A stretch of DNA of 64,000 nucleotides. Origin: Lysobacteraceae bacterium (GTDB lineage Bacteria; Pseudomonadota; Gammaproteobacteria; Xanthomonadales; Xanthomonadaceae). Made by a program: the position numbers and the translations under genes. Positions 1 to 64,000 of this stretch are shown in pieces. The notes under the pieces were generated by a model. That model made no database searches, was not told the DNA's origin, and saw nothing but the letters and a program-made list of their open reading frames with translations. The DNA lies in assembly GCA_031263725.1 (NCBI GenBank), contig JAISFF010000053.1, forward strand, positions 1 through 64,000. Reading direction: 5' to 3'. Each line of letters opens with the position of its first letter. The first letter of the stretch is position 1.

Positions 1-1
1 C

Positions 2-82
2 GAACGGTTCTACAACGCACGGCGCCAGCACTCAACGCTGGGATACGTCAGCCCCATGCAGTTCGAGGCGGCGGCTTGTTAG
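2..82 (+). pseudogene. IS3-family transposase OrfB, C-terminal end (cut by window edge)
   Basis: The window opens inside this frame, which runs 26 codons to a TAG. The peptide begins ERFYNARRQHSTLGYVSP, the conserved tail that follows the catalytic glutamate of the DDE integrase domain in IS3-family OrfB. The upstream part lies outside the window, so it cannot be said whether this copy is intact. A sequence starting TGTCCGG at 94, a plausible IS terminus, follows within a few bases, and a second transposase fragment begins directly after it. Confidence 0.75.
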
Positions 83-92
83 GTTAAACAAC

Positions 93-380
93 TTGTCCGG
101 AAAAATGGGGCAAGGCCAAGTTGAGTCGGCTAAGCGCGTGGCCAGGTTGATGCGTGAAGAAGGCTTGCGGGGTAAAACCAAAGGGCGTTTCAAGCCGTGC
201 ATCCCCAAGAGCCGGCATTCGCAACTCGTCGCTGAAAACCGGCTCGATCGACAGTTTGACGTGGATAGCCCGGTCGCTGCCTGGGTCGGGGACATCACCT
301 GTATTCCGACTCGAGAGGGTTGGCTGTATCTGGCCGTGGTGATCGATCTGCAGACACGACAGGTGTTGGGCTCCCGGTGA
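93..380 (+). pseudogene. IS3-family transposase OrfB, internal fragment
   Basis: The frame carries the helix-turn-helix-like N-terminal region of IS3 OrfB (SAKRVARLMREEGL, about residues 12-25). This is followed by the start of the rve integrase core with its first catalytic Asp in WVGDITCIPT. The match stops after VVIDLQTRQVLGSR, so the second Asp and the Glu are missing. The true N-terminus is also absent, because the first residues of this frame are IS-end sequence. It is dead and lies head to tail behind another transposase end, as in a nested or decayed IS cluster. The family call is secure; the IS group is not. Confidence 0.7.
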
Positions 381-763
381 GTCTGCCAGCAGACTGAAGC
401 AAGTGGCTTGATTCGACGCTTTATGGCCTCCGACAGCTGGGGGCAAGATTAACTACGTCGTTCTGAAATACTACATCAACACAGTTCAGGATAGCTATCT
501 GGCTGCAAGGCCGTCCAATATCGTATTGACCCACCGCTGCAATCGAATGCCAAGCTGCTGCGCCAATCCCGCCATGGACGCCGCAATGTGGGCCTCATGC
601 TCAGCCATCCGATATCGCGCCTTCCGCCTGACCGGAACGCGCCAGCGGGGAAACAGACCCTGATTGACCAACGCCATCACCCGTATCGGCCCGGACTTAC
701 GCACGGTAAACATAGCCTGACGCAGACTTGGAATATTCCCCTCCTCATTCCAAGGGTCCCGTC
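381..763. other. No recognisable gene; degenerate IS flank
   Basis: No convincing coding frame is seen. A minus-strand frame of 72 codons (495-713) has no recognisable motif and is probably chance or the wreck of another insertion sequence. The segment separates the transposase fragments from the first chromosomal gene. Confidence 0.5.
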
Positions 764-1117
764 ATGAGCAAACTGACCATCATCACCGACCGCGCGCTGG
801 AGCTGGCCGAGCATGCGGGTTCGAGCATCCGCCATGCCGTTCCGCACGCCGGGGAATGGGTCAAGGCCAGAACCACGATCGGAGCCGCGCGTACCGGCGC
901 GCACGCTACGGGCCAGTTCATCAAGCGCAATCCGGTGGCCATCGCCGTGGCCGCGGCCGTCGTCGGCGCGGGCATCGCCGCCTACGTGATCTACCACAAC
1001 AAACGCAAGCAGGAAGCCGAGCGCCTTACCCTGCAGGGCAGGGCCAAGCAGATCGGCTCACGCCTCGCGATCGCGCGCCGGCAGGCCAAGAAGGAACGGG
1101 CCATTTCCCGTCACTGA
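764..1117 (+). CDS. Small single-pass membrane protein, unknown function
   Basis: A 117-residue protein. The start at 764 is chosen because the 12 codons before it in the same frame look non-coding and a clean MSKLTIITDRALELAEHAG follows. The first 55 residues are probably helical. One transmembrane segment (about 57-78, rich in Ala/Val/Ile) is followed by a strongly basic cytoplasmic tail (KRKQEAERL... RRQAKKER). This architecture resembles the DUF883/YqjD-type ribosome- or envelope-associated tail-anchored proteins, but no signature was recognised. It stands alone between the IS remnants and the oppositely oriented rluE. Confidence 0.6.
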   Translation: MSKLTIITDRALELAEHAGSSIRHAVPHAGEWVKARTTIGAARTGAHATGQFIKRNPVAIAVAAAVVGAGIAAYVIYHNKRKQEAERLTLQGRAKQIGSRLAIARRQAKKERAISRH

Positions 1118-1171
1118 CACGTCCTTCGTATTTCGTCTTCGACAGCGCGCGGCCCGGGCCGCGCGTTGTTT

Positions 1172-1720
1172 TCAGTTCCGGTGCGCGATTTCCCGCCACT
1201 GCCCAGGCCGCAGGTCCTGCAGCCGGTGTCCGCCCACCGCGCAACGCACCAGGCGCAGCGTCGGCAGGCCGACTGCGGCGGTCATGCGGCGCACCTGCCG
1301 GTTGCGGCCTTCATGGATCGTGAGTTCCAGCCAGGCATCGGGCACGGTCTTGCGGAACCGTACCGGAGGATCGCGCGGCCACAGCGACGGCGCCGCGGGC
1401 AGCAGCGCCACGCGCGCCGGCAGTGTCGGGCCATCCTTGAGCAGTACGCCGTTGCCAAGTGCGCGCAACTGTTCGTCTGTCGGCATGCCCTCGACCTGCA
1501 CCCAATAGGTTTTCGGTTGTTTGTAGCGCGGATCGGTCAACCGATGCGCCAGCCGGCCATCATCGGTGAGCAGCAGCAATCCCTCGCTGTCCAGGTCCAG
1601 CCGGCCGGCCGGATAAACGCCCGACGGCAGGCCGAACCCGGCCAGCGTGAGCCGCGGCGGCGTGCTGCGGTCGGTGAACTGGCACAGCACATCGAATGGT
1701 TTGTTGAATGCGATCAGCAC
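1172..1720 (-). CDS. rluE: 23S rRNA pseudouridine synthase, RluE type
   Basis: RsuA/RluB/E/F-family pseudouridine synthase without an N-terminal S4 domain, which at 182 residues fits RluE (23S rRNA U2457 in E. coli). It shows the catalytic segment AGRLDLDSEGLLLLTDDG with the active Asp (GRLDxDSxGLLLLT motif). The C-terminal substrate-facing motif IHEGRNRQVRRMTAAVGLPTLRLVR is also present. Translation starts at a GTG (1718-1720) giving MLIAFNKP, the family's usual first strand. The gene lies 15 bases behind the upstream minus-strand secreted protein and may be cotranscribed with it. No oddities were seen. Confidence 0.9.
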   Translation of the reverse strand: MLIAFNKPFDVLCQFTDRSTPPRLTLAGFGLPSGVYPAGRLDLDSEGLLLLTDDGRLAHRLTDPRYKQPKTYWVQVEGMPTDEQLRALGNGVLLKDGPTLPARVALLPAAPSLWPRDPPVRFRKTVPDAWLELTIHEGRNRQVRRMTAAVGLPTLRLVRCAVGGHRLQDLRPGQWREIAHRN

Positions 1721-1735
1721 CCCGTCCCGTCCGGA

Positions 1736-2116
1736 TCAGTCGTTGTCGATGCCGCTGGCTTTCAGGGTAAAGGCGCTGGTGTTGAACGAACGAATCCGGA
1801 CGGTGTACTCGCCAGACTCCGATATCGGCACGATCAACAACGAGTCGCCGCCGTCGTTCTCGCTGACCAGGCGGCCCGCTTTGTCGTAGAGGCCGACGCC
1901 GGTATCGAAATCCCGCGATCTGACCCCGACCACGCCTCCCTGACCGGCCAGACGCAGTCCGTAATCGTGGCTGCGGCTACCGTCATCGCTGACCCGGTCG
2001 TTCTCCGACAGCGGACCGTTGATTTTCCGGCCCATCGCGAGGTGGTCCTGCGCATGGACAAAGTCCGCCGCCAGGGCGGCCAGAATCAACGCGAATACAG
2101 ACAGGCGTATCGACAT
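1736..2116 (-). CDS. Secreted protein with PPC-like beta-sandwich, unknown function
   Basis: A 126-residue protein starting at the ATG at 2116, which places a typical Sec signal peptide (MSIRLSVFALILAALAADFVHA, cleaved before QDHL) at the N-terminus. The longer upstream frame looks non-coding. The mature part is short, acidic and beta-rich. Its FDTGVGLYDKAGRLVSENDGGDS...ESGEYTVRIRSF resembles bacterial pre-peptidase C-terminal (PPC) domains (xxLYDxxGxxLaxnDdggds...GxYyirV). That resemblance is by eye only. It is probably periplasmic or secreted and is followed by rluE 15 bases downstream. Confidence 0.65.
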   Translation of the reverse strand: MSIRLSVFALILAALAADFVHAQDHLAMGRKINGPLSENDRVSDDGSRSHDYGLRLAGQGGVVGVRSRDFDTGVGLYDKAGRLVSENDGGDSLLIVPISESGEYTVRIRSFNTSAFTLKASGIDND

Positions 2117-2288
2117 ATGAATTCCTTGCATGACATGAAGTAAGGAAACGCGCCGTGTCGCGGGTCCGTGCACGGTGACGCCGGACGCCGCCAGCGCATT
2201 GCGCGGCTCGCAATGCCGGGAGCGTATCCGCATCAACATCCGCTCTGCGTCGCGCCCGTCTGTATCCGCGGAGCGCGACCAGGCGCGA

Positions 2289-2651
2289 TCATTCTACGGC
2301 GACGCCGGCCTGATGAAACGCAATGTCACCCTCCGGCAAGGCGCGCGGATGATCGACAATAGCGGCCACGTAATGACTCTGTGCGCGCAGGTACGGCGCC
2401 AGGATCTCCGAATACCAGCCGTCGTTGCCCGGCGTGATTTCGATCACTCGCATGTCCGGCTTCAGCCGGAAAAAGCTCAAGGTCTGTCCTGGATGCCGAT
2501 AGATGTCGCGCGCCGCATTGACCGGCCAGCGCGCTCTGCAACGCCGGATCGGCCGTCTGTCCGGTCTTCGGCGTCGCCTGCGCCAGGACGGGACGGCGAC
2601 AAGCAGGGAAGAACAAAACACCCGCGCACGGAAAGGAACGAGAGATGACAT
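2289..2651 (-). pseudogene. Remnant of secreted SAM-dependent methyltransferase (COG4798 type)
   Basis: From 2651 the frame gives a signal-peptide-like start (MSSLVPFRARVFCSSLLVAV). It then turns arginine-rich and nonsensical for about 20 codons and resumes as NAARDIYRHPGQTLSFFRLKPDMRVIEITPG..GWYSEILAPYLR. That last part is the hallmark of predicted periplasmic methyltransferases that are normally about 260-280 residues. The missing linker (VLAQATPKTGQTADPALQSA) is found in another frame, so two compensating frameshifts are present. The protein ends about 25 residues after the SAM-motif region, without the rest of the domain. It is divergent from glyA and overlaps its leader region. Confidence 0.75.
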
Positions 2652-2768
2652 CCCCTGGACTGATGGACCGGCTGCCGTCGCCGCGGGAAGGTCGACCTGT
2701 GGCCCGGGCTGCGGGCCGCGACTACAATGGCACGCCTCCTTTGCCGTCCACCTTCCCGGAGCGCACCG

Positions 2769-4025
2769 ATGTACCCAGCCAATGTCCGCATCAAAGATTA
2801 CGACCCCGAACTGGCCGCTGCGATAGCGTCCGAAATCCAGCGCCAGGAAGACCATGTCGAACTGATCGCGAGCGAAAACTACGCCAGTCCGGCGGTGATG
2901 GAGGCGCAAGGCTCGGTACTGACCAACAAGTACGCCGAAGGTTATCCGGGCAAGCGCTACTACGGCGGCTGCGAGTTCGTCGACATCGCCGAGCGGCTGG
3001 CGATCGAGCGGGTCAAGCAACTGTTTGGCGCCGACTACGCCAACGTGCAGCCGCACTCCGGCTCGCAGGCCAACCAGGCGGTGTATTTCGCGCTGCTCAA
3101 TCCGGGCGACACCATCCTCGGCATGTCGCTGGCGCACGGTGGCCATCTGACCCACGGCGCCAAGGTCAATGCCAGCGGCAAGCTCTTCAACGCGGTGCAG
3201 TACGGCGTCAACGGCCGGGGCCTGCTCGACTACGACGAGATCGAACGGCTGGCACTGGAACACAAGCCGAAGATGGTCGTGGCCGGTTTCTCCGCCTACT
3301 CGCAGGTGATGGACTGGGCGCGTTTCCGCGCCATCGCCGACAAGGTCGGCGCTTACCTGTTCGTGGACATGGCGCATGTCGCGGGCCTGGTCGCTGCCGG
3401 CGTCTATCCCAATCCGCTGCCGCATGCGCACGTGGTCACCTCGACCACGCACAAGACCCTGCGCGGCCCGCGCGGCGGCCTCATCCTCGCGCTCGACGCC
3501 GGCGAAGAGATGGAGAAGAAACTGCAGAGCGTGGTGTTTCCCGGCATCCAGGGCGGCCCGCTGATGCATGTCATCGCCGCCAAGGCGGTGGCCTTCAAGG
3601 AAGCCCTGGAACCCGGATTCAAGACCTACCAGCAGCAGGTGGCCAGGAACGCCAAGGCGATGGCGGCGGCGCTGATGCAGCGCGGTTACAAGATCGTATC
3701 CGGCGGCACCGAAAACCACCTGATGCTGATCGACCTGATCGGCCGCGAGGTCACCGGCAAGGACGCGGAAGCCGCACTGGGCAAGGCGTACATCACCGTC
3801 AACAAGAATTCGGTTCCCGGCGATCCGCGTTCGCCGTTCGTGACCTCGGGTCTGCGCATCGGTACACCGGCCATCACCACGCGCGGCTACAAGGAAGCCG
3901 AAAGCACCACGCTGGCCAACTGGCTGGCCGACGTGCTCGATGCGCCGAACGACGAAGCCGCCCTGGCCAAGGTCCGCGACAACGTGATCCAGCAATGCCG
4001 GCGGTTTCCGGTCTACGGCAAATGA
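2769..4025 (+). CDS. glyA: Serine hydroxymethyltransferase
   Basis: A PLP enzyme converting serine and tetrahydrofolate to glycine and 5,10-methylene-THF, the main source of one-carbon units. The 418 residues match the family's usual length. It shows the N-terminal [17 protein letters not shown] signature (here [15 protein letters not shown]) and the PLP-lysine motif [14 protein letters not shown]. It also has the C-terminal [13 protein letters not shown]. The start at 2769 ([12 protein letters not shown]) is preferred over an in-frame upstream ATG, whose first residues ([10 protein letters not shown]) look non-coding. It precedes nrdR, as in Xanthomonas relatives. Confidence 0.97.
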
Positions 4026-4442
4026 CACCGTGACCGTCGATCCCGTACTTGGCCGCGTTGGTTGTACGCGGCCGGGGCGGTGGCGTTGGGACTGCCCACG
4101 AATGCCGGGGCGGTCTCATGGCCTGCCTCGGCATCATCGTGGGCGGCGACGGATTGATCGGCATCCCGGTTCGTCCAGGACCGGCGATTACATTCCCGGT
4201 TTCGAGCTCAGGAAAGGAGTCTTCCATCTGGACGGTCGCTCCACAGAATCAGGATCGAATCGCTGGAGACAGGCCGCATTGCCGTCTATCGCAGCAAGCC
4301 GTGACGCCCACGGTTCGATCCCGATATTCGGACCTGCCGACAGGCCGCATTGCCGCCGCTCCCAGCGATATCTGGCATAGCGCCCATCAATCTTTTCGGC
4401 AATTGCGCGCTTGACTTCGTAATCGTTTAGACTGCCGATGCC
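4026..4442. other. Intergenic region glyA-nrdR with a 17-bp direct repeat
   Basis: No gene is supported. A GC-rich hairpin (arms GGCCGCG/CGCGGCC, 4051-4073) lies behind glyA without a T-tract. A 17-base direct repeat (GACAGGCCGCATTGCCG) occurs at 4268-4284 and 4339-4355; its meaning is unknown. Frames in both directions are shadows without motifs. Confidence 0.5.
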
Positions 4443-4967
4443 ATGTATTGTCCCTTTTGCCAGCATAGCGATACCCGCGTCATCGACTCGCGCGTCTCCG
4501 AGGACGGCGCGACGATCCGCCGCCGGCGCGAGTGCGAGGCCTGCGAAGAACGGTTCAGCACGCTGGAAACGGTGGAGCTGAAACTGCCGACCATCGTCAA
4601 GAACTCCGGTCAGCGCGAACCGTTCGACGCCCGCAAGCTGCGCATCGGCTTCGATCGCGCATTGCAGAAGCGGCCGGTATCCGAAGACCAGATCGAAGCG
4701 GCAGTGCGCGCGGTCATCCATCAGATCCGCAAGAGTGGCGAACGCGAACTGCCATCGCGCCGGATCGGCGAGTTCGTCATGACCGAACTGCGCAAGCTCG
4801 ATCATGTCGGCTATGTGCGTTTCGCCTCGGTCTATCGCAGCTTCCAGGATGTCGCCGATTTTCGCGAGGAAATCGAAAAACTCGAACGCGAGCTGCCCAC
4901 CAGCGCCACCACGGGCCAACTGTCGTTCCTGGAGCTGGATGGGACGGATGCCGGGAAAAAGCGCTGA
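4443..4967 (+). CDS. nrdR: Transcriptional repressor NrdR
   Basis: An ATP/dATP-sensing repressor of ribonucleotide reductase genes. The N-terminal zinc ribbon is complete (CPFC at residues 3-6 and CEACEERF about 28 residues later, with the RRRREC core). The ATP-cone domain follows ([29 protein letters not shown]). At 174 residues it is slightly longer than the usual 150-160 because of a C-terminal extension after the [11 protein letters not shown] helix. A likely target lies in this window: the palindrome at 57020-57035 in front of nrdJ fits the NrdR box. It is downstream of glyA and upstream of ribD, a placement typical of Lysobacterales. Confidence 0.96.
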
Positions 4968-5272
4968 TTTCCCTCCATCGCAACCGACACCGAACAGGAC
5001 GCTGATGAAACCGCGTTCGCGGCCGCAGCCCTGATCGTCCGGCATGGGCCTGCTTTCGTGCGCCTTGATCGTGCTGCCGACCCGTACTCATGGATGCAGC
5101 GATCTGCTTTTGCGCGACCGTGAAAGCCATCGCCCGGTCCGCCATGAATGGTCGCCGGCAGCGGAACATTCCGAGTCCAAGGCGTGATTCCTCACTGCCA
5201 CGAATCGGAAGGATGTCCGCAAGACCCCGGCCAGGGCCGATAATCCATCGTCGCCCGCTGTATCTCCCCGCC
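4968..5272. other. Intergenic region nrdR-ribD, nothing recognised
   Basis: About 300 bases without a supported gene. The frame of ribD stays open back to 5090, but residues before 5273 have no resemblance to RibD and are taken as non-coding. No clear terminator or riboswitch was found here, so the FMN element of this locus is not in front of ribD. Confidence 0.5.
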
Positions 5273-6379
5273 ATGACGCCACGCCACGCCGCATTCGATG
5301 CCACCGACCACGCCATGATGGCCCACGCCTTGCGGCTGGCCGAACGCGGTGCCTATACCGCACGTCCCAACCCGATGGTGGGCTGCATCATCAGCCGCGA
5401 CGGCGCAATCGTCGGCGCGGGCTTCCATGCCCATACCGGACAGCCACATGCGGAAGTGTTCGCACTGCGCGAAGCCGGAGACCGCGCGCGCGGCGCGACC
5501 GCCTATGTGACCCTGGAACCCTGCGCGCATCATGGCCGCACGCCGCCCTGTGCCGACGCGCTGATCGCCGCCGGCATCGGCCGCGTGGTCGCGGCCATGC
5601 GCGACCCGTTCCCGCAGGTCGCCGGCAGCGGCTTCGACAAGCTGCGCGCCGCCGGCATCGAAGTCGCCTCGGGATTGATGGAAGCGCAGGCGCGCGAACT
5701 CAATCGCGCGTTCCTCTCGCGCATCGAACGCGGGCGGCCGTGGTTGCGGATCAAGCTCGCCGCCAGCCTGGATGGCCGTACCGCCATGCCCGACGGCGAA
5801 TCGAAATGGATCACCGGCGAATATGCCCGCGCCGACGTGCAGCGGTGGCGCGCGCGCAGTGGCGCGATCCTGACCGGCGCCGGCACGGTGCTGGCGGATG
5901 ATCCGGCGCTGACCGCGCGCATCGATGCCGGCACGCCACTGGCGCCGCCGCTGCGGGTAGTGCTGGATTCGCGCCTGCGCACGCTGGACCGTCACCGCGT
6001 GCGCGAAGGCGATGCGCCCACGCTGTATCTGCACGCGCCGGAAACGCCGGTACGCGCGGGCGTGAATGCCGAATTCGCGGCCATTCCGCTGCGCGATGGA
6101 CACCTGGATCTGGCCGCCGTCCTGCGATTGCTGGCCGAACGCGGCATCGGCGAAGCCCAGGTCGAGGCAGGTCCCGCCTTGTCCGGCGCTTTCCTCGCCG
6201 GCGGGCTGGCCGATGAAGTCCTGCTCTATGTCGCGCCGATCCTGCTGGGCGAGACCGGCAAGCCGCTGTTCGCCGGTCTTGGCGTGGCATCGATGGAACA
6301 CCGCTGGCGCCTGGCGGTGGTCGAACGGCGCCGCATCGGCGCCGACGAACGCCTGCGGTTGCGCGGCATCACCCGCTAA
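5273..6379 (+). CDS. ribD: Bifunctional riboflavin biosynthesis deaminase/reductase RibD
   Basis: It catalyses the second and third steps of riboflavin synthesis, deaminating the pyrimidine from GTP cyclohydrolase II and then reducing its ribosyl side chain. The N-terminal deaminase domain (about 1-150) has the zinc motif HAEVFAL and PCAHHGRTPPCADALI. The C-terminal reductase domain (about 150-368) has the family's KLAASLDGRTA, SKWITGEYARADVQRWRARSGAILTGAGTVLADDP. The length of 368 is usual. The start at 5273 (MTPRHAAFD) is chosen over an upstream open stretch; MMAHALRLAE at 5315 is an alternative. The riboswitch follows this gene, so ribD itself is probably transcribed separately. Confidence 0.95.
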   Translation: MTPRHAAFDATDHAMMAHALRLAERGAYTARPNPMVGCIISRDGAIVGAGFHAHTGQPHAEVFALREAGDRARGATAYVTLEPCAHHGRTPPCADALIAAGIGRVVAAMRDPFPQVAGSGFDKLRAAGIEVASGLMEAQARELNRAFLSRIERGRPWLRIKLAASLDGRTAMPDGESKWITGEYARADVQRWRARSGAILTGAGTVLADDPALTARIDAGTPLAPPLRVVLDSRLRTLDRHRVREGDAPTLYLHAPETPVRAGVNAEFAAIPLRDGHLDLAAVLRLLAERGIGEAQVEAGPALSGAFLAGGLADEVLLYVAPILLGETGKPLFAGLGVASMEHRWRLAVVERRRIGADERLRLRGITR

Positions 6380-6483
6380 ACCCGCTTCCATCGGACGGAT
6401 CGCAGCGTATCGCGCAACATGAACACGCAAACGCGGCCTGCTGCTAGACTTGTCCGCGCCGGGGCAACCCGGCATTCACGAAC

Positions 6484-6637
6484 GTCTTCAGGGCAGGGTG
6501 CAATTCCCTACCGGCGGTAGGCACGGTTCGCCAACGCGAAAAGTGCGAGTCCGCGAGCGCTTCCGGTCATGCCGGAAGGTCAGCAGATCCGGTCCGATGC
6601 CGGAGCCGACGGTGACAGTCCGGATGGAAGAAGACGA
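6484..6637 (+). promoter_or_regulatory. FMN riboswitch (RFN element)
   Basis: The conserved RFN strings are present in order. TCTTCAGGGCAGGGTGCAAT and TCCCTACCGGCGGTA come first, then GTCCGCGAGCGC. A variable hairpin (CTTCCGGTCATGCCGGAAG) follows, then GTCAGCAGATCCGGT, CCGGAGCCGACGG and ACAGTCCGGATGGAAGAAGACG. It lies after ribD and 130 bases before ribE, so FMN should control ribE and ribBA. A short hairpin pairing the ribE Shine-Dalgarno (6747-6760) argues for translational control in the off state. No intrinsic terminator was found between the aptamer and ribE. Confidence 0.95.
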
Positions 6638-6639
6638 CG

Positions 6640-6768
6640 ATGCGCGGCCATCGGGCGGCGCGTCTGTCATTGCCTTGCGGCGTTTTTCGCAGATCAATCC
6701 GAGCGGGAAACGTAATGACTCATCATCAAGTAACCGAAAACACGGCCCTCCGGCGGGAGGTGCGCTGA
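6640..6768 (+). CDS. Short leader ORF between FMN riboswitch and ribE, overlapping ribE start
   Basis: An ATG three bases after the end of the aptamer opens 42 codons (MRGHRAARLSLPCGVFRRSI... ending ALRREVR). It stops with a TGA that shares its A with the ribE start codon (TGATG). An internal ATG at 6715 (MTHHQVTEN) gives a 17-residue version. The peptide is basic and resembles no family known to me. The exact frame connection to ribE suggests translational coupling, but chance cannot be excluded, and the ribosome binding site of the first ATG is weak (GGAAG within the aptamer's closing stem). Confidence 0.4.
   Translation: MRGHRAARLSLPCGVFRRSIRAGNVMTHHQVTENTALRREVR
6747..6760 (+). promoter_or_regulatory. 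Hairpin sequestering the ribE ribosome binding site
   Basis: CCTCC (6747-6751) can pair with the GGAGG Shine-Dalgarno (6756-6760) across a GGCG loop, seven bases before the ribE ATG. With the riboswitch just upstream this is a natural candidate for the expression platform or for gating by translation of the leader ORF that runs through it. Confidence 0.5.
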
Positions 6769-7367
6769 TGTTCACCGGCATCATCGAAGGCGTCGGCCGT
6801 CTCGCCGCGCGCGACCCGCGCGGCGGCGATGTGCGCCTGACCATCGCCACCGGCAGCCTGCCGTTCGAGCGGGCCGGCATGGGCGAGAGCATCGCGGTGA
6901 ACGGCGTCTGCCTGACCGTGATCGCGTTCGACGCGGCCACGTTCCAGGCCGACGCCTCCACTGAAACGCTGGCGCTGACCACGCTGGGCGGGTTGGCCGA
7001 AGGCGCCACGGTCAACCTGGAACGGGCGCTGCGCCCCGCCGATCGTCTTGGCGGCCATCTGGTCAGCGGCCATGTCGATGGCGTCGGCCAGGTCCTGGGC
7101 ATCAGCGAAGAGGCGCGCGCGCAACGCTGGCGTTTCGCCGCGCCGAAACCGCTGCTGCGCTACATCGCCAGGAAAGGCTCGATCTGCGTCGATGGCGTCA
7201 GCCTGACCGTGAACGCCGTGGATGCCGAAGGCTTCGAAGTGGCGCTGATTCCGCACACGGTCGCGCATACCGCGTTCGCGCACACCGATGTCGGCGATGT
7301 CGTCAATCTGGAGATCGATCCGATCGCCCGTTATGTCGAACGTCTGATGCAGGGGCAAGCCGAATGA
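6768..7367 (+). CDS. ribE: Riboflavin synthase, alpha subunit
   Basis: It dismutates two 6,7-dimethyl-8-ribityllumazine molecules to riboflavin. The 199 residues show the two internally repeated lumazine-binding barrels. The first has MFTGIIEGVG and NGVCLTV; the second begins HLVSGHVDGVG and has SICVDGVSLTVNAVD. A perfect GGAGG lies 7 bases before the ATG. The stop overlaps ribBA by four bases (ATGA), so the two genes are translationally coupled downstream of the FMN riboswitch. Confidence 0.96.
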   Translation: MFTGIIEGVGRLAARDPRGGDVRLTIATGSLPFERAGMGESIAVNGVCLTVIAFDAATFQADASTETLALTTLGGLAEGATVNLERALRPADRLGGHLVSGHVDGVGQVLGISEEARAQRWRFAAPKPLLRYIARKGSICVDGVSLTVNAVDAEGFEVALIPHTVAHTAFAHTDVGDVVNLEIDPIARYVERLMQGQAE

Positions 7368-8476
7368 AATTCGCCACCGTTCCGGAACTGCTGGAAGAAA
7401 TACGCGCCGGCCGCATGGTCGTGATCGTCGATGACGAGGATCGCGAGAACGAAGGCGACCTGGTGATGGCGGCGGAAATGGTCAAGCCGCAGGACATCAA
7501 CTTCATGGTCACCCACGGCCGCGGCCTGGTCTGCCTGCCGCTGACCCGCGCGCGCTGCGCGCAGCTGGGCCTGGCCCCGATGGTGCAGGCCAACACCTCG
7601 CAGTTCCATACCAACTTCACCATCAGCATCGAGGCCGCCGAAGGCGTCACCACCGGCATCTCCGCCTACGACCGCGCACACACCATCCGCACCGCCGTGC
7701 GCCCCGACGCCAAGGCTTCGGACCTGAGCCAGCCCGGCCATATCTTTCCGTTGATCGCCCAGCCCGGCGGCGTGCTGACCCGCGCCGGACACACCGAGGC
7801 CAGCGTCGACCTGTCCATGCTGGCGGGCCTGGAGCCGGCCGCCGTGCTGGTCGAGATCCTCAATGCCGATGGCACCATGGCGCGGCGTCCGGAACTGGAA
7901 GTGTTCGCGCGCGAGCACGGCCTGAAGATCGGCTCGATCGCGGACCTGATCGCCTACCGCCTGGAAACCGAACACACCATCGAACGCATCGACGAGCGCG
8001 ATATCGAAACCGATTTCGGTCCGTTCCGGCTGCTCACCTACCGCGACCGGATCGCGCACGACCTGCACTTCGCCCTGGTGCGCGGCCAGCCCGATGCCGG
8101 AACGCCCACCCTGGTCAGGGTACAGGTGGAAAACCCCCTGTCCGACCAGTTGCACTGGCGACGCGAGGATTTCGGCATTTCCAGCAGCGACGCCCTGCGC
8201 GCCATCGCTGCCCAGGGCAGCGGCGTACTGGTCATGCTGTCCGAACCGCACGACAACGCCACGCTGCTGGCAAGGCTGCGGGCGGTACCGGAGGAAGGCG
8301 CCAGGAAAAAGGATTCCGGACAGTGGCGACGCAACGGCGCCGGCGCGCAGATACTGGCCGATACCGGACTGGGCAAACTGCGCGTGCTGGGTACGCCGCG
8401 CCGACAGATCGGCCTGGCCGGTTTCGGCTTGGACGTGGTCGAATATGTCGCGCTGACCGATATCGTCTCAGGCTGA
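7364..8476 (+). CDS. ribBA: 3,4-dihydroxy-2-butanone-4-phosphate synthase with degenerate GTP cyclohydrolase II domain
   Basis: Residues 1 to about 205 are a complete Rib[17 protein letters not shown] metal/substrate loop, then [11 protein letters not shown], the segment [20 protein letters not shown], and GHTEASVDL. Residues from about 210 to 370 align with GTP cyclohydrolase II in order and length, but the zinc site is gone. Where active enzymes have GECLTGDxFGSxRCDCG, this protein reads [17 protein letters not shown], with no cysteine. The second domain should therefore not open GTP, and a separate ribA is expected elsewhere. ATGA overlap with ribE; FMN-riboswitch regulated. Confidence 0.93.
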
Positions 8477-8496
8477 AACGCACGCCAAACGAAAGA

Positions 8497-8526
8497 CGCG
8501 CCGGTGGCATCCGGCGCGCCCTTTCT
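8497..8526 (+). terminator. Rho-independent terminator after ribBA
   Basis: A perfect 8-bp stem CGCGCCGG/CCGGCGCG (8497-8504, 8511-8518) with a six-base loop, followed by a short T-rich run (CCCTTTCT). It lies 20 bases behind the ribBA stop and separates ribE-ribBA from ribH. Confidence 0.7.
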
Positions 8527-8944
8527 GTCGCTCGAAAAACGATCGCCGATGCCGGAGACAGGATCCGCGGCAAGGATTGTTCATATTTCGCGCGAGGAGG
8601 CGCACCGGTTGTTTTCCGAATCCCTCGACAGCCGCATCGATCGCGACAAGGCTGGAAGCGGCCGGTTTCGAGCCCGGCCGGCCGCAAGCGAGGAATTGCC
8701 GGCTCAAGGAACCGGACGATGCGTCGTTCGAATGCCAGGCGACAGGGCAACCGATCGAATACCCCTTCAGACAGCATCATGAGCTGGGACAAATGCGGCT
8801 GGATCTGAACGGCGGGCGCTGGCAACCGCATCTCCCTGCCGATGTCCACACCCAAGGCTCCCGATCGAGCGATACCGCGATGATCCGGATCACCCGTTCC
8901 CGGTGCTTGCTACACTGTAGCGTCCCAATGGCATTGCTGAATCC
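8527..8944. other. Intergenic region before ribH
   Basis: About 420 bases between the terminator and ribH. Several short frames are open on both strands but none carries a motif. The ribH promoter probably lies at the downstream end, where GCTACACTGTAGCGTC (about 8910-8925) contains the small palindrome GCTACACTGTAGC. Confidence 0.4.
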
Positions 8945-9412
8945 ATGACCCAATACCAAGGCGATCTGCGCTGTCCCGAAGATGCGCGTTTGGCGATTCT
9001 CGTCAGCCGCTGGAACGCCCGCATTACCGATGCGTTGCTGGACGGTGCGCTCCGCGCCCTGGCCGATCACGGCGTCCCGGAAGACGCGGTCGACGTGGTG
9101 CGCCTGCCCGGGGCATGGGAACTGCCGGTGGCGGCGGCGCGCCTGGCCGCCGCTGGTCAACATGCCGCGATCCTGGCGCTGGGCTGCGTGATCCGTGGCG
9201 ATACCCGTCATTACGAACAGGTCGCCGACGGCTGCGCGGAGGGCCTGATGCGGGTCGCGCTGGATTTCGGCGTGCCCGTGCTCAACGGCGTGCTGGCGGT
9301 GGAGCGTTTCGAGGATGCCGAGGCCCGCGCCGGCGGCCGTGCCGGCAACAAAGGCGAGGAAGTCGCCGTCACCGCGCTGGCAATGGCCGACCTGATGGAG
9401 CGGCTGCCATGA
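8945..9412 (+). CDS. ribH: 6,7-dimethyl-8-ribityllumazine synthase
   Basis: It forms lumazine from the pyrimidine and butanone phosphate, the penultimate step of riboflavin synthesis. The 155 residues contain the substrate loops [32 protein letters not shown] and [25 protein letters not shown]. They also contain [31 protein letters not shown] with the catalytic region. The stop overlaps the nusB ATG by four bases. Unlike ribE-ribBA it has no riboswitch immediately upstream and appears to be in a separate transcript with nusB and thiL. Confidence 0.95.
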
Positions 9413-9894
9413 ACCGCCCGCCTCACAAGCGGGGCGGCAACGGCGTCGATCCGGTCCTGCGCGCGCGCGCGCGCCGGCGCGCATTGCAGGCGCTGTACGC
9501 CTGGCAGGTTTCCGGCGGCACCGCGCAACAGGTCATTGCCCAGTTCGCGCACGAACAGGCGCATGAAATCGCCGATCTGCTCTATTTCGAGGATCTGGTC
9601 CGGGGCGTGCTGCAACACCGCGCCACGCTGGACGAAGCGCTTGCCGAATATCTGGACCGCCCGGTCGAGGAAGTCGATCCGATCGAACGTGCCGTGCTGC
9701 GGCTGGCCGCCTACGAGCTGCGGCACCGCATCGACGTGCCTTATCGGGTCGTGCTGAACGAGGCGATCGAAATCGCCAAGCGTTTCGGTTCCGAGCATGG
9801 CCACACCTACGTCAACGGCGTGCTCGACCATGCTGCGGCCGCCTGGCGGCCGGTGGAGTTCCAGGCCGCCGCGCAGCGCGGCGGCCCGGCCTAG
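9409..9894 (+). CDS. nusB: Transcription antitermination factor NusB
   Basis: An RNA-binding factor of the NusB/NusE complex acting at boxA of rRNA operons. The all-helical fold is recognisable from [19 protein letters not shown] at the N-terminus, then [19 protein letters not shown] and [30 protein letters not shown]. The length of 161 is usual. It starts inside the ribH stop codon (ATGA), the standard ribH-nusB coupling in proteobacteria. Confidence 0.95.
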
Positions 9895-9957
9895 GATGGA
9901 CGGCCGGCGGAAAGCGCGCCTTTCGCCACATTCCCGTTTCCCGCGAGAAACCCACGC

Positions 9958-10929
9958 ATGAGCCTGGCCGAATTCGATCTGATCGAACATATTCGCCGAC
10001 GCCTGCCCGCACGCGACGATGTGGTACTGGGCATCGGCGACGATGCCGCCCTGCTGCGCCTCCCCGAAAGCCGTCAATTGGCGGTCACCGCAGATACGCT
10101 GAATGCCGGCGTGCATTTCCCCCACGCCACCGCCCCGGCCGATATCGGCTGGAAAGCACTGGCGGTCAACCTGTCCGACCTGGCCGCCATGGGCGCGCAA
10201 CCCGCCTGGTGCACGCTGGCGCTGTCGTTGCCCAAGGCCGATCCGGACTGGCTGGACGCATTCATTGATGGTTTCCTGGAGCTGGCCCTGCTGCACCGGA
10301 CAGCCCTGGTCGGCGGCGACACCACGCGCGGCCCGTTGTCGATCTCGGTGACTGCGGTGGGGTGGGTCGAGCCCGGCAAGGCGCTGCGTCGCGATGGAGC
10401 GCAGCCCGGTGACGATGTCTGGGTCACCGGTACGCTGGGCGACGCGGCAGCGGCCCTGCGGCTGTGGCAGGCCGGACTCCCGGCGCCGGATGCGCTGATG
10501 GCGCGACTGGACCGGCCGACCCCGCGCGTCGAGACCGGCCGCACGCTCAACGCCATCGCCCATGCCTGTATCGACCTGTCCGACGGATTGCTGGCCGACC
10601 TCGGGCATATCTGTACGCGCAGCAGCGTAGCCGCCGAGATCGAACTGGATGCGCTGCCAGCTTCGGACACATTGCGCGAACATTTCGATCAATCCACCCG
10701 CTGGCAATTGCAGACCGGCGGCGGCGACGATTATGAGCTGTGCTTCACCGCGCCGGCGCAGGCGCGCGACGCGATCGCGGCCCTGGCGCGGGAAGGTGCG
10801 GCAAGCGTTTCGCGCATCGGCCGGCTCGTCGCCGGCGCGGGTATCCGCGCATTCGACGCGAATGGCGGGTGCTGGCATCCCGAACGCGCCGGATACGAAC
10901 ATTTTTTCCGAACCGATCCGGCGGTATAG
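9958..10929 (+). CDS. thiL: Thiamine-monophosphate kinase
   Basis: An AIR-synthase-related kinase making thiamine pyrophosphate. The 323 residues begin with MSLAEFDLIEHIRRR and the ATP/Mg loop VLGIGDDAALLRLP. Also present are AVTADTLNAGVHFP, GWKALAVNLSDLAAMGAQP, VGGDTTRGPLSISVTAVG and CIDLSDGLLADLGHI, and near the end the GGGDDYELCFT motif. It follows nusB by 63 bases, the usual order in this group. No anomalies. Confidence 0.95.
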   Translation: MSLAEFDLIEHIRRRLPARDDVVLGIGDDAALLRLPESRQLAVTADTLNAGVHFPHATAPADIGWKALAVNLSDLAAMGAQPAWCTLALSLPKADPDWLDAFIDGFLELALLHRTALVGGDTTRGPLSISVTAVGWVEPGKALRRDGAQPGDDVWVTGTLGDAAAALRLWQAGLPAPDALMARLDRPTPRVETGRTLNAIAHACIDLSDGLLADLGHICTRSSVAAEIELDALPASDTLREHFDQSTRWQLQTGGGDDYELCFTAPAQARDAIAALAREGAASVSRIGRLVAGAGIRAFDANGGCWHPERAGYEHFFRTDPAV

Positions 10930-11008
10930 TGGAAACGGGCGCCGGAGTACCGATTCCGGTCCGCCGATCCAATCCGCACAACGGCCAGACCATCGCAGGA
11001 GACGCAGC

Positions 11009-11455
11009 ATGTACAAGCGAATACTGATTGCAACGGACGGTTCGGAGCTCGCCCGCAAAGGGCTGGAGCACGGCTTGAGCCTGGCCAGGAACATCGGCTC
11101 GGAAGTGCTGATCATCACCGTCTCCGAACCGTGGATGCCCGGATTCGGCGATGCGCTGGCATGGAACGTGGGCTCGAACATGGTCGACGATTACCGCAAG
11201 ACCAACGAGGACGCCGCGCGCAAAATCCTCGAAGAGGCCGCCACGATGGCGATAGAGGCCGGCGTGACGCATCGGATCCAGCACGTGCCGGACCGCTATC
11301 CCGCCGAAGCCATCATCGAGACGGCCGAGGCCGAAAACAGCGATCTGATCGTGATGGCATCGCATGGCCGCCGCGGACTGGGACGCCTGCTGCTCGGCAG
11401 CCAGACCAATGCCGTATTGCCGCAGAGCAAGATTCCGGTATTGGTGATCCGCTGA
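11009..11455 (+). CDS. Universal stress protein (first of tandem pair)
   Basis: UspA-fold protein of 148 residues. It starts MYKRILIATDGSELARKGLEHG and carries the ATP-binding signature typical of nucleotide-binding Usps near the end (ASHGRRGLGRLLLGSQTNAVLPQSKIPVLVIR, G-2x-G-9x-G-S/T pattern). Preceded by GGAG 10 bases upstream. The next gene is a clear paralogue 215 bases downstream in the same orientation. Function is likely stress adaptation via ATP binding; the exact role is unknown. Confidence 0.9.
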   Translation: MYKRILIATDGSELARKGLEHGLSLARNIGSEVLIITVSEPWMPGFGDALAWNVGSNMVDDYRKTNEDAARKILEEAATMAIEAGVTHRIQHVPDRYPAEAIIETAEAENSDLIVMASHGRRGLGRLLLGSQTNAVLPQSKIPVLVIR

Positions 11456-11670
11456 CGGGATTCGCCATTCCGGCAAGTTCCACTGCCGTGGCATGACCGG
11501 GGATACGCATGAAGGAGGTCCATCGGGCCTCGTCGTTTCCGATCCATCGTGACGGGTGGAATCATGCGTCCGCCAGTTCCGTCGCAACCGCCTGCGCACC
11601 CCCGTCTCCATGTCCCGATCGCTCCGTGCTGCCCGTGTCGTTCTCTCCCCCCGACCCAACGGAATAAGCC

Positions 11671-12117
11671 ATGTTCCAAAGAATCCTTATCGCAACCGAC
11701 GGCTCCAGACTCGCCGGCAAAGGCGTCGACGAAGGCGTGAAGCTGGCTGCGCAGCTCAAGGCGCAGGTGGTTTTCCTGTTCGTCACCGAACCCTGGGCGC
11801 CGGGTTTCGACGAGGCCGTGGCATGGAGTCCGAATTCGATCGTGCTCGCCGAGTACGAGAAGGCCAACAACGAGCTGGCCGGCAAGGTGCTGGGCGTGGC
11901 CGAGGCCAAGGCCGAAGCGGCGGGCGTCGCCCGCAAGACGCTGCATCTGTCCGATCGCTATGCGGCCGATGCGATCATCGAGACATCTTCGAAAGAAAAC
12001 ATCGATCTGGTGGTCATGGCGTCGCACGGCCGGCGCGGGCTGGGCAAGATCCTGCTGGGCAGCCAGACCCAGATGGTGCTGACGCACAGCAAGATCCCGG
12101 TACTGGTCATCCGCTGA
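11671..12117 (+). CDS. Universal stress protein (second of tandem pair)
   Basis: Same length (148) and plan as the preceding gene: MFQRILIATDGSRLAGKGVDEG at the start, ASHGRRGLGKILLGSQTQMVLTHSKIPVLVIR at the end. The middle region differs more, indicating an older tandem duplication. The ATP-binding Gly pattern is intact. A 215-bp spacer before it suggests it may have its own promoter. A strong hairpin follows at 12141. Confidence 0.9.
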   Translation: MFQRILIATDGSRLAGKGVDEGVKLAAQLKAQVVFLFVTEPWAPGFDEAVAWSPNSIVLAEYEKANNELAGKVLGVAEAKAEAAGVARKTLHLSDRYAADAIIETSSKENIDLVVMASHGRRGLGKILLGSQTQMVLTHSKIPVLVIR

Positions 12118-12140
12118 TGCGGCGGCATTCCGATCGTTCG

Positions 12141-12167
12141 CAGGCCCGGCTTCGTCCGGGCCTGTTT
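12141..12167 (+). terminator. Terminator after the usp pair
   Basis: Perfect 9-bp stem CAGGCCCGG/CCGGGCCTG with a CTTCGT loop followed by TTT. The 290 bases from here to the end of mntP hold no supported gene. Confidence 0.65.
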
Positions 12168-12458
12168 CCGTTCCGCTCCCGTCTTGCCCCGGCTCGGCAC
12201 GGTTGACTCGACAGATCCAGGCAAACGCTTGCCGCAGTGATGGTCATTCAGGTATGGGCCATCGTCAGCAAAGAAGAAGAAAACGGCAAAAAATGCGGTT
12301 CCGGCCGGCATTCGACCTTGCCGCGGACATCATTGCCGCCGCCCGCCGCCGAACAGAAAGCGCCCGCATGACCGGGCCGCGAACAAGGATCCGATCCCCC
12401 TGGACCACCGGAAGACCCTCGCCCTCCCCGGCAGTCTTTTCATCGATTCACATGGAAA

Positions 12459-13028
12459 TCAGGCGGCGCCGGTCAGATGCTCGTACAGGATGACCGCGCC
12501 GATCGCGATCAGGATGATGCCGCCGACCATTTCGGCGCGCTTGCCGACCAGGACGCCCAGCGCGCGGCCAAGCATGATGCCGATGGTGACCATGGTGAAG
12601 GTGCACAGCGCGATCACCAGTGCCACGACCAGGATACCGACCTCCAGGAACGCCAGCGTCACGCCGATCGCCATCGCGTCGATGCTGGTGGCAAAGCCGG
12701 TGACGGCCAATCCCCAGAAGCCGTTGCGCGCCGCCGGTTCCGCTTCCTCCGCTTCCGGCTGGAAGCTGGCGTGGATCATGTGCACGCCCAGCGCCAGCAA
12801 CACGACAAAGGCGATCCAATGATCCCAGGCGGCGATGTAATGCGACGCCGCGACGCCCAGCAGCCAACCGATCAACGGCGTCAGCCCTTCGATCACTCCG
12901 AAGATCAGGCCCGCCCGCAGCGCTTCCGGCAGGCGCGGACGCTGCATCGCCGCACCCTTGCCCACGGCCGCGGCGAAGGCATCGGTCGACATGGCCAGGC
13001 CGATCAGGATTATCGAAAAGGGACTCAT
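12459..13028 (-). CDS. mntP: Manganese efflux pump MntP
   Basis: An inner-membrane Mn(II) exporter of the DUF204 family. The start at 13028 gives 189 residues, the family length, with six predicted helices. Key acidic residues are present: Asp16 in [15 protein letters not shown] and the second repeat's [13 protein letters not shown], with [14 protein letters not shown]-like [13 protein letters not shown] between. It sits directly behind a yybP-ykoY Mn riboswitch, which independently supports the function. Confidence 0.95.
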
Positions 13029-13079
13029 ATCGCGACTCCGGGCTGGGCATGACCACGGCATGCCCGGCGCCCAACCTCC

Positions 13080-13198
13080 CGCCCCGGCACACCGTTGGTC
13101 TCGCCAATCCGAAGATGTCCACGCCATGGCCGATACGGACCAAGCATGTTGACGCGGACGCTTTCCATCGCGGAAAGCAGGCTACTCCCCAAGGGGCG
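13080..13198 (-). promoter_or_regulatory. Manganese riboswitch (yybP-ykoY family) of mntP
   Basis: Reading the minus strand, the element opens with P1 strand CGCCCC, then GGGGAGTAGCCTGC. A variable hairpin (CTTTCC...GGAAAG) is followed by CGTCAACATGC and, after a second arm, GGCGAGACC. It closes with GGGGCG, which pairs with the first strand. GGGGAGTAGC, the CAACATRC loop and GGCGAGACC are the hallmark pieces of the yybP-ykoY aptamer as known from E. coli mntP. It ends about 50 bases before the mntP ATG. A GGGCATG/CATGCCC hairpin between them could be the expression platform. Confidence 0.9.
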
Positions 13199-13255
13199 CA
13201 CAGGTTACCACACCGCCGCCGGCCGAATCCGTCGCCCGCAGAACGGCACGGCCGA

Positions 13256-15121
13256 TCAGGCGTTTTCCTGCGCCGCTGCCTCGCCCGCGTCGCTATCCGA
13301 CTCCAGGAATCCACCGGATTGCCGGCGCCAGAGCTGCGCATACAACCCCTGCTTTTCCAGCAGTTCCTCGTGCGTGCCCTGTTCGACGATATGTCCCTGG
13401 TCCATCACGATCAGCCGGTCCAGCGCTGCGATGGTCGACAGCCGGTGCGCAATCGCGATCACCGTCTTGTTCTCCATCAGCTGATAGAGATTTTCCTGGA
13501 TCACCGCCTCCACTTCCGAATCCAGCGCCGAGGTGGCCTCGTCCAGAATCAGGATCGGCGCATCCTTCAGCAACACGCGCGCGATCGCGATGCGCTGCCG
13601 CTGACCGCCCGACAGTTTGACTCCGCGCTCGCCCACATAGGCGTCGTAACCGCGCCGGCCCCCGCTATCCACCAGTTGACGGACGAAACCGTCGGCACGC
13701 GCATGCTTCGCCGCCTCGACCATCTCTTCCTCAGTCGCGTCCGGGCGGCCGTACAGCAGGTTTTCCCGCACCGTCCGATGCAGCAACGAAGTGTCCTGCG
13801 TCACCACGCCGATATTGGCGCGCAGCGAATCCTGCCGCACCGTGGCGATATCGACACCATCGACGGAAATCACGCCGCCCTCGCGATCGTAGAAGCGCAG
13901 CAGCAGATTCACCAGCGTGGACTTGCCGGCGCCGGAACGCCCGACCACGCCCACCTTTTCTCCCGGCCGGATATGCAGCGAAAGATCATCGATGACACCG
14001 CCGTGTTTGCCGTAATGAAAGCGGACATGATCGAAACGGATATCGCCCTTGACCTTGCCGACCGGCCCGGCATCCCTGACATCCTCCACCACCGACGGCA
14101 ACGACAGCGAATTGATGCCGTCCTGCACCGTGCCGATGTTTTCGAACAGCGCCGTCATCTCCCACATGATCCATTGCGACATGCCCAACAGACGCAGCGC
14201 GAAAGCGATGCCCACCGCGATCGCACCGACCGACACCAGTCCGTGCATCCACAGGCCGATACCCAATGCCGTCACGCCGAACAACAGCAGCATGTTCAAT
14301 ACCAGATTGCTGAAATCGATCAGCGTCACCAGCCGCATCTGCCGGTGCACGGTCTGCATGAAGCCGTCCATCGCATCGTGCGCATAGTTCTCCTCGTACG
14401 AGGAGTGCGAGAACAGCTTGACCGTGGCGATGTTGGTATAGCTGTCGACGATGCGGCCGGTCATCCGCGCGCGCGCATCCGCCTGGTCCTGCGCCACCCG
14501 ATTGAGCCGCGGAATGAAATACCGCAGCAGGCCGGTATAGATGACCACCCACGCCACGAACGGCATCATCAGCCGCCAGTCCGCCGCCGCCGCCACGATC
14601 AACGCGCCAGTGAAATACACCAGAACGTAATTGCCGACATCCAGCAGCTTGATGACGGTTTCGCGCACCGCCAGCGAGGTCTGCAACAGTTTGGCGGCGA
14701 TGCGTCCGGCAAATTCGTCCTGGAAATAGCTCATCGACTGCCGCAGCAGGTAACGGTGCGCGCGCCAGCGTATCCGCATCGGGAAATTGCCGAGCAGGAC
14801 CTGATGGATGATGGTGGTGTTGAACAGGCCGATCAGCGGCATCGCCACCAGCACGACCACCGCCATCACAGCGAATATCCAGCCTTCCTGCGCCATGAAG
14901 GTCTCCGGCGTATGCCCGGAAAGCCGGTCGACGATGGAACCGGTGAACGAATACAGCATTACCTCGGTGATCGCGATCGCCGCCGACAGCAACGCCATCA
15001 GCACCAGCCACTTCTCCGAGCCGCGCACGAAATAACGGCAGAATGCATAAAGCGATCTGGGCGGTTGTGTTGGCGGATCGTCCGGATAGGGATCCAGCCG
15101 GGTTTCAAACCAGCGGAACAT
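13256..15121 (-). CDS. ABC transporter, fused permease and ATPase (exporter type)
   Basis: A half-size ABC exporter of 621 residues. The start at 15121 (MFRWFETRLDPYP) is preferred; the frame is open to 15196 but those residues look non-coding. The N-terminal transmembrane domain spans about 45-330 (six helices). The nucleotide-binding domain has Walker A GRSGAGKST, Q-loop VVTQD, signature LSGGQRQR, Walker B ILILDEATS and H-loop AHRLS. The LYxFCRYFVRG start and overall plan resemble proteobacterial multidrug/lipid exporters of unknown substrate. It is upstream of the Mn riboswitch and mntP on the same strand, but a separate unit. Confidence 0.9.
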   Translation of the reverse strand: MFRWFETRLDPYPDDPPTQPPRSLYAFCRYFVRGSEKWLVLMALLSAAIAITEVMLYSFTGSIVDRLSGHTPETFMAQEGWIFAVMAVVVLVAMPLIGLFNTTIIHQVLLGNFPMRIRWRAHRYLLRQSMSYFQDEFAGRIAAKLLQTSLAVRETVIKLLDVGNYVLVYFTGALIVAAAADWRLMMPFVAWVVIYTGLLRYFIPRLNRVAQDQADARARMTGRIVDSYTNIATVKLFSHSSYEENYAHDAMDGFMQTVHRQMRLVTLIDFSNLVLNMLLLFGVTALGIGLWMHGLVSVGAIAVGIAFALRLLGMSQWIMWEMTALFENIGTVQDGINSLSLPSVVEDVRDAGPVGKVKGDIRFDHVRFHYGKHGGVIDDLSLHIRPGEKVGVVGRSGAGKSTLVNLLLRFYDREGGVISVDGVDIATVRQDSLRANIGVVTQDTSLLHRTVRENLLYGRPDATEEEMVEAAKHARADGFVRQLVDSGGRRGYDAYVGERGVKLSGGQRQRIAIARVLLKDAPILILDEATSALDSEVEAVIQENLYQLMENKTVIAIAHRLSTIAALDRLIVMDQGHIVEQGTHEELLEKQGLYAQLWRRQSGGFLESDSDAGEAAAQENA

Positions 15122-15281
15122 GGAAAACTTCCCGATCAATACAGGCTCGAAAACCTCCCTTCCCGAGGCGGGAGGTCTTCCGGATTGATTTCTCATTTCG
15201 AGGCATTCGACGCGGACATGACCCGTTCATGCGGGCTGGCCGCCATTCCAGCCCGATACGACCGGCGTCAACCGGCTCCGC

Positions 15282-15572
15282 TCACCACTTGTAGATCTGC
15301 CAGTACACTGGCGCCACACCATCCTTGTCGCTGTCCAGACGGCCGTCGCCATCCCGATCGTACAGATAGTAAGTGGCGCCCCTGACCGGAGTCACCTTGA
15401 CCATGCGCAACTGTCCAGCGACACGGTATTCCTCCACCTGATCGCCATTGTCGATGGTCCGGGTGGTGATATCGGCGTTGCGTACATCCACTGGATGGCC
15501 GCCATAGGAAGCGCAGCCGCCAAGCACCAGCAGCGAAGCCAGGACGGCAATCAGCAGGATCATGCGCGACAT
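15282..15572 (-). CDS. DUF2782-type lipoprotein
   Basis: A 96-residue lipoprotein. The start at 15572 has a GGAG 5-8 bases upstream; the ATG at 15584 is an alternative. The signal is MSRMILLIAVLASLLVLGGC with a lipobox ending in Cys20. The mature part contains TTRTIDNGDQVEEYRVAGQLRM..KVTPVRG..YYLYDRDGDGRLDSD, the pattern of DUF2782 proteins, which in Xanthomonas-type genomes are divergently placed next to polA, as here. Function unknown. Confidence 0.8.
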   Translation of the reverse strand: MSRMILLIAVLASLLVLGGCASYGGHPVDVRNADITTRTIDNGDQVEEYRVAGQLRMVKVTPVRGATYYLYDRDGDGRLDSDKDGVAPVYWQIYKW

Positions 15573-15639
15573 ACGGAACTCCATGACATATGTGATGCGC
15601 CAATTATGCGCCATGCCGGCGTGACTGTCCGTGAGCGAC

Positions 15640-15673
15640 GGGAACGTTCCCGGCAGGGCTGTAGAATCGCGGC
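15640..15673 (+). promoter_or_regulatory. Promoter region of polA
   Basis: A TAGAAT -10-like hexamer (15662-15667) ends six bases before the polA ATG, which would put transcription start at or next to the start codon. A 12-bp palindrome GGGAACGTTCCC (15640-15651) overlaps the -35 zone and is a possible operator. No good -35 hexamer is visible. Confidence 0.4.
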
Positions 15674-18433
15674 ATGAGCAAACTAGTCCTGATCGATGGC
15701 TCCAGCTATCTGTACCGCGCATTCCATGCCCTGCCGCCATTGAGCAACGCCGGTGGCGAACCGACCGGCGCATTGTTCGGCGTGGTCAACATGCTGCGCG
15801 CCACGCTGAACGAGAAACCCGACTACGCCGCTTTCGTGGTCGATGCCAGCGGCCCCAATTTCCGGCACGCGCTGTATCCGGACTACAAGGCCAACCGGCC
15901 GCCGATGCCGGACGATCTGCGCGCCCAGGTCGAACCGATGATGCGGATCGTCCAGGCGCTGGGCCTGCCGATCCTGCGCCAGCCCGGCGTCGAGGCCGAC
16001 GATGTGATCGGCACGCTCGCCATGCAGGCCGCGGACGCAAGGATCGACGTGACCATCTCCACCGGCGACAAGGATTTCGCGCAACTGGTGCGTCCCGGCA
16101 TCACCCTGGTCAACACCATGACCGGCAGCCGGCTGGACAGCGACGCAGCCGTGATCGCCAAGTTCGGCGTGCGCGCGGACCAGATCATCGACCTGCTCAG
16201 CCTGATGGGCGACAGCGTAGACAATATCCCCGGCGTGGAGAAATGCGGCCCCAAGACCGCCGCCAGATGGCTGGGCGAATACGGCACGCTGGACCAGATC
16301 GTCGCCCACGCCGACCAGATCACGGGCAAGATCGGCGAAAACCTGCGCGCGGCCCTGGAACGGCTTCCGCTCAACCAGCGGTTGATCGCCATCAAGACCG
16401 ATGTTGCGCTGCCAGAAAAACCGCGGGACCTGGCATTGCGCGAGCGTGACACCGACACGTTGCGCACGCTGTACCAACGTTACGGCTTCAATCAGGCACG
16501 CAAGGAACTGGATGGCGACGGCGGGAAAAGCGGTGCCCGTTCCCCCAGTCTGCGCGGCACCGCGGCGGGCTACGCCCGTTCGCCAAGAACCGAGGAGGAA
16601 GCGCCGGACCCGGCGCTGGCCGCGCCGGGCCATTATCGGACGATCATCGAACCGGCACAGTTCCGGCAATTGCTGCAACAACTGCGCGACGCGGAACGCT
16701 TCGCCGTCGATACGGAAACCGATTCGCTGGACGCGATGCGCGCCAATCTGGTCGGCATGAGCTTTTCGGTCGAACCCGGCCAGGGCGTCTATTTGCCGCT
16801 GCGCCATGATTATCCGGGCGTTCCCGCGCAACTGCCGGCCGAGGAGGCATTGGCCGCATTGAAACCGCTGCTGGAAGACGAGTCACTGCCGAAGGTGGGA
16901 CAACACGGCAAATACGATATGCATGTGCTGGCACGCTGCGGCATCCGCCTGCGCGGCTATGCCGACGACACCATGCTGGAGAGTTTCATCTGGAACTCGA
17001 CCGCGACGCGCCACGACATGGATTCCCTGGCCAAGCGTTATCTGGGCTATGAAACCACGCCCTATGCCGAAGTCGCCGGCAAGGGCGCCAAGCAGATCCC
17101 GTTCTCCCAGGTCGCCATCGACGACGCCACCCGTTATGCCGCCGAGGATGCCGACATCACGCTGCGTCTGCATCGCGCGCTGTCCGCCAAGCTGGCCAGC
17201 GAACCGACGCTGGAAAAGGTCTACCGCGACATCGAGATGCCATTGGTGCCCGTACTGGAGCGTATCGAGGCCAATGGCGTGATGGTGGACGCGCGGGAAC
17301 TGCAGCGGCAAAGCGCCGACCTTTCCAGGCGCATGCTGGTCGCCCAACAGAAAGCCACCGGGCTGGCCGGACGCAGTTTCAATCTCGATTCGCCCAAACA
17401 GCTGCAGGCAATCCTGTTCGACGAACTGAAACTGCCAGCGCTGGTCAAGACGCCGAAGGGCCAGCCCAGCACCAACGAGGAAGCGCTGGAAGCGATCGCC
17501 GACCAGCACGAGCTGCCCGCGCTGATATTGGAATATCGGCAATTGGCCAAATTGCGCAGCACCTATACCGACAAGCTGCCGGAAATGCTCAATCCCGAAA
17601 CCGGCCGCGTACACACCAGCTTCCACCAGTCCGGCGCCGCCACCGGGCGCTTGTCGTCCTCGGATCCCAATCTGCAGAACATTCCAATCCGCAGCGAAGA
17701 CGGCCGGCGGATCCGTCGTGCATTCGTCGCCCCGGCGGGGCGCAAGCTGGTGGCTTGCGATTATTCGCAAATCGAGTTGCGCATCATGGCGCATCTGTCC
17801 GCTGACGAAGGCCTGCTGAAGGCATTCGGCTCCGGCCAGGATGTGCACAAGGCGACGGCGGCAGAAGTATTCGGCAAGAAGCTGGAAGACATCAGCGCCA
17901 ATGAACGGCGTGCCGCCAAAGCGATCAATTTCGGCCTGATGTACGGCATGAGCGCCTTTGGCCTGGCGCGCAACCTGGGCATCAGCCGTAGCGAGGCGCA
18001 GGATTATGTGGCACTCTATTTCCAACGCTATCCCGGCGTGCATGAATTCATGGAACGCACCCGCCAGCAGGCGCGGAAGCAAGGATATGTCGAAACGCTG
18101 TTCGGTCGTCGTCTGTATTTGAATGAAATCGATGCGCGCAACCAGAACCTGCGGGCGGGCGCCGAACGCGCCGCAATCAATGCGCCGATGCAGGGAACAG
18201 CAGCCGATATCATCAAGCACGCGATGATCCGCGTGGATGCCTGGCTTGGCGAATATCCGCAACAGGCATTAATGATCCTGCAGGTTCACGATGAACTGGT
18301 TTTCGAAGTCGATACCGATTTCGTGGAAACGCTGTCCGGCGAAGTCAAAACACGCATGGAATCCGCTGCAAGACTGTCGGTTCCACTGGTCGTCGATATT
18401 GGTTGCGGCGACAATTGGGATCAGGCGCACTGA
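15674..18433 (+). CDS. polA: DNA polymerase I
   Basis: A 919-residue polymerase for Okazaki-fragment processing and repair. It has the 5'-3' exonuclease domain (1 to about 290: VLIDGSSYLYRAFHALP, GVEADDVIGTLA, TGDKDFAQLV). An active-looking 3'-5' exonuclease domain follows (about 325-510, DTETDSLDAM with the D-x-E pair). The polymerase domain (about 540-919) has ATGRLSSSDPNLQNIPIR, CDYSQIELRIMAHLS, RRAAKAINFGLMYGMSAFGL and LQVHDELVFEV. All catalytic motifs are intact. No Shine-Dalgarno is evident before the ATG, consistent with leaderless translation. The sX13-like RNA gene follows. Confidence 0.98.
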   Translation: MSKLVLIDGSSYLYRAFHALPPLSNAGGEPTGALFGVVNMLRATLNEKPDYAAFVVDASGPNFRHALYPDYKANRPPMPDDLRAQVEPMMRIVQALGLPILRQPGVEADDVIGTLAMQAADARIDVTISTGDKDFAQLVRPGITLVNTMTGSRLDSDAAVIAKFGVRADQIIDLLSLMGDSVDNIPGVEKCGPKTAARWLGEYGTLDQIVAHADQITGKIGENLRAALERLPLNQRLIAIKTDVALPEKPRDLALRERDTDTLRTLYQRYGFNQARKELDGDGGKSGARSPSLRGTAAGYARSPRTEEEAPDPALAAPGHYRTIIEPAQFRQLLQQLRDAERFAVDTETDSLDAMRANLVGMSFSVEPGQGVYLPLRHDYPGVPAQLPAEEALAALKPLLEDESLPKVGQHGKYDMHVLARCGIRLRGYADDTMLESFIWNSTATRHDMDSLAKRYLGYETTPYAEVAGKGAKQIPFSQVAIDDATRYAAEDADITLRLHRALSAKLASEPTLEKVYRDIEMPLVPVLERIEANGVMVDARELQRQSADLSRRMLVAQQKATGLAGRSFNLDSPKQLQAILFDELKLPALVKTPKGQPSTNEEALEAIADQHELPALILEYRQLAKLRSTYTDKLPEMLNPETGRVHTSFHQSGAATGRLSSSDPNLQNIPIRSEDGRRIRRAFVAPAGRKLVACDYSQIELRIMAHLSADEGLLKAFGSGQDVHKATAAEVFGKKLEDISANERRAAKAINFGLMYGMSAFGLARNLGISRSEAQDYVALYFQRYPGVHEFMERTRQQARKQGYVETLFGRRLYLNEIDARNQNLRAGAERAAINAPMQGTAADIIKHAMIRVDAWLGEYPQQALMILQVHDELVFEVDTDFVETLSGEVKTRMESAARLSVPLVVDIGCGDNWDQAH

Positions 18434-18630
18434 AATACGACGTGACTGGATTTGCATTTTTTTAAAGGCATAGCTCACTTTATATTTAGGCTTGAGTTGA
18501 CATTCGCGAATTCCATTTCAGCTGTAGATGAAGTATTGATAAACGAAACGTATTTTTAATCGGCATCTTCACGTAACTTCCATGTGCTTCGTGGTTTCAT
18601 AGTCCTCGATAGGTGCAACGCCTGTCAGCT
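18434..18630. other. polA downstream region, AT-rich
   Basis: About 200 bases markedly more AT-rich than the surroundings, with runs such as TTTTTTT and CGTATTTTTAATC. No coding frame. It probably contains the promoter of the RNA at 18631; a TTGACA is present at about 18497 but is too far upstream to serve an RNA starting near 18631. Confidence 0.4.
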
Positions 18631-18747
18631 GGATCCGAATTTCCCACCCCTGGAGTTTGGATCCAAGGAACGGGACTATTCCCTAAGTCTCTGCTTCCAA
18701 TCCCTAGCCCCGCAACTTCATCCCCTGAGTTGCGGGGCTTTTCTTTT
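18631..18747 (+). ncRNA. sX13-like small RNA with three C-rich hairpin loops
   Basis: Three consecutive hairpins can be drawn. SL1 18631-18664 is a 13-bp stem with GU pairs and loop CCACCCCT. SL2 18667-18698 has stem GGGACT/AGTCTC plus a GGAA/TTCC base, and loop ATTCCCTA. SL3 18706-18739 is a perfect 12-bp stem with loop TCATCCCCTG, followed by a T-tract. All three loops present C-runs, the hallmark of the Xanthomonas virulence-regulating sRNA sX13 (about 115 nt), whose C-rich loops pair with G-rich ribosome binding sites. The length here, about 117 nt, and the place behind polA agree with that family; spf (Spot 42) occupies the same place in E. coli. The promoter is not identified. Confidence 0.75.
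18706..18747 (+). terminator. Intrinsic terminator of the sX13-like RNA
   Basis: Stem AGCCCCGCAACT/AGTTGCGGGGCT (12 bp, perfect) with a ten-base loop containing CCCC, then TTTCTTTT. It is one of the best terminators in the window and forms the third hairpin of the small RNA. Confidence 0.9.
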
Positions 18748-19232
18748 CCGCGCCGGCATGCAGCCGGATTCTTCGCGGCCATTATCCGGTCAAACGCCGC
18801 CGACGCCCGAGCCGATGTCTTTCGCGCGGACATGGTGTGAAATCGATTACCGATCCGATATTCGATTCGCACCGCTTCGATGTCATTCGGTCCGGCTCGT
18901 CACTGATCCTGAGAAAATCCGGCAAGCCGGAATTGCATGCGACAAGACCAGCCGTCTTTCGGCAAAGCTCCAGCATCCGGCTTTGCCCATACGCCCCCTG
19001 CCACTGCCGCCGCCCTCTTCCACACTCGTTGCCCGAGACCCCAAAAGGGCCGACATCGAGCCAGCCCCATCGACCACATAATATCGGGAATCGGCTCCCG
19101 GTGTTCCCATCCGGAACACCGGGAGCCGCCCGCAAAGGCCAGCGCCTTGCGCAGTCGGAACTGGATGTCCCGCACCCGTTATGTCTTCCCGTGTTCCTAT
19201 GACCCACTGCCCGCCTCGAGCCAGCACTTGCG
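18748..19232. other. Long gap behind the small RNA, no supported gene
   Basis: Frames on both strands (for example 18837-19202 forward) are proline/arginine/serine-rich without any motif and are not accepted. The only notable structure is the perfect inverted repeat at 19092-19128. Confidence 0.45.
19092..19128. repeat. Perfect 16-bp inverted repeat (hairpin)
   Basis: CGGCTCCCGGTGTTCC (19092-19107) and its exact complement (19113-19128) flank a CATCC loop. There is no T-tract on either side, so a simple intrinsic terminator is unlikely. It lies about 105 bases past the 3' end of the minus-strand gene at 19233 and could stabilise that transcript's end or be a REP-like element. Confidence 0.8.
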
Positions 19233-19583
19233 TCATCGCCACCGGCCGCGGCATGTAGTCCGCCCACTGTCGGTGCTCGGACGGACTTGAACGGTGTCCA
19301 AGACGATGAGGCGTCCGGGCTGCACCGCCGCTTGCAGGCGTTGCTCGGGAGAAGGACGGACCACCCTTGGGTCCAGGGTGACGATCCGCTGCTGTCCCAG
19401 TACATCCAGTTCGGCGAGCTGGACGGCGGTGGGACGGACGTGGACCGTTTCCAGAACGACGATGCGCTGCGCATTCGATTCATCCACGGAGGACATTTGC
19501 GCATTCCGACCGGCAGCGAAAGCGGAAACCGCCGGGGCGATTGCGGTGGCGATCAAGGCAGCGAGGAGAATTGAAGTCTTCAT
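19233..19583 (-). CDS. Secreted small protein with repeated VLxTVxVRP units
   Basis: A 116-residue protein. The start at 19583 gives a clear Sec signal peptide (MKTSILLAALIATAIAPAVSAFA). The mature region consists of about three related units of roughly 25 residues: RIVVLETVHVRPTAVQLAEL, RIVTLDPRVVRPSPEQRLQA and RLIVLDTVQVRPS. The unit pattern is hydrophobic strand, T-V-x-V-R-P, then a polar helix. Similar RP-rich repeats exist in unannotated Xanthomonas proteins, as far as I recall, but no named family is recognised. Monocistronic; no partner is evident. Confidence 0.65.
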   Translation of the reverse strand: MKTSILLAALIATAIAPAVSAFAAGRNAQMSSVDESNAQRIVVLETVHVRPTAVQLAELDVLGQQRIVTLDPRVVRPSPEQRLQAAVQPGRLIVLDTVQVRPSTDSGRTTCRGRWR

Positions 19584-19689
19584 GGCGGTATTGGCGTGTC
19601 TAATGTGCGGTGTAGTAGTAAAGCAACACACTAAATACAGACAGGCAAGTGGCAATCGCCCCCCGCCGATTCATGTTCATTTTTTATTC

Positions 19690-19857
19690 ATGAATCAAGC
19701 GACATCCCGAGATCCCGTAACCGTCCTTCCAGCGACACCGGTGCGTATCCGCATCCGCTACGACAAGGACACCGGAGCCCTGGCCTGCCCAGATATCGCG
19801 CAGAAGCCCACCGGACATGTCTTATGGGCCAGGTTGAATTCTCAACGTGTGAGTTAG
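19690..19857 (+). CDS. Possible small protein, 55 residues
   Basis: The ATG at 19690 opens MNQATSRDPVTVLPATPVRIRIRYDK... to a TAG-free stop at 19857. The segment PVRIRIRYDKDTGALACPD followed by GHVLWARL has the look of a small beta protein rather than a chance frame. No family is recognised and no strong ribosome binding site is seen. It may be a remnant or a false call. The surrounding 310 bases hold nothing else. Confidence 0.3.
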   Translation: MNQATSRDPVTVLPATPVRIRIRYDKDTGALACPDIAQKPTGHVLWARLNSQRVS

Positions 19858-19894
19858 CATTCCCGTTCCCATCGATCACACCGAGGATTTCAGG

Positions 19895-22756
19895 ATGACG
19901 CTCCGCCAATGGTCACGTACCGCGCTGCTGACCGCCGCGCTTTGCTCCACTCTCGGACTGGCGGGCGGCTTCATGACCGGCTGCGTACATGCCGCGCCCA
20001 GGGCGGCTGCCACCGGGGTCGATATCCCGTTCGAACAGTTCACTCTTCCCAACGGGCTGCGCGTGGTGGTGCATACCGACCGCAAGGCGCCGATCGTGGC
20101 GGTGAATCTCTGGTATCACGTCGGCAGCAAGGACGAGCCGGCCGGACGCACCGGCTTCGCGCATCTGTTTGAACACCTGATGTTCAACGGCTCGGAAAAC
20201 CACAAGGGCGAGTTCTTCGGTCCGTTCGAGATGGTCGGCGCGACCGACATGAACGGCACCACCAACCAGGACCGTACCAACTACTTCGAAAACGTGCCGA
20301 CCACGGCGCTGGACATGGCGCTGTGGATGGAGTCCGACCGCATGGGGCATCTGCTTGGCGCGATCGACCAGGCCACCCTCGATGAGCAGCGCGGCGTGGT
20401 CCAGAACGAAAAGCGCCAGGGCGAGAACCAGCCCTACGGGCAGGTCTGGCAGGCCTTGAGCCGCGCCATGTATCCGGTCGGCCATCCGTATCACCACAGC
20501 GTGATCGGCTCGATGAACGATCTGAACGCCGCCACCCTGGAGGATGTCAAGAACTGGTTCCGCACCTGGTATGGCCCGAACAATGCGGTACTGGTGCTCG
20601 CCGGCGACATCGATGCCGAGACCGCGCGCGAGAAAGCGGTCCGCTACTTCGGCGACATTCCGGCCACGCCGAGCATGACCCAGCCTGCGGTCGACCCGGC
20701 CAAGCGCGACCGCGCCACCCGCGAAGTGATGACCGACAACGTGCCACAGGCGCGCATCTATCGCGCCTGGAACGTGGCCCAGGCGGGCAGCGACGATGTG
20801 GAGAAACTGCAATTGCTGGCGCAGGTGCTGGGCGGCAGCGCATCTTCGCGCCTGGACCGGCGCCTGTTGCATGAAGACACGCTGGTGGACAGCATCAGCG
20901 CCGACATCGATGCTGCGCAGCTCGGATCGAATTTCCTGATCCTGGCCAGCGTCAAGCAGGGTGTGGACGCAAGCCGGGTCGAGGCCATCATCGACGAGGA
21001 ACTGAAGAAACTGCTGGCTGAAGGCCCGTCCGCCACCGAGCTGGCGCAGGCCAAGACCGTGTTCCGCGCCGGCTTCATCCGCGGGATCGAACGCATCGGC
21101 GGTTTCGGCGGCAAAGCCGACACGCTGGCCGAATGCGCCATCTACGAAGGCGATCCGGGCTGTTTCCGCCACAGCCTGTCTGTCATCGACAGCGCCACCT
21201 CTCGCCAGCTCCGTGATACCGGCAAGAAATGGCTGGATACCGGCGATCACACCGTGGTGGTCGAACCCGGCGAACGCATGACGCTGGCCGAGGAGCCGTC
21301 AGTCACGCCGACGCCGATGATCCCGCCGCCGGCTGATCCGAAATACACGGTGATCCCGGGCACGTTGGACCGCAGCCAGGGCGTGCAGATTCCGACCCGG
21401 TTCCCCGATCTGGTCTTCCCATCCGTGCGGCGTACCACACTCAGCAACGGTACGCAGGTCGTCCTGGCCGAGCGCCACGAGATCCCGGTGGTGCAGATGA
21501 GCTACCTGTTCAACGGCGGTGCGGCAGCGGATCCGGCGGACAGGCCCGGCACCGGCAGTTTCACCCTGAACATGCTCGGCGAAGGCGCAGGCGATCTCGA
21601 CGCGCTGGCGTTTGCCGATCGCGCCGAAACGCTGGGCGCCGAGCTGGATGCCGGGGCGTCTCTGGACGGCGGCAGCGTCTCGCTTTCGGCGCTGAAGGAG
21701 AACCTCGACGCCTCGGCAGACCTGTTCTCCGCCATGCTCCGGCGGCCGCGCTTCGATCAGCGCGAGATCGACCGTGTCAAGGCGACCTGGCTGGCCGCCA
21801 TCCTGCAGGAGAAGGCGCACCCGAACGGCGCCGCGATGCGGGTACTGCCGCCGCTGCTGTATGGAAAGGGTCATCCCTATGCGATTCCGTTCAGTGGTCG
21901 CGGCACCGAGGCGGCGATCCAGTCGCTGCGGCACGATGACCTGAACAGCTATTGGGCCAGATGGATTCATCCGGAAGATGCCACGCTGGTGATCGTCGGC
22001 GATACCACGCTAGCGGAAATCGCGCCGATCCTGGAGCGTCATTTCGGCGGCTGGAAAGGCAGCGGCAGCGCCGCCGATGCCGCGACCATTGCCGATGTCG
22101 CACGGCCTTCCGCCGCGCGGGTATACCTGATCGACCAGCCCGGCGCGGTCCAGGCCAATATCTTCGCCGGCGAACTGGTGCCTTCGACCAAGGACGCGGA
22201 CGCGACCCGGTTCGACATCGCCGATTCGATCCTGGGCGGCGAGTTCTCTTCGCGCCTGAACATGAATCTGCGCGAGGACAAGCACTGGGCCTACGGTGCG
22301 TATTCGTTCACGACCGATGCGCTCGGCCAGCGGCCGTGGATGGCGTTCGCGCCAGTGCAGATCGACAAGACCGATGCAGCCCTGCAGGAAATGGACCGGG
22401 AAATCCGCGAATACGCCAGCGGCAGCGCACCACCCACGGCGGAAGAGGTCGGCCGGACCCAGGCCACCGAAATCCGCAGCCTGCCCGGCGCCTACGAAAC
22501 CGCCGCCGCCGTGCTGCGCACGCTGAGCGACAACGTGCGCTACCAGCGTCCGGACGACTACGTGTTCCAGCGCAAGGCGGAAGTCGAAGGCCTGACTCCG
22601 GCACAGGTACGTACCGCCGCCGCGACGATCGACCCGAACCGGCTGATCTGGGTGGTGGTCGGCGACCTGAGCCAGATCGAGCAGCCGATCCGCGCATTGG
22701 AGCTGGGCGAAGTCCGGATCATCGATGCCGACGGCAATCCGGTGGCCAGGCCCTGA
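19895..22756 (+). CDS. M16-family zinc metallopeptidase, fused two-domain type
   Basis: A 953-residue exported peptidase with a signal peptide over the first 33 residues (a Cys at 30 makes a lipoprotein possible). The first M16 half has the inverted zinc motif HLFEH (His90, Glu93, His94) and a distal NEKRQGENQ segment supplying the third ligand, so it is catalytic. The second half (from about 500, FPSVRRTTLSNGTQVVLAER) has the same fold but lacks HxxEH, as usual for the non-catalytic partner. R/Y-type C-terminal substrate motifs are present (NMNLREDKHWAYGAYSF). It probably degrades peptides in the periplasm. Confidence 0.93.
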   Translation: MTLRQWSRTALLTAALCSTLGLAGGFMTGCVHAAPRAAATGVDIPFEQFTLPNGLRVVVHTDRKAPIVAVNLWYHVGSKDEPAGRTGFAHLFEHLMFNGSENHKGEFFGPFEMVGATDMNGTTNQDRTNYFENVPTTALDMALWMESDRMGHLLGAIDQATLDEQRGVVQNEKRQGENQPYGQVWQALSRAMYPVGHPYHHSVIGSMNDLNAATLEDVKNWFRTWYGPNNAVLVLAGDIDAETAREKAVRYFGDIPATPSMTQPAVDPAKRDRATREVMTDNVPQARIYRAWNVAQAGSDDVEKLQLLAQVLGGSASSRLDRRLLHEDTLVDSISADIDAAQLGSNFLILASVKQGVDASRVEAIIDEELKKLLAEGPSATELAQAKTVFRAGFIRGIERIGGFGGKADTLAECAIYEGDPGCFRHSLSVIDSATSRQLRDTGKKWLDTGDHTVVVEPGERMTLAEEPSVTPTPMIPPPADPKYTVIPGTLDRSQGVQIPTRFPDLVFPSVRRTTLSNGTQVVLAERHEIPVVQMSYLFNGGAAADPADRPGTGSFTLNMLGEGAGDLDALAFADRAETLGAELDAGASLDGGSVSLSALKENLDASADLFSAMLRRPRFDQREIDRVKATWLAAILQEKAHPNGAAMRVLPPLLYGKGHPYAIPFSGRGTEAAIQSLRHDDLNSYWARWIHPEDATLVIVGDTTLAEIAPILERHFGGWKGSGSAADAATIADVARPSAARVYLIDQPGAVQANIFAGELVPSTKDADATRFDIADSILGGEFSSRLNMNLREDKHWAYGAYSFTTDALGQRPWMAFAPVQIDKTDAALQEMDREIREYASGSAPPTAEEVGRTQATEIRSLPGAYETAAAVLRTLSDNVRYQRPDDYVFQRKAEVEGLTPAQVRTAAATIDPNRLIWVVVGDLSQIEQPIRALELGEVRIIDADGNPVARP

Positions 22757-22911
22757 TCCGGCCGATCGCCAGGCCCGCTTCGGCGGGCGGCGGCCGGAAT
22801 CCGATGGCCGGATGGGGCACGGCCCGCGGCGGCGCTCCGATTCGTCCATTAATTCGCATACCGTCGTCACACTCCGGCACAATAGCCTGGACTTGGCAAA
22901 AGGCTTTCATC

Positions 22912-23238
22912 ATGCGTTCACTGTCTCCGATACTCGTCGTCGCCCTGACCGCGACCCTGGCCGCCTGCAACTGGGTGCCGCTCAAACCCGAGGCCAAGGC
23001 GATACGGGTACTGGCCCAGGGCACATCCACCGATGGCTGCGAACGCCGCGGCGAGATCGGCGTAAGCGTGAAGAAGAGCATCGCGCTCTATCAACGCAAC
23101 CCCTTGCGGGTCCGCGACGAACTGGAAACCCAAGCCCGTAACGAGGCCCTGGGAATCAATGCCAATACCATCCAGCCCATGACCGACCCGCTGGAAGGCA
23201 GCCAGTGGTTCTCGGCCTGGCAGTGCCGCGCCCGCTGA
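22912..23238 (+). CDS. DUF4156-type lipoprotein
   Basis: A 108-residue lipoprotein. Signal MRSLSPILVVALTATLAAC with lipobox LAAC at residue 19. The mature part CNWVPLKPEAKAIRVLAQG..DGCERRGEIGVSV...ARNEALGINANTIQPM..SQWFSAWQCR matches the DUF4156/RcsF-like small lipoprotein pattern with conserved Cys residues (C42 and the final C). It is 155 bases behind the M16 gene and could share its transcript. The function is envelope-related but unknown. Confidence 0.8.
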   Translation: MRSLSPILVVALTATLAACNWVPLKPEAKAIRVLAQGTSTDGCERRGEIGVSVKKSIALYQRNPLRVRDELETQARNEALGINANTIQPMTDPLEGSQWFSAWQCRAR

Positions 23239-23327
23239 ATGGTTTCGTTCACATGGGTGGCCAGATGCGGTAACGGCGACAACGGGTATACAATGGTTGG
23301 CTCGCAGTCAACCCTCTGGCATGCCTC

Positions 23328-24344
23328 ATGCTATTCAATAACGTCTCCATCGCGGGCTTGGCGCATGTCGATGCGCCAAGAACGCTGACCTCCGATGCCA
23401 TCAACGAACAGCTCAAGCCCACGCTCGAGCGTCTCGGCATCACCACCGATGTGCTGAACGATGTCGCCGGTATCCGCGAGCGACGCCTGTGGGACGACGA
23501 GACCCAGGCCTCCGACGCGGCCTCCGAGGCGGCGCGCAGGGCGATGACCGACGCGGGCATCGAAGCGCATCAGGTCGGCCTGCTGGTCAACACCTCGGTC
23601 AGCCGCGACTTCCTGGAGCCGTCCACGGCCAGCATCGTCGCCGGCAACCTGGGCCTGAGCGACCACTGCCAGAACTTCGACATCACCAATGCCTGCCTCG
23701 CCTTCATCAACGGCATGGACATCGCCGGCCGGATGATCGAGCACGGCGAAATCGATTACGCCCTGGTCGTCGATGGCGAAACCACCAATCTGGCGTACCA
23801 GAAGACGCTGGAGCGGATGATGGATCCGAACATCACCGTCGAGCAGTTCCGCAGTGAAGTGGCAACGCTGACGCTGGGCAGCGGCGCGGCCGCGATGGTC
23901 ATGGTCCGCAGCGACCTGGCGCCGGAAGCGCCGCGCTACAAGGGCGGCGTCACCCGTTCGGCGGCCGAGTGGAACACGCTCTGCCGCGGCAACCTCGATC
24001 GCATGATCACCGATACCCGCGCGCTGATGGTCGAAGGCCTGAAGCTCGCCAACAAGACCTTCGGCGCCGCCAAGCACGCGCTGGGCTGGGTTGTCGACGA
24101 GCTGGACCAGTTCGTCATCCACCAGGTCAGTCAGGTGCACACGCTGTCGTTCATCCGTTCGTTCGGCATCGACCCGACCAAGGTCATGACCATTTTCGGC
24201 GAACACGGCAATATCGGCCCGGCCGGCGTGCCGATCGTGCTGAGCAAGCTCAAGGAACTGGGCAAGCTGAAGAAGGGCGATCGCGTGGCGTTGATGGGCA
24301 TCGGCTCCGGCCTGAACTGCACGATGGCGGAAGTGGTCTGGTAA
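23328..24344 (+). CDS. oleA: OleA, fatty acyl-CoA head-to-head condensing thiolase
   Basis: A 338-residue thiolase-fold enzyme that condenses two acyl-CoAs to a beta-keto acid, the first step of long-chain olefin synthesis. Sequence along the whole length is very close to X. campestris OleA as I remember it. The nucleophile is Cys123 in TNACLAF. The OleA-specific catalytic glutamate is Glu97 in DFLEPST, equivalent to Glu117 in the tagged crystal-structure numbering. His and Asn of the triad lie in FVIHQVS and EHGNIGPAGVP. The oleB, oleC and oleD genes normally found downstream are absent; a terminator and a convergent gene follow at once. Confidence 0.93.
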   Translation: MLFNNVSIAGLAHVDAPRTLTSDAINEQLKPTLERLGITTDVLNDVAGIRERRLWDDETQASDAASEAARRAMTDAGIEAHQVGLLVNTSVSRDFLEPSTASIVAGNLGLSDHCQNFDITNACLAFINGMDIAGRMIEHGEIDYALVVDGETTNLAYQKTLERMMDPNITVEQFRSEVATLTLGSGAAAMVMVRSDLAPEAPRYKGGVTRSAAEWNTLCRGNLDRMITDTRALMVEGLKLANKTFGAAKHALGWVVDELDQFVIHQVSQVHTLSFIRSFGIDPTKVMTIFGEHGNIGPAGVPIVLSKLKELGKLKKGDRVALMGIGSGLNCTMAEVVW

Positions 24345-24364
24345 TTCCGCCGCTTTCCCGCCGC

Positions 24365-24397
24365 AAAACAAAAGCGCCTTCCGGCGCTTTTGTTTTT
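24365..24397. terminator. Bidirectional terminator between oleA and the TrpB2 gene
   Basis: A 14-bp perfect stem AAAACAAAAGCGCC/GGCGCTTTTGTTTT with a TTCC loop. A-run on one side and T-run on the other serve both convergent genes. Confidence 0.92.
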
Positions 24398-24417
24398 CCC
24401 GCGATCCGGTATGCCCG

Positions 24418-25782
24418 TCAATCGAATCGAGGCAGGTTCGCCAGCGAGCGTCCGATCGCGTCCTGGGGATATTCGTAATCCTCCAGCTTGCCGGCAAAAA
24501 AACGCTCGAACGAGCTCATGTCGAAATGGCCGTGTCCGGTCAGATTGAACAGGATCACCTTCTCCTCGCCGGTTTCCCTGCATTCCAGCGCTTCGTCGAT
24601 CGCCGCGCGGATCGCGTGACAGGACTCCGGCGCCGGAATGATGCCTTCCTGACGCGCGAACAGGATGCCGGCTTCGAATGTCGCCAGTTGCGGCACCGCG
24701 ATCGCTTCGATCAGCTTCTCGTGATACAGCATCGAGATCAGCTGCGACGCGCCGTGATAGCGCAACCCGCCGGCATGGATGCCCGGCGGCACGAAATCGT
24801 GTCCCAGCGTGTACATCATCATCGCCGGGGTGAATCCGGAAGCATCGCCGAAATCGTAGGCATACGTGCCCTTGGTCAGGCTCGGGCACGAGGTCGGCTC
24901 GACCGCGATGCAGCGCAGGTTCGCCGCGCGGCGATCGCCGGCCGCCTTGTCGCCGAGGAACGGAAACGCGATGCCGCCGAAACTGGAACCGCCACCGCAC
25001 GGGCCGATGACGACATCCGGGTACAGGCCGATCTTGTCGAACTGCTTCTTCGCTTCCAGGCCGATGACGCTCTGGTGCAGCACCACATGGTTGAGCACCG
25101 AACCCAGCGAGTAGTTGGTATCGGCGCGCGACGCCGCCTCCTCGACCGCTTCGGAAATCGCCAGTCCCAGCGAACCGGGATTGTCCGGATCGGCGGCCAG
25201 CGCACGGCGGCCGGTCTCGGTCATTTCCGAAGGGCTGGCGAAGACCTCCCCGCCCCAGGTCTGCATCATCAGGCGGCGGTACGGCTTCTGCTCGTAGCTG
25301 ACCCTGACCATGTAGATGCGCACATCCAGCCCGAACATCTGCCCCGCCAGCGCGATCGAAGAACCCCATTGCCCGGCGCCGGTTTCGGTGGTCAGCCGCC
25401 TGATGCCGGCCTGCCGGTTGTAATACGCCTGCGGCACCGCCGAGTTGGGCTTGTGCGAACCGGCCGGCGACACGCCTTCATACTTGAAGAACAGTTTGGC
25501 CGGCGTGCCCAGCGCTTTCTCCAGGCGCACCGCGCGCACCAGCGGACTGGGCCGCCACAAGCGGTAGATTTCGCGCACTTCATCGGGAATGGCGATCCAG
25601 CGCTCGCGGCTCATTTCCTGTTCGATGATCGCGGGAGGAAAGATCGCGGCCAGTTGTTCCACCTTGGCGGGCTGCCCGTCCGGCCCCAGCGGGGGCGCCA
25701 GAGGCTTGGGTAGATCGGCCGCGATGTTGTACCACTGGGTCGGAATGTCGTTGGCTTCAAGCAGGATGGAAGTAGAATCCAT
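24418..25782 (-). CDS. TrpB2-type tryptophan synthase beta-like PLP enzyme
   Basis: 454 residues, longer than TrpB1 (about 400) and typical of the TrpB2 group. The PLP lysine is Lys111 in [10 protein letters not shown]; the glycine-rich phosphate loop is [11 protein letters not shown]. The N-terminal [11 protein letters not shown] and the segment [22 protein letters not shown] (here [21 protein letters not shown]) are TrpB2 features. TrpB2 enzymes convert indole or phosphoserine to tryptophan, or act as serine deaminase-like enzymes, without TrpA. There is no trpA or other trp gene near. The product in vivo is uncertain. Confidence 0.88.
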
Positions 25783-26014
25783 TTCGAGTCCTGTGCGGTC
25801 GCCTCGCGCCGGGCCTGCGCACGCGGCCGGAATGAAGCGGGGGATAAGGAAAACCGATCATACGCGTTTGCCGAAACCGTCGAAAGGAACATGCGCCTGA
25901 CCCGGCGGCGGGATTCCCATTCGCCCCGGCATATGCATCGGGGATGCGCCCCGCCTGTCGACTCCAATTCGAGCCGTCGCAATCGCCGAAGACCGGAACG
26001 ATATGCGCCGGATT

Positions 26015-26416
26015 TCAGGAACCGCGCCACGGTTCCCGGCGCAGCAGCATGTCGCGCCACGGCGTCCACAGCGTGGCCATGCCGGCAATGGCACCGCAGG
26101 CATTGGCCAGCGCATCCCAGGGATCGGCCATCCGCGTCACGGTCAATGCGCCCTGTGCGAATTCAATACCGATACCGAGCAGCACCAGGAAAACCGCGGC
26201 GACCCGGCACATGCCGCGCTTCGCGAATATCTGCACTGCGGCGGCGGCCAGGATGAAATACGCCGCGAAATGCTCGACCTTGTCACCGCCCTGCGGAATC
26301 TCCGGCAGCGGCGGCGGCGGAATCAGGCAGACCACGACCACTGCCGCGATCGCGCACAGCCACAGCCCCATCCACAGATGCGGCCTGCGAAAAGGCTTAA
26401 GCATGGAGACGGGCAT
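26015..26416 (-). CDS. VanZ-like membrane protein
   Basis: A 133-residue protein with three to four hydrophobic segments and the VanZ-like core GGDKVEHFAAYFILAAAAV...IGIEFAQG......DPWDALANACGAIAG. The HF/EF.Q and D..DA.AN pattern is diagnostic. The start at 26416 is uncertain; the ATG at 26404 (MLKPFRRPHL) is equally possible. It lies 24 bases after the MidA-like gene on the same strand and is likely cotranscribed. Function unknown. Confidence 0.85.
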   Translation of the reverse strand: MPVSMLKPFRRPHLWMGLWLCAIAAVVVVCLIPPPPLPEIPQGGDKVEHFAAYFILAAAAVQIFAKRGMCRVAAVFLVLLGIGIEFAQGALTVTRMADPWDALANACGAIAGMATLWTPWRDMLLRREPWRGS

Positions 26417-26440
26417 GCTGCGGAACCATCGCCGCCATCG

Positions 26441-27625
26441 TCACAGCCGCCAGGTCAGATCGCCGATCAGGAACGCGACTTCCAGCTCCACATCGCGCGC
26501 GAATCCCATCACCTGGAACCGTTCGCCCATCGCATCGGGCATCAGCAGTTTCTTGGCCTCCTGCCGGAACTGCACACGCCCGACCTCATCGGTGCGCGAC
26601 TCGGCTTCGGTCAGCAATCCGTCGATACCGTTGCCGAGCAGGAAGTTGGCCTGCGTGCAATAACCGCTCAGGTCGAAACCGGCATGGGTCCCCGCCTCCG
26701 CCAACGCGGTGAAGTCCACCGAAGCGGTCAGATCCTGCAAACCCGGCCAGAGGTAGAGGTTTTCATGTCCACGATGCCGATAGAACGCGCGCACCGTACC
26801 GTCGTCGCGTTCGGGCAAGTAGTACTCACGGCGGGAATAGCCATAGTCCACGAACAGCATCGCACCCGAGCGCAAGCCGCCCGCGACCGCCTGGATCCAG
26901 TACGGCAGTTGCAGCAATACTTCGGAGCGGTAGCCTTCGGGCAACACATTGCCCAGATAGCGCTCGATATGCCGGACCGCCGCGATCAGCAATGCATCTC
27001 CGGGCTGTTCGCCGCGTACGAACCGGCCTTCGCCATCCAGGCGCACGGTCTCCTCGTAAACCTCGCCATCGCGGATCAGGAAGCGCGGCGTCGGCAACGC
27101 ATCCAGCACTTCGTTGGCGAACAGTACGCCGTTCCAGTCTTCCTCGAAGGGCCGGTCCACCCATTGCACCAGATCGAAGACCGGCGGCGTCAGATGCGTC
27201 TGCAGACGCTCGCGCTGACGCTCGCGCAAATCCGCGCTGGGCTCCAGGATGGCATAGGTCGAAGGCAAGGCATCCAGCGCCAGCAGCCGCTTCAGTACCG
27301 TTTCGGCAAAGGCGCCGCCGCCGCCGCCCAATTCCAGGAAGCGCGCCTCGGTCCCCAGCGCCTGCAATACCGGAGCAACCGCGTTGGCCACGGTCGCGGC
27401 GAACAGGGGTCCAAGCTCGGGAGCGGTGACGAAATCACCGGCCTCGCCGAACTTGATGCTGCCGGCGCTGTAATACCCCAGCCCCGGCGCATACAGGCTC
27501 AGTTCCATGAAGCGGGAAAACGGGATCGCGCCGCCGGCCGCAACGATTTCGTTGCGGATACGCCGTTCCAGCCGTTCGCTGTGGCGCAGCGCCTCAGCGG
27601 CGGGATGAGGCAGATCGAGTTTCAT
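26441..27625 (-). CDS. SAM-dependent methyltransferase, MidA/NDUFAF7 family (COG1565)
   Basis: 394 residues. The N-terminal family block is GGAIPFSRFMELSLYAPGLGYYSAG...FGEAGDFVTAPELGPLFAATVA. It is followed by SAM motif I FLELGGGGGAFAETVL, then YAILEPSADLRERQRERL and the ANEVLDALPTPRF motif. In mitochondria the homologue methylates an arginine of complex I; bacterial substrates are not established. It is divergent from the folM-like SDR (54 bases apart) and precedes the VanZ-like gene. Confidence 0.92.
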   Translation of the reverse strand: MKLDLPHPAAEALRHSERLERRIRNEIVAAGGAIPFSRFMELSLYAPGLGYYSAGSIKFGEAGDFVTAPELGPLFAATVANAVAPVLQALGTEARFLELGGGGGAFAETVLKRLLALDALPSTYAILEPSADLRERQRERLQTHLTPPVFDLVQWVDRPFEEDWNGVLFANEVLDALPTPRFLIRDGEVYEETVRLDGEGRFVRGEQPGDALLIAAVRHIERYLGNVLPEGYRSEVLLQLPYWIQAVAGGLRSGAMLFVDYGYSRREYYLPERDDGTVRAFYRHRGHENLYLWPGLQDLTASVDFTALAEAGTHAGFDLSGYCTQANFLLGNGIDGLLTEAESRTDEVGRVQFRQEAKKLLMPDAMGERFQVMGFARDVELEVAFLIGDLTWRL

Positions 27626-27679
27626 GGCAGCATGACCGGCATGGAGAACCTACAGCATAGCCGACCCCATGGCGACGAT

Positions 27680-28417
27680 ATGAGCACGCCCCGCCCCGTC
27701 GCACTGGTCACCGCGGCCGCCCGCCGCATCGGCGCGGCGATCGCGCGCGAACTGCACGCCGCCGGCTACGACCTGGTCCTGCACGCACATCGCTCGCAAG
27801 ACAAGCTGCATGCATTGGCCGGCGACCTGCAGACACGACGCGCCGGCAGCATCCTGGCAGTGCAGGCCGACCTGCGCGACGATGCGGCGCCTGCTGATCT
27901 GGTCGGACAAGGCATGGCGCGGTTCGGCCGCCTGGATGCGCTGGTCAACAATGCCTCCGGCTTCTATCCCACGCCGCTGGGCCAGGCCACGCCCGCGCAA
28001 TGGGACGAACTGTTCGCAGTCAACGCGCGCGCGCCTTTCTTCCTGGCGCAGGCCGCCGCGCCACATCTGCGTCGGCAACATGGCGCCATCGTCAATCTGA
28101 CCGACCTGCATGCACGCCAGCCGTTGGCGAATCACGCGATCTACAGCGCCGCCAAGGCGGCCTTGGCCATGCTGACCCGTTCCCTGGCGCTGGAACTAGC
28201 GCCGGACGTGCGCGTCAATGCCGTCGCTCCCGGCGCCATCCTGTGGCCAGAGCAGGGCAAGGACGATGCGTCGAAACAGCAGATCCTGGCGCGTACGCCG
28301 CTGCGGCGCACCGGCACCGCGCAGGAAGTCGCCGAAGCCGTATGCTGGCTGATCCGCGATGCCGGTTTCATCACCGGCCAGACCCTGAACCTGGATGGCG
28401 GCCGCGAGCTGAGCTGA
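27680..28417 (+). CDS. Pteridine reductase-type short-chain dehydrogenase (FolM-like)
   Basis: A 245-residue SDR. NADPH site VTAAARRIGAAIARELHAAGYDLVLHAHRS, where Arg residues after the Gly motif favour NADPH. The NNASGFYPTPLG motif is typical of pteridine reductases (NNASxFYPTP). The catalytic region is IVNLTDLHARQPLANHAIYSAAKAAL, with Asp in place of the usual Ser before YxxxK, as in pteridine reductases. The folate genes folK and folB follow on the opposite strand, supporting a role in dihydrofolate or dihydropterin reduction. A start at 27669 is excluded by an immediate in-frame stop. Confidence 0.9.
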   Translation: MSTPRPVALVTAAARRIGAAIARELHAAGYDLVLHAHRSQDKLHALAGDLQTRRAGSILAVQADLRDDAAPADLVGQGMARFGRLDALVNNASGFYPTPLGQATPAQWDELFAVNARAPFFLAQAAAPHLRRQHGAIVNLTDLHARQPLANHAIYSAAKAALAMLTRSLALELAPDVRVNAVAPGAILWPEQGKDDASKQQILARTPLRRTGTAQEVAEAVCWLIRDAGFITGQTLNLDGGRELS

Positions 28418-28421
28418 AATT

Positions 28422-28904
28422 TCAGATCTCGACCCGCTCGAATGCATTGCCGTACTGCGGATGCGCCCGCCACAGATCGCCAAGACTGCGGCCGCTGCCG
28501 GGATCGATGAAATCCGGCGCGATCTCCGCCAACGGCATCAATACGAAGGCATGTTTCAGCTCAGGACGCGGGACCCGCAACGAACCGGGGCCATCGATGA
28601 TCCGATCGCCATAGAACACCAGATCGATATCCAGCGTGCGATCGCCATGCCTGGGACCACTGCGATCGCGCCCGTGCCCGTCCTCCAGCGCATGCAGCCA
28701 GCCGCGCAGCCATTCCGGACCGGCATCGGTTTCCAGCATGACGCCACTGTTCAGGAAATCCGGTCCGTCGAACCCCACCGCCGGGACCCGATAGGTGGCC
28801 GATGCCACGATATCGCCGAACCGTTCGCGCAACGCCTTCCCAGCGGCACGCAGGTGATCCATCGGATACAGGTTGCTGCCGAGACTCAATAAAACCGCTG
28901 CCAT
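28422..28904 (-). CDS. folK: 2-amino-4-hydroxy-6-hydroxymethyldihydropteridine pyrophosphokinase
   Basis: HPPK of folate synthesis, transferring pyrophosphate from ATP to the pterin. The 160 residues start with LLSLGSNL and contain NSGVMLETD and the signature GDRTLDIDLVFYGDRII with the two Mg-binding Asps. VPRPELKHAFVLMPLAEIAPDF closes the active site. It ends 4 bases from the convergent SDR gene. folB follows upstream on the same strand at 150 bases. Confidence 0.95.
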   Translation of the reverse strand: MAAVLLSLGSNLYPMDHLRAAGKALRERFGDIVASATYRVPAVGFDGPDFLNSGVMLETDAGPEWLRGWLHALEDGHGRDRSGPRHGDRTLDIDLVFYGDRIIDGPGSLRVPRPELKHAFVLMPLAEIAPDFIDPGSGRSLGDLWRAHPQYGNAFERVEI

Positions 28905-29053
28905 GACCGATCCGTTTGGAAAATCCGCATTCTAGATAATCCGGCGCTTCGAAGCCTGCATGGCATGCCACCGGATTTCATGCGTCACCCATCCTGTTTC
29001 CAGCCTGAGAACAGGCGACCATCGCAACGACCGTCGAATCCGGAGCCGACGAA

Positions 29054-29419
29054 TCACGCTGTCTGGTCGTCGCGTGTCCTTTCGATGATGACGCCGACCG
29101 CCTGCGCGCCGCGTACCGCACCCGGCTTGCCGAGCTTGAGCCGCAGCCATTGCACACCAAATTCGTTCAGCACGATCCCGGCGCAGCGCTCGGCCAGCGT
29201 TTCCACCAGTCCGCAATCCGATTGCGTGACATATTCGACCAGGCGGCGGCTGACCGATTTGTAGTTCAACGCATCGGCGATATCGTCGCTGGCGGCGGGC
29301 TTGCGATTGTCATAGCCCATTTCCAGATCGAAACGCAGCGTCTGCCGGATTTTCCGTTCCCAGTCGTAGATGCCGATCAATGCGTCGATTTCCAGACCTT
29401 CGATGAAGACCTTATCCAT
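29054..29419 (-). CDS. folB: Dihydroneopterin aldolase
   Basis: 121 residues. The start at 29419 (MDKVFIEGLEIDALIGIYDWERKIRQTL) fits the family exactly. The catalytic region NYKSVSRRLVEYVTQSDCGLVETLAERCAGIVL is intact (Tyr and Lys/Glu pair). It cleaves dihydroneopterin to the substrate of FolK, whose gene is the next one downstream. The two genes plus the FolM-like SDR form a small folate cluster. Confidence 0.94.
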   Translation of the reverse strand: MDKVFIEGLEIDALIGIYDWERKIRQTLRFDLEMGYDNRKPAASDDIADALNYKSVSRRLVEYVTQSDCGLVETLAERCAGIVLNEFGVQWLRLKLGKPGAVRGAQAVGVIIERTRDDQTA

Positions 29420-29529
29420 GCGAATACCGGTTGCGGAGGAAAGAACAGGAAACCCGATGATGGCCGAAACCGCCATTGCATGTCACCGGAACGGCCAATG
29501 TACCCGCGGAGTGTGGCGATGCCGGCGAA

Positions 29530-30582
29530 TCAGCGCGCGCCGACATCGATCGGTTCACCGACCGGCGGCAGGGCCGCCATGTCCCAGCGCGGCACGACAT
29601 TGATTCCGGCCGATGCACGCTGGCCGGCACGGAGCCGCAACGCACCGGCGAACGCGATCATCGCGCCATTGTCCGTGCATAGTTCCGGCCGCGGGAAACA
29701 GACCCGGCCGCCACGCTTTGCCGCCACGGCCCGCAGTTTTTCACGCAGACGGCGATTCGCGCCCACGCCTCCGGCCACGATCAACGTCTCGCAGCCGGCC
29801 TCGTCCAAGGCGCGTTCACATTTGATCGCCAGGGTATCGACCACGGCATCTTCGAATCCGCGCGCGATGTCGATGCGGGTCTGCTCGCTCTGGTCCGATT
29901 GCCGCCAGGCCAGCAACACCTGGGTTTTCAGGCCGCTGAAACTGAAATCGAGACCCGGCCGATCGGTCATCGGCCGGGCGAAGCGGAATTCGCCGGAGCG
30001 GCCCTGTTCCGCCAGCCTGGCCAGCTGCGGACCGCCCGGATACGGCAGTCCCATCAGCTTGGCGGTCTTGTCGAAGGCTTCTCCAGCGGCGTCGTCCAGC
30101 GTTTCGCCCAGCAGACGATAGCGGCCGATGCCGTCGACCGCCACCAGTTGGGTATGTCCGCCCGAAACCAGCAGGGCCACGAACGGCGGCTCCGGGGGAT
30201 CGTCCTCGATCAACGGCGCCAATAAATGGCCTTCCATGTGATGCACACCGATCGCCGGCAGATCCAGTGCCCAGGCCAGGGCGCGCGCGACACCGGCGCC
30301 AGCGAGCAAGGCTCCGACCAGTCCGGGACCGGCGGTATAGGCCACTCCATCCAGATCGGCGGGCTTCAGTCCCGCTTCGGCCAGGGTCTGCCGGATCAGC
30401 GGCAGCAGCTTGCGCACATGATCGCGGCTGGCCAGCTCCGGCACCACGCCGCCGTATTCCGCATGCAGCGCGATCTGGCTGTACACCGCGTGCGCAAGCA
30501 GCCCCACCGCCCCGCCCACCTGTGTGTCGTAGACGGCCACGCCGGTCTCATCGCAGGAAGTTTCGATACCCAGTACGCGCAT
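29530..30582 (-). CDS. tsaD: tRNA threonylcarbamoyladenosine (t6A37) transferase TsaD
   Basis: An ASKHA-fold catalytic subunit of the TsaBDE complex. The 350 residues begin [19 protein letters not shown]. The metal-binding HxxxH is His115/His119 in [11 protein letters not shown]. Nucleotide-binding segments [32 protein letters not shown] and [15 protein letters not shown] are present. As in many gammaproteobacteria it is divergent from the rpsU-dnaG region. Here, however, about 1.3 kb with a secreted protein has entered between them. Confidence 0.97.
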
Positions 30583-30990
30583 GGTTCCATTGAAATAAGG
30601 TCAAACCGCGAAGACTCCAGCCGGGGGCGACAAAACCGCCGATGCTGTTGTCCTGGTCCGGGCGATACGCTATCGCCATGCAGAAAACGCAGTTGCCCGC
30701 GTATCGACCAAGGCCAGCAAACAACCGCTACGTTGTCGCGCAAAGCATCGTTCATTCTACCGGACGACGCCAAAACCGGGATGCCGGTGATGGCGGACGG
30801 ACGACGCAAGCACCGGAGAACGCTGTCACATGTGGAAGCTTCCACCTCATGATGCTGCTCCGGCGATCCTGTTCACCAAGGGCGATGGTGTGCGCACAGG
30901 GCCGTATATTCGAATCAGAATCCGCGTCGTACCCGATTCCGCAAGCGCAGTTCCGCCCTGGGCGGCAAGTGCCACCGGCTGAAAGGTCCG
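30583..30990. other. tsaD upstream region with a 14-bp palindrome
   Basis: About 400 bases without a supported gene; open frames have no motifs. A perfect palindrome GTGGAAGCTTCCAC lies at 30832-30845, about 250 bases before tsaD and 160 bases beyond the end of the minus-strand gene at 30991. It could be an operator or a chance HindIII-centred repeat. Confidence 0.45.
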
Positions 30991-31569
30991 CTATTGGTCG
31001 CCTTGTATCTTCGCTTCGGGAAAGACCCCATTGCCGGCCGGCCCCGGCGACTGTCTTGCATCTGTCGTTTCCGCAGGGTTCCCGGCGCCCTTTTCGCCAT
31101 CGATGAGGAACGGAACGTACTGCTGCATGTTCTCGTCCGGGTCCGGGACCTGTTTCAACAAGTCCACCCATTCGATGATGTCTTTCGCACCCTCTTCATC
31201 CTCGACGAAGAATTGGACAAGTTGCATGTAATAGTCGCATTCCCTGGCCTTGTAATACGGATCGAGGACTTCGCCATGCTCATCATGACGATCGAATTCC
31301 GTCCTTATCTGTCCGTACAAGGGGTACTGCTCAATGAGCGTCTTGAATTCGGGATAGGTTTCCCAGAACCGGTCTATCGTGGCACGATGCAACTCAAGCT
31401 GCGCGGGCGGAATATCGTGGCAATACTTCAGCATTCCGTCAGTGCTCTCATAGACACGAGAAACGATCTTGTGCTGCTGCTGGGCGACCGCCCGCTGATC
31501 GGCGGGCTGTGCGGACAACGGGAAGACGGCAAACAATAACAACGGTAGCAAGAGATATCTGAGTTTCAT
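30991..31569 (-). CDS. Secreted alpha-helical protein, unknown function
   Basis: 192 residues with a signal peptide (MKLRYLLLPLLLFAVFPLSA, mature from QPADQ). The mature protein is acidic and charged, rich in Tyr and Asp/Glu. It has two cysteines (KYCHDIPP and ARECDYYM) that could form a disulfide and a disordered C-terminal tail from about 160. No family is recognised. The ATG overlaps the stop of the short frame upstream (ATGA), implying that this was once the second gene of a coupled pair. Confidence 0.7.
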   Translation of the reverse strand: MKLRYLLLPLLLFAVFPLSAQPADQRAVAQQQHKIVSRVYESTDGMLKYCHDIPPAQLELHRATIDRFWETYPEFKTLIEQYPLYGQIRTEFDRHDEHGEVLDPYYKARECDYYMQLVQFFVEDEEGAKDIIEWVDLLKQVPDPDENMQQYVPFLIDGEKGAGNPAETTDARQSPGPAGNGVFPEAKIQGDQ

Positions 31570-31790
31570 TCTGTAACCTGACCGACGTCAACGCGATGGA
31601 CATGGAAGTAAAGCATGGAATTGCAGGACAGGGCGCCTGTTTCCGAAAGGCACTCCACGTCCAAGCCCATATCGTTCAGGATTGCCGCATAGGCATGGCC
31701 AATGGCATCGCATTGGAACCGGCTCCGTACAGATCGCCGACCCCGGCAGGATTGGCCGGCATCGAATCCACCGGCACGGGCGCGGCTCAC
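31566..31790 (-). pseudogene. Probable 3' remnant of a gene coupled to the secreted protein
   Basis: From a possible GTG at 31790 the frame ends ...AAILNDMGLDVECLSETGALSCNSMLYFHVHRVDVGQVTE. That stretch reads like real protein, and its TGA overlaps the next gene's ATG. Upstream residues are arginine-rich nonsense, while the neighbouring frame reads VDSMPANPAGVGDLYGAGSNAM, which looks coding. A frameshift near 31695 is therefore likely. No family is recognised; the call is tentative. Confidence 0.35.
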
Positions 31791-31801
31791 TGCGTCTGTA
31801 C

Positions 31802-31831
31802 TTGCATTCGGGCCGATATGACCGCTATGAT
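31802..31831 (+). promoter_or_regulatory. Probable promoter of rpsU
   Basis: A -10 element TATGAT (31826-31831) with a weak -35 TTGCAT (31802-31807) at 18-bp spacing. The predicted start near 31838 lies just before a GC hairpin with a T-tract and about 40 bases before the rpsU ATG. Confidence 0.5.
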
Positions 31832-31840
31832 ATATAGCTC

Positions 31841-31862
31841 ACCGGGTTCAGGCCCGGTTTTT
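31841..31862 (+). terminator. Attenuator-like hairpin in the rpsU leader
   Basis: ACCGGG/CCCGGT (31841-31846, 31853-31858) with a TTCAGG loop, immediately followed by TTTTT, 17 bases before the rpsU start. It looks like an intrinsic terminator placed in the leader. It could attenuate the operon, or end antisense-direction transcripts. Confidence 0.55.
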
Positions 31863-31878
31863 GCATACCGGAGATTCC

Positions 31879-32094
31879 ATGCCCAGCGTTAAAGTCCGCG
31901 AAAACGAGCCGTTTGAGTTTGCGCTCCGTCGCTTCAAGCGTACCTGCGAAAAGGCCGGCGTTCTGGCCGAGACCCGCAAGCGCGAGTACTACGAGAAGCC
32001 GACCCAGGAACGCAAGCGTAAAGCCGCCGCCGCGGTGAAACGCCAGCTGCGCCGCATGTCGCGCGACGTTACCAAGCGCCAGCGCCTGTACTGA
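31879..32094 (+). CDS. rpsU: 30S ribosomal protein S21
   Basis: 71 residues, the full family length: [29 protein letters not shown]...[22 protein letters not shown] here as [22 protein letters not shown], ending [18 protein letters not shown] at 31870-31873 is the ribosome binding site. It is the first gene of the macromolecular-synthesis region (rpsU-yqeY-dnaG). Confidence 0.98.
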
Positions 32095-32153
32095 GTCCAG
32101 CAGGCGTATCCGCGTAACCGGCCCTTCGCGGCCGGGGCGCAGAAGCATCCACG

Positions 32154-32185
32154 AAGCCGGCACGCGGAAGCGTAGTCGGCTTTTT
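32154..32185 (+). terminator. Possible terminator between rpsU and yqeY
   Basis: AAGCCG (32154-32159) can pair with CGGCTT (32177-32182), followed by TTT. The loop is long, so this is weaker than others here. A GC hairpin CCGGCC/GGCCGG (32118-32135) precedes it. Confidence 0.45.
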
Positions 32186-32292
32186 GTGTTCCCAAGTATC
32201 CGCAGTGCAGGCAAAACCTTGCCCCTCCAGGGAACCGGAACTGGCCGTGCACCGGCTCCGGTCCCGTTTCCGAACCGAACAGGAGAATTCCG

Positions 32293-32739
32293 ATGTCGCT
32301 GAAACAACAGCTTACCGATGACATGAAGGCCGCGATGAAGCGTGGCGACAAGGATTCGCTGGGCGTGATCCGGCTGATCAATGCCGCCATCAAGCAGCGC
32401 GAAGTCGACGAGCGCATCGCCTTGGACGACACCCAAGTCATCGCCGTGCTCAACAAGATGGTCAAGCAGCGCAAGGATTCGGTCAGCCAGTTCGAAGCCG
32501 CGTCGCGCGAGGATCTGGCCGCCGTCGAGCGCGCCGAGATCGTCGTGATCGAGCGCTATCTGCCGGCACGGATCGGCGAGGCGGAAATACTGGCCGCGAT
32601 CGATGCCGCAATGACCGAGACCGGCGCGACCAGCCCGGCCGACATGGGCAAGCTGATGGGCGTGCTGAAGCCCAAGCTGGCCGACCGCGCCGACATGGGC
32701 GAAGTCTCCAAGCTGCTGAAGCAGCGTCTGGCCGGCTGA
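32293..32739 (+). CDS. GatB/YqeY domain protein
   Basis: 148 residues of the tRNA amidotransferase-like YqeY family: MSLKQQLTDDMKAAMKRGDKDSLGVIRLINAAIKQREVD, then VLNKMVKQRKDSVSQFEAASREDLAAVERAEIVVIERYLP, then GKLMGVLKPKLADRADMGEVSKLLKQRL. It normally sits between rpsU and dnaG, as here. The molecular function is not established; it may bind tRNA or assist amidation. AGGAG precedes the ATG. Confidence 0.93.
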   Translation: MSLKQQLTDDMKAAMKRGDKDSLGVIRLINAAIKQREVDERIALDDTQVIAVLNKMVKQRKDSVSQFEAASREDLAAVERAEIVVIERYLPARIGEAEILAAIDAAMTETGATSPADMGKLMGVLKPKLADRADMGEVSKLLKQRLAG

Positions 32740-33316
32740 TCAGACCGTCGGCACACCGTCGCGATTGTTCCGGCGCAGGCTCAAGGTCCGGATCAAAGAC
32801 ATGGTCCGGGACAGTGCGAAAGCTCGCCATCCCGGATTATCGAATCCTGTCGGACGGCGCTGACCGGTCACGCCATCCTGCTGCTGGTGCGGCAGGGTAC
32901 CGACCTCTCGCGATTCGAACCCCCATTGCAGACGCACGATCCGATGATCGCGGACGATGGCGATGCGATGACCGGCCTGGCGCACCATCGGGTCCTGCCG
33001 CAGAGGCTCGGCATCGCCAGCATCGATGCCCTGCGTACCGGCCAGTATCGTAAACCCGGCGGTGCACCGCTTCAGGTCCCTGTCTGCGAACACTCGATCC
33101 AGCGCCGCGAGGACGGGCCACTGATCGGTCCGCTCAAGCGGGACTGGCACCCGGCAACCATCGTTTTCCACTCCGCGTTCGACGATGTGCCGTTCAAGCG
33201 ATCGTCGCGGTCCGGCCTGAGCCGATTAGAGTATTCGGTCCGCTGAAGGCGGACGATGGAACCCGGCCCATCGGGAGCGACCGGGGTGGAGTGCTGAGCA
33301 ACGCGCTGCGGCAACT
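32740..33316. other. Intergenic region, possibly a transposase remnant on the minus strand
   Basis: No gene is accepted in 577 bases. A minus-strand frame (32740-33171) contains LAGTQGIDAGDAEPLRQDPMVRQAG. This echoes the AGYEDxxDAExLxxDPxxR block of IS1380-type transposases, but the rest of the frame does not support it. If real it is a short dead fragment. Confidence 0.3.
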
Positions 33317-34492
33317 TCAGACATGATCGTCCCGTGCCGCCGCCAGGCGACGCTGGCAATCCTCGCGGTCATATACCAGTCCCGCCTGATGGAACCAGCG
33401 ATGGGCGTTGCCCAGGCGCGGGTTCCACAACGATTCGTTGTTCACCAGCGCGTCGAGATAACGATACTGAGACCGGGTCCGGACCTGCCCGTCGCCTTCG
33501 ATGAAGGCCGCGCAGAGCAACGGACCCCAGTCGTGATCGACATGATTCGCATGGCTGATACGGGCGATCACTATCGCAACACCCGCCAATCGCTCGAAAT
33601 CGGAAACCCGCTCCAGCAATGCCGCCACGACCGCAAACCGTGGCCATCCGGCGAATTGCGGCGGCCTGTACTTGAACCAGCCATCGATCTCGGCGCCATG
33701 CCTCTCCATCGATTCGATCAGGACCCCGGTGGCGCGCTCGTGATCCGCCAGATTGGGCGCCAACGCCGCGCACAAGCGGACCGGCACCGCGGGATCATCG
33801 AGATAATCGCTCACCTCCATGCCGATCGTACCCAGGGCCAACACCTGAATGGCACGTTCGTTGCTGTCGATGGCGGTTTCCGCGCAGTCGCGGATGCGCG
33901 CCACCGCGCCTTCCCTGTACTGCAACCCGTCAGGCAAGCGCACGATATTGGCCAAACCGCTGCTTGCGATAACGCGGACATGCGGATCGTCTCCATCCAG
34001 GCTGCGCTCCATCGCCATCTGTACACCCGGCATCACATCGAGACATCCCAGCACGCTGCGCGCATACAAAGCCTCATGGCTGGCCTTCTCGCCAAACAGA
34101 TGTTCCTTCACCTCGTCGTAGCCGTCGTCCGGTATCAAATCGACATCGATCATGGCCAGTTCCCAAAGCTGCAACAGGTCGTCACGCCAGATCAATGGCA
34201 CTTCGGTGACATCCAGCAGGAACCGCAGGACGCGTATCTGGTGTTCGACGACCGGATCGAAATATCCCGCCAGCAGCCAATCGATCAGCACCGCGACGCA
34301 AGGCGCGGTCGCCAGACAGGGCGTGCCCTGATGCAGGATCGCCGAATGCAGATGGCTGAAAGTGCTCTGCCAAGCCTGCGTGTCTTCCGTCAGCAGCGCG
34401 CGCAGATGCACAGGCGTATCCGCCACCCTGCCATATGCGTGCCACAAGCGTTCCCAGGGAATCGCTTCCAGTTCGATCGTTCTGTCAGGCAT
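33317..34492 (-). CDS. HEAT-repeat-like helical protein, immunity-protein-like, unknown function
   Basis: 391 residues. The start at 34492 (MPDRTIELEAIPWERLWHAYGRVADTP) overlaps the preceding short frame by 8 bases. The protein is built of paired helices with HEAT-like periodicity, for example DPHVRVIASSGLANIV, AIQVLALGTIGMEVSDYLDDPAVPVRLCAALAPNLA and WPRFAVVAALLERV. Such W-L-HAYG-type HEAT proteins commonly accompany polymorphic toxins as immunity proteins, and the remnant upstream could be such a toxin tail. This is inference; no family was confirmed. It interrupts the rpsU-dnaG region on the opposite strand. Confidence 0.6.
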   Translation of the reverse strand: MPDRTIELEAIPWERLWHAYGRVADTPVHLRALLTEDTQAWQSTFSHLHSAILHQGTPCLATAPCVAVLIDWLLAGYFDPVVEHQIRVLRFLLDVTEVPLIWRDDLLQLWELAMIDVDLIPDDGYDEVKEHLFGEKASHEALYARSVLGCLDVMPGVQMAMERSLDGDDPHVRVIASSGLANIVRLPDGLQYREGAVARIRDCAETAIDSNERAIQVLALGTIGMEVSDYLDDPAVPVRLCAALAPNLADHERATGVLIESMERHGAEIDGWFKYRPPQFAGWPRFAVVAALLERVSDFERLAGVAIVIARISHANHVDHDWGPLLCAAFIEGDGQVRTRSQYRYLDALVNNESLWNPRLGNAHRWFHQAGLVYDREDCQRRLAAARDDHV

Positions 34493-34673
34493 CGCCGCCC
34501 TCCTTCTGGTTGCCGGATCCGGGTCCGCCGTTTCCACCGTTCTGCCCCAGAACCGGCCGGAACACCGGACCTTGGGTACCGACAGGGAACCGGACCCACA
34601 CGCGATCATCGGCATCGATCCATCCGGAAACTATGGGCAACCCGATTCCGGTGGCCTGCCGTAGCGCGGTCAT
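34485..34673 (-). pseudogene. Short frame resembling the C-terminal tail of a secreted toxin
   Basis: 62 codons from an ATG at 34673, preceded in frame by codons reading CIGKDKGHG after a TAA. The peptide TALRQATGIGLPIVSGWIDADDRVWVRFPVGTQGPVFRPVLG then turns to a Gly/Asn-rich tail (GQNGGNGGPGSGNQ). The stop overlaps the start of the HEAT-repeat gene. A C-terminal, export-type tail immediately ahead of an immunity-like gene is the layout of a polymorphic toxin pair whose N-terminal part has been lost. The function is not proven. Confidence 0.4.
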
Positions 34674-34913
34674 TCCGTGACCCTTGTCTTTCCCAATGCA
34701 TTAATAACGCGGTTTCAAGGCGTTTTGCATGCATTCCCCGGCCGCCGGAAGCATCCACGATGCCGAATGCCGGAATCGGTCACAATATGCGCGGACACGC
34801 CTCGCACTGCGCCAACTCCAATTGCATGCGATCCTTCGACATCACCGCGATCCGCCAACAGGGATATATGACCGATCCGATAACTGGCACTCCGCTTCCT
34901 TCGGCACGGCCGA

Positions 34914-35318
34914 ATGACCACCAACCTCGATCAGTCGATCGCAGACTTCGGCAAGCGGGTATTGGAGGTCGGCATTGGCCTGCTGCTGACTTCTCCCACA
35001 CTGCAATGGCATGCCGGGCTGTCCGGCCTGCTGCACGGCTGGACGGCTTGGCTGCTGGTCCGGCGTGGCGGTAAAGTGGCCGCCGGCGGGCTGGTTCCGC
35101 TGACACTGGAACTGGCATGGGAAGCACTGCCGGACACCGCGATCCATACCGGAATACCCGTAGCGATCCGCGCGCCAGCGCGGCGCGGCGGGCGGATTCC
35201 TTCTGGCGCTGGCGGCTTTCGCCTGCAACCGCAGCGGACATCACGGACAATCGTCCGCTGCAGATTGAGCCAGCCTCGCCCGCGACGCTTCGCCCGACAC
35301 CGCCTAGTGGCATCCTGA
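34914..35318 (+). pseudogene. Degenerate rhomboid protease, rhombosortase-like
   Basis: The frame contains LLLTSPTLQWHAGLSGLLHGWTAWLLV, matching the WYxGLSGVLHGL block with the catalytic Ser of rhombosortases (GlyGly-CTERM processing rhomboids). LTLELAWEAL (normally KLAWE) follows. The N-terminal half with its His-containing helices is absent. After about residue 75 the frame is wrong; a hydrophobic last helix (GGFLLALAAFAC) continues in another frame, without a clear catalytic His. It is read as a truncated, frameshifted remnant just before dnaG. Confidence 0.6.
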
Positions 35319-35324
35319 ACAACC

Positions 35325-37055
35325 ATGGCCCGTCTTTCCGACGCTTTCATCGACGAACTGCTTGCCCGCACCGACATAGTCGAAGTGGTCGGCGGGCGCG
35401 TGCCGTTGAAGCACAAGGGCCGCGAATACACCGCCTGTTGTCCGTTCCACGACGAGCGCACGCCGTCGTTCTATGTTTCTCCGGTCAAGCAGTTCTATCA
35501 CTGCTTTGGTTGCGGCGCGCACGGCACCGCGATCAGCTTCCTGATGAATTACGACCGGCTGGAGTTCCTGGACGCGGTCGAGGAGCTGGCGCGTCACGCC
35601 GGCATGGAAGTCCCGCGGGAAACGCGCGACCAGCGGCAGGACAACGATATCCGCGATCTGTACGCGGCGCTGGAAGCGGCATCGAAGTTCTTCCGGCGCC
35701 AGCTCGAATCCAGTGACAAGGCCCAGCGCTATCTGCAACAGCGCGGTGTCGATGCCGAGCTGCGCGAGCTGTTTGCGATCGGCTATGCCCCGGACGGCTT
35801 CAGCCTGCTGAAGGATGCGCTGGGCAACGATGAACGCCGTCTGCGGCTGCTGGATCGCGCAGGGCTGCTGTCGAAGAATGACCGCGGCCATGTCTACGAC
35901 AAGTTCCGCGATCGCGTGATCTTCCCGATCGCCGACCGGCGCGGGCGCGTCATCGCTTTCGGCGGCCGCATCCTGGGCGGCACCGAGGACGGACGCGACG
36001 CCGGTCCCAAATACCTCAACTCGCCGGAAACCGCACTGTTCCACAAGGGACGCGAACTGTACGGCCTGTGGCAGGCGCGGCAGGCCAACCAGAAGCTGGA
36101 ACGGCTGATCGTGGTCGAGGGTTATATGGATGTAGTGGCGCTGTTCCAATACGGTATCACCCAGGCGGTGGCCACACTGGGCACCGCGACCACGCCGGAC
36201 CACGCCGAACTGCTGTTCCGCAACGCGCCGGACGTGTGCTTCTGCTTCGACGGCGATGCGGCCGGCCGGCGCGCGGCATGGCGCGCGCTGGAGTCGGTGC
36301 TGCCCAGGATGAAGGACGGGCGCCAGGCCTTCTTCCTGTTTCTGCCCGACGGCGAGGACCCGGACACGATCGTGCGCAAGGACGGCGCCGGCGGTTTCGA
36401 TGCGCGCCTGAAGCAGGCGACGCCGCTATCCGAATTCTTCTTCGCCGAACTCAGTCGCGGCGTCAACCTGGGCACATTGGATGGCAAGGCGCGCCTGGCC
36501 GAGCGTGCGCGGCCGATGCTGGCGCAGATTCCGGAGGGCGCGTTCGCCGATCTGATGCAGCAACAGCTGGTGCGGACCACCGGCGCGCATGTCCAGGCCT
36601 CGACGCAGGCGCAACGCATTGCGATGCCGATGGGCAGGACACCCCGGCGCAGCCTGGTCCGCGGTGCGATCGCGCTGCTGTTGCAGAAACCGGGACTGGC
36701 GTTGTCCATCGAACGCCCCTACGCCTTTTCCGAATTGCGCCAGCCGGGCGTACCGCTGCTGCTGGAAATGCTGGAGCTGGTATTGCACCGGCCCGACATC
36801 AGTACCGGACCTTTGCTGGAACACTTCGCCGAACGCGAGGAATTGCATTCGCTGCAGAAACTGGCGGCGATGACGTTGCCCGGCGACGAACAGAGCTGGG
36901 CGCTGGAGCTGCGGGACGCCATCATGCAACTGGAACGCCAGACCATGGAGCAGCGTCTGGGAGAGTTGCAGGAAAAACAGCGCATCCATGGTCTGGATGA
37001 CACTGACAAATACGAGCTGCGGATGTTGCTGCAGGCGCGCCTGAAACGGGATTGA
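35325..37055 (+). CDS. dnaG: DNA primase
   Basis: 576 residues. Zinc-binding domain with Cys39, His42, Cys60 and Cys63 (CPFHDERTPSF...HCFGCGAHG). The TOPRIM catalytic core has VVEGYMDVVALFQYGI and FCFDGDAAGRRAAWRALE (Glu and Asp metal ligands). The RNA polymerase-like domain has DKFRDRVIFPIADRRGRVIAFGGR and YLNSPETALFHKGRELYG. The C-terminal helicase-binding domain is present from about 440. All motifs are intact. It follows yqeY only after a 2.6-kb stretch of alien or decayed sequence. Confidence 0.98.
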   Translation: MARLSDAFIDELLARTDIVEVVGGRVPLKHKGREYTACCPFHDERTPSFYVSPVKQFYHCFGCGAHGTAISFLMNYDRLEFLDAVEELARHAGMEVPRETRDQRQDNDIRDLYAALEAASKFFRRQLESSDKAQRYLQQRGVDAELRELFAIGYAPDGFSLLKDALGNDERRLRLLDRAGLLSKNDRGHVYDKFRDRVIFPIADRRGRVIAFGGRILGGTEDGRDAGPKYLNSPETALFHKGRELYGLWQARQANQKLERLIVVEGYMDVVALFQYGITQAVATLGTATTPDHAELLFRNAPDVCFCFDGDAAGRRAAWRALESVLPRMKDGRQAFFLFLPDGEDPDTIVRKDGAGGFDARLKQATPLSEFFFAELSRGVNLGTLDGKARLAERARPMLAQIPEGAFADLMQQQLVRTTGAHVQASTQAQRIAMPMGRTPRRSLVRGAIALLLQKPGLALSIERPYAFSELRQPGVPLLLEMLELVLHRPDISTGPLLEHFAEREELHSLQKLAAMTLPGDEQSWALELRDAIMQLERQTMEQRLGELQEKQRIHGLDDTDKYELRMLLQARLKRD

Positions 37056-37199
37056 GCCAGGATGCCGGACTTCCTGCAGCTCTTGCAGCATGGATTCCGC
37101 AGCCGCTTCGGCAACGGCCGCGGCCTGGTCGCCGGCATGGCGCCTGCACTGCCGCTGTCCCGGTCATTCCCGTTCGCCTGTCTGGCGACATCCGGGAAC

Positions 37200-37935
37200 G
37201 CCGTCGAGCCACTGGCCGCCGATGGCGTTTCTCCCGAAACGGTTTCCCGCCCGGTCACAGCGCGCACGGGCTGGCATTCCCCCGATGCGGTCCTCGGCGA
37301 CTCCGACGGCAACGGCATTCGCGCATGTTGTATGTGCAGGACGGTATCGCCGACAAGGTCATCGCCATGCGCGCCGGCGCGATGGCGGAGATGAAGGTCG
37401 GCAACCCCGGTCTGCTGTCCACCGATGTCGGTCCGGTGATCGACAACGATGCATTGAACATGTTGCGCGAACACGCCGAGCGCATGGACCGTGAGGGCAA
37501 ACCGATCGCGCAGGTACCAGTCGATGAGGCCGATGTCGCCAATGGCACCTTCTTCGCTTCGCGCGCCTACGAACTACAGTCGGTTTCCCCGCTGCCGCGC
37601 GAAATATTCGGCCCCATCCTGCATGTGATCCGCTGGACAAGATCATCGATGAAATCCATTCCACCGGTTACGGACTGACGCTCGACATCCATTCGCGCAT
37701 CGACGAAACCATCGAGCACATCGCCGCGCGCACCAAGGCCGGCAACGTGTATGTCAACCGCAATCAGATCGGTGCCGTGGTCGGCGTGCAGCCCTTCGGT
37801 GGACGGGGCCTTTCCGGCACCGAACCGAAAGCCGGCGGTCCGCATTATCTGCCGCGCTTCGCCACGGGAAAAACGGTTTCGGTCAACACCATCGCGGACG
37901 ACGGCAATGCTTCATCGCTGACCACGGGCGACTGA
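37200..37935 (+). pseudogene. putA: Remnant of bifunctional PutA, aldehyde dehydrogenase C-terminal part
   Basis: Pieces of the P5C dehydrogenase domain of PutA are recognisable in several frames. A short AGIPPDAV segment lies near 37270. MLYVQDGIADKVIAMRAGAMAEMKVGNPGLLSTDVGPVIDNDAL...REIFGPILHVIRW follows from 37325. After a frameshift near 37637 comes DPLDKIIDEIHSTGYGLTLDIHSRIDETIEHI...NVYVNRNQIGAVVGVQPFGGRGLSGTEPKAGGPHYLPRFA to a TGA. The catalytic Cys region and everything N-terminal (about 850 residues) are deleted. Dead gene. Confidence 0.85.
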
Positions 37936-37958
37936 ACATCCACCCGAGTGGAAGGAAA

Positions 37959-37990
37959 GAAAAAAGCACGCCGAATGGCGTGCTTTTTTC
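37959..37990. terminator. Bidirectional terminator
   Basis: A 14-bp perfect stem GAAAAAAGCACGCC/GGCGTGCTTTTTTC with a GAAT loop. It lies between the putA remnant and the convergent RcnB-like gene and suits both. Confidence 0.9.
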
Positions 37991-38026
37991 ATTCGGGCCG
38001 GAACCTGGCCGTGTACGATGGCCCGA

Positions 38027-38575
38027 TCAATATGCCGCGCTCCAGATGAGGTCGGCGACGATATCCGTGGCAATGGCCACCAGCAGATAGGTGCCGAAAT
38101 CATCGCACACCCAGCGGTAGCCATGCGGCGGCCGGCGCAGATCGTAGTCGTAGTAGTTGTTCACCACATAGATGGAACCACGGTAGTGCGCGCGCAACCG
38201 GTCACCCCGCGACCAGTTGTAGCGCGGGCCATGATCGACGTATCCCGGCCTGACGTATCCATGGGAATAGGACAGGCGATGATCCGGACTTGGCCGGTAC
38301 GGATTCCTGTAGCGGCCATCGTTGGGACGGGAAACGTATCCCGGACGATTTCCGTAATTCGGGCGGTTGCTGCGGTTCGAACCCGGTCGCGTCAATGGCC
38401 GGCGATAGTCGCCCGGATTGCGGTTGGAATGCTGGCGCGCGCCCTCATAGCGGTGACTGGTCTGCGGCCCGCGATCGCTGCGGCCATTGGAGTCGCGATT
38501 CTGCGCCAGCGCGGGCGGACCGACACAGGCCAGAAGAACGGCGGCGGCAGCGGTATATTTGAGGATGGTTTTCAT
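38027..38575 (-). CDS. RcnB-family periplasmic protein
   Basis: 182 residues. Signal peptide MKTILKYTAAAAVLLACVGPPALA. A low-complexity Arg/Asn/Gly/Tyr-rich middle (about 25-120) is followed by the RcnB domain: YNWSRGDRLRAHYRGSIYVVNNYYDYDLRRPPHGYRWVCDDFGTYLLVAIATDIVADLI. E. coli RcnB modulates Ni/Co efflux; many homologues have no known metal role. No rcnA-like gene is near. Confidence 0.88.
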   Translation of the reverse strand: MKTILKYTAAAAVLLACVGPPALAQNRDSNGRSDRGPQTSHRYEGARQHSNRNPGDYRRPLTRPGSNRSNRPNYGNRPGYVSRPNDGRYRNPYRPSPDHRLSYSHGYVRPGYVDHGPRYNWSRGDRLRAHYRGSIYVVNNYYDYDLRRPPHGYRWVCDDFGTYLLVAIATDIVADLIWSAAY

Positions 38576-38883
38576 GCGACTCTCCGAAAACAGCCATCGG
38601 GATTATATATCCGTATCATTCCGGGCCATAAATGAATCGATACCGTACATGGCCCATGCCACGATATCGCATTCAGACAGCCACATGTGCGCTTTTCCGG
38701 AAAAGCGATGACATATCCTGAATTATCAGGGTTTTCGTGATTGCGGGATGTTCCCGGTCTGGGCGCGGACATGCCGCCTCATTCAGCAACCCATGCAAGA
38801 AAAGCGCGCCGGCAGACGCGCTTTTCTTCTTTCCGGCTCCCGGACCGCTCGAATGCCGGGAACCGGTCGGCCGAAAAATACGC
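38576..38883. other. Gap with a strong bidirectional terminator
   Basis: No gene. CAAGAAAAGCGCG... (38796-38808) and CGCGCTTTTCTT (38817-38828) form a 12-bp stem with A- and T-runs, a good terminator for the minus-strand gene at 38884 or for forward transcripts. The part nearest 38576 should hold the promoter of the RcnB-like gene. Confidence 0.6.
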
Positions 38884-39105
38884 TCAATGCGTGTCGGCAG
38901 GATGCGCGGATACCGTAGCGGTCCGATGCGCGACCTGGCGCCCCGCCCGCGCCATCGGATTGTGGGTCACGCGTTCGTGATGCACGTGCGCCTTGGAGAT
39001 CGGAGCATGCTGTACGACCACGCCGGACCCGGTCGGCGCATTCGTCTGCGTGGCCATGTTCGGGTCCGCGGCGAGGGCGGCGCCGCTTACGAATGCCAAA
39101 GTCAT
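38884..39105 (-). pseudogene. Small secreted His-rich protein with frameshifted signal peptide
   Basis: The frame from 39105 reads MTLAFVSGAALAADPNMATQ...VVVQHAPISKAHVHHERVTHNPMARAGRQVAHRTATVSAHPADTH, a mature-protein-like His-rich sequence with only half a signal peptide. The missing first half, MKSATQYL, starts at 39140 in another frame and is joined by a one-base shift around 39115. Joined, they make a perfect signal peptide (MKSATQYLSGSVLMTLAFVSGAALA). It is either a recent frameshift or an assembly error; translation from the internal Met would give a protein unlikely to be exported. Function unknown. Confidence 0.55.
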
Positions 39106-39427
39106 CAGCACGGAACCAGATATTGTGTCGCCGATTTCATATACGGAAACTCCTGGGTCAAGGAGTACGACAACGAGGGGGAAAACCACTTGCGAACTGC
39201 GGCATCGGGATACGGTGAAACGAGGCGCCATGCTTGCGCCGGACGGGTGAACGGATACTTTCCAAACCCGGGGTCGTCGCTTTTCATTCAGCCCTCGGCG
39301 GACCAGTTGCAGATCGGGTGAAATGTCGTCTTCCAATGCTGCCTTCCCGGTATAATTGATAGTTTCACGCCCTTTTCCCCGTGTCTGAACCGGTTTCAGG
39401 CCGGAGCGGTATTTCCCGGAGCTTTCC

Positions 39428-41092
39428 ATGTCGCAATACATCTACACCATGATGGGGGTCAGCAAGACCGTCCCGCCCAAGCGCCAGATCATCAAGGACA
39501 TCTCGCTGTCGTTCTTCCCCGGCGCGAAAATCGGCCTGCTCGGCCTCAACGGCGCGGGCAAATCCACCGTGCTGAAGATCATGGCCGGCGTCGACACCGA
39601 TTTCACCGGCGAAGCCCGTCCGCAGCCTGGCATCAAGGTCGGCTATCTGCCGCAGGAACCGCAGCTGGATCCCGAGCACACCGTGCGCGAGGCGGTCGAG
39701 GAAGGCGTCGGCGAGATCCTGCAGGCGCAGGCGGAACTGGACAGGGTCTATGCCGCCTATGCCGAACCCGACGCCGATTTCGACAAGCTCGCCGCCGAGC
39801 AGGCGCGGCTGGAAGCGATACTCGCCAGTGGCGACTCGCACATGCTGGAACAGCAGCTGGAAGTCGCGGCCGACGCCCTGCGGCTGCCGCCATGGGATGC
39901 CAAGATCGGCAACCTGTCGGGCGGCGAGAAGCGGCGCGTGGCGCTGTGCCGGCTGCTGCTGAGCAAGCCCGACATGCTGCTGCTGGACGAGCCGACCAAC
40001 CACCTCGACGCCGAATCGGTGGAATGGCTGGAGCAATTCCTGCAACGCTATCCAGGCACCGTGGTCGCGGTCACGCATGATCGCTACTTCCTCGACAACG
40101 CCGCCGAGTGGATCCTGGAACTGGATCGCGGCCGCGGCATTCCGTGGAAGGGCAACTACACCGAATGGCTGATCCAGAAGGAAGAGCGCCTGAAACAGGA
40201 AGAGCAGCAGGAAAAGGCGCGCCAGAAGGCCATTGCCCGCGAGCTGGAATGGGCCAGGCAGAATGCCAGGGGCGGCCGTTCCAAGGGCAAGGCGCGCCTC
40301 GCGCGCCTGGACGAACTGCAATCGGTCGAGTACCAGCGCCGCAACGAGACCAACGAAATCTTCATCCCGCCGGGCGAGCGCCTGGGCAACTCGGTGATGG
40401 AGTTCAAGCATGTGACCAAGCGCTTCGGCGACCGCATGCTGATCGACGACCTGAGCTTCCTGGTGCCGCCCGGCGCGATCATCGGCATCATCGGTCCCAA
40501 CGGCGCCGGCAAATCGACGCTATTCAAGATGATCACCGGCCAGGAAAAGCCGGACTCGGGCGAAATCTCCATCGGACCGACGGTACAGCTGGCCTACGTG
40601 GACCAGAGCCGCGACAAGCTGGAAGGCAACCACACGGTATTCCAGGAAGTCTCCGGCGGTCTCGACATCCTCAACATCAACGGCATCGAAATCCAGTCGC
40701 GCGCCTATATCGGCCGCTTCAACTTCAAGGGACAGGACCAGCAGAAAATCGTCGGTTCGCTGTCCGGCGGCGAGCGCGGCCGTCTGCATCTGGCCAAGAC
40801 GCTGTTGCAGGGCGGCAACGTGCTGCTGCTCGACGAGCCGTCCAACGACCTCGATGTGGAAACCCTGCGCGCGCTGGAAGACGCGCTGCTGGAATTCCCC
40901 GGCAACGTCTTCGTGATCTCGCACGATCGCTGGTTCCTGGATCGAGTCGCCACGCACATTCTCGCTTTCGAGGGCGATTCGCATGTCGAATTCTTCCAGG
41001 GCAACTTCCGCGAGTACGAGGAAGACAAGAAGCGCCGTCTGGGCGCCGAGGGCGCGCAGCCGAAGCGGCTGAGGTTCAAGGCGCTGAAGTAA
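39428..41092 (+). CDS. ettA: Energy-dependent translational throttle protein EttA
   Basis: An ABC-F protein of 554 residues without membrane domains, binding the ribosomal E site. There are two NBDs. Walker A motifs are GLNGAGKST and GPNGAGKST; signatures are LSGGEKRRVAL and LSGGERGRLHL; Walker B motifs are MLLLDEPTNHLD and VLLLDEPSNDLD. The N-terminal MSQYIYTMMGVSKTVPPKRQI and the central arm (KGNYTEWLIQKEERLKQEE) are characteristic of EttA. GGAG precedes the ATG. Confidence 0.97.
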   Translation: MSQYIYTMMGVSKTVPPKRQIIKDISLSFFPGAKIGLLGLNGAGKSTVLKIMAGVDTDFTGEARPQPGIKVGYLPQEPQLDPEHTVREAVEEGVGEILQAQAELDRVYAAYAEPDADFDKLAAEQARLEAILASGDSHMLEQQLEVAADALRLPPWDAKIGNLSGGEKRRVALCRLLLSKPDMLLLDEPTNHLDAESVEWLEQFLQRYPGTVVAVTHDRYFLDNAAEWILELDRGRGIPWKGNYTEWLIQKEERLKQEEQQEKARQKAIARELEWARQNARGGRSKGKARLARLDELQSVEYQRRNETNEIFIPPGERLGNSVMEFKHVTKRFGDRMLIDDLSFLVPPGAIIGIIGPNGAGKSTLFKMITGQEKPDSGEISIGPTVQLAYVDQSRDKLEGNHTVFQEVSGGLDILNINGIEIQSRAYIGRFNFKGQDQQKIVGSLSGGERGRLHLAKTLLQGGNVLLLDEPSNDLDVETLRALEDALLEFPGNVFVISHDRWFLDRVATHILAFEGDSHVEFFQGNFREYEEDKKRRLGAEGAQPKRLRFKALK

Positions 41093-41118
41093 ACAGCTCC
41101 ACTATTAAGGAGCAACAC

Positions 41119-41226
41119 ATGGCGATCCTGGCAATCCTGCTGTCCATCCTGATCTCGGCGACGATCCTGCATCTGCTGGCGAACAAGTTGTTCGGTACCG
41201 AGACCAGCTTCGGCAGTGCGGTTTGA
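41119..41226 (+). CDS. Small membrane protein (35 residues), first half of a TGA-split two-helix protein
   Basis: An ideal AAGGAG (41107-41112) precedes the ATG. The peptide MAILAILLSILISATILHLL... is one transmembrane helix followed by KLFGTETSFGSAV and then TGA. The same frame continues after the stop with AVILALVLPVVVIIVFALFIVDRFRR (41227-41304), a second helix with a positive end. The ancestral gene was probably a two-helix membrane protein in which a Trp codon (TGG) became TGA, or the stop is natural and the rest is decaying. It starts 26 bases after ettA. Confidence 0.6.
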   Translation: MAILAILLSILISATILHLLANKLFGTETSFGSAV

Positions 41227-41417
41227 GCGGTCATCCTGGCACTCGTATTGCCTGTCGTCGTGATCATCGTGTTCGCTCTCTTCATCGTCGATCGCTTTCG
41301 CCGCGGATGCGGAGCGAAACAGCAGGCAGCATCGGGGGACTCGGGTAAAGTATCCCGCCGATGCAAACATCACCGCGCGCCTCAAGCCGTTCGCCCCATC
41401 CCTGAAGGACTGCCTGC

Positions 41418-42734
<1,317 letters not shown>

Positions 42735-43172
42735 CCGTGGATGCAAGACGCTGGGTTTTCCGGTTTCGGCCCGTCGCCGCCGGATGGCTTGGAAGACATC
42801 ATGCGCGGGCAGGATTCGCAGGACAGAAAGAACGAATCCGATCCGGAAAAAGAAGATGGCCCGCCACGATGCGGACGCCCTGCCCGCCATCCTTCTGCCG
42901 TGCCTGCTCACATTCGTTCCGTTTGCAGCGGTGACGATCCTGCCTGCCTTGCCGGATTCCACATCGGCCAACCCGATCCTCATTGTGCGCCGGGAAAGAC
43001 ACAGAATAGGACCCTTGCCAGGGATCGAAGCTCAATTCGTCCTATGGATAACCGCGTATTTCCACGCCAGACATCAACGGAAACGCCAGGACCGGATTCG
43101 ATGACGCGACCGCTCCGGACATACCCGATTGATGGAATATCGGAACCGGACCGCGTTATCGCGCCTCTTCCG
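42735..43172. other. Intergenic region, nothing recognised
   Basis: About 440 bases between the convergent NCS2 and AEC transporter genes. Frames on both strands lack motifs; no convincing terminator hairpin was found. It may be decayed coding sequence. Confidence 0.4.
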
Positions 43173-44090
43173 CTAGGCCCCGATCCGCTGCAACAGCCAA
43201 GCCCATATGGGCAGCGTTCCCAGCGAGAGCAGAATACTGTAACCGACCAGCGCCGCTGCCAGTCGTGGCGCCAAGCCATGCGAGATCGCCAGCGCGGCCG
43301 CCGTGATCATGGTCGGCATTGCCGATTCAAGTACGTTGGTCTGGAACATCGCGCCCTTCAGACCGAAGGCCCAGGACAACGGCATCGCCAGCGCCGGCAA
43401 TACCAGCAGGCGCAGGACCAGACCGGCTGCCAACGGTTTCAGCTCATCGCGCGGCAATTTCAGGCGGATCGAGAAACCCACGGCCAGCATGACCAGCGGC
43501 AACAGCATGTCCGACAGGCTTTTCAGCGCCGAACCGATCCAGTGCGGCGGTTGCTCCGGCATCAGGGTCAATCCGAACGCCAGCGCCCATAGCGGCGGAA
43601 AACGCATGATCCTGCCGAGGATCTGGCGCATGCCGGGAACACTGTCGCCACTGTAGCGCGCCAGCACGTACAGCCCCATCGTCGACAACAGCACGAAGGT
43701 GCCGAACTGGTCGTAGACCACGGCGTAGGGTAGCGCCTGTTCTCCAAGCAACGCGCGCACCATCGGATAACCGATGAAACTGCTGTTGCCAAGGGAAACG
43801 CAGATCAGCAACACCGCGAACTCCGCGCGGCGGAATTTCAACAGCCGCGACAGCACCAGCAACATGCCCCAGGTCGCCAGCGTCAACAACCACGGCGTCA
43901 GCATCAGCGCCAACAGCGAGGCATCCATATGCAATCGCGGCACATAGGTCAGCACCGCCGCAGGCAGGCAGACGTACAACACAATCCGGTTCAATACGTC
44001 GGGAGCGTTCTCCGGCAATACCCGCAACCGGGCGAACAACATGCCCAGCGCCAGCACGGAAAGAATCAGAGCGAACGCATCAAACGCCAT
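43173..44090 (-). CDS. AEC-family auxin efflux carrier-like transporter
   Basis: 305 residues with ten predicted helices in two five-helix repeats: LPENAPDVLNRIVLYVCLPAAVLTYV in the first, LPLVMLAVGFSIRL and PALAMPLSWAFGLKGAMFQTNVLESAMPTMITAAALA in the second. The ESAMP and NSSFIGYPMVRALLG segments are typical of bacterial AEC permeases for malonate or related organic anions. The substrate here is unknown. Confidence 0.9.
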   Translation of the reverse strand: MAFDAFALILSVLALGMLFARLRVLPENAPDVLNRIVLYVCLPAAVLTYVPRLHMDASLLALMLTPWLLTLATWGMLLVLSRLLKFRRAEFAVLLICVSLGNSSFIGYPMVRALLGEQALPYAVVYDQFGTFVLLSTMGLYVLARYSGDSVPGMRQILGRIMRFPPLWALAFGLTLMPEQPPHWIGSALKSLSDMLLPLVMLAVGFSIRLKLPRDELKPLAAGLVLRLLVLPALAMPLSWAFGLKGAMFQTNVLESAMPTMITAAALAISHGLAPRLAAALVGYSILLSLGTLPIWAWLLQRIGA

Positions 44091-44227
44091 GACCGGGACT
44101 CATTGGCGGACGCACGCATCGGATCGATGACCGGACTTCAATCCAGCGCGCTTCATCCCGCTCCGCTCACGGTGAAACCCCACGATGGGCTGCAAAATGA
44201 AGGAAGCGCGCATACACCCGACCGGAC

Positions 44228-44491
44228 TCAACCCTGCTGGGCCAGAATCATCAGCAGGAGCAGGAAGAACAGGGCCACCAGGCCGATCGCGGTGAATACG
44301 GCAAAGTAGATGATGATGCCGTTCTTGTTGGAGCGTCCGGTCTTGCCGTTGTATTGGGTCTTGCACTGTGGGCATTCCACATGCGTCAGCAGATTCGGTC
44401 CCAGCACGCCTCCCCACCAGGTGAAGTTGACCTTGCGGGCTTCACGGGCGCCGCACTTGGGACAGGCGGCATAAGGACTGGGGCTGCTCAT
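44228..44491 (-). CDS. Zinc-ribbon membrane protein
   Basis: 87 residues. The start at 44491 gives MSSPSPYAACPKCGAREARKV. Two CxxC pairs (CPKCG and, about 30 residues later, CPQCKTQYNGKTG) form a rubredoxin-like zinc ribbon, followed by a single transmembrane helix (IIIYFAVFTAIGLVALFFLLLLMI). It has a cytoplasmic zinc ribbon and a membrane anchor; the function is unknown. Confidence 0.8.
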   Translation of the reverse strand: MSSPSPYAACPKCGAREARKVNFTWWGGVLGPNLLTHVECPQCKTQYNGKTGRSNKNGIIIYFAVFTAIGLVALFFLLLLMILAQQG

Positions 44492-44743
44492 TCGGATACT
44501 CCGGTTGCAAGATTGGCATTGCGCGATCGGTTTCGCTTTCCATTCTAATACTTGTCCTTCGCCTCGTGAGCGGCATCCGCACGGCAAGCGCGCGCCCAAG
44601 ATTCGACTGACGGCAAAATACCCGTGCATCGCCGGCCGCCGTTGTCCATGCATTCCGAACGCAGTCTGCGTCCATTGCGCAACGCATACCGGCATACGCC
44701 GTATCCGTGGTCACTATCGGCAATCCACTACCGGCCTCCAGGC

Positions 44744-45454
44744 CTATAACGTCCGTGCGCAAACCCATGCATCGATCCGCCGCGCACCGGCCGCACGCAA
44801 TCCTCTGGCCGCCGCCTCCAGCGTGGCGCCCGTGGTCATCACATCATCCAGCAGCACGACATGCGCGGGCGGAGGCGCGCGGACCGTGAAGGCCGCCCGC
44901 AGGTTCCGCCTTCGTTCCGCCGCATCGAGCTCGGATTGCGGTCTGGTGGAACGCACCCGGCGCAACAGGTCCCCACGCAGGGGAATCCGCAGCATCCGTG
45001 CCAGCGGCCGCGCCAGTTCCAACGCCTGATCGTAGCCGCGCGACGACAAACGCCGCCAGTGCAACGGTATCGGAACGATGGCGTCGGGACGCGGCAACCC
45101 GGCGCAATCTCCCGCCATCAGCATCGACAGCAGACGGCCCGCGGCCAGATCCCGATGGAATTTGAAACGCGGCAGCAACCGGTCCAGCGGAAAGCGGTAG
45201 GAGAAAACCGCATGCGTTTCATCCAGCGGCCGATTGCTCCGGCGCAGGCATGGGCCGCAGACGGGATTCGACGAAGCCAGCGGCAAAGCGCAGATCCGGC
45301 AGGCCGGAACATTCCAGGGCAATGCGGCATGACAGGCGCGGCACAGGTCGCGTCCTTCAGCGCCGGGTTCCTCGCATATCAGGCAGCGCAACGGCAGCAG
45401 GCATTCGCCAAGCACGCCCAATCGGTTCCGCCACTTGTAAACAATATCTATCAT
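44744..45454 (-). CDS. comF: ComF-family phosphoribosyltransferase-like protein
   Basis: 236 residues. N-terminal zinc-finger cysteines CLICEEPGAEGRDLCRACHAALPW and CRICALP..NPVCGPC are followed by the PRTase domain with PIPLHWRRLSSRGYDQALELA and the PRPP loop VVLLDDVMTTGATLEAAARGL. ComF proteins assist uptake of transforming DNA, with unclear chemistry. The start codon lies inside the BirA-like operator at 45435-45468, divergent from bioB, so biotin may influence its expression. Confidence 0.93.
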   Translation of the reverse strand: MIDIVYKWRNRLGVLGECLLPLRCLICEEPGAEGRDLCRACHAALPWNVPACRICALPLASSNPVCGPCLRRSNRPLDETHAVFSYRFPLDRLLPRFKFHRDLAAGRLLSMLMAGDCAGLPRPDAIVPIPLHWRRLSSRGYDQALELARPLARMLRIPLRGDLLRRVRSTRPQSELDAAERRRNLRAAFTVRAPPPAHVVLLDDVMTTGATLEAAARGLRAAGARRIDAWVCARTL

Positions 45455-45468
45455 GTATAAGTTTACAT
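45435..45468. promoter_or_regulatory. BirA-like biotin operator between comF and bioB
   Basis: TTGTAAACA and AGTTTACAT form an inverted repeat with a 16-bp spacer, close to the bacterial BirA consensus TTGTAAACC-N15/16-GGTTTACAA. It overlaps a TATAAG that could be the bioB -10. The left arm falls in codons 4-7 of comF and the spacer contains its ATG. BirA binding would therefore block both divergent promoters. Confidence 0.85.
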
Positions 45469-45538
45469 ATCCAGGCGCGGCGGTGACATCCCAACATGCC
45501 GATTCCGCGTCCCCCTGACAGTCGGAAAACCCCTTTCA

Positions 45539-46552
45539 ATGACGACCGAAATCCGCCACGACTGGCGTCGGGAAGAAATCCTCGCGCTGTTCGAACTGCC
45601 TTTTCCCGAATTGCTGTACCAGGCCGCCAGCGTGCACCGCTTGCATTTCGATCCCGCGCAGGTACAGGTATCGACCCTGCTGTCGATCAAGACCGGCGGC
45701 TGTCCCGAGGACTGCGCCTATTGCCCGCAATCGCAGCGCTACCAGACCGGCGTGCGGGTACAGAAACTGATGAGCACCGAAGATGTGCTGGAAAACGCGC
45801 GCGCCGCCAAGGCCGCTGGCGCATCGCGCTTTTGCATGGGCGCCGCCTGGCGCAGCCCCAAGCATCGCGACATGCCGAAAGTGGCCGCCATGATCCGCGC
45901 GGTAAAAGCGCTGGGGCTGGAAACCTGCGCGACGCTGGGCATGCTCGACCGCCGCCAGGCGCAAACGCTGAAGGAGGCCGGGCTGGACTACTACAACCAC
46001 AACCTCGACACCGCACCCGAGTTCTACGAGGACATCATCCACACCCGCGACTACCAGGAGCGGCTCGATACCCTGAAGCATGTCCGCGACGCCGGGCTGC
46101 GCACCTGCTGCGGCGGCATCGTCGGCATGGGCGAATCGCGCGTGCAGCGAGCCGGGCTGCTGCGGACGCTGGCCAACCTGCCCGCGCATCCGGATTCGGT
46201 GCCGATCAACCGGCTGGTCCAAGTCAGCGGCACGCCATTGCACGGAGTCGCTGAACTGGACCCGTTCGAATTTGTCCGCACCATCGCCGTGGCGCGTCTC
46301 ATCATGCCGCGTTCGATGGTGCGGTTGTCCGCCGGGCGCGAGACCATGAACGACGAATTGCAGGCCCTGTGTTTCATAGCCGGGGCCAATTCGATCTTCC
46401 ATGGCGACAAGCTGCTGACTACCGCCAACCCGGAAGCCGGCTACGACTGGATCCTTTTCGGGCGCCTGGGCTTGCAACCCATGCCCTATGCGGGCGTCAC
46501 CGTGCATGCGGATATCGGCTGCCCGGGCAATGCCCGCGATAACGCGGCATAA
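45539..46552 (+). CDS. bioB: Biotin synthase
   Basis: A radical-SAM enzyme inserting sulfur into dethiobiotin; 337 residues. The [4Fe-4S] motif is Cys55-x3-Cys59-x2-Cys62 in [13 protein letters not shown]. Further family blocks are [48 protein letters not shown] and [34 protein letters not shown] closes it. It is the first gene of the biotin cluster, behind a BirA-type operator. Confidence 0.97.
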
Positions 46553-46594
46553 TCCCAAGTCATATCGTTTCAGCTTGAGACAAGGGGAATCTCG

Positions 46595-47782
46595 ATGGCA
46601 CGGCCCGACCTGTTCGAACGCATTCGCTCCCTGCGTGACGCGCGCATCGCCCAGAACCGTTTGCGCGTCCGCCGTACCGTGACCCGCCGCGACGGCATCA
46701 CCCTGGATATCGATGGCCATCGCTATGCCAATTTCAGCGGCAACGACTATCTGGGGCTGGCGCAGCAGTTCGAGATCATCGACGCGCTACAGGACGGCAC
46801 CGCGCGCGAAGGCGTGGGCGCCACGGCGTCGCCCCTGATCTGCGGCTACGACATCAGCCACGAGAATCTCGAACGCGAAGTGGCCGAGTGGATCGGTTAT
46901 CCGCGCGGGCTGCTGTTCGGCAGCGGCTTCATGGCCAATCTGGCCGTGCAGCAGGCGCTGCTGACGGAAGAAAACGATGTCTGCGTGCAGGACCGGCTCA
47001 ATCACGCCAGCCTGATCGATGCCACCCATCTGGCCGGTTGCCGCCTGCGCCGGTATCCGCATCTGGATGCCGAAGGCGCAATCCGGCAGCTGAAAGGCAC
47101 GCCCGGCGGCGCCGCGATACTGGCCACCGACGGCGTTTTCAGCATGGACGGCGATATCGCGCCGCTACAGGCGCTGAGTCTGGCGGCGAAGGTGCAGCAG
47201 GCGCTGCTGTATGTCGATGATGCGCACGGCGTCGGCGTGCTCGGTCCGGACGGACGCGGCAGCGTCGCCGCCGCCGGCCTGGGACCGGCCGAAGTGCCGC
47301 TGCTGCTGGTGCCATTGAGCAAGGCGCTGGGCAGCTATGGCGCCGTGGTGCTCGGCAGCGAAGCGCTGATCAACCATCTGATCGAGACCTCGCGCCCCTA
47401 TGCCTACAGCTCGGCGTTGCCGCCCGCGTTGGCCACCGCCGCGCTGACAGCGGTGCGTTCGGCGCGGCGCGACGAATGGCGGCGCGAGCGCCTGAAGGAA
47501 CTGATCGGCGTGTTCCGCGAGGAATGCCAACGCTATGGGATAGAGCCGCTGATGTCGGATACGCCGATCCAGCCATTGCTATGCGGCAGCGAGACCGAAG
47601 CGGTCGCGTTGTCCGCCGCGATGGAACGGGAAGGCTATCTGACGGCGGCGATCCGGCCTCCGACCGTGCCCGAGGGCACATCGAGAATTCGCATCACCCT
47701 GTCGGCATTGCACGCGCCACAGCAGGTACAGCGCATGGTGACAGTCCTGGCGCGATGCCGCGAGGAACTCCCCAAACACTGA
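46595..47782 (+). CDS. bioF: 8-amino-7-oxononanoate synthase
   Basis: A PLP enzyme joining pimeloyl-ACP/CoA and alanine; 395 residues. It shows [11 protein letters not shown], the [19 protein letters not shown] block, [15 protein letters not shown] and [17 protein letters not shown] with the PLP lysine. Near the C-terminus is the [18 protein letters not shown] segment typical of this family. It follows bioB by 42 bases with GGGGAAT upstream of the ATG. Confidence 0.96.
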
Positions 47783-48070
47783 TCGGCATTGCGACAGCGG
47801 CCTCGACGGCCACTGCATGCGATGAACCGGTTTGGCGTTGCGGTACTCGTCGACAACCGTCGATGAGGGTGGATCGGCCGTGTCCGCAACGGCCGGTCAT
47901 GGAGTCCGATTCATAACGGTCCGTTCGCGCCATGGACGACGCGGGACAGAAAGCGCGCACCGATATCCCCGTACCATTGCGTTCCATCGCCGCCATCGGA
48001 ATCGACGCTTTCCTTTCCGGTCGCCGCCGTCCCCTCGGTTTCATCGATTCCTTTCAGGCTTTCCGATTCC

Positions 48071-48832
48071 ATGTACATCCAAACCTACGGCAGCGGCCCC
48101 GATCTGGTGATGATCCACGGCTGGGGACTGCACGGCGGCATCTTCACCCCGCTGGCCGAACTGCTGGCTTCATCGTTCCGCCTGCACTTGGTCGATCTGC
48201 CCGGCCACGGCTACAGCCATGACGATCCCGTGCCCCTGGCGCTGGATACGTGCGTTAATGCGATCGTGGCCGAAGTGCCGGAAGCGATCTGGCTGGGCTG
48301 GTCGATGGGCGGATTGTTCGCCATCCATGCGGCCGACACCCTGCCTTCGGTACGCGGCCTGATCCTGGTGGCCTCGACGCCGAAATTCGTGCGTTCCGCG
48401 GATTGGCCCAACGCCACCGAACCGCGCATGCTGGTGCAATTCCGCGACGATCTGCAGCGCGACTATGGCGCGACCCTGGATCGATTCCTGGCACTGGATA
48501 CGCTGGGTTCAGAACATGCGCAGAGCAAACTGCGCACCATGCGCGCCGCACTGGCCGAACGCGGTGCGCCGGCGCCCGCGGCCCTGCAAGCCGGGCTGCA
48601 GCTTCTCGAGGACACCGATCTACGGCCACGCCTGCCAACGTTGAAAGTGCCGAACCTGTGGCTGTCCGGCCGGCGCGATCGCCAGGTCGCCTCGGCGGCC
48701 ATGCGCGCGGCGGCCGACATGACACCGTGGTCCCGCTTCTTCGAAGTGCCCGGCGGCGGTCATGCGCCCTTCCTCGGCCAGACCGCCACCGTCGCCGAAC
48801 AGATTCTGGCCGCCGCGGGCGAAATGCGCTGA
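48071..48832 (+). CDS. bioH: Pimeloyl-ACP methyl ester esterase
   Basis: An alpha/beta hydrolase that ends the BioC-BioH pimeloyl pathway by removing the methyl ester. 253 residues; oxyanion segment MIHGWGLHGGIF and nucleophile Ser78 in GWSMGG. Asp is in LSGRRDRQV and His in GGGHAPFL, the complete triad. The stop shares one base with the bioC start (TGATG), firmly linking the two. The 288 bases before it, after bioF, hold no gene; bioD and bioA are not in the window. Confidence 0.94.
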   Translation: MYIQTYGSGPDLVMIHGWGLHGGIFTPLAELLASSFRLHLVDLPGHGYSHDDPVPLALDTCVNAIVAEVPEAIWLGWSMGGLFAIHAADTLPSVRGLILVASTPKFVRSADWPNATEPRMLVQFRDDLQRDYGATLDRFLALDTLGSEHAQSKLRTMRAALAERGAPAPAALQAGLQLLEDTDLRPRLPTLKVPNLWLSGRRDRQVASAAMRAAADMTPWSRFFEVPGGGHAPFLGQTATVAEQILAAAGEMR

Positions 48833-49719
48833 TGGATTCCATCTTCGACCGCCGCCACATCCGCCATGCCTTCGGTCGCGCCGCCGGCAGCTACAACGAG
48901 GCCGCCGCGCTGCAGCAGGAAGTGCGCAGCCGCCTGCTGGAATCGCTGGAATCCCTGAAAGACCGGACGCCGCAAACCGTGCTCGATATCGGCAGCGGCC
49001 CGGGCCACGCGGCCGCCACGATGCGCAAGCGTTGGCCGCGCACGCAGGTGATCGCATTGGACATCGCACTGCCGATGCTGCAGGAAGCCAGGAAACAGAA
49101 TTCCTGGTGGCGTCCGTTCCAGCGCATCTGCGCCGACGCCGGCGCGCTGCCATTGGCCGACCAGGGCGTGGATGTGATCTTCAGCAATCTCTGCCTGCAA
49201 TGGGTCGAAGATCTGCCGCGCGCGTTGAACGAATTCCGGCGCGTGTTGCGGCCCGGCGGCCTGCTGCTCTGCTCGACTTTCGGCCCGGACACCCTGATCG
49301 AGCTGCGCGAAGCCTTCGCCACGACCGACGCTGTCCCGCATGTCAGTCCATTTCCGGGCATCAGCCTGTTCGGCGATACCCTGATGGCGGCCGGTTTCCG
49401 CAATCCGGTGCTGGATCGCGACCTGTTCACGCTGACCTATCCCGATCTGCCCGCCTTGATGCACGAGTTGCGCGACATCGGCGCGACCAACGCCTTGCGA
49501 AATCGCCGCCGCACACTGACCGGCCGTCAACGTTTCACGGCCGCCACGAATGTGTACGAAACGTTGCGCCGCGACGACGACACCTTGCCCAGTTCCTGGG
49601 AGGTCATCTACGCCCAGGCCTGGGCGCCGCCACCGGGTGCGCCGATCCGTGGCGAGGATGGCGGCGATGTCGTCAGCGTGCCGCTGACCTCGATCCCGAT
49701 CCGGCGGAAGACGCCATGA
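48832..49719 (+). CDS. bioC: Malonyl-ACP O-methyltransferase
   Basis: A SAM methyltransferase that starts pimeloyl synthesis by masking malonyl-ACP; 295 residues. FDRRHIRHAFGRAAGSYNEAAALQQEV at the N-terminus and motif I VLDIGSGPGHAAATMR. Motif III/IV is DVIFSNLCLQWVEDLPRALNEFRRVLRPGGLLLCSTFGPDTLIEL, followed by the BioC-specific LRDIGATNALRNRRRTLTGR. Translationally coupled to bioH. Confidence 0.95.
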   Translation: MDSIFDRRHIRHAFGRAAGSYNEAAALQQEVRSRLLESLESLKDRTPQTVLDIGSGPGHAAATMRKRWPRTQVIALDIALPMLQEARKQNSWWRPFQRICADAGALPLADQGVDVIFSNLCLQWVEDLPRALNEFRRVLRPGGLLLCSTFGPDTLIELREAFATTDAVPHVSPFPGISLFGDTLMAAGFRNPVLDRDLFTLTYPDLPALMHELRDIGATNALRNRRRTLTGRQRFTAATNVYETLRRDDDTLPSSWEVIYAQAWAPPPGAPIRGEDGGDVVSVPLTSIPIRRKTP

Positions 49720-50213
49720 GCCTGTCCCGCGTCTTGCCCTGTTCTATCGCATGAATACGCATGGCGCATCGACCCGATGCCGAAGATTCCTTCCAGAATT
49801 GGGCGAACGGTTCGCCATCGAAATTTCACCGAGTACCTCCCTGCTGTAGCGATCGGGACCATGACAGTTCCGATCGCATTTCCTCGGAACCGCGCGGTAC
49901 GCTGCGGCGGTCCGGCCCTCAGCGCAGTCTGGATACTTCCGTCAGCACCCGTTTCCCGTCCGCATAACGGAGCAGATAGCGATTCCAGCCCACGCAACTC
50001 TGTGAGCGGTCTTCTTCATCGTCTGTGTTTTCGCGTAGGGAAAGTCGCTGCTCCGATTCCTTATTCATTTGCCGATCCATCGCGACGACGCGTGCCGTCC
50101 TGTCCGCCCTGGGGGCGCTTGTCAGTCACGGACTCGTAATTTGCGCCGCATGTATCGACACACAAGACGAATTGGTTTATTTTATCCGCATTATTCGCCA
50201 CGGTTGACGAATC
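49720..50213. other. Intergenic region bioC-hipB
   Basis: About 490 bases without a recognisable gene. Frames on both strands are Pro/Arg-rich shadows. The last 60 bases are AT-richer and should hold the hipBA promoter. An inverted repeat ATTCG-N10-CGAAT (50192-50211) directly before the hipB ATG is a possible autoregulatory operator. Confidence 0.4.
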
Positions 50214-50564
50214 ATGAAGATCATGAATGCCCATAGCGACGAGGCCATTCTCCGCGAACTGGGAACGCGGTTGGCCGCGACGAGACTGGCGCAGAACCTG
50301 ACCCAGGCGCAGCTGGCGGAACAGGCCGGCGTTTCCAAGCGCACCGTGGAGCGGCTGGAATCCGGCGAAGTCGCATTGCAGCTGACCGGCCTGATCCGGG
50401 TATGCAGGGCGCTGGGCCTGCTGAACCGGCTGGATCTGCTGGTGCCCGAACCCGTGTCCAGCCCGCTGGCGCAACTGAAGCGCAAGGGTCGGACCCGCCA
50501 GCGCGCTTCCGGCCAGCATGTCGCCGAAACGCGCGCACCGTGGCAGTGGGGTGACGACTCGTGA
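50214..50564 (+). CDS. hipB: HipB-type antitoxin/repressor (XRE family)
   Basis: 116 residues with a central helix-turn-helix (ATRLAQNLTQAQLAEQAGVSKRTVERLESGEVALQLTGLIRVCRALGLL). It is longer than E. coli HipB (88), with a basic C-terminal tail (KRKGRTRQRAS). The next gene is a hipA that begins inside this stop (GTGA), the standard antitoxin-toxin order. It probably represses the operon by binding a nearby palindrome. Confidence 0.88.
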   Translation: MKIMNAHSDEAILRELGTRLAATRLAQNLTQAQLAEQAGVSKRTVERLESGEVALQLTGLIRVCRALGLLNRLDLLVPEPVSSPLAQLKRKGRTRQRASGQHVAETRAPWQWGDDS

Positions 50565-51868
50565 TCACGGCCGAGGTCCGCTTGTGGGGACGCCGCATCG
50601 GCGCGGTATCCGCGCCGGAGGAAGGCGGTGTGGCCGCATTCGAGTACGTGCCGGAGTTCGTCCACAGTGGCATCGAGGTGTCGCCGCTGATGATGCCGCT
50701 GGCGAACACGATCTATCGTTTTCCCGAGTTGCCGTGGCCGACGTTTCACGGCCTGCCCGGGTTGCTGGCCGACTCCCTGCCCGACCGCTTCGGCAATGCG
50801 TTGATCGATCAATGGCTGGCACAGCAAGGACGCGCCCCGGACAGCTTCAGCGCGGTGGAACGCCTTTGCTACATCGGCCAACGCGGCATGGGCGCGCTGG
50901 AATTCGCGCCGACGCTCGGCCCACGCGCACAGCGCGCCAGCAAGATCCGGCTCGACGCCCTGGTGCGGTTGGCATCGGACATCCTGTCGCAGCGCGAGGA
51001 CCTGCGCGGCAGCTTCGACAGCCCCGCGCGAGAGAAGGCGTTGAACGACATCCTGCGTGTCGGCACTTCGGCTGGCGGCGCGCGCGCGAAGGCGGTGATC
51101 GCCTGGAATCCGCATACGCACGAAGTCCGTTCGGGCCAGTTGGAAGCCGACGACGGTTTTGAATACTGGCTGCTGAAATTCGATGGCGTCAGCGGCAACC
51201 GCGATCGCGAGCTGGATGATCCGAAAGGCTTTGGCGCCATCGAATATGCGTATTCGCTGATGGCGCGTGCCACCGGCATCGAAATGAGTCCCTCGCGGCT
51301 GCTGGAGGAACACGGCCGCCGTCACTTCATGACGCGCCGCTTCGACCGCCTGCCCGGAGGCGGCAAGCTGCACATGCAATCGCTGGCGGCGCTGGCGCAC
51401 TTCGACTTCAACCAGGCCAATGCCCACTCCTACGAACAGGCGTTGCAGACGATCCGCCGGCTGGACCTGCCGATGAGCGTGTTGGAGGAACAGTTCCGCC
51501 GGATGCTGTTCAACGTCGTCGCCCGCAACCAGGACGACCATGTCAAGAACATCGCGTTCCTGATGGACAAGCAGGGCGTCTGGTCGCTGGCGCCCGCCTT
51601 CGATGTCACCTACAGCTACAATCCCAGCGGCGACTGGACCGCGCGCCACCAGATGAGCCTCAACGGCAAGCGCGACGGTTTTTCCCTGGCCGATTTCCAG
51701 GCCGTGGCCCGCTCGGCATTGCTCAAGCGCGGCCGCGATCGCGCCATCCTGGAAGAAGTGCTCGCGGCCGTGGCGCAATGGCCCGCATTCGCGGAACAGG
51801 CGGGCGTGCCCGAATCCTGGGCCGGGCAGATATCACGCCAGCACCGCACGGGTTTCCCGGACGCGTGA
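50561..51868 (+). CDS. hipA: HipA-type serine/threonine kinase toxin
   Basis: 435 residues from a GTG start overlapping hipB. N-terminal HipA_N domain (LTGxxIG-like RLWGRRIGAVS, then LPGLLADSLPDRFGNALIDQWL). The kinase domain has the gated loop GTSAGGARAKAVIAW, the ATP-binding YWLLKFDGV, and FMTRRFDR. The catalytic loop ARNQDDHVKNIAFL carries Asp325, then comes the metal ligand in PAFDVTYSYN. All residues are present, so the toxin should be active on aminoacyl-tRNA synthetases such as GltX, as in characterised HipAs. The exact target is unknown. Confidence 0.92.
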   Translation: MITAEVRLWGRRIGAVSAPEEGGVAAFEYVPEFVHSGIEVSPLMMPLANTIYRFPELPWPTFHGLPGLLADSLPDRFGNALIDQWLAQQGRAPDSFSAVERLCYIGQRGMGALEFAPTLGPRAQRASKIRLDALVRLASDILSQREDLRGSFDSPAREKALNDILRVGTSAGGARAKAVIAWNPHTHEVRSGQLEADDGFEYWLLKFDGVSGNRDRELDDPKGFGAIEYAYSLMARATGIEMSPSRLLEEHGRRHFMTRRFDRLPGGGKLHMQSLAALAHFDFNQANAHSYEQALQTIRRLDLPMSVLEEQFRRMLFNVVARNQDDHVKNIAFLMDKQGVWSLAPAFDVTYSYNPSGDWTARHQMSLNGKRDGFSLADFQAVARSALLKRGRDRAILEEVLAAVAQWPAFAEQAGVPESWAGQISRQHRTGFPDA

Positions 51869-51950
51869 TCCGGTTCCGCGCGATCTGGCAAATGCACGGA
51901 ACGATCGCTGATAATGGCATGAAATCCGCTCGCATCCAGAGCCTTGTTCG

Positions 51951-52502
51951 ATGACGAATCCCGCATCCCGCGACACGCGGAAGCTCGTTGCCGCAATGGC
52001 ATTCGCGGCGGAGCGCCATCGTGGACAGCGGCGCAAGGACGCCGAGGCCTCGCCTCATATCAACCATTCCGTCGCATTGGCCGCCGTACTGGCCGACGAA
52101 GGCGGTATCGACGATGCGGATGTTCTCTGCGCGGCGCGGCTGCATGGCATCATCGAAGACACCGATACCACGGCCGATGAGATCGCGCAGTGTTTCGGCA
52201 ACCGGATCACCGATATCGCGTTGGAAGCCAGCGACGACAAATCCCTCGCCAAGGACGAACGCAAGCGCCGGCAAATCGCACATGCGCCACGGCTCTCGCA
52301 CGCGGCCAAGCTGGTCAAGCGGACCGACAAGATCTGCAACCTGTGCGACATCCTGACCATGCCGCTGTCGGATCGGCCGTTGCAGCGCCGGCAAGCCTAT
52401 TTCGATTGGGCCGCCGCGGTGGTGGACGGACTGCGCGGCGTTCATCCGGAACTGGAACGCATCTTCGACGGACCGTATGTGCGGAAAGAGGCCATGGCAT
52501 GA
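51951..52502 (+). CDS. HD-domain protein, RelA/SpoT hydrolase (MESH1)-like, with altered HD motif
   Basis: 183 residues of the small alarmone hydrolase-like family. FAAERHRGQRRKD and the first metal His in SPHINHSVALAAVLA are present. The usual HDTIEDTDTT reads HGIIEDTDTT, so the HD aspartate is replaced by glycine. The later Asp in VKRTDKICNLCDIL is kept. With one of four metal ligands lost, Mn-dependent hydrolysis of (p)ppGpp or NADPH is doubtful. It is located next to hipBA (82 bases), whose toxin acts through (p)ppGpp signalling in E. coli; the link is speculative. Confidence 0.8.
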   Translation: MTNPASRDTRKLVAAMAFAAERHRGQRRKDAEASPHINHSVALAAVLADEGGIDDADVLCAARLHGIIEDTDTTADEIAQCFGNRITDIALEASDDKSLAKDERKRRQIAHAPRLSHAAKLVKRTDKICNLCDILTMPLSDRPLQRRQAYFDWAAAVVDGLRGVHPELERIFDGPYVRKEAMA

Positions 52503-52569
52503 GTCTTCCGGGCCGCTCGCCTGTCGGTTTCCGTTGCGTACGCGCAGGCGGATATGCGGAGCCGATCAC

Positions 52570-53499
52570 ATGAAGGCAGCGGCCACGGAAGCCACATCGG
52601 CGTGGAGAGCCTGGACCATCAGTCTGCGCTTGCAGACGCTGCCCTTGGCATGTTGCGGCATCCTGCTCGGCTCGGCGCTGGCGGTGGCTTCCGGCGCGAC
52701 ACCCGATCGGGCCGTTTTCGCGCTGGCACTGATCACCGCGGTGCTGCTGCAACTGTTGGCCAATCTCGCCAACGACTACGGCGATTTCAGCAAATCCGCC
52801 GATACCAGTGCCCGCCTCGGTCCGCAACGCGGCATGCAGATGGGCATGATCTCGCTGGCGCAAATGCGGCGGGCGCTATGGTTCACCGCTACGTTGTGCC
52901 TGCTGGCCGGCGGCGCGCTGTTGACCATCGCCTGCCGCAGCACGACGGATATGCTGGTCTTCCTCGGGTTGGGCAAGGTTTCGATCATCGCGGCGCTGAC
53001 CTACACCCTGGGCCGTCATGCCTACGGTTATCTGGGTCTGGGCGATCTGTCGGTGCTTGTGTTCTTCGGCCTGGTCGCGGTCGGCGGAAGCTATTACCTG
53101 CAGACCGGACGCATCGACCCGCATGTCACCGTCCCCGCCATCGGTTGCGGACTCTTGAGCGTGCTGGTACTCAACGTCAACAACATGCGCGACATGGACG
53201 AGGACCGCAAGCACGGCAAGATCACGCTTGCGATCCGCCTCGGCGCACGCCGGGCGCGCTACTACCACCTGCTGGTGCTGCTCGCGGGCCTGGGCGCGCT
53301 GGCATGGACCGCCTGGCATTCCGGACAGGGCCGGCTGGCCCCGTGGGGATTCCTGCTGATGGCGCCGCTGGCCGTCTCGCACGCATCGACCATGTTGCAC
53401 TACGCCAAAGCCGAGGAACTGCGCGCGCAGCTGCCGGTATCGGTGAGCCTCAATATCCTGTCCATCGGCCTGCTGGCGCTGGATCTGATATTCCGCTGA
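52570..53499 (+). CDS. menA: UbiA-family prenyltransferase, MenA-like
   Basis: 309 residues with eight to nine helices. The first allylic-diphosphate motif is LLANLANDYGDFSKSADTSARLGPQRGMQMGMIS (NDYxD, GPxRxxQxG pattern as in MenA). The second acidic motif is LVLNVNNMRDMDEDRKHGKITLAIRLGARRARYY. This favours 1,4-dihydroxy-2-naphthoate polyprenyltransferase over UbiA. No other menaquinone gene is in the window, and Lysobacterales usually rely on ubiquinone, so the quinone product is uncertain. It starts about 70 bases after the HD protein. Confidence 0.82.
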   Translation: MKAAATEATSAWRAWTISLRLQTLPLACCGILLGSALAVASGATPDRAVFALALITAVLLQLLANLANDYGDFSKSADTSARLGPQRGMQMGMISLAQMRRALWFTATLCLLAGGALLTIACRSTTDMLVFLGLGKVSIIAALTYTLGRHAYGYLGLGDLSVLVFFGLVAVGGSYYLQTGRIDPHVTVPAIGCGLLSVLVLNVNNMRDMDEDRKHGKITLAIRLGARRARYYHLLVLLAGLGALAWTAWHSGQGRLAPWGFLLMAPLAVSHASTMLHYAKAEELRAQLPVSVSLNILSIGLLALDLIFR

Positions 53500-53555
53500 T
53501 GCCGCAATGGATGCGATATCGCCGAAAGAACGCGTACACGGACAGAGAGTGATTT

Positions 53556-53900
53556 TTGTCGTCGGGACCAGGAGACCTGAACCTGCCTCTCGCCGAGCTC
53601 ATGAACTTCATCCAGGAGCGGCTCGTCCCGGAAGAGGCGGAAGAGGAGTTCGTCACGATCTGGCATGTCGAAAACAGCTTCGCAAAAGACACGCTGGAGG
53701 TCGTCGTCCACAAGCTGTACGACAAGGCGGATACGGAATTCAGATTCGGGTCACGGCCCGAAGGCGCCTGTTCGCCGGACGAGATCGGGAAGCCGTGGCA
53801 ATGGGGACGGTTCCATCGGAAGAGTTCGAGCGGTCGTGGAGCGACCAGCCCTTCACTTGGCGCGTGTCCCGTCCCGATCAACCTCAATGGGGTGCCAACT
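53556..53900 (+). pseudogene. Frameshifted gene of unknown family
   Basis: From a TTG start (53556) the frame reads MSSGPGDLNLPLAELMNFIQERLV...EFVTIWHVENSFAKDTLEVVVHKLYDKADTEFRFGS...GKPWQWG, a protein-like sequence. After about codon 84 the frame turns to Ser/Arg nonsense. Another frame resumes with TVPSEEFERSWSDQPFTWRVSRPDQPQWG. A one-base slip near 53805 explains both. The 3' end runs into the antisense gene at 53884. No family is recognised. Confidence 0.5.
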
Positions 53901-54327
53901 CCGTCGCCGCTTCGGCGGGGCGTGGCGGAACCACGTCTTCGTCGCTGTGTCCGGTCGATTCGCGACGCGACACGCCATCGCCGCCGGTCGCCGCCGGTGC
54001 CGAACCGGAGCCATCATCGCCGAAGTCCATTTCCGATACCGCCGCCAAGCCATCGGCCACCATCGTCTGGATGCCGGTCACCAGTGTCGAAACGATGCTG
54101 ATGATCTGCGCCCAGCGGATCTCGCCCAGCCTGCCGACCACGCTCATCGGCTCGGCACGCCCGGCGACGAATCCGGTCGCCAGGCCGGCGATCACGATCC
54201 GCAGCGGCGTCCAGCCCGCGCGCCAGATGCGATTCATCTCGCACAGACCGGCAAGCGCCTGCTGACTGCGCAGCTCGACCCGGTGTTCGGCGCGTTCGAC
54301 CCGCTGCTTGAGCTGCCTGAAGCTCAT
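53884..54327 (-). CDS. Hypothetical protein of the YqjD/YqjE-like cluster
   Basis: 147 residues: an N-terminal helix (MSFRQLKQRVERAEHRVELRSQQALAGLCEM), then a hydrophobic stretch (TPLRIVIAGLATGFVAGRA), a second amphipathic region, and an acidic Ser/Gly tail from about 100. Its ATG overlaps the stop of the holin-like gene upstream. In layout it corresponds to the YqjK-type third member of the DUF883-holin-like cluster, but no signature is evident. Confidence 0.75.
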   Translation of the reverse strand: MSFRQLKQRVERAEHRVELRSQQALAGLCEMNRIWRAGWTPLRIVIAGLATGFVAGRAEPMSVVGRLGEIRWAQIISIVSTLVTGIQTMVADGLAAVSEMDFGDDGSGSAPAATGGDGVSRRESTGHSDEDVVPPRPAEAATELAPH

Positions 54328-54788
54328 GACGCCTCCTCATCGCCATCGTCATCGCCGATGCCCCAGCGTGCCAGCTGGCGGCGGGTGGCATCCATCCGCG
54401 TGTATTTCAGGTAGTGGAACGTCCGCCATCCCGCGAATGCGGTGACGCCGATGCTGATCACCGCCGTGATCGAGATCGACCACAGCCACGACACACCGAA
54501 GCTCTGCAGCAGGGCGATCATGACGCCGACCAGCAGCAGCCACGAGGATGCGCCGAAGATGATCGCCACGCTGAGCCAGCCCAGCGATCGACCGATCGCG
54601 ACGCGCGCGAGGCCGAAATCGGCCGCCACCAGCCGGCGCAAGGCGCGACCGGTATCGATGGCCGCGCCCATGCTTTCGCGGCCGGCAGCGCCGAACTGGC
54701 GCAGCGACTCCTCGAGCGAAGGCGTAGCGCCCTCGCCCGCATCCTGCGGCTTGCCGCCGGCATCGGCCGCGCGCGGATCCTCGTCCAT
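54324..54788 (-). CDS. Phage-holin-family (YqjE-like) membrane protein
   Basis: 154 residues with two transmembrane helices (LSVAIIFGASSWLLLVGVMIALL and LWSISITAVISIGVTAFAGW). Amphipathic N-terminal SLEESLRQFGAAGRESMGAAIDTGRALRRLVAADFGLAR precedes them. These are the features of the YqjE/holin-superfamily-III proteins found next to DUF883/YqjD genes; despite the name they are chromosomal envelope proteins. ATGA overlap with the next gene downstream; 9 bases from the DUF883 gene upstream. Confidence 0.88.
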   Translation of the reverse strand: MDEDPRAADAGGKPQDAGEGATPSLEESLRQFGAAGRESMGAAIDTGRALRRLVAADFGLARVAIGRSLGWLSVAIIFGASSWLLLVGVMIALLQSFGVSWLWSISITAVISIGVTAFAGWRTFHYLKYTRMDATRRQLARWGIGDDDGDEEAS

Positions 54789-54797
54789 CGGCCGCGA

Positions 54798-55157
54798 TTA
54801 CTTGCGGATCAGCTTGGCGATCAGCCAGCCAGTGGCGAAGGCAACGCCGAACGAAGCCAGTGGGCGCTCGCGGATCAGGCCGGCGGCGCTGTCAAGCAGA
54901 TCGCGCCCCTTGTCCATCAGCGCATCCATCTGTTCACGGGCGGCATCGCCGGTGTATTCGGCGGCGTCGATGCCGGCCAGAGCGCTGTCGGCCAGTTCGG
55001 CCTTGACGTTGGCCTTGCCCAGCTTCAGCTCGTCGCTGACCGCGCTGGCGGCGCTCTTGATCGCATCGCCGGCGGCGCTGGCGGCGGACTTGAGGTGACT
55101 GCCGGCTTCGCCCAAGCTTTCCTTGACGTGTTCGGTGGATAGGGACTTGTCACTCAT
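54798..55157 (-). CDS. DUF883/YqjD/ElaB-family membrane-anchored protein
   Basis: 119 residues. A long Ala/Ser-rich helical region with repeated AASAAGDAIKSAASAVSDEL units is followed by DKGRDLLDSAAGLIRERPLASFGVAFATGWLIAKLIRK, where the RxRPxxS.G.A...G....L glycine-zipper C-terminal helix is diagnostic. YqjD and ElaB tether ribosomes to the membrane in stationary phase. It is the first gene of a three-gene operon. A C10 tract (minus strand) lies 20 bases before its start. Confidence 0.92.
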   Translation of the reverse strand: MSDKSLSTEHVKESLGEAGSHLKSAASAAGDAIKSAASAVSDELKLGKANVKAELADSALAGIDAAEYTGDAAREQMDALMDKGRDLLDSAAGLIRERPLASFGVAFATGWLIAKLIRK

Positions 55158-55176
55158 GGTGAAGCTCCTGACGGAA

Positions 55177-55186
55177 GGGGGGGGGG
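55177..55186. repeat. Homopolymer of ten G (ten C on the minus strand)
   Basis: The run GGGGGGGGGG lies 20 bases ahead of the DUF883 gene's ATG, upstream of its GGAG, and 54 bases from the end of the degQ-like gene. Such runs are mutation hot spots. In this position length changes could alter promoter spacing or mRNA structure rather than frame. Confidence 0.95.
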
Positions 55187-55239
55187 AGAGAAACGTTATT
55201 GCACAGCCGCCATCACGATGGAATGCCGGCTACCGGAAA

Positions 55240-56712
55240 TCACTGCAACTGCAAGGTTCCCTGTACGTTACCGCGAACGATCCGCAGCACCAACTGCGGC
55301 GGCGATTGCGCCAGCGTGGCGTGGAAACCGGACAGGTCGTTGAAGGCGCCGGCGCTGCTGGCGGTGACGATGTCGCCGCTGCGCAGGCCATTCTGCGCGG
55401 CGCGACTGCCGCGCGCCACCTCGCTGACCGCGACTCCGCGCAAGCCCGATTGCCGCAACGATTCGGGCAGGTCAGTGAAGGTTGCGCCGGTCAGTCGCGG
55501 GTCCAGGCGTTGTCCGGGCAGGCTGCGCGGCAACTCCTTCAGCGTCGCGTTCAACTGCATTTGTTTGCCATCGCGGACGACCTGCAGGCGGATCCGGCCG
55601 CCGACCGGCTGCAGGCCTTCGTAATTATGCAGCGCTTCGGCACTGACGATGCGCTCGCCATTCGCCTCCAGCACCACATCGCCGGGTTGCAGACCAGCGG
55701 CGGCGGCGGCCGATCCGGGATAGACCTGTGTCACCAGCGCGCCGCGCGGTACTTCCAGACCCAGCGCGGTGGCCATGCGCTGATCCAGATTCTGCGTATC
55801 CACGCCCAACGCGCCGCGCCGCACTTCGCCAGTGGTGGAAAGCTGCTGCACCACATCGCGCGCCAGGTTGGAGGGAATCGCCAGGCCCAGACCGATATTG
55901 CCAGCCATGCTGCCCTGCGGATTGAGGCTGGCGGTATTGATGCCGACCAGCGCGCCGCGCAGGTCGACCAGCGCGCCGCCGGAGTTGCCGGGATTGATCG
56001 AGGCGTCGGTCTGGATGAAGTTCTGGTAACCCAGGCCACGGATGCCGCTGCGGCCCACCGCCGATACGATGCCCGAAGTCACCGTTTGCGAGAGTCCGAA
56101 CGGATTGCCGATCGCGACGACGTAATCGCCGACCCGCAGCTGGCTGCTGTCGCCCAGCGGCAGCGCGCTGAGGCGTCCGGACGGAATCTGGATCAGCGCG
56201 ATGTCGGTATCCGCATCCGAACCCAGGAACTCGGCCTTGAGCGTGCGCCCGTCGGCCAGCGTCACCGAGACATCGTCAGCATTTTCGATCACATGGTGAT
56301 TGGTCAGCACCCAGCCGCGCTGCGCATCGATGATGACGCCCGAGCCGAGCGATTCGTTGATCCTTTCCTGCGGCACATCCGGGAACAGGCGCCGGAAGAA
56401 CGGGTCGTCGAAGAACGGATTGCGGATGCGCACCACCTGCTTGGTGTGCACGCTGACCACCGCCGGCAATACCCGCTCCAGCATCGGCGCCAACGACGGC
56501 ATCGCCTGGCCATCGACCGCCGCGGGCAGCGTCCCTGCCACCATGACCGGAACGGAGATCGCAGCTGGCATCGCCTCGGCCCGGCGGCTGAATCCCTCGT
56601 ACAGGGAGACGGCGGCGAATCCGCCGAAGGCGGCGGCAGCCGTCAGCGCCAGAAGCAGGGGAAAAGGGCGCAGACTGCGGCGGGGTCGGGTTGTCGTTGG
56701 TTCGGTATTCAT
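55240..56712 (-). CDS. degQ: DegQ/DegP-type periplasmic serine protease with two PDZ domains
   Basis: 490 residues from the ATG at 56712. An N-terminal signal anchor (PFPLLLALTAAAAFGGFAAVSL) precedes a trypsin-like domain with triad His140 (TNHHV), Asp170 (DTDIAL) and Ser244 (PGNSGG). PDZ1 lies at about 300-390 (GALVTQVYPGSAAAAAGLQPGDVV) and PDZ2 at about 400-490 (GVAVSEVARGSRAAQNGLRSGDIV). Lengths fit DegQ/DegP/MucD. It acts in protein quality control in the periplasm. The next genes on this strand form the DUF883 cluster, also envelope related. Confidence 0.94.
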   Translation of the reverse strand: MNTEPTTTRPRRSLRPFPLLLALTAAAAFGGFAAVSLYEGFSRRAEAMPAAISVPVMVAGTLPAAVDGQAMPSLAPMLERVLPAVVSVHTKQVVRIRNPFFDDPFFRRLFPDVPQERINESLGSGVIIDAQRGWVLTNHHVIENADDVSVTLADGRTLKAEFLGSDADTDIALIQIPSGRLSALPLGDSSQLRVGDYVVAIGNPFGLSQTVTSGIVSAVGRSGIRGLGYQNFIQTDASINPGNSGGALVDLRGALVGINTASLNPQGSMAGNIGLGLAIPSNLARDVVQQLSTTGEVRRGALGVDTQNLDQRMATALGLEVPRGALVTQVYPGSAAAAAGLQPGDVVLEANGERIVSAEALHNYEGLQPVGGRIRLQVVRDGKQMQLNATLKELPRSLPGQRLDPRLTGATFTDLPESLRQSGLRGVAVSEVARGSRAAQNGLRSGDIVTASSAGAFNDLSGFHATLAQSPPQLVLRIVRGNVQGTLQLQ

Positions 56713-57279
56713 CGTCGGCGGTCTGGAAGTCGGTGAAAGGAAATGCCCGGCGGCAAACCTGGATAGTTTGCTGCGAAAGCATTTAACCTGGGGTGAAGTG
56801 ATATGCGCGCTCAATGGCCGGGAACCCAACGTTCCAACGGCCTTTCCCGCCCGGTTGTCGTATCGGCACGAAACCGCATCCGAACCGGAACCCGCGCAAT
56901 TCTCGCGGTGGTGGCGCGCCAGTGCGTAGTTTGGCCGAGCTAAGTGATTGTCGTCCCATCGGTCCTCGCGGCCGGTTTGACAGGACGGTTGCCCGCGAGT
57001 AGTTTGGCTGGCGGCAATTCCACAACATCTTGTGGGTTTGTACATGAATAGGCCCGATGGGTAGGGGTTCAGCCGATTCAACGGAACTCGTGCCACGGTG
57101 CCGACCAGACCGGCAGGAATGACAGATCAAATGACGGACAAGGCATTGCGATCCGCACGCATTCCCCCTTGGACAACGACGGATGCCACCGGATCGCCGG
57201 ATCTGGCGCGACCGCATCGTTTGCATTGCCAACCGACAATCGACCCCCCGTGTGTGGAATTAAGGAACAGCGACCAATC
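56713..57279. other. Divergent control region degQ / nrdJ
   Basis: About 570 bases with no gene. It contains the NrdR-box palindrome (57020-57035) on the nrdJ side. No clear sigma-E type GAACTT...TCTGA promoter was found for degQ. Confidence 0.45.
57020..57035. promoter_or_regulatory. NrdR box upstream of nrdJ
   Basis: CCACAACATCTTGTGG is a 16-bp element with perfect CCACAA/TTGTGG arms. Compared with the consensus acaCwAtATaTwGtgt it keeps the C-w-A, A-T core and T-w-G-T-G positions. It lies 245 bases before the nrdJ ATG. Only one copy was found, whereas NrdR boxes often occur as a pair about 31 bp apart. Confidence 0.7.
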
Positions 57280-59439
57280 ATGAGCATGGTGCGACTTGAA
57301 GTGGTGAAATCAGCAACTCAATCCAATACCGGGGACATCCCGCTGCAACCGGCCTCGGCCGACATCTGGGACAAGAAGTACCGGCTGAAAACCAAGCAGG
57401 GCGAGGCCATCGATGCCGATATCGATGGTACCTACCAGCGCGTCGCGCGCGCGCTGGCCGATGCCGAATCCACCGACGAACTGCGCGCGAAATGGCACGA
57501 GCGCTTCCTCTGGGCGCTGCGCCGTGGCGCGATCCCCGCCGGCCGCATCACCTCCAATGCCGGCGCGCTCGAACACAAGCCCGCCACTTCGACCATCAAC
57601 TGCACCGTCTCCGGCACCATCGTCGATTCGATGGACGGGATTCTGGAAAAGGTCCACGAAGCCGGCCTGACGCTGAAGGCGGGTTGCGGCATTGGCTACG
57701 AATTCTCGACGCTGCGCCCCAAGGGCGCCTTCGTCGCCGGCGCTGGCGCCTATACCTCCGGCCCGCTGTCCTTCATGGATATCTTCGACAAGATGTGCTT
57801 CACCGTGTCCTCGGCGGGCGGCCGCCGTGGTGCGCAGATGGGTACGTTCGATGTCTCGCATCCGGATGTCAAGGATTTCATCCGCGCCAAGCGCGAGGAC
57901 GGCAGGCTGCGCCAGTTCAACCTGTCGCTGCTGATCACCGACGGTTTCATGCAGGCGGTGGAGACCGACGCCGACTGGCCGCTGGTGTTCCCGGTCAACG
58001 CCAAGGAACGCGACGAGCTGGATATCGACGACGCCACCCAAGCGGTCTGGCGCGACTGGCCGGTGCACGACAACTACATCGTCCGCGACGATGGCTTGGT
58101 CGCCTGCAAGATCTACGGCCACATCAAGGCCCGCCATCTGTGGGACATGATCATGGTCTCCACCTACGACTATGCCGAGCCGGGCTTCATCCTGATCGAC
58201 AAGGTCAACGAGATGAACAACAACTGGTGGTGCGAGAACATCCGCGCCACCAATCCCTGCGGCGAGCAGCCGCTGCCGCCCTACGGCGCCTGCCTGCTCG
58301 GTTCGGTCAACCTGACCAAGTTCGTCCGCAATGCCTTCACCGACGAGGCCCGCTTCGACTGGGACGAATACCGCGAGGTCGTCGCCGTGTTCACCCGCAT
58401 GCTGGACAACGTGGTCGAGGTCAACGGCCTGCCGCTGGCGCAGCAGCGCGACGAGATCATGCGCAAGCGCCGCCACGGCATGGGTTTCCTCGGCCTGGGC
58501 AGCGCCATGACCATGCTGAAAATGAAGTACGGCTCGCCGGAAAGCCTGGAGTTCACCGAGTCCATCGCCCGCGAAATGGCCGTATCCGGCTGGCAGGCGG
58601 GCCTGGAACTGGCGCGCGAGAAGGGTCCGGCGCCGATCATGGAGGAGCGCTTCGAGGTTACCGCGGAAATGCTGCGCAAACGCCCGGAAATGGCCCGCGA
58701 CGGCTGGCGCATCGGCCAGGAAATCGCCGGCAGGACACTGCACGCCAAATACAGCCGCTACATGCAACGCATCGCCGAAGTCGCGCCGGAACTGGTCGGG
58801 GAACTGGCCGAGGTCGGCGCCCGCTTCACCCATCACAGCTCGATCGCGCCGACCGGAACGATCTCGCTGTCGCTGGCCAACAACGCCTCCAACGGCATCG
58901 AACCCTCCTTCGCCCACCACTACAGCCGCAACGTGATCCGCGAAGGCCGCAAGACCAAGGAGAAGGTCGACGTTTATTCGTTCGAACTGCTGGCCTACCG
59001 CAAGCTGATCAATCCGAAGGCCATGCCGTTCTCGGAAGAAGCCGGCAGCCAGCTGCCCGAATATTTCATCGCCGCCGACGACATCACCCCGCGCGCGCAT
59101 GTCGATGTGCAGGCCGCCGCGCAGAAGTGGGTGGACAGTTCGATCTCCAAGACCGCCAATGTCCCGACCGACTATCCCTACGGGGATTTCAAGGACATCT
59201 ACCGTTACGCCTATCAGCAGGGTCTGAAGGGCTGCACCACCTTCCGTTTCAACCCGGCGGTGTTTCAGGGCGTGCTGGTCAAGGAGAAGGACCTGGAAAA
59301 CACCACCTACCGCTTCGAGCTGGAAGACGGCAGCGTGGTCGAGGTCAAGGGCAACGAGGAGATCGAGTACGACGGCGAGATCCACAGCGCCGCCAATCTC
59401 TTCGAAGCACTGAAAGAAGGCTATTACGGCAAGTATTGA
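57280..59439 (+). CDS. nrdJ: Adenosylcobalamin-dependent (class II) ribonucleotide reductase, catalytic part
   Basis: 719 residues. The start at 57280 (MSMVRLEVVKSATQ) has TAAGGAA upstream; the frame is open further back but looks non-coding. Substrate-site Cys in STINCTVSGT; the redox and radical region NPCGEQPLPPYGACLLGSVNLT holds the Asn-Cys-Glu triad; PTGTISLSLANNASNGIEPSFAHHYSRNV is the phosphate-binding loop. The C-terminal redox Cys tail is absent here and is supplied by the separate protein at 60223 (NrdJb), as in Pseudomonas. It makes deoxynucleotides independently of oxygen but needs B12. Probably repressed by NrdR. Confidence 0.95.
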   Translation: MSMVRLEVVKSATQSNTGDIPLQPASADIWDKKYRLKTKQGEAIDADIDGTYQRVARALADAESTDELRAKWHERFLWALRRGAIPAGRITSNAGALEHKPATSTINCTVSGTIVDSMDGILEKVHEAGLTLKAGCGIGYEFSTLRPKGAFVAGAGAYTSGPLSFMDIFDKMCFTVSSAGGRRGAQMGTFDVSHPDVKDFIRAKREDGRLRQFNLSLLITDGFMQAVETDADWPLVFPVNAKERDELDIDDATQAVWRDWPVHDNYIVRDDGLVACKIYGHIKARHLWDMIMVSTYDYAEPGFILIDKVNEMNNNWWCENIRATNPCGEQPLPPYGACLLGSVNLTKFVRNAFTDEARFDWDEYREVVAVFTRMLDNVVEVNGLPLAQQRDEIMRKRRHGMGFLGLGSAMTMLKMKYGSPESLEFTESIAREMAVSGWQAGLELAREKGPAPIMEERFEVTAEMLRKRPEMARDGWRIGQEIAGRTLHAKYSRYMQRIAEVAPELVGELAEVGARFTHHSSIAPTGTISLSLANNASNGIEPSFAHHYSRNVIREGRKTKEKVDVYSFELLAYRKLINPKAMPFSEEAGSQLPEYFIAADDITPRAHVDVQAAAQKWVDSSISKTANVPTDYPYGDFKDIYRYAYQQGLKGCTTFRFNPAVFQGVLVKEKDLENTTYRFELEDGSVVEVKGNEEIEYDGEIHSAANLFEALKEGYYGKY

Positions 59440-59595
59440 CCGATTCGCGGCGGCCGGCCGGAGCCTGCCGCCGACCGGCCTCCACCGCCAAACTGAAAGA
59501 ATGGCCGTGGACGGCGCGTTCCCCCGTTTCGCCTCGCTGGCAACAGGTATAGCATCAGCCTCGCAACCACCCCCATCAGGCCCGAAGGAGGGCGT

Positions 59596-60123
59596 ATGAG
59601 CAACGGTAATGGTGTCACGGCGACCTTGACCGAGGCTGCCGAGAATGTGAGAGAAACCGCGAGCGATATCGGAGTCGCCATCAGCGTCACCGCAGGCGAG
59701 GTCGTGGACAAGGCGAAGCGCGCTGCCGGCCAGATGAAGGAACGCGTCGCCAAGACCAGGAAGAAGGCCAAGCAGACCATCGACGCCAACATGAAGAAGG
59801 CCAGGAAAGCCGTCAAGAAGAGTGTCGACAATGCCAAGAAGACCCTGACCAGGGCCAAGGCCGAAGCCGCCGCGCTGAAAAAGAAGATCGCCGCGGAAAA
59901 GGCCGCCAGAAAGGCCGTCGCGGGCGGCAAGACCACGACTGCCAAGAAAGCAGCCGCAAAGAAAGCGCCGGCCAAGAAGACCGCCGTCAAGAAAGTAGTG
60001 GCGAAAAAGACTACGGCAAAGAAAACCGTGGCCAAGAAGGTCGCCGTCAAGAAACCTGCGGCGAAGAAGGCAACGACGAAGAAAGTCGTCAGGCCCGCGA
60101 AGAAGGCCGTGGCCAGGAAATGA
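59596..60123 (+). CDS. Histone H1-like lysine/alanine-rich protein
   Basis: 175 residues. The N-terminal part (1-55) is mixed; from about 40 it is helical and basic (QMKERVAKTRKKAKQTIDANMKKARKAVKK). From about 110 it consists of (KK-A/T/V-A/V-A) repeats such as KKAAAKKAPAKKTAVKK, like eukaryotic H1 tails and the AlgP/HctB group. It probably binds DNA or RNA non-specifically. It sits between the two parts of the class II ribonucleotide reductase (156 bases after nrdJ, 100 before nrdJb) in the same direction. A GGAGGG precedes the ATG. Confidence 0.88.
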   Translation: MSNGNGVTATLTEAAENVRETASDIGVAISVTAGEVVDKAKRAAGQMKERVAKTRKKAKQTIDANMKKARKAVKKSVDNAKKTLTRAKAEAAALKKKIAAEKAARKAVAGGKTTTAKKAAAKKAPAKKTAVKKVVAKKTTAKKTVAKKVAVKKPAAKKATTKKVVRPAKKAVARK

Positions 60124-60222
60124 GTTTCATCTTCCGGAGACGGCGGAACCGGGCTTCTCCGACCGCCGCTTCCGATCGAATCCCTGTTTACCCCAAGCAA
60201 CACGCAATAGGAGCGCACCGCG

Positions 60223-61008
60223 ATGGCTGTCAAAATCGACCGGAAGATCAAGGGCTATGCCGTTCTTTCCCCCGAGGAAAAGGCCGCCACGTCGGCGCCG
60301 GTTCAAGTCCAGATGGTCGAGGAAGAGCATCCCAGCGCCGATGTCATCCAGATGCACGAGCGCATCGAGCGCCCGGAAGTGCTGATCGGCTCCACCTACA
60401 AGATCAAGTCGCCGCTGGTCGAGCATGCCATGTACGTGACGATCAACGACATCGTGCTCAACGCCGGCACCGAATACGAATTGCGGCGTCCGTTCGAGAT
60501 CTTCATCAATTCCAAGAACATGGATCATTTCCAGTGGATCGTCGCGCTGACCCGGATCATCTCCGCGGTCTTCCGCAAGGGCGGCGATGTCACCTTTCTG
60601 GTGGAGGAAATGAAGGCCGTGTTCGACCCGCGCGGCGGCTATTTCAAGGCTGGCGGCGTGTACATGCCCTCGCTGGTTGCCGAGATCGGCGCCGTGGTCG
60701 AGGAGCACCTCAAGTCCATCGGCCTGATGCACGACCCGGACATGTCCGAGCATCAGCGCGCCTTGCTGGCCGAGAAGCGCCGCCAGTACGAAGAACGCGC
60801 AAAAAAAAACAGTGAAATAACCCCCATCCCGGTACCGGTGCGCAATCCCATCTCGGCCGAGACGCATCCCGAGGACATCGCCATCACCGGCGACGGCACC
60901 AGCTTCCCGCCCAGTGCCACCATGTGTCACAAGTGCAGCACCAAGTCCATCGTCATCATGGACGGCTGCGCCACCTGCCTGAATTGCGGGTATTCGAAAT
61001 GCGGGTGA
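60223..61008 (+). CDS. Class II ribonucleotide reductase, TSCPD-domain/C-terminal subunit (NrdJb)
   Basis: 261 residues: VLIGSTYKIKSPLVEHAMYVTINDIVLNAGTEYELRRPFEIFINSKNMDHFQWIVALTRIISAVFRKGGDVTFLVEEMKAVFDPRGGYF is the TSCPD domain region. A linker (about 190-225) and a Cys-rich tail follow (CHKCSTKSIVIMDGCATCLNCGYSKCG), which carries the redox cysteines that re-reduce the active site of NrdJa. Split NrdJa/NrdJb enzymes are known from Pseudomonas. An A9 run (60801-60809) lies in the linker just before the Cys tail. Confidence 0.92.
   Translation: MAVKIDRKIKGYAVLSPEEKAATSAPVQVQMVEEEHPSADVIQMHERIERPEVLIGSTYKIKSPLVEHAMYVTINDIVLNAGTEYELRRPFEIFINSKNMDHFQWIVALTRIISAVFRKGGDVTFLVEEMKAVFDPRGGYFKAGGVYMPSLVAEIGAVVEEHLKSIGLMHDPDMSEHQRALLAEKRRQYEERAKKNSEITPIPVPVRNPISAETHPEDIAITGDGTSFPPSATMCHKCSTKSIVIMDGCATCLNCGYSKCG
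60801..60809 (+). repeat. A9 run forming an in-phase slippery heptamer A-AAA-AAC in nrdJb
   Basis: The codons read GCA-AAA-AAA-AAC. The heptamer A AAA AAC is in the correct phase for -1 slippage, after which the next codons are CAG TGA. Slippage would end the protein at about residue 196, without the Cys-rich tail. No attempt was made to fold a stimulatory stem-loop. Confidence 0.6.
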
Positions 61009-61422
61009 GGGTACCATAGCTTGTCGAAATTCAAGCGTCGTCCCGGCTACATTGCCAAGCCCGGCAATGCGCCGCGGCATCGGTCAAGTTCTGTGACTTT
61101 CTGATCCACGCAGGCAAATCCATCACTGGATTTCATGACGATGGAATGCGTTGCCGCCCATCGTGGATTCGACAATGAATTAAATCCACGGATCATTGTG
61201 GTCACTATAGTTTCAGGCGCCGCTTCTTCAGGACATCAAGCCCGTCCATTCCGGTGTCGGAATCTGCAATACGTATTCGGGCCCGCACCACCGATGTACC
61301 TGAGACATCGGCTTCATGTCGCGGTCTGTCCCATAGCGAGCATCGAGTAATGACACCGCCAGCGCTACGATAATACGGTCCGTATTGTGGCTCGAACCGT
61401 CTTTTCCTCCTAGGAGCATCCC
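61009..61422. other. Intergenic region, nothing recognised
   Basis: About 410 bases with no supported gene. A short forward frame (61135-61350) has no motif. The AGGAG (61411-61415) near the downstream end belongs to the next gene. Confidence 0.4.
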
Positions 61423-62112
61423 ATGCGCGGTCTGGACTTCAGTTCCTGGCAAACCCTGCTTTCCACGCTGGCGGGAATAGCGATGATCACCCTGATCGGC
61501 GTCGGCCTTCGCTTGCTGGTGATGCAGACGATGCAGCAGCGGCGCGAGCGCGAGAACCGGCAGATCAACGAACGCCTGCGCACGCTGATTGCGGCCTACA
61601 AGACCCTCGGTGGTTCGTTCACCGGCAATCTCGATGTCGATCCCACGCATCTGCGCGAGCTCAGGCGCCGCGCGGGAGAGCATCAAGCCACGGCTGACAT
61701 GGCCGAGGAATCCGCTTCCACGACGGGTTCGCCTGCCGACAACGGCGATCGCGCGCGCCGCATCCGCGACGCGGTCGAGGGCGCCCTGTCCGACATCATC
61801 CTGCTGGGTACCGACGAGCAAGTCCGACTCGCGGCGCAAGCGGCCACGGAACTGGCCGCGGGCCGTCCCATCCATACCGGCGAGCTCGTGATCTCGCTGC
61901 GGGATTTCATTCGCGAAGCGCTCGACCTGGAGCCCATTCCCGCCGGTCTGCCGATTCCAAAGCAGGGTCCGGCGCGACCTGCAGGCGCCAAAGGCAAACC
62001 GGATGCCGGCGGCAAAGAGGGAGGCAGAAAGGACGGCGGCGCCGGAATAGGCATGGGGATGGGAATGGATGCCGGTCTTGCCGGCGATGATGGATCCGGC
62101 TCTCACCGCTGA
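61423..62112 (+). CDS. Membrane-anchored protein with coiled N-terminal region, unknown function
   Basis: 229 residues. One transmembrane helix (about 13-35, LLSTLAGIAMITLIGVGLRLLV) is followed by a charged helix (QQRRERENRQINERLRTLIAAYKTLGGSFTGNLDVDP). A second helical block (RRIRDAVEGALSDIILLGTDEQVRLAAQAATELAAGRPIHTGELVISLRDFIREALDL) comes next, and then a Gly/Lys-rich disordered tail with a GMGMGMD run. The central blocks are conserved in unannotated proteobacterial proteins, as far as I recall. Good AGGAG upstream. Confidence 0.75.
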   Translation: MRGLDFSSWQTLLSTLAGIAMITLIGVGLRLLVMQTMQQRRERENRQINERLRTLIAAYKTLGGSFTGNLDVDPTHLRELRRRAGEHQATADMAEESASTTGSPADNGDRARRIRDAVEGALSDIILLGTDEQVRLAAQAATELAAGRPIHTGELVISLRDFIREALDLEPIPAGLPIPKQGPARPAGAKGKPDAGGKEGGRKDGGAGIGMGMGMDAGLAGDDGSGSHR

Positions 62113-62195
62113 ACCCGCCAATCATCCGGTTCAGCGCAACCCGATACCGATTCGTGGCGTCCCCGCCCGGAAGTCCCTCTGCCTGGAAAAGACGA

Positions 62196-62561
62196 TCATT
62201 GCGGGGTTTTCCATGCCTCGTCTATCAGCGCGGGGATATCGAAGGCGCTACAGCGCTCCCGCAGCATCGGCTGTCCGGGATCGTGCATCCCGTTGACCCG
62301 GATCACTTCCAGGCAATAGCGCTCCTGCTTGAGCAGATAGTTGAAATAGAACAGCGGTATCAACAGGGCGATGTAGATCAGCGTGACCGGCATCGACATG
62401 ATCGTCAAGGTGATACCGACCGGCGCTCCCGAGCCCAATATCCGCTTCTTCAGCAGAATGCGAACCGTCCAGACCAGCAGGACGATATAGATGAAGCTGG
62501 CCACCGGCAACAGCACATACAGGCACAGGTTGTAGTCAAGCATCAATTGAGCGTGATTCAT
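62196..62561 (-). CDS. Small membrane protein with two helices, unknown function
   Basis: 121 residues from the ATG at 62561. Hydrophobic segments at about 12-35 (LCLYVLLPVASFIYIVLLVW) and 48-75 (VGITLTIMSMPVTLIYIALLIPLFYFNYLL). A polar C-terminal domain with two cysteines (RYCLEVI, RERCSAFDIPALIDEAW) follows. No family is recognised. It lies 91 bases downstream of the flavin reductase gene on the same strand. Confidence 0.65.
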   Translation of the reverse strand: MNHAQLMLDYNLCLYVLLPVASFIYIVLLVWTVRILLKKRILGSGAPVGITLTIMSMPVTLIYIALLIPLFYFNYLLKQERYCLEVIRVNGMHDPGQPMLRERCSAFDIPALIDEAWKTPQ

Positions 62562-62652
62562 GCCATTCCCCAGACGAAGACAGCCCCAAGAAGCGCGGGG
62601 CTGCAATTGTCGCAGGACGGTCGCCTGACCGATAGAGCCGGCGATGGCACCG

Positions 62653-63213
62653 CTACAGCATTTCCTGCCGGAACCGCGACCTGCGGCTGATGGTCGCGCC
62701 CGCCAGTTGGAACCTCCCGTCTCCGGTGTAGTGCAGCGTCTCCGGATACCGTGGCGAAACGGCGACGTGAGCATGCACGACTTCAAAGATGAAGAAGTTG
62801 TACTTCTCCACCAGCACATCGTCGTATAACCGACATTCGAAATTGGCGTGGCATTCCTTGATCAATGGCGCACGCACCTTGCGCGCCTTTTCCGCCGTCA
62901 GCTCGAACTCCTCGAACTTGTCGATCTCGGCTCCGCTGGTGTTGCCGATTCCGACCACGATGTCGGTCAGCACCGTGGTCGGCAGATTGATGACACATTC
63001 ACCGCTATCGCGTATCAGTTCGAAACTGTGGTTGCCGGCCGAAATGACACAGCCGACCAGCGATGGCGAAAATTCCATCACCGTATGCCAGCCCAGCGTC
63101 ATGACGTTGGTTTCATCGCGCCATTTGGAGCTGACCAGGACGATCGGCCCCGGTTCCAGATAGCGGCGAACCTGATTGACCGGGAAATCCTGTTTTCTCG
63201 CTATCCTGTACAT
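62653..63213 (-). CDS. Flavin reductase-like FMN-binding split-barrel protein
   Basis: 186 residues. The start at 63213 (MYRIARKQDFPVNQV) has GGTGG upstream; an in-frame start at 63264 is less likely. Flavin-reductase-domain markers are GPIVLVSSKWRDETNVMTLGWHTVMEFSPSLVGCVISAGNHSFELIRDSGECVINLP. Then come GNTSGAEIDKF, ECHANFECRL and FIFEVVHAHV. Such proteins bind FMN and reduce flavins or ferric complexes for a partner; the partner is unknown. Confidence 0.9.
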   Translation of the reverse strand: MYRIARKQDFPVNQVRRYLEPGPIVLVSSKWRDETNVMTLGWHTVMEFSPSLVGCVISAGNHSFELIRDSGECVINLPTTVLTDIVVGIGNTSGAEIDKFEEFELTAEKARKVRAPLIKECHANFECRLYDDVLVEKYNFFIFEVVHAHVAVSPRYPETLHYTGDGRFQLAGATISRRSRFRQEML

Positions 63214-63677
63214 TGTTGCACCACCTTTATCAGCGGTTCCATGTTCCTGCTGTGACAAGAACATTCACGTCGATCGGACCAGCCCCGATCCGGTCGTCCG
63301 ATGCCGCGGAAAGACCGGCTATGTCAATGCACGCACGCGCTCCACGGGTCACACAGCCAATTCCTGGATTCCCAATCGGCATCCATCGCTACCCCGGTAT
63401 GGAAGCGCTTCTTCCGTCCATTCCATCAGCCGGTGAAAACATCGGTTCCGAGCATGATCCTCAAAAATCCTGATGATTATATCAGCGATATATGTGAAAT
63501 TCATCACATTACACAGACTCCTTCTTGGTGCAGAATCGATTCGCATTCAGTATCCAAAGTGCCCAGGATGTACAAGGGGAAACCTCAAGTACGCAGTGGG
63601 CAGGGACATCGACAGATATGCTGCCAGTGATACTTCATGAAACTTGTCAAAACTACCGCTTTCCCAAGAGATGATGT
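63214..63677. other. Divergent intergenic region with a CRP/Clp-type site
   Basis: About 460 bases without a gene between the flavin reductase and the lipase. It is AT-richer than average in its second half, where the palindrome at 63493-63508 lies. Confidence 0.5.
63493..63508. promoter_or_regulatory. CRP/Clp-type binding site
   Basis: TGTGAAATTCATCACA is a perfect TGTGA-N6-TCACA palindrome, the consensus for CRP and for Clp, the cyclic-di-GMP-responsive CRP homologue of Xanthomonas relatives. It lies 170 bases before the lipase ATG and 280 bases before the divergent flavin reductase. Confidence 0.75.
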
Positions 63678-64000
63678 ATGAAGCTGTTTCGTTGTCTGAT
63701 CCTGGTATTTCTGTTTTGCATGACCTGCCCGCTGAACGCATGCGCTGGCCGCAATGGATACATTCAGACTCGATATCCCATCGTGCCGGCGCATGGCGTA
63801 CCCGGCTGGGACAGCCTGCTGGACATTTATGTCCACTGGTCCCTGGGGGGCCCGGAACTGCGCGCCGACGGTGCCGAGGTGTATTCCGCCAACGTCTCTC
63901 AGGCGAATCCCACTGCGGTTCGCGGCAAGCAGCTGATCCGTGAATTGGATACACTGCGGACACTGCATGGCACGCAGAAATTCAATTTCACCAGCCGTTA
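63678..64000 (+). CDS. Triacylglycerol lipase-like alpha/beta hydrolase, N-terminal part (runs off the window)
   Basis: The frame from 63678 is open to the window edge (107 codons). It has a signal sequence MKLFRCLILVFLFCMTCPLNAC, possibly lipidated or cleaved after Ala23. The secreted-lipase pattern follows: RYPIVPAHGVPGWDS (oxyanion-hole HG), then HWSLGGPELRADGAEVYSANVSQANPTAVRGKQLIRELDTL. The nucleophile elbow (normally VNLIGHSxGG) should come next; the last visible residues, KFNFTSR, do not match it well, so a diverged or damaged gene is possible. Confidence 0.7.
   Translation, partial: MKLFRCLILVFLFCMTCPLNACAGRNGYIQTRYPIVPAHGVPGWDSLLDIYVHWSLGGPELRADGAEVYSANVSQANPTAVRGKQLIRELDTLRTLHGTQKFNFTSR

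Follow-up and report, generated by a model that had tools for sequence, protein, structure and literature searches.

A biotin synthesis cluster and a divergently oriented comF gene lie side by side in the window, by which we mean the whole 64,000-nucleotide stretch of DNA from a Lysobacteraceae bacterium that was analysed. On the plus strand bioB, encoding biotin synthase (45539–46552, an equivalog match), is the first gene of the regulated cluster, and bioF (46595–47782), bioH (48071–48832) and bioC (48841–49719) follow. The minus strand carries comF (GntX/ComFC-like, 44744–45454). Its product combines a double zinc ribbon with a phosphoribosyltransferase domain, the combination that defines the ComF/GntX family; DZR_2 and Pribosyltran both scored above Pfam cut-offs, and the GntX and comF NCBIfam models matched below theirs. 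ComEC is encoded in the same genome, and natural transformation requires ComFC in the species studied (PMC9005727; PMC7811196). Just past the biotin cluster, on the plus strand, a HipB-like HTH protein is followed directly by a HipA-like kinase with a GTG start at 50561 (50214–51868; NCBIfam matches below cut-offs), and the two are a probable HipBA-type toxin–antitoxin pair. A further plus-strand product (51951–52502, 183 amino acids) matches only the N-terminal part of RelA/SpoT and is possibly a small alarmone hydrolase.

Between bioB and comF, at 45435–45468, lies an inverted repeat, TTGTAAACA-N16-AGTTTACAT, composed of a left half-site (45435–45443), a 16-bp spacer (45444–45459) and a right half-site (45460–45468). 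BirA operators were defined here as TTGTAAACC-type inverted repeats with 9-bp half-sites 15–16 bp apart, and in both repeat and spacing 45435–45468 is such an element; its half-sites agree with the E. coli-type consensus TTGTAAACC-N16-GGTTTACAA at 15 of 18 positions, and the spacing is identical (16). It also stands upstream of biotin synthesis genes, with bioB 70 bp away and bioF, bioH and bioC beyond. Pattern searches found no second occurrence of TTGTAAACA-N16-AGTTTACAT in the window, where shuffled sequence gave an expectation of 0, and across the 2.64 Mb genome TGTMAAC-N18-GTTKACA was matched exactly at this position only. When 3 mismatches were allowed, the whole genome yielded 13 places, among which 45435–45468 ranked first (1 mismatch), compared with 25 for a backward control pattern. 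The genome encodes a single BirA, 325 amino acids long and located at 8503–9477 of contig C73, in which HTH_11 (residues 10–57) is joined to BPL and BPL_C domains, as in a bifunctional BirA; the closest PDB entry is E. coli BirA (1bia), aligned over the whole length. The N-terminal winged-helix domain, on whose presence the earlier note had made its proposal depend, is therefore there.

A further line of evidence came from relatives. BirA proteins and regions upstream of bioB were compared in a set drawn by kinship, with 47 Xanthomonadales genomes in the final table; the HTH was scored as kept when the BirA match began at or before residue 20, and as lost when it began at or after residue 51. 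An operator was found upstream of bioB in 35 of 35 genomes whose BirA has the HTH and in 0 of 12 whose BirA does not, with no discordant genome (35/0/0/12; Fisher p = 2e-11, counting genomes as independent, uncorrected for relatedness). A wider set, arranged on a 63-sequence bioB tree, gave 54/8 with 1 discordant, and the HTH had been lost on 3 separate occasions, each time together with the operator. As a pattern this co-loss is strong; its statistical support on the tree is modest, 3 events being too few for a sign test. It was nonetheless the association with the BirA HTH, together with uniqueness in the genome, that led us to discard the idea of a chance match or of a site for some other regulator: the half-sites do fall 3 short of a full 18 matches, but the shuffles, the sole exact genomic occurrence, the exact spacing and the 35/0/0/12 table all speak against it, and we consider it extremely improbable. 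We conclude that 45435–45468 is a real BirA operator, as had been suggested from its fit to the biotin operator, and that the BirA of this genome is its predicted ligand.

Within the Xanthomonadales the BirA DNA-binding domain, and with it the operator, has been lost repeatedly (G044/L030, L029, L018/L025/L033, G048, G057, G068, G069 and others). Judged from these sequences, biotin control in the genomes without the HTH is either gone or exerted by another regulator. The sole discordant genome, L011 (Lysobacteraceae bacterium NML08-0793; ~2885–2918), keeps the BirA HTH and the right half (−35), while the left half-site is absent. G035 (same genus) and L154 have a degenerate left half (CTGTATATA) despite a BirA with the HTH, possibly reflecting an early loss of biotin control or an altered BirA specificity.

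The two half-sites differ in their fate. Several genomes lacking the HTH (L025, L033, L030/G044, G068 and G087) have preserved the right half, whereas their left half has degenerated. The left half is thus maintained for the sake of BirA, and the right half serves BirA and the promoter alike. In relatives the right half holds a nearly invariant TTGACA, and a −10 box (CAGACT, TATCAT or CATAGT) follows 16–17 bp further on, outside the operator. From this comparison we take the right half to be the −35 element of bioB, and the counterpart in the window is TTTACA (45462–45467). The earlier note had the operator covering the bioB −10; this placement is not supported, since the relatives put the −35 there. 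In the window itself the bioB −10 is poor, and the promoter is weak whether its −10 or its −35 is placed in the operator; a simple scan of 45300–45700 found no good sigma-70 promoter. The same scan found no promoter for comF. GGTTGAC, present in the left half when the comF strand is read, is unlikely to be a −35 for comF, given that the left half decays with HTH loss when the right is often kept. In relatives the comF strand shows a −10-like signal at +17 to +20. It might suggest a bidirectional −10 common to bioB and comF, but it overlaps that of bioB and may simply mirror it.

The operator also extends into comF. As had been noted from the window alone, the comF start codon (ATG, 45452–45454, minus strand) lies in the spacer, and codons 4 to 7 run through the left half-site: codon 4 contributes its final base, codons 5 and 6 (GTT TAC, for V and Y) fall wholly within it, and codon 7 supplies two bases. 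This overlap is not peculiar to the present genome but is conserved across Gammaproteobacteria. Of 42 loci at which comF is near, 38 have the left half-site in one and the same comF frame, encoding V-[DYN] (I-D once), although in these 38 anything between 10 and 34 codons separates it from the zinc-finger cysteines. A frame that stays constant while the codon distance to the zinc finger varies shows that the left half-site is truly coding. In the 4 exceptions comF begins just past the operator, as it does in the relatives L019, L044, L055 and L067.

For a class-wide view, genomes were drawn evenly from the Gammaproteobacteria, 185 in one draw and 369 in another, and 63 operator loci examined. 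A divergent comF adjoins 46 of the 63 (32 with a strong BioB match opposite, 14 with a weak one only), and in 44 of these 46 the half-site lies in the common comF frame. The start codon is fused directly to the half-site in 31 of the 46, as ATG GTT [TGA]AC (for example ATG-GTT-TAC), across many families. The spacer, too, often serves translation of comF: a Shine–Dalgarno match of at least 4 bases was present there in 19 of 32 start-fused loci (ATG or GTG), compared with 8.8 in shuffles. Biotin operator and comF translation start thus form one element in many families, and the overlap is both old and widespread in Gammaproteobacteria. The window is a derived case, in which the ancestral ATG became ATT and the comF start moved three codons upstream; the change to ATT accounts for the left half ending in A and not in the consensus C. 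It is also conceivable that translation of comF really begins further downstream, for instance at TTG codon 12 or GTG codon 14, so that the operator belongs to a leader or promoter and not to coding sequence. No clear Shine–Dalgarno sequence precedes the ATG at 45454, and the four relatives in which comF begins just past the operator offer a precedent; a downstream start is at odds, however, with the half-site keeping a single reading frame at 38 of 42 loci and with the fused ATG-GTT-[TGA]AC of many families, and we judge it improbable. Were it correct, the operator would be nearer to a comF promoter, not further from it.

These arrangements bear on whether biotin controls comF. We lean towards the reading that the BirA operator controls bioB and most likely the divergent comF as well, the comF part drawing on the geometry of the site and on the parallel with E. 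coli bioA/bioB. With the comF start codon inside the operator, and a fused start kept in 31 of 46 loci, the operator is in a position to affect comF transcription. In the ancestral layout a single stretch of DNA contains half-site, comF Shine–Dalgarno and start codon. Given an ordinary 5′ leader, RNA polymerase at the comF promoter would therefore overlap the operator, and bound BirA should exclude the polymerase or stop it early. When biotin is plentiful, a BirA–biotinoyl-AMP dimer would occupy both half-sites, so that the bioB −35 region (within the right half) and the comF start region on the opposite strand would both be covered. The bound dimer would stop comF transcription at initiation or early in elongation; with biotin scarce, bioB and comF would both be released. 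In E. coli, BirA represses both divergent transcripts, bioA and bioB, from a shared operator (PMC5438404), and a sequence comparison placed the bioA start codon 7 bp beyond bioO. Since the same operator in the same placement represses both genes there, co-repression of comF is the best reading of the present locus.

A less probable but serious alternative is that the operator serves bioB only, the overlap with comF being a by-product of a compact divergent region, and that comF is read through, or transcribed from an unimpeded promoter, with no meaningful effect of biotin. Of the 12 genomes without BirA DNA-binding domain and operator, 9 still have comF beside bioB; the linkage of the two genes therefore outlives the operator and does not need biotin control, which counts against co-repression. 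The operator also remains with bioB in four genomes in which comF lies ~280 bp away (L034, L036, L037 and G089), and the absence of a comF promoter from the scan of the window points the same way. On the other side, 31 of the 46 class-wide comF neighbours have the start codon fused to the half-site, and the comF Shine–Dalgarno is often in the spacer, so that a comF promoter with an ordinary leader would have to sit where bound BirA and polymerase collide; and the E. coli gene that starts 7 bp away is itself repressed (PMC5438404). Co-repression of bioB and comF remains the reading that we prefer.

The closest known counterpart is E. coli bioO, between bioA and bioBFCD, which has the same half-sites and 16-bp spacer and likewise forms one operator between divergent genes, with bioB on one side and a bifunctional BirA. 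It differs in that the second gene here is comF and not a biotin gene, and in that the comF start and first codons lie inside the operator, whereas the bioA start lies outside. Rodionov et al. reportedly described, in 2002, BirA operators upstream of bioB or bioBFHCD in other Gammaproteobacteria. The same operator class, controlling biotin synthesis, is described in the main text of a 94-genome reconstruction of BirA regulons (Leyn et al. 2016, PMC5343134); that main text deals with biotin genes and makes no mention of comF or of an overlap with a start codon. A comF homologue divergently placed beside biotin genes has been recorded before, as the comFC/gntX–bioH synteny used to recognize bioH (Akatsuka et al., as cited in PMC5438404). 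The neighbour in that case is a free-standing bioH that is not BirA-regulated, and the account given there does not mention an operator overlap. A search for papers on BirA or biotin together with comF or competence, covering searchable literature (mostly open papers, in their main text), found no description of the overlap between operator and comF start. The operator class and the comF/bioH synteny are thus already known; the start-codon overlap is, within that literature, apparently new.

BirA regulons are thought to contain biotin genes and a few fatty-acid genes. Here comF, too, is probably under the control of biotin supply, by analogy with the E. coli operator, and through it DNA uptake may be linked to biotin. 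The broader proposal, about as likely as not, is that comF is an unrecognized member of the BirA regulon in many gammaproteobacterial families, with one element acting as operator, bioB −35 region and comF translation start, and with biotin status setting the level of a transformation protein. Such co-control could be the reason for comF remaining next to biotin genes. The overlap also shows how the first residues of a neighbouring protein, here M-V-[YND], can be set by an operator. With a conserved operator joined to the comF start, finally, a vitamin switch is predicted to reach the DNA-uptake machinery in many bacteria.
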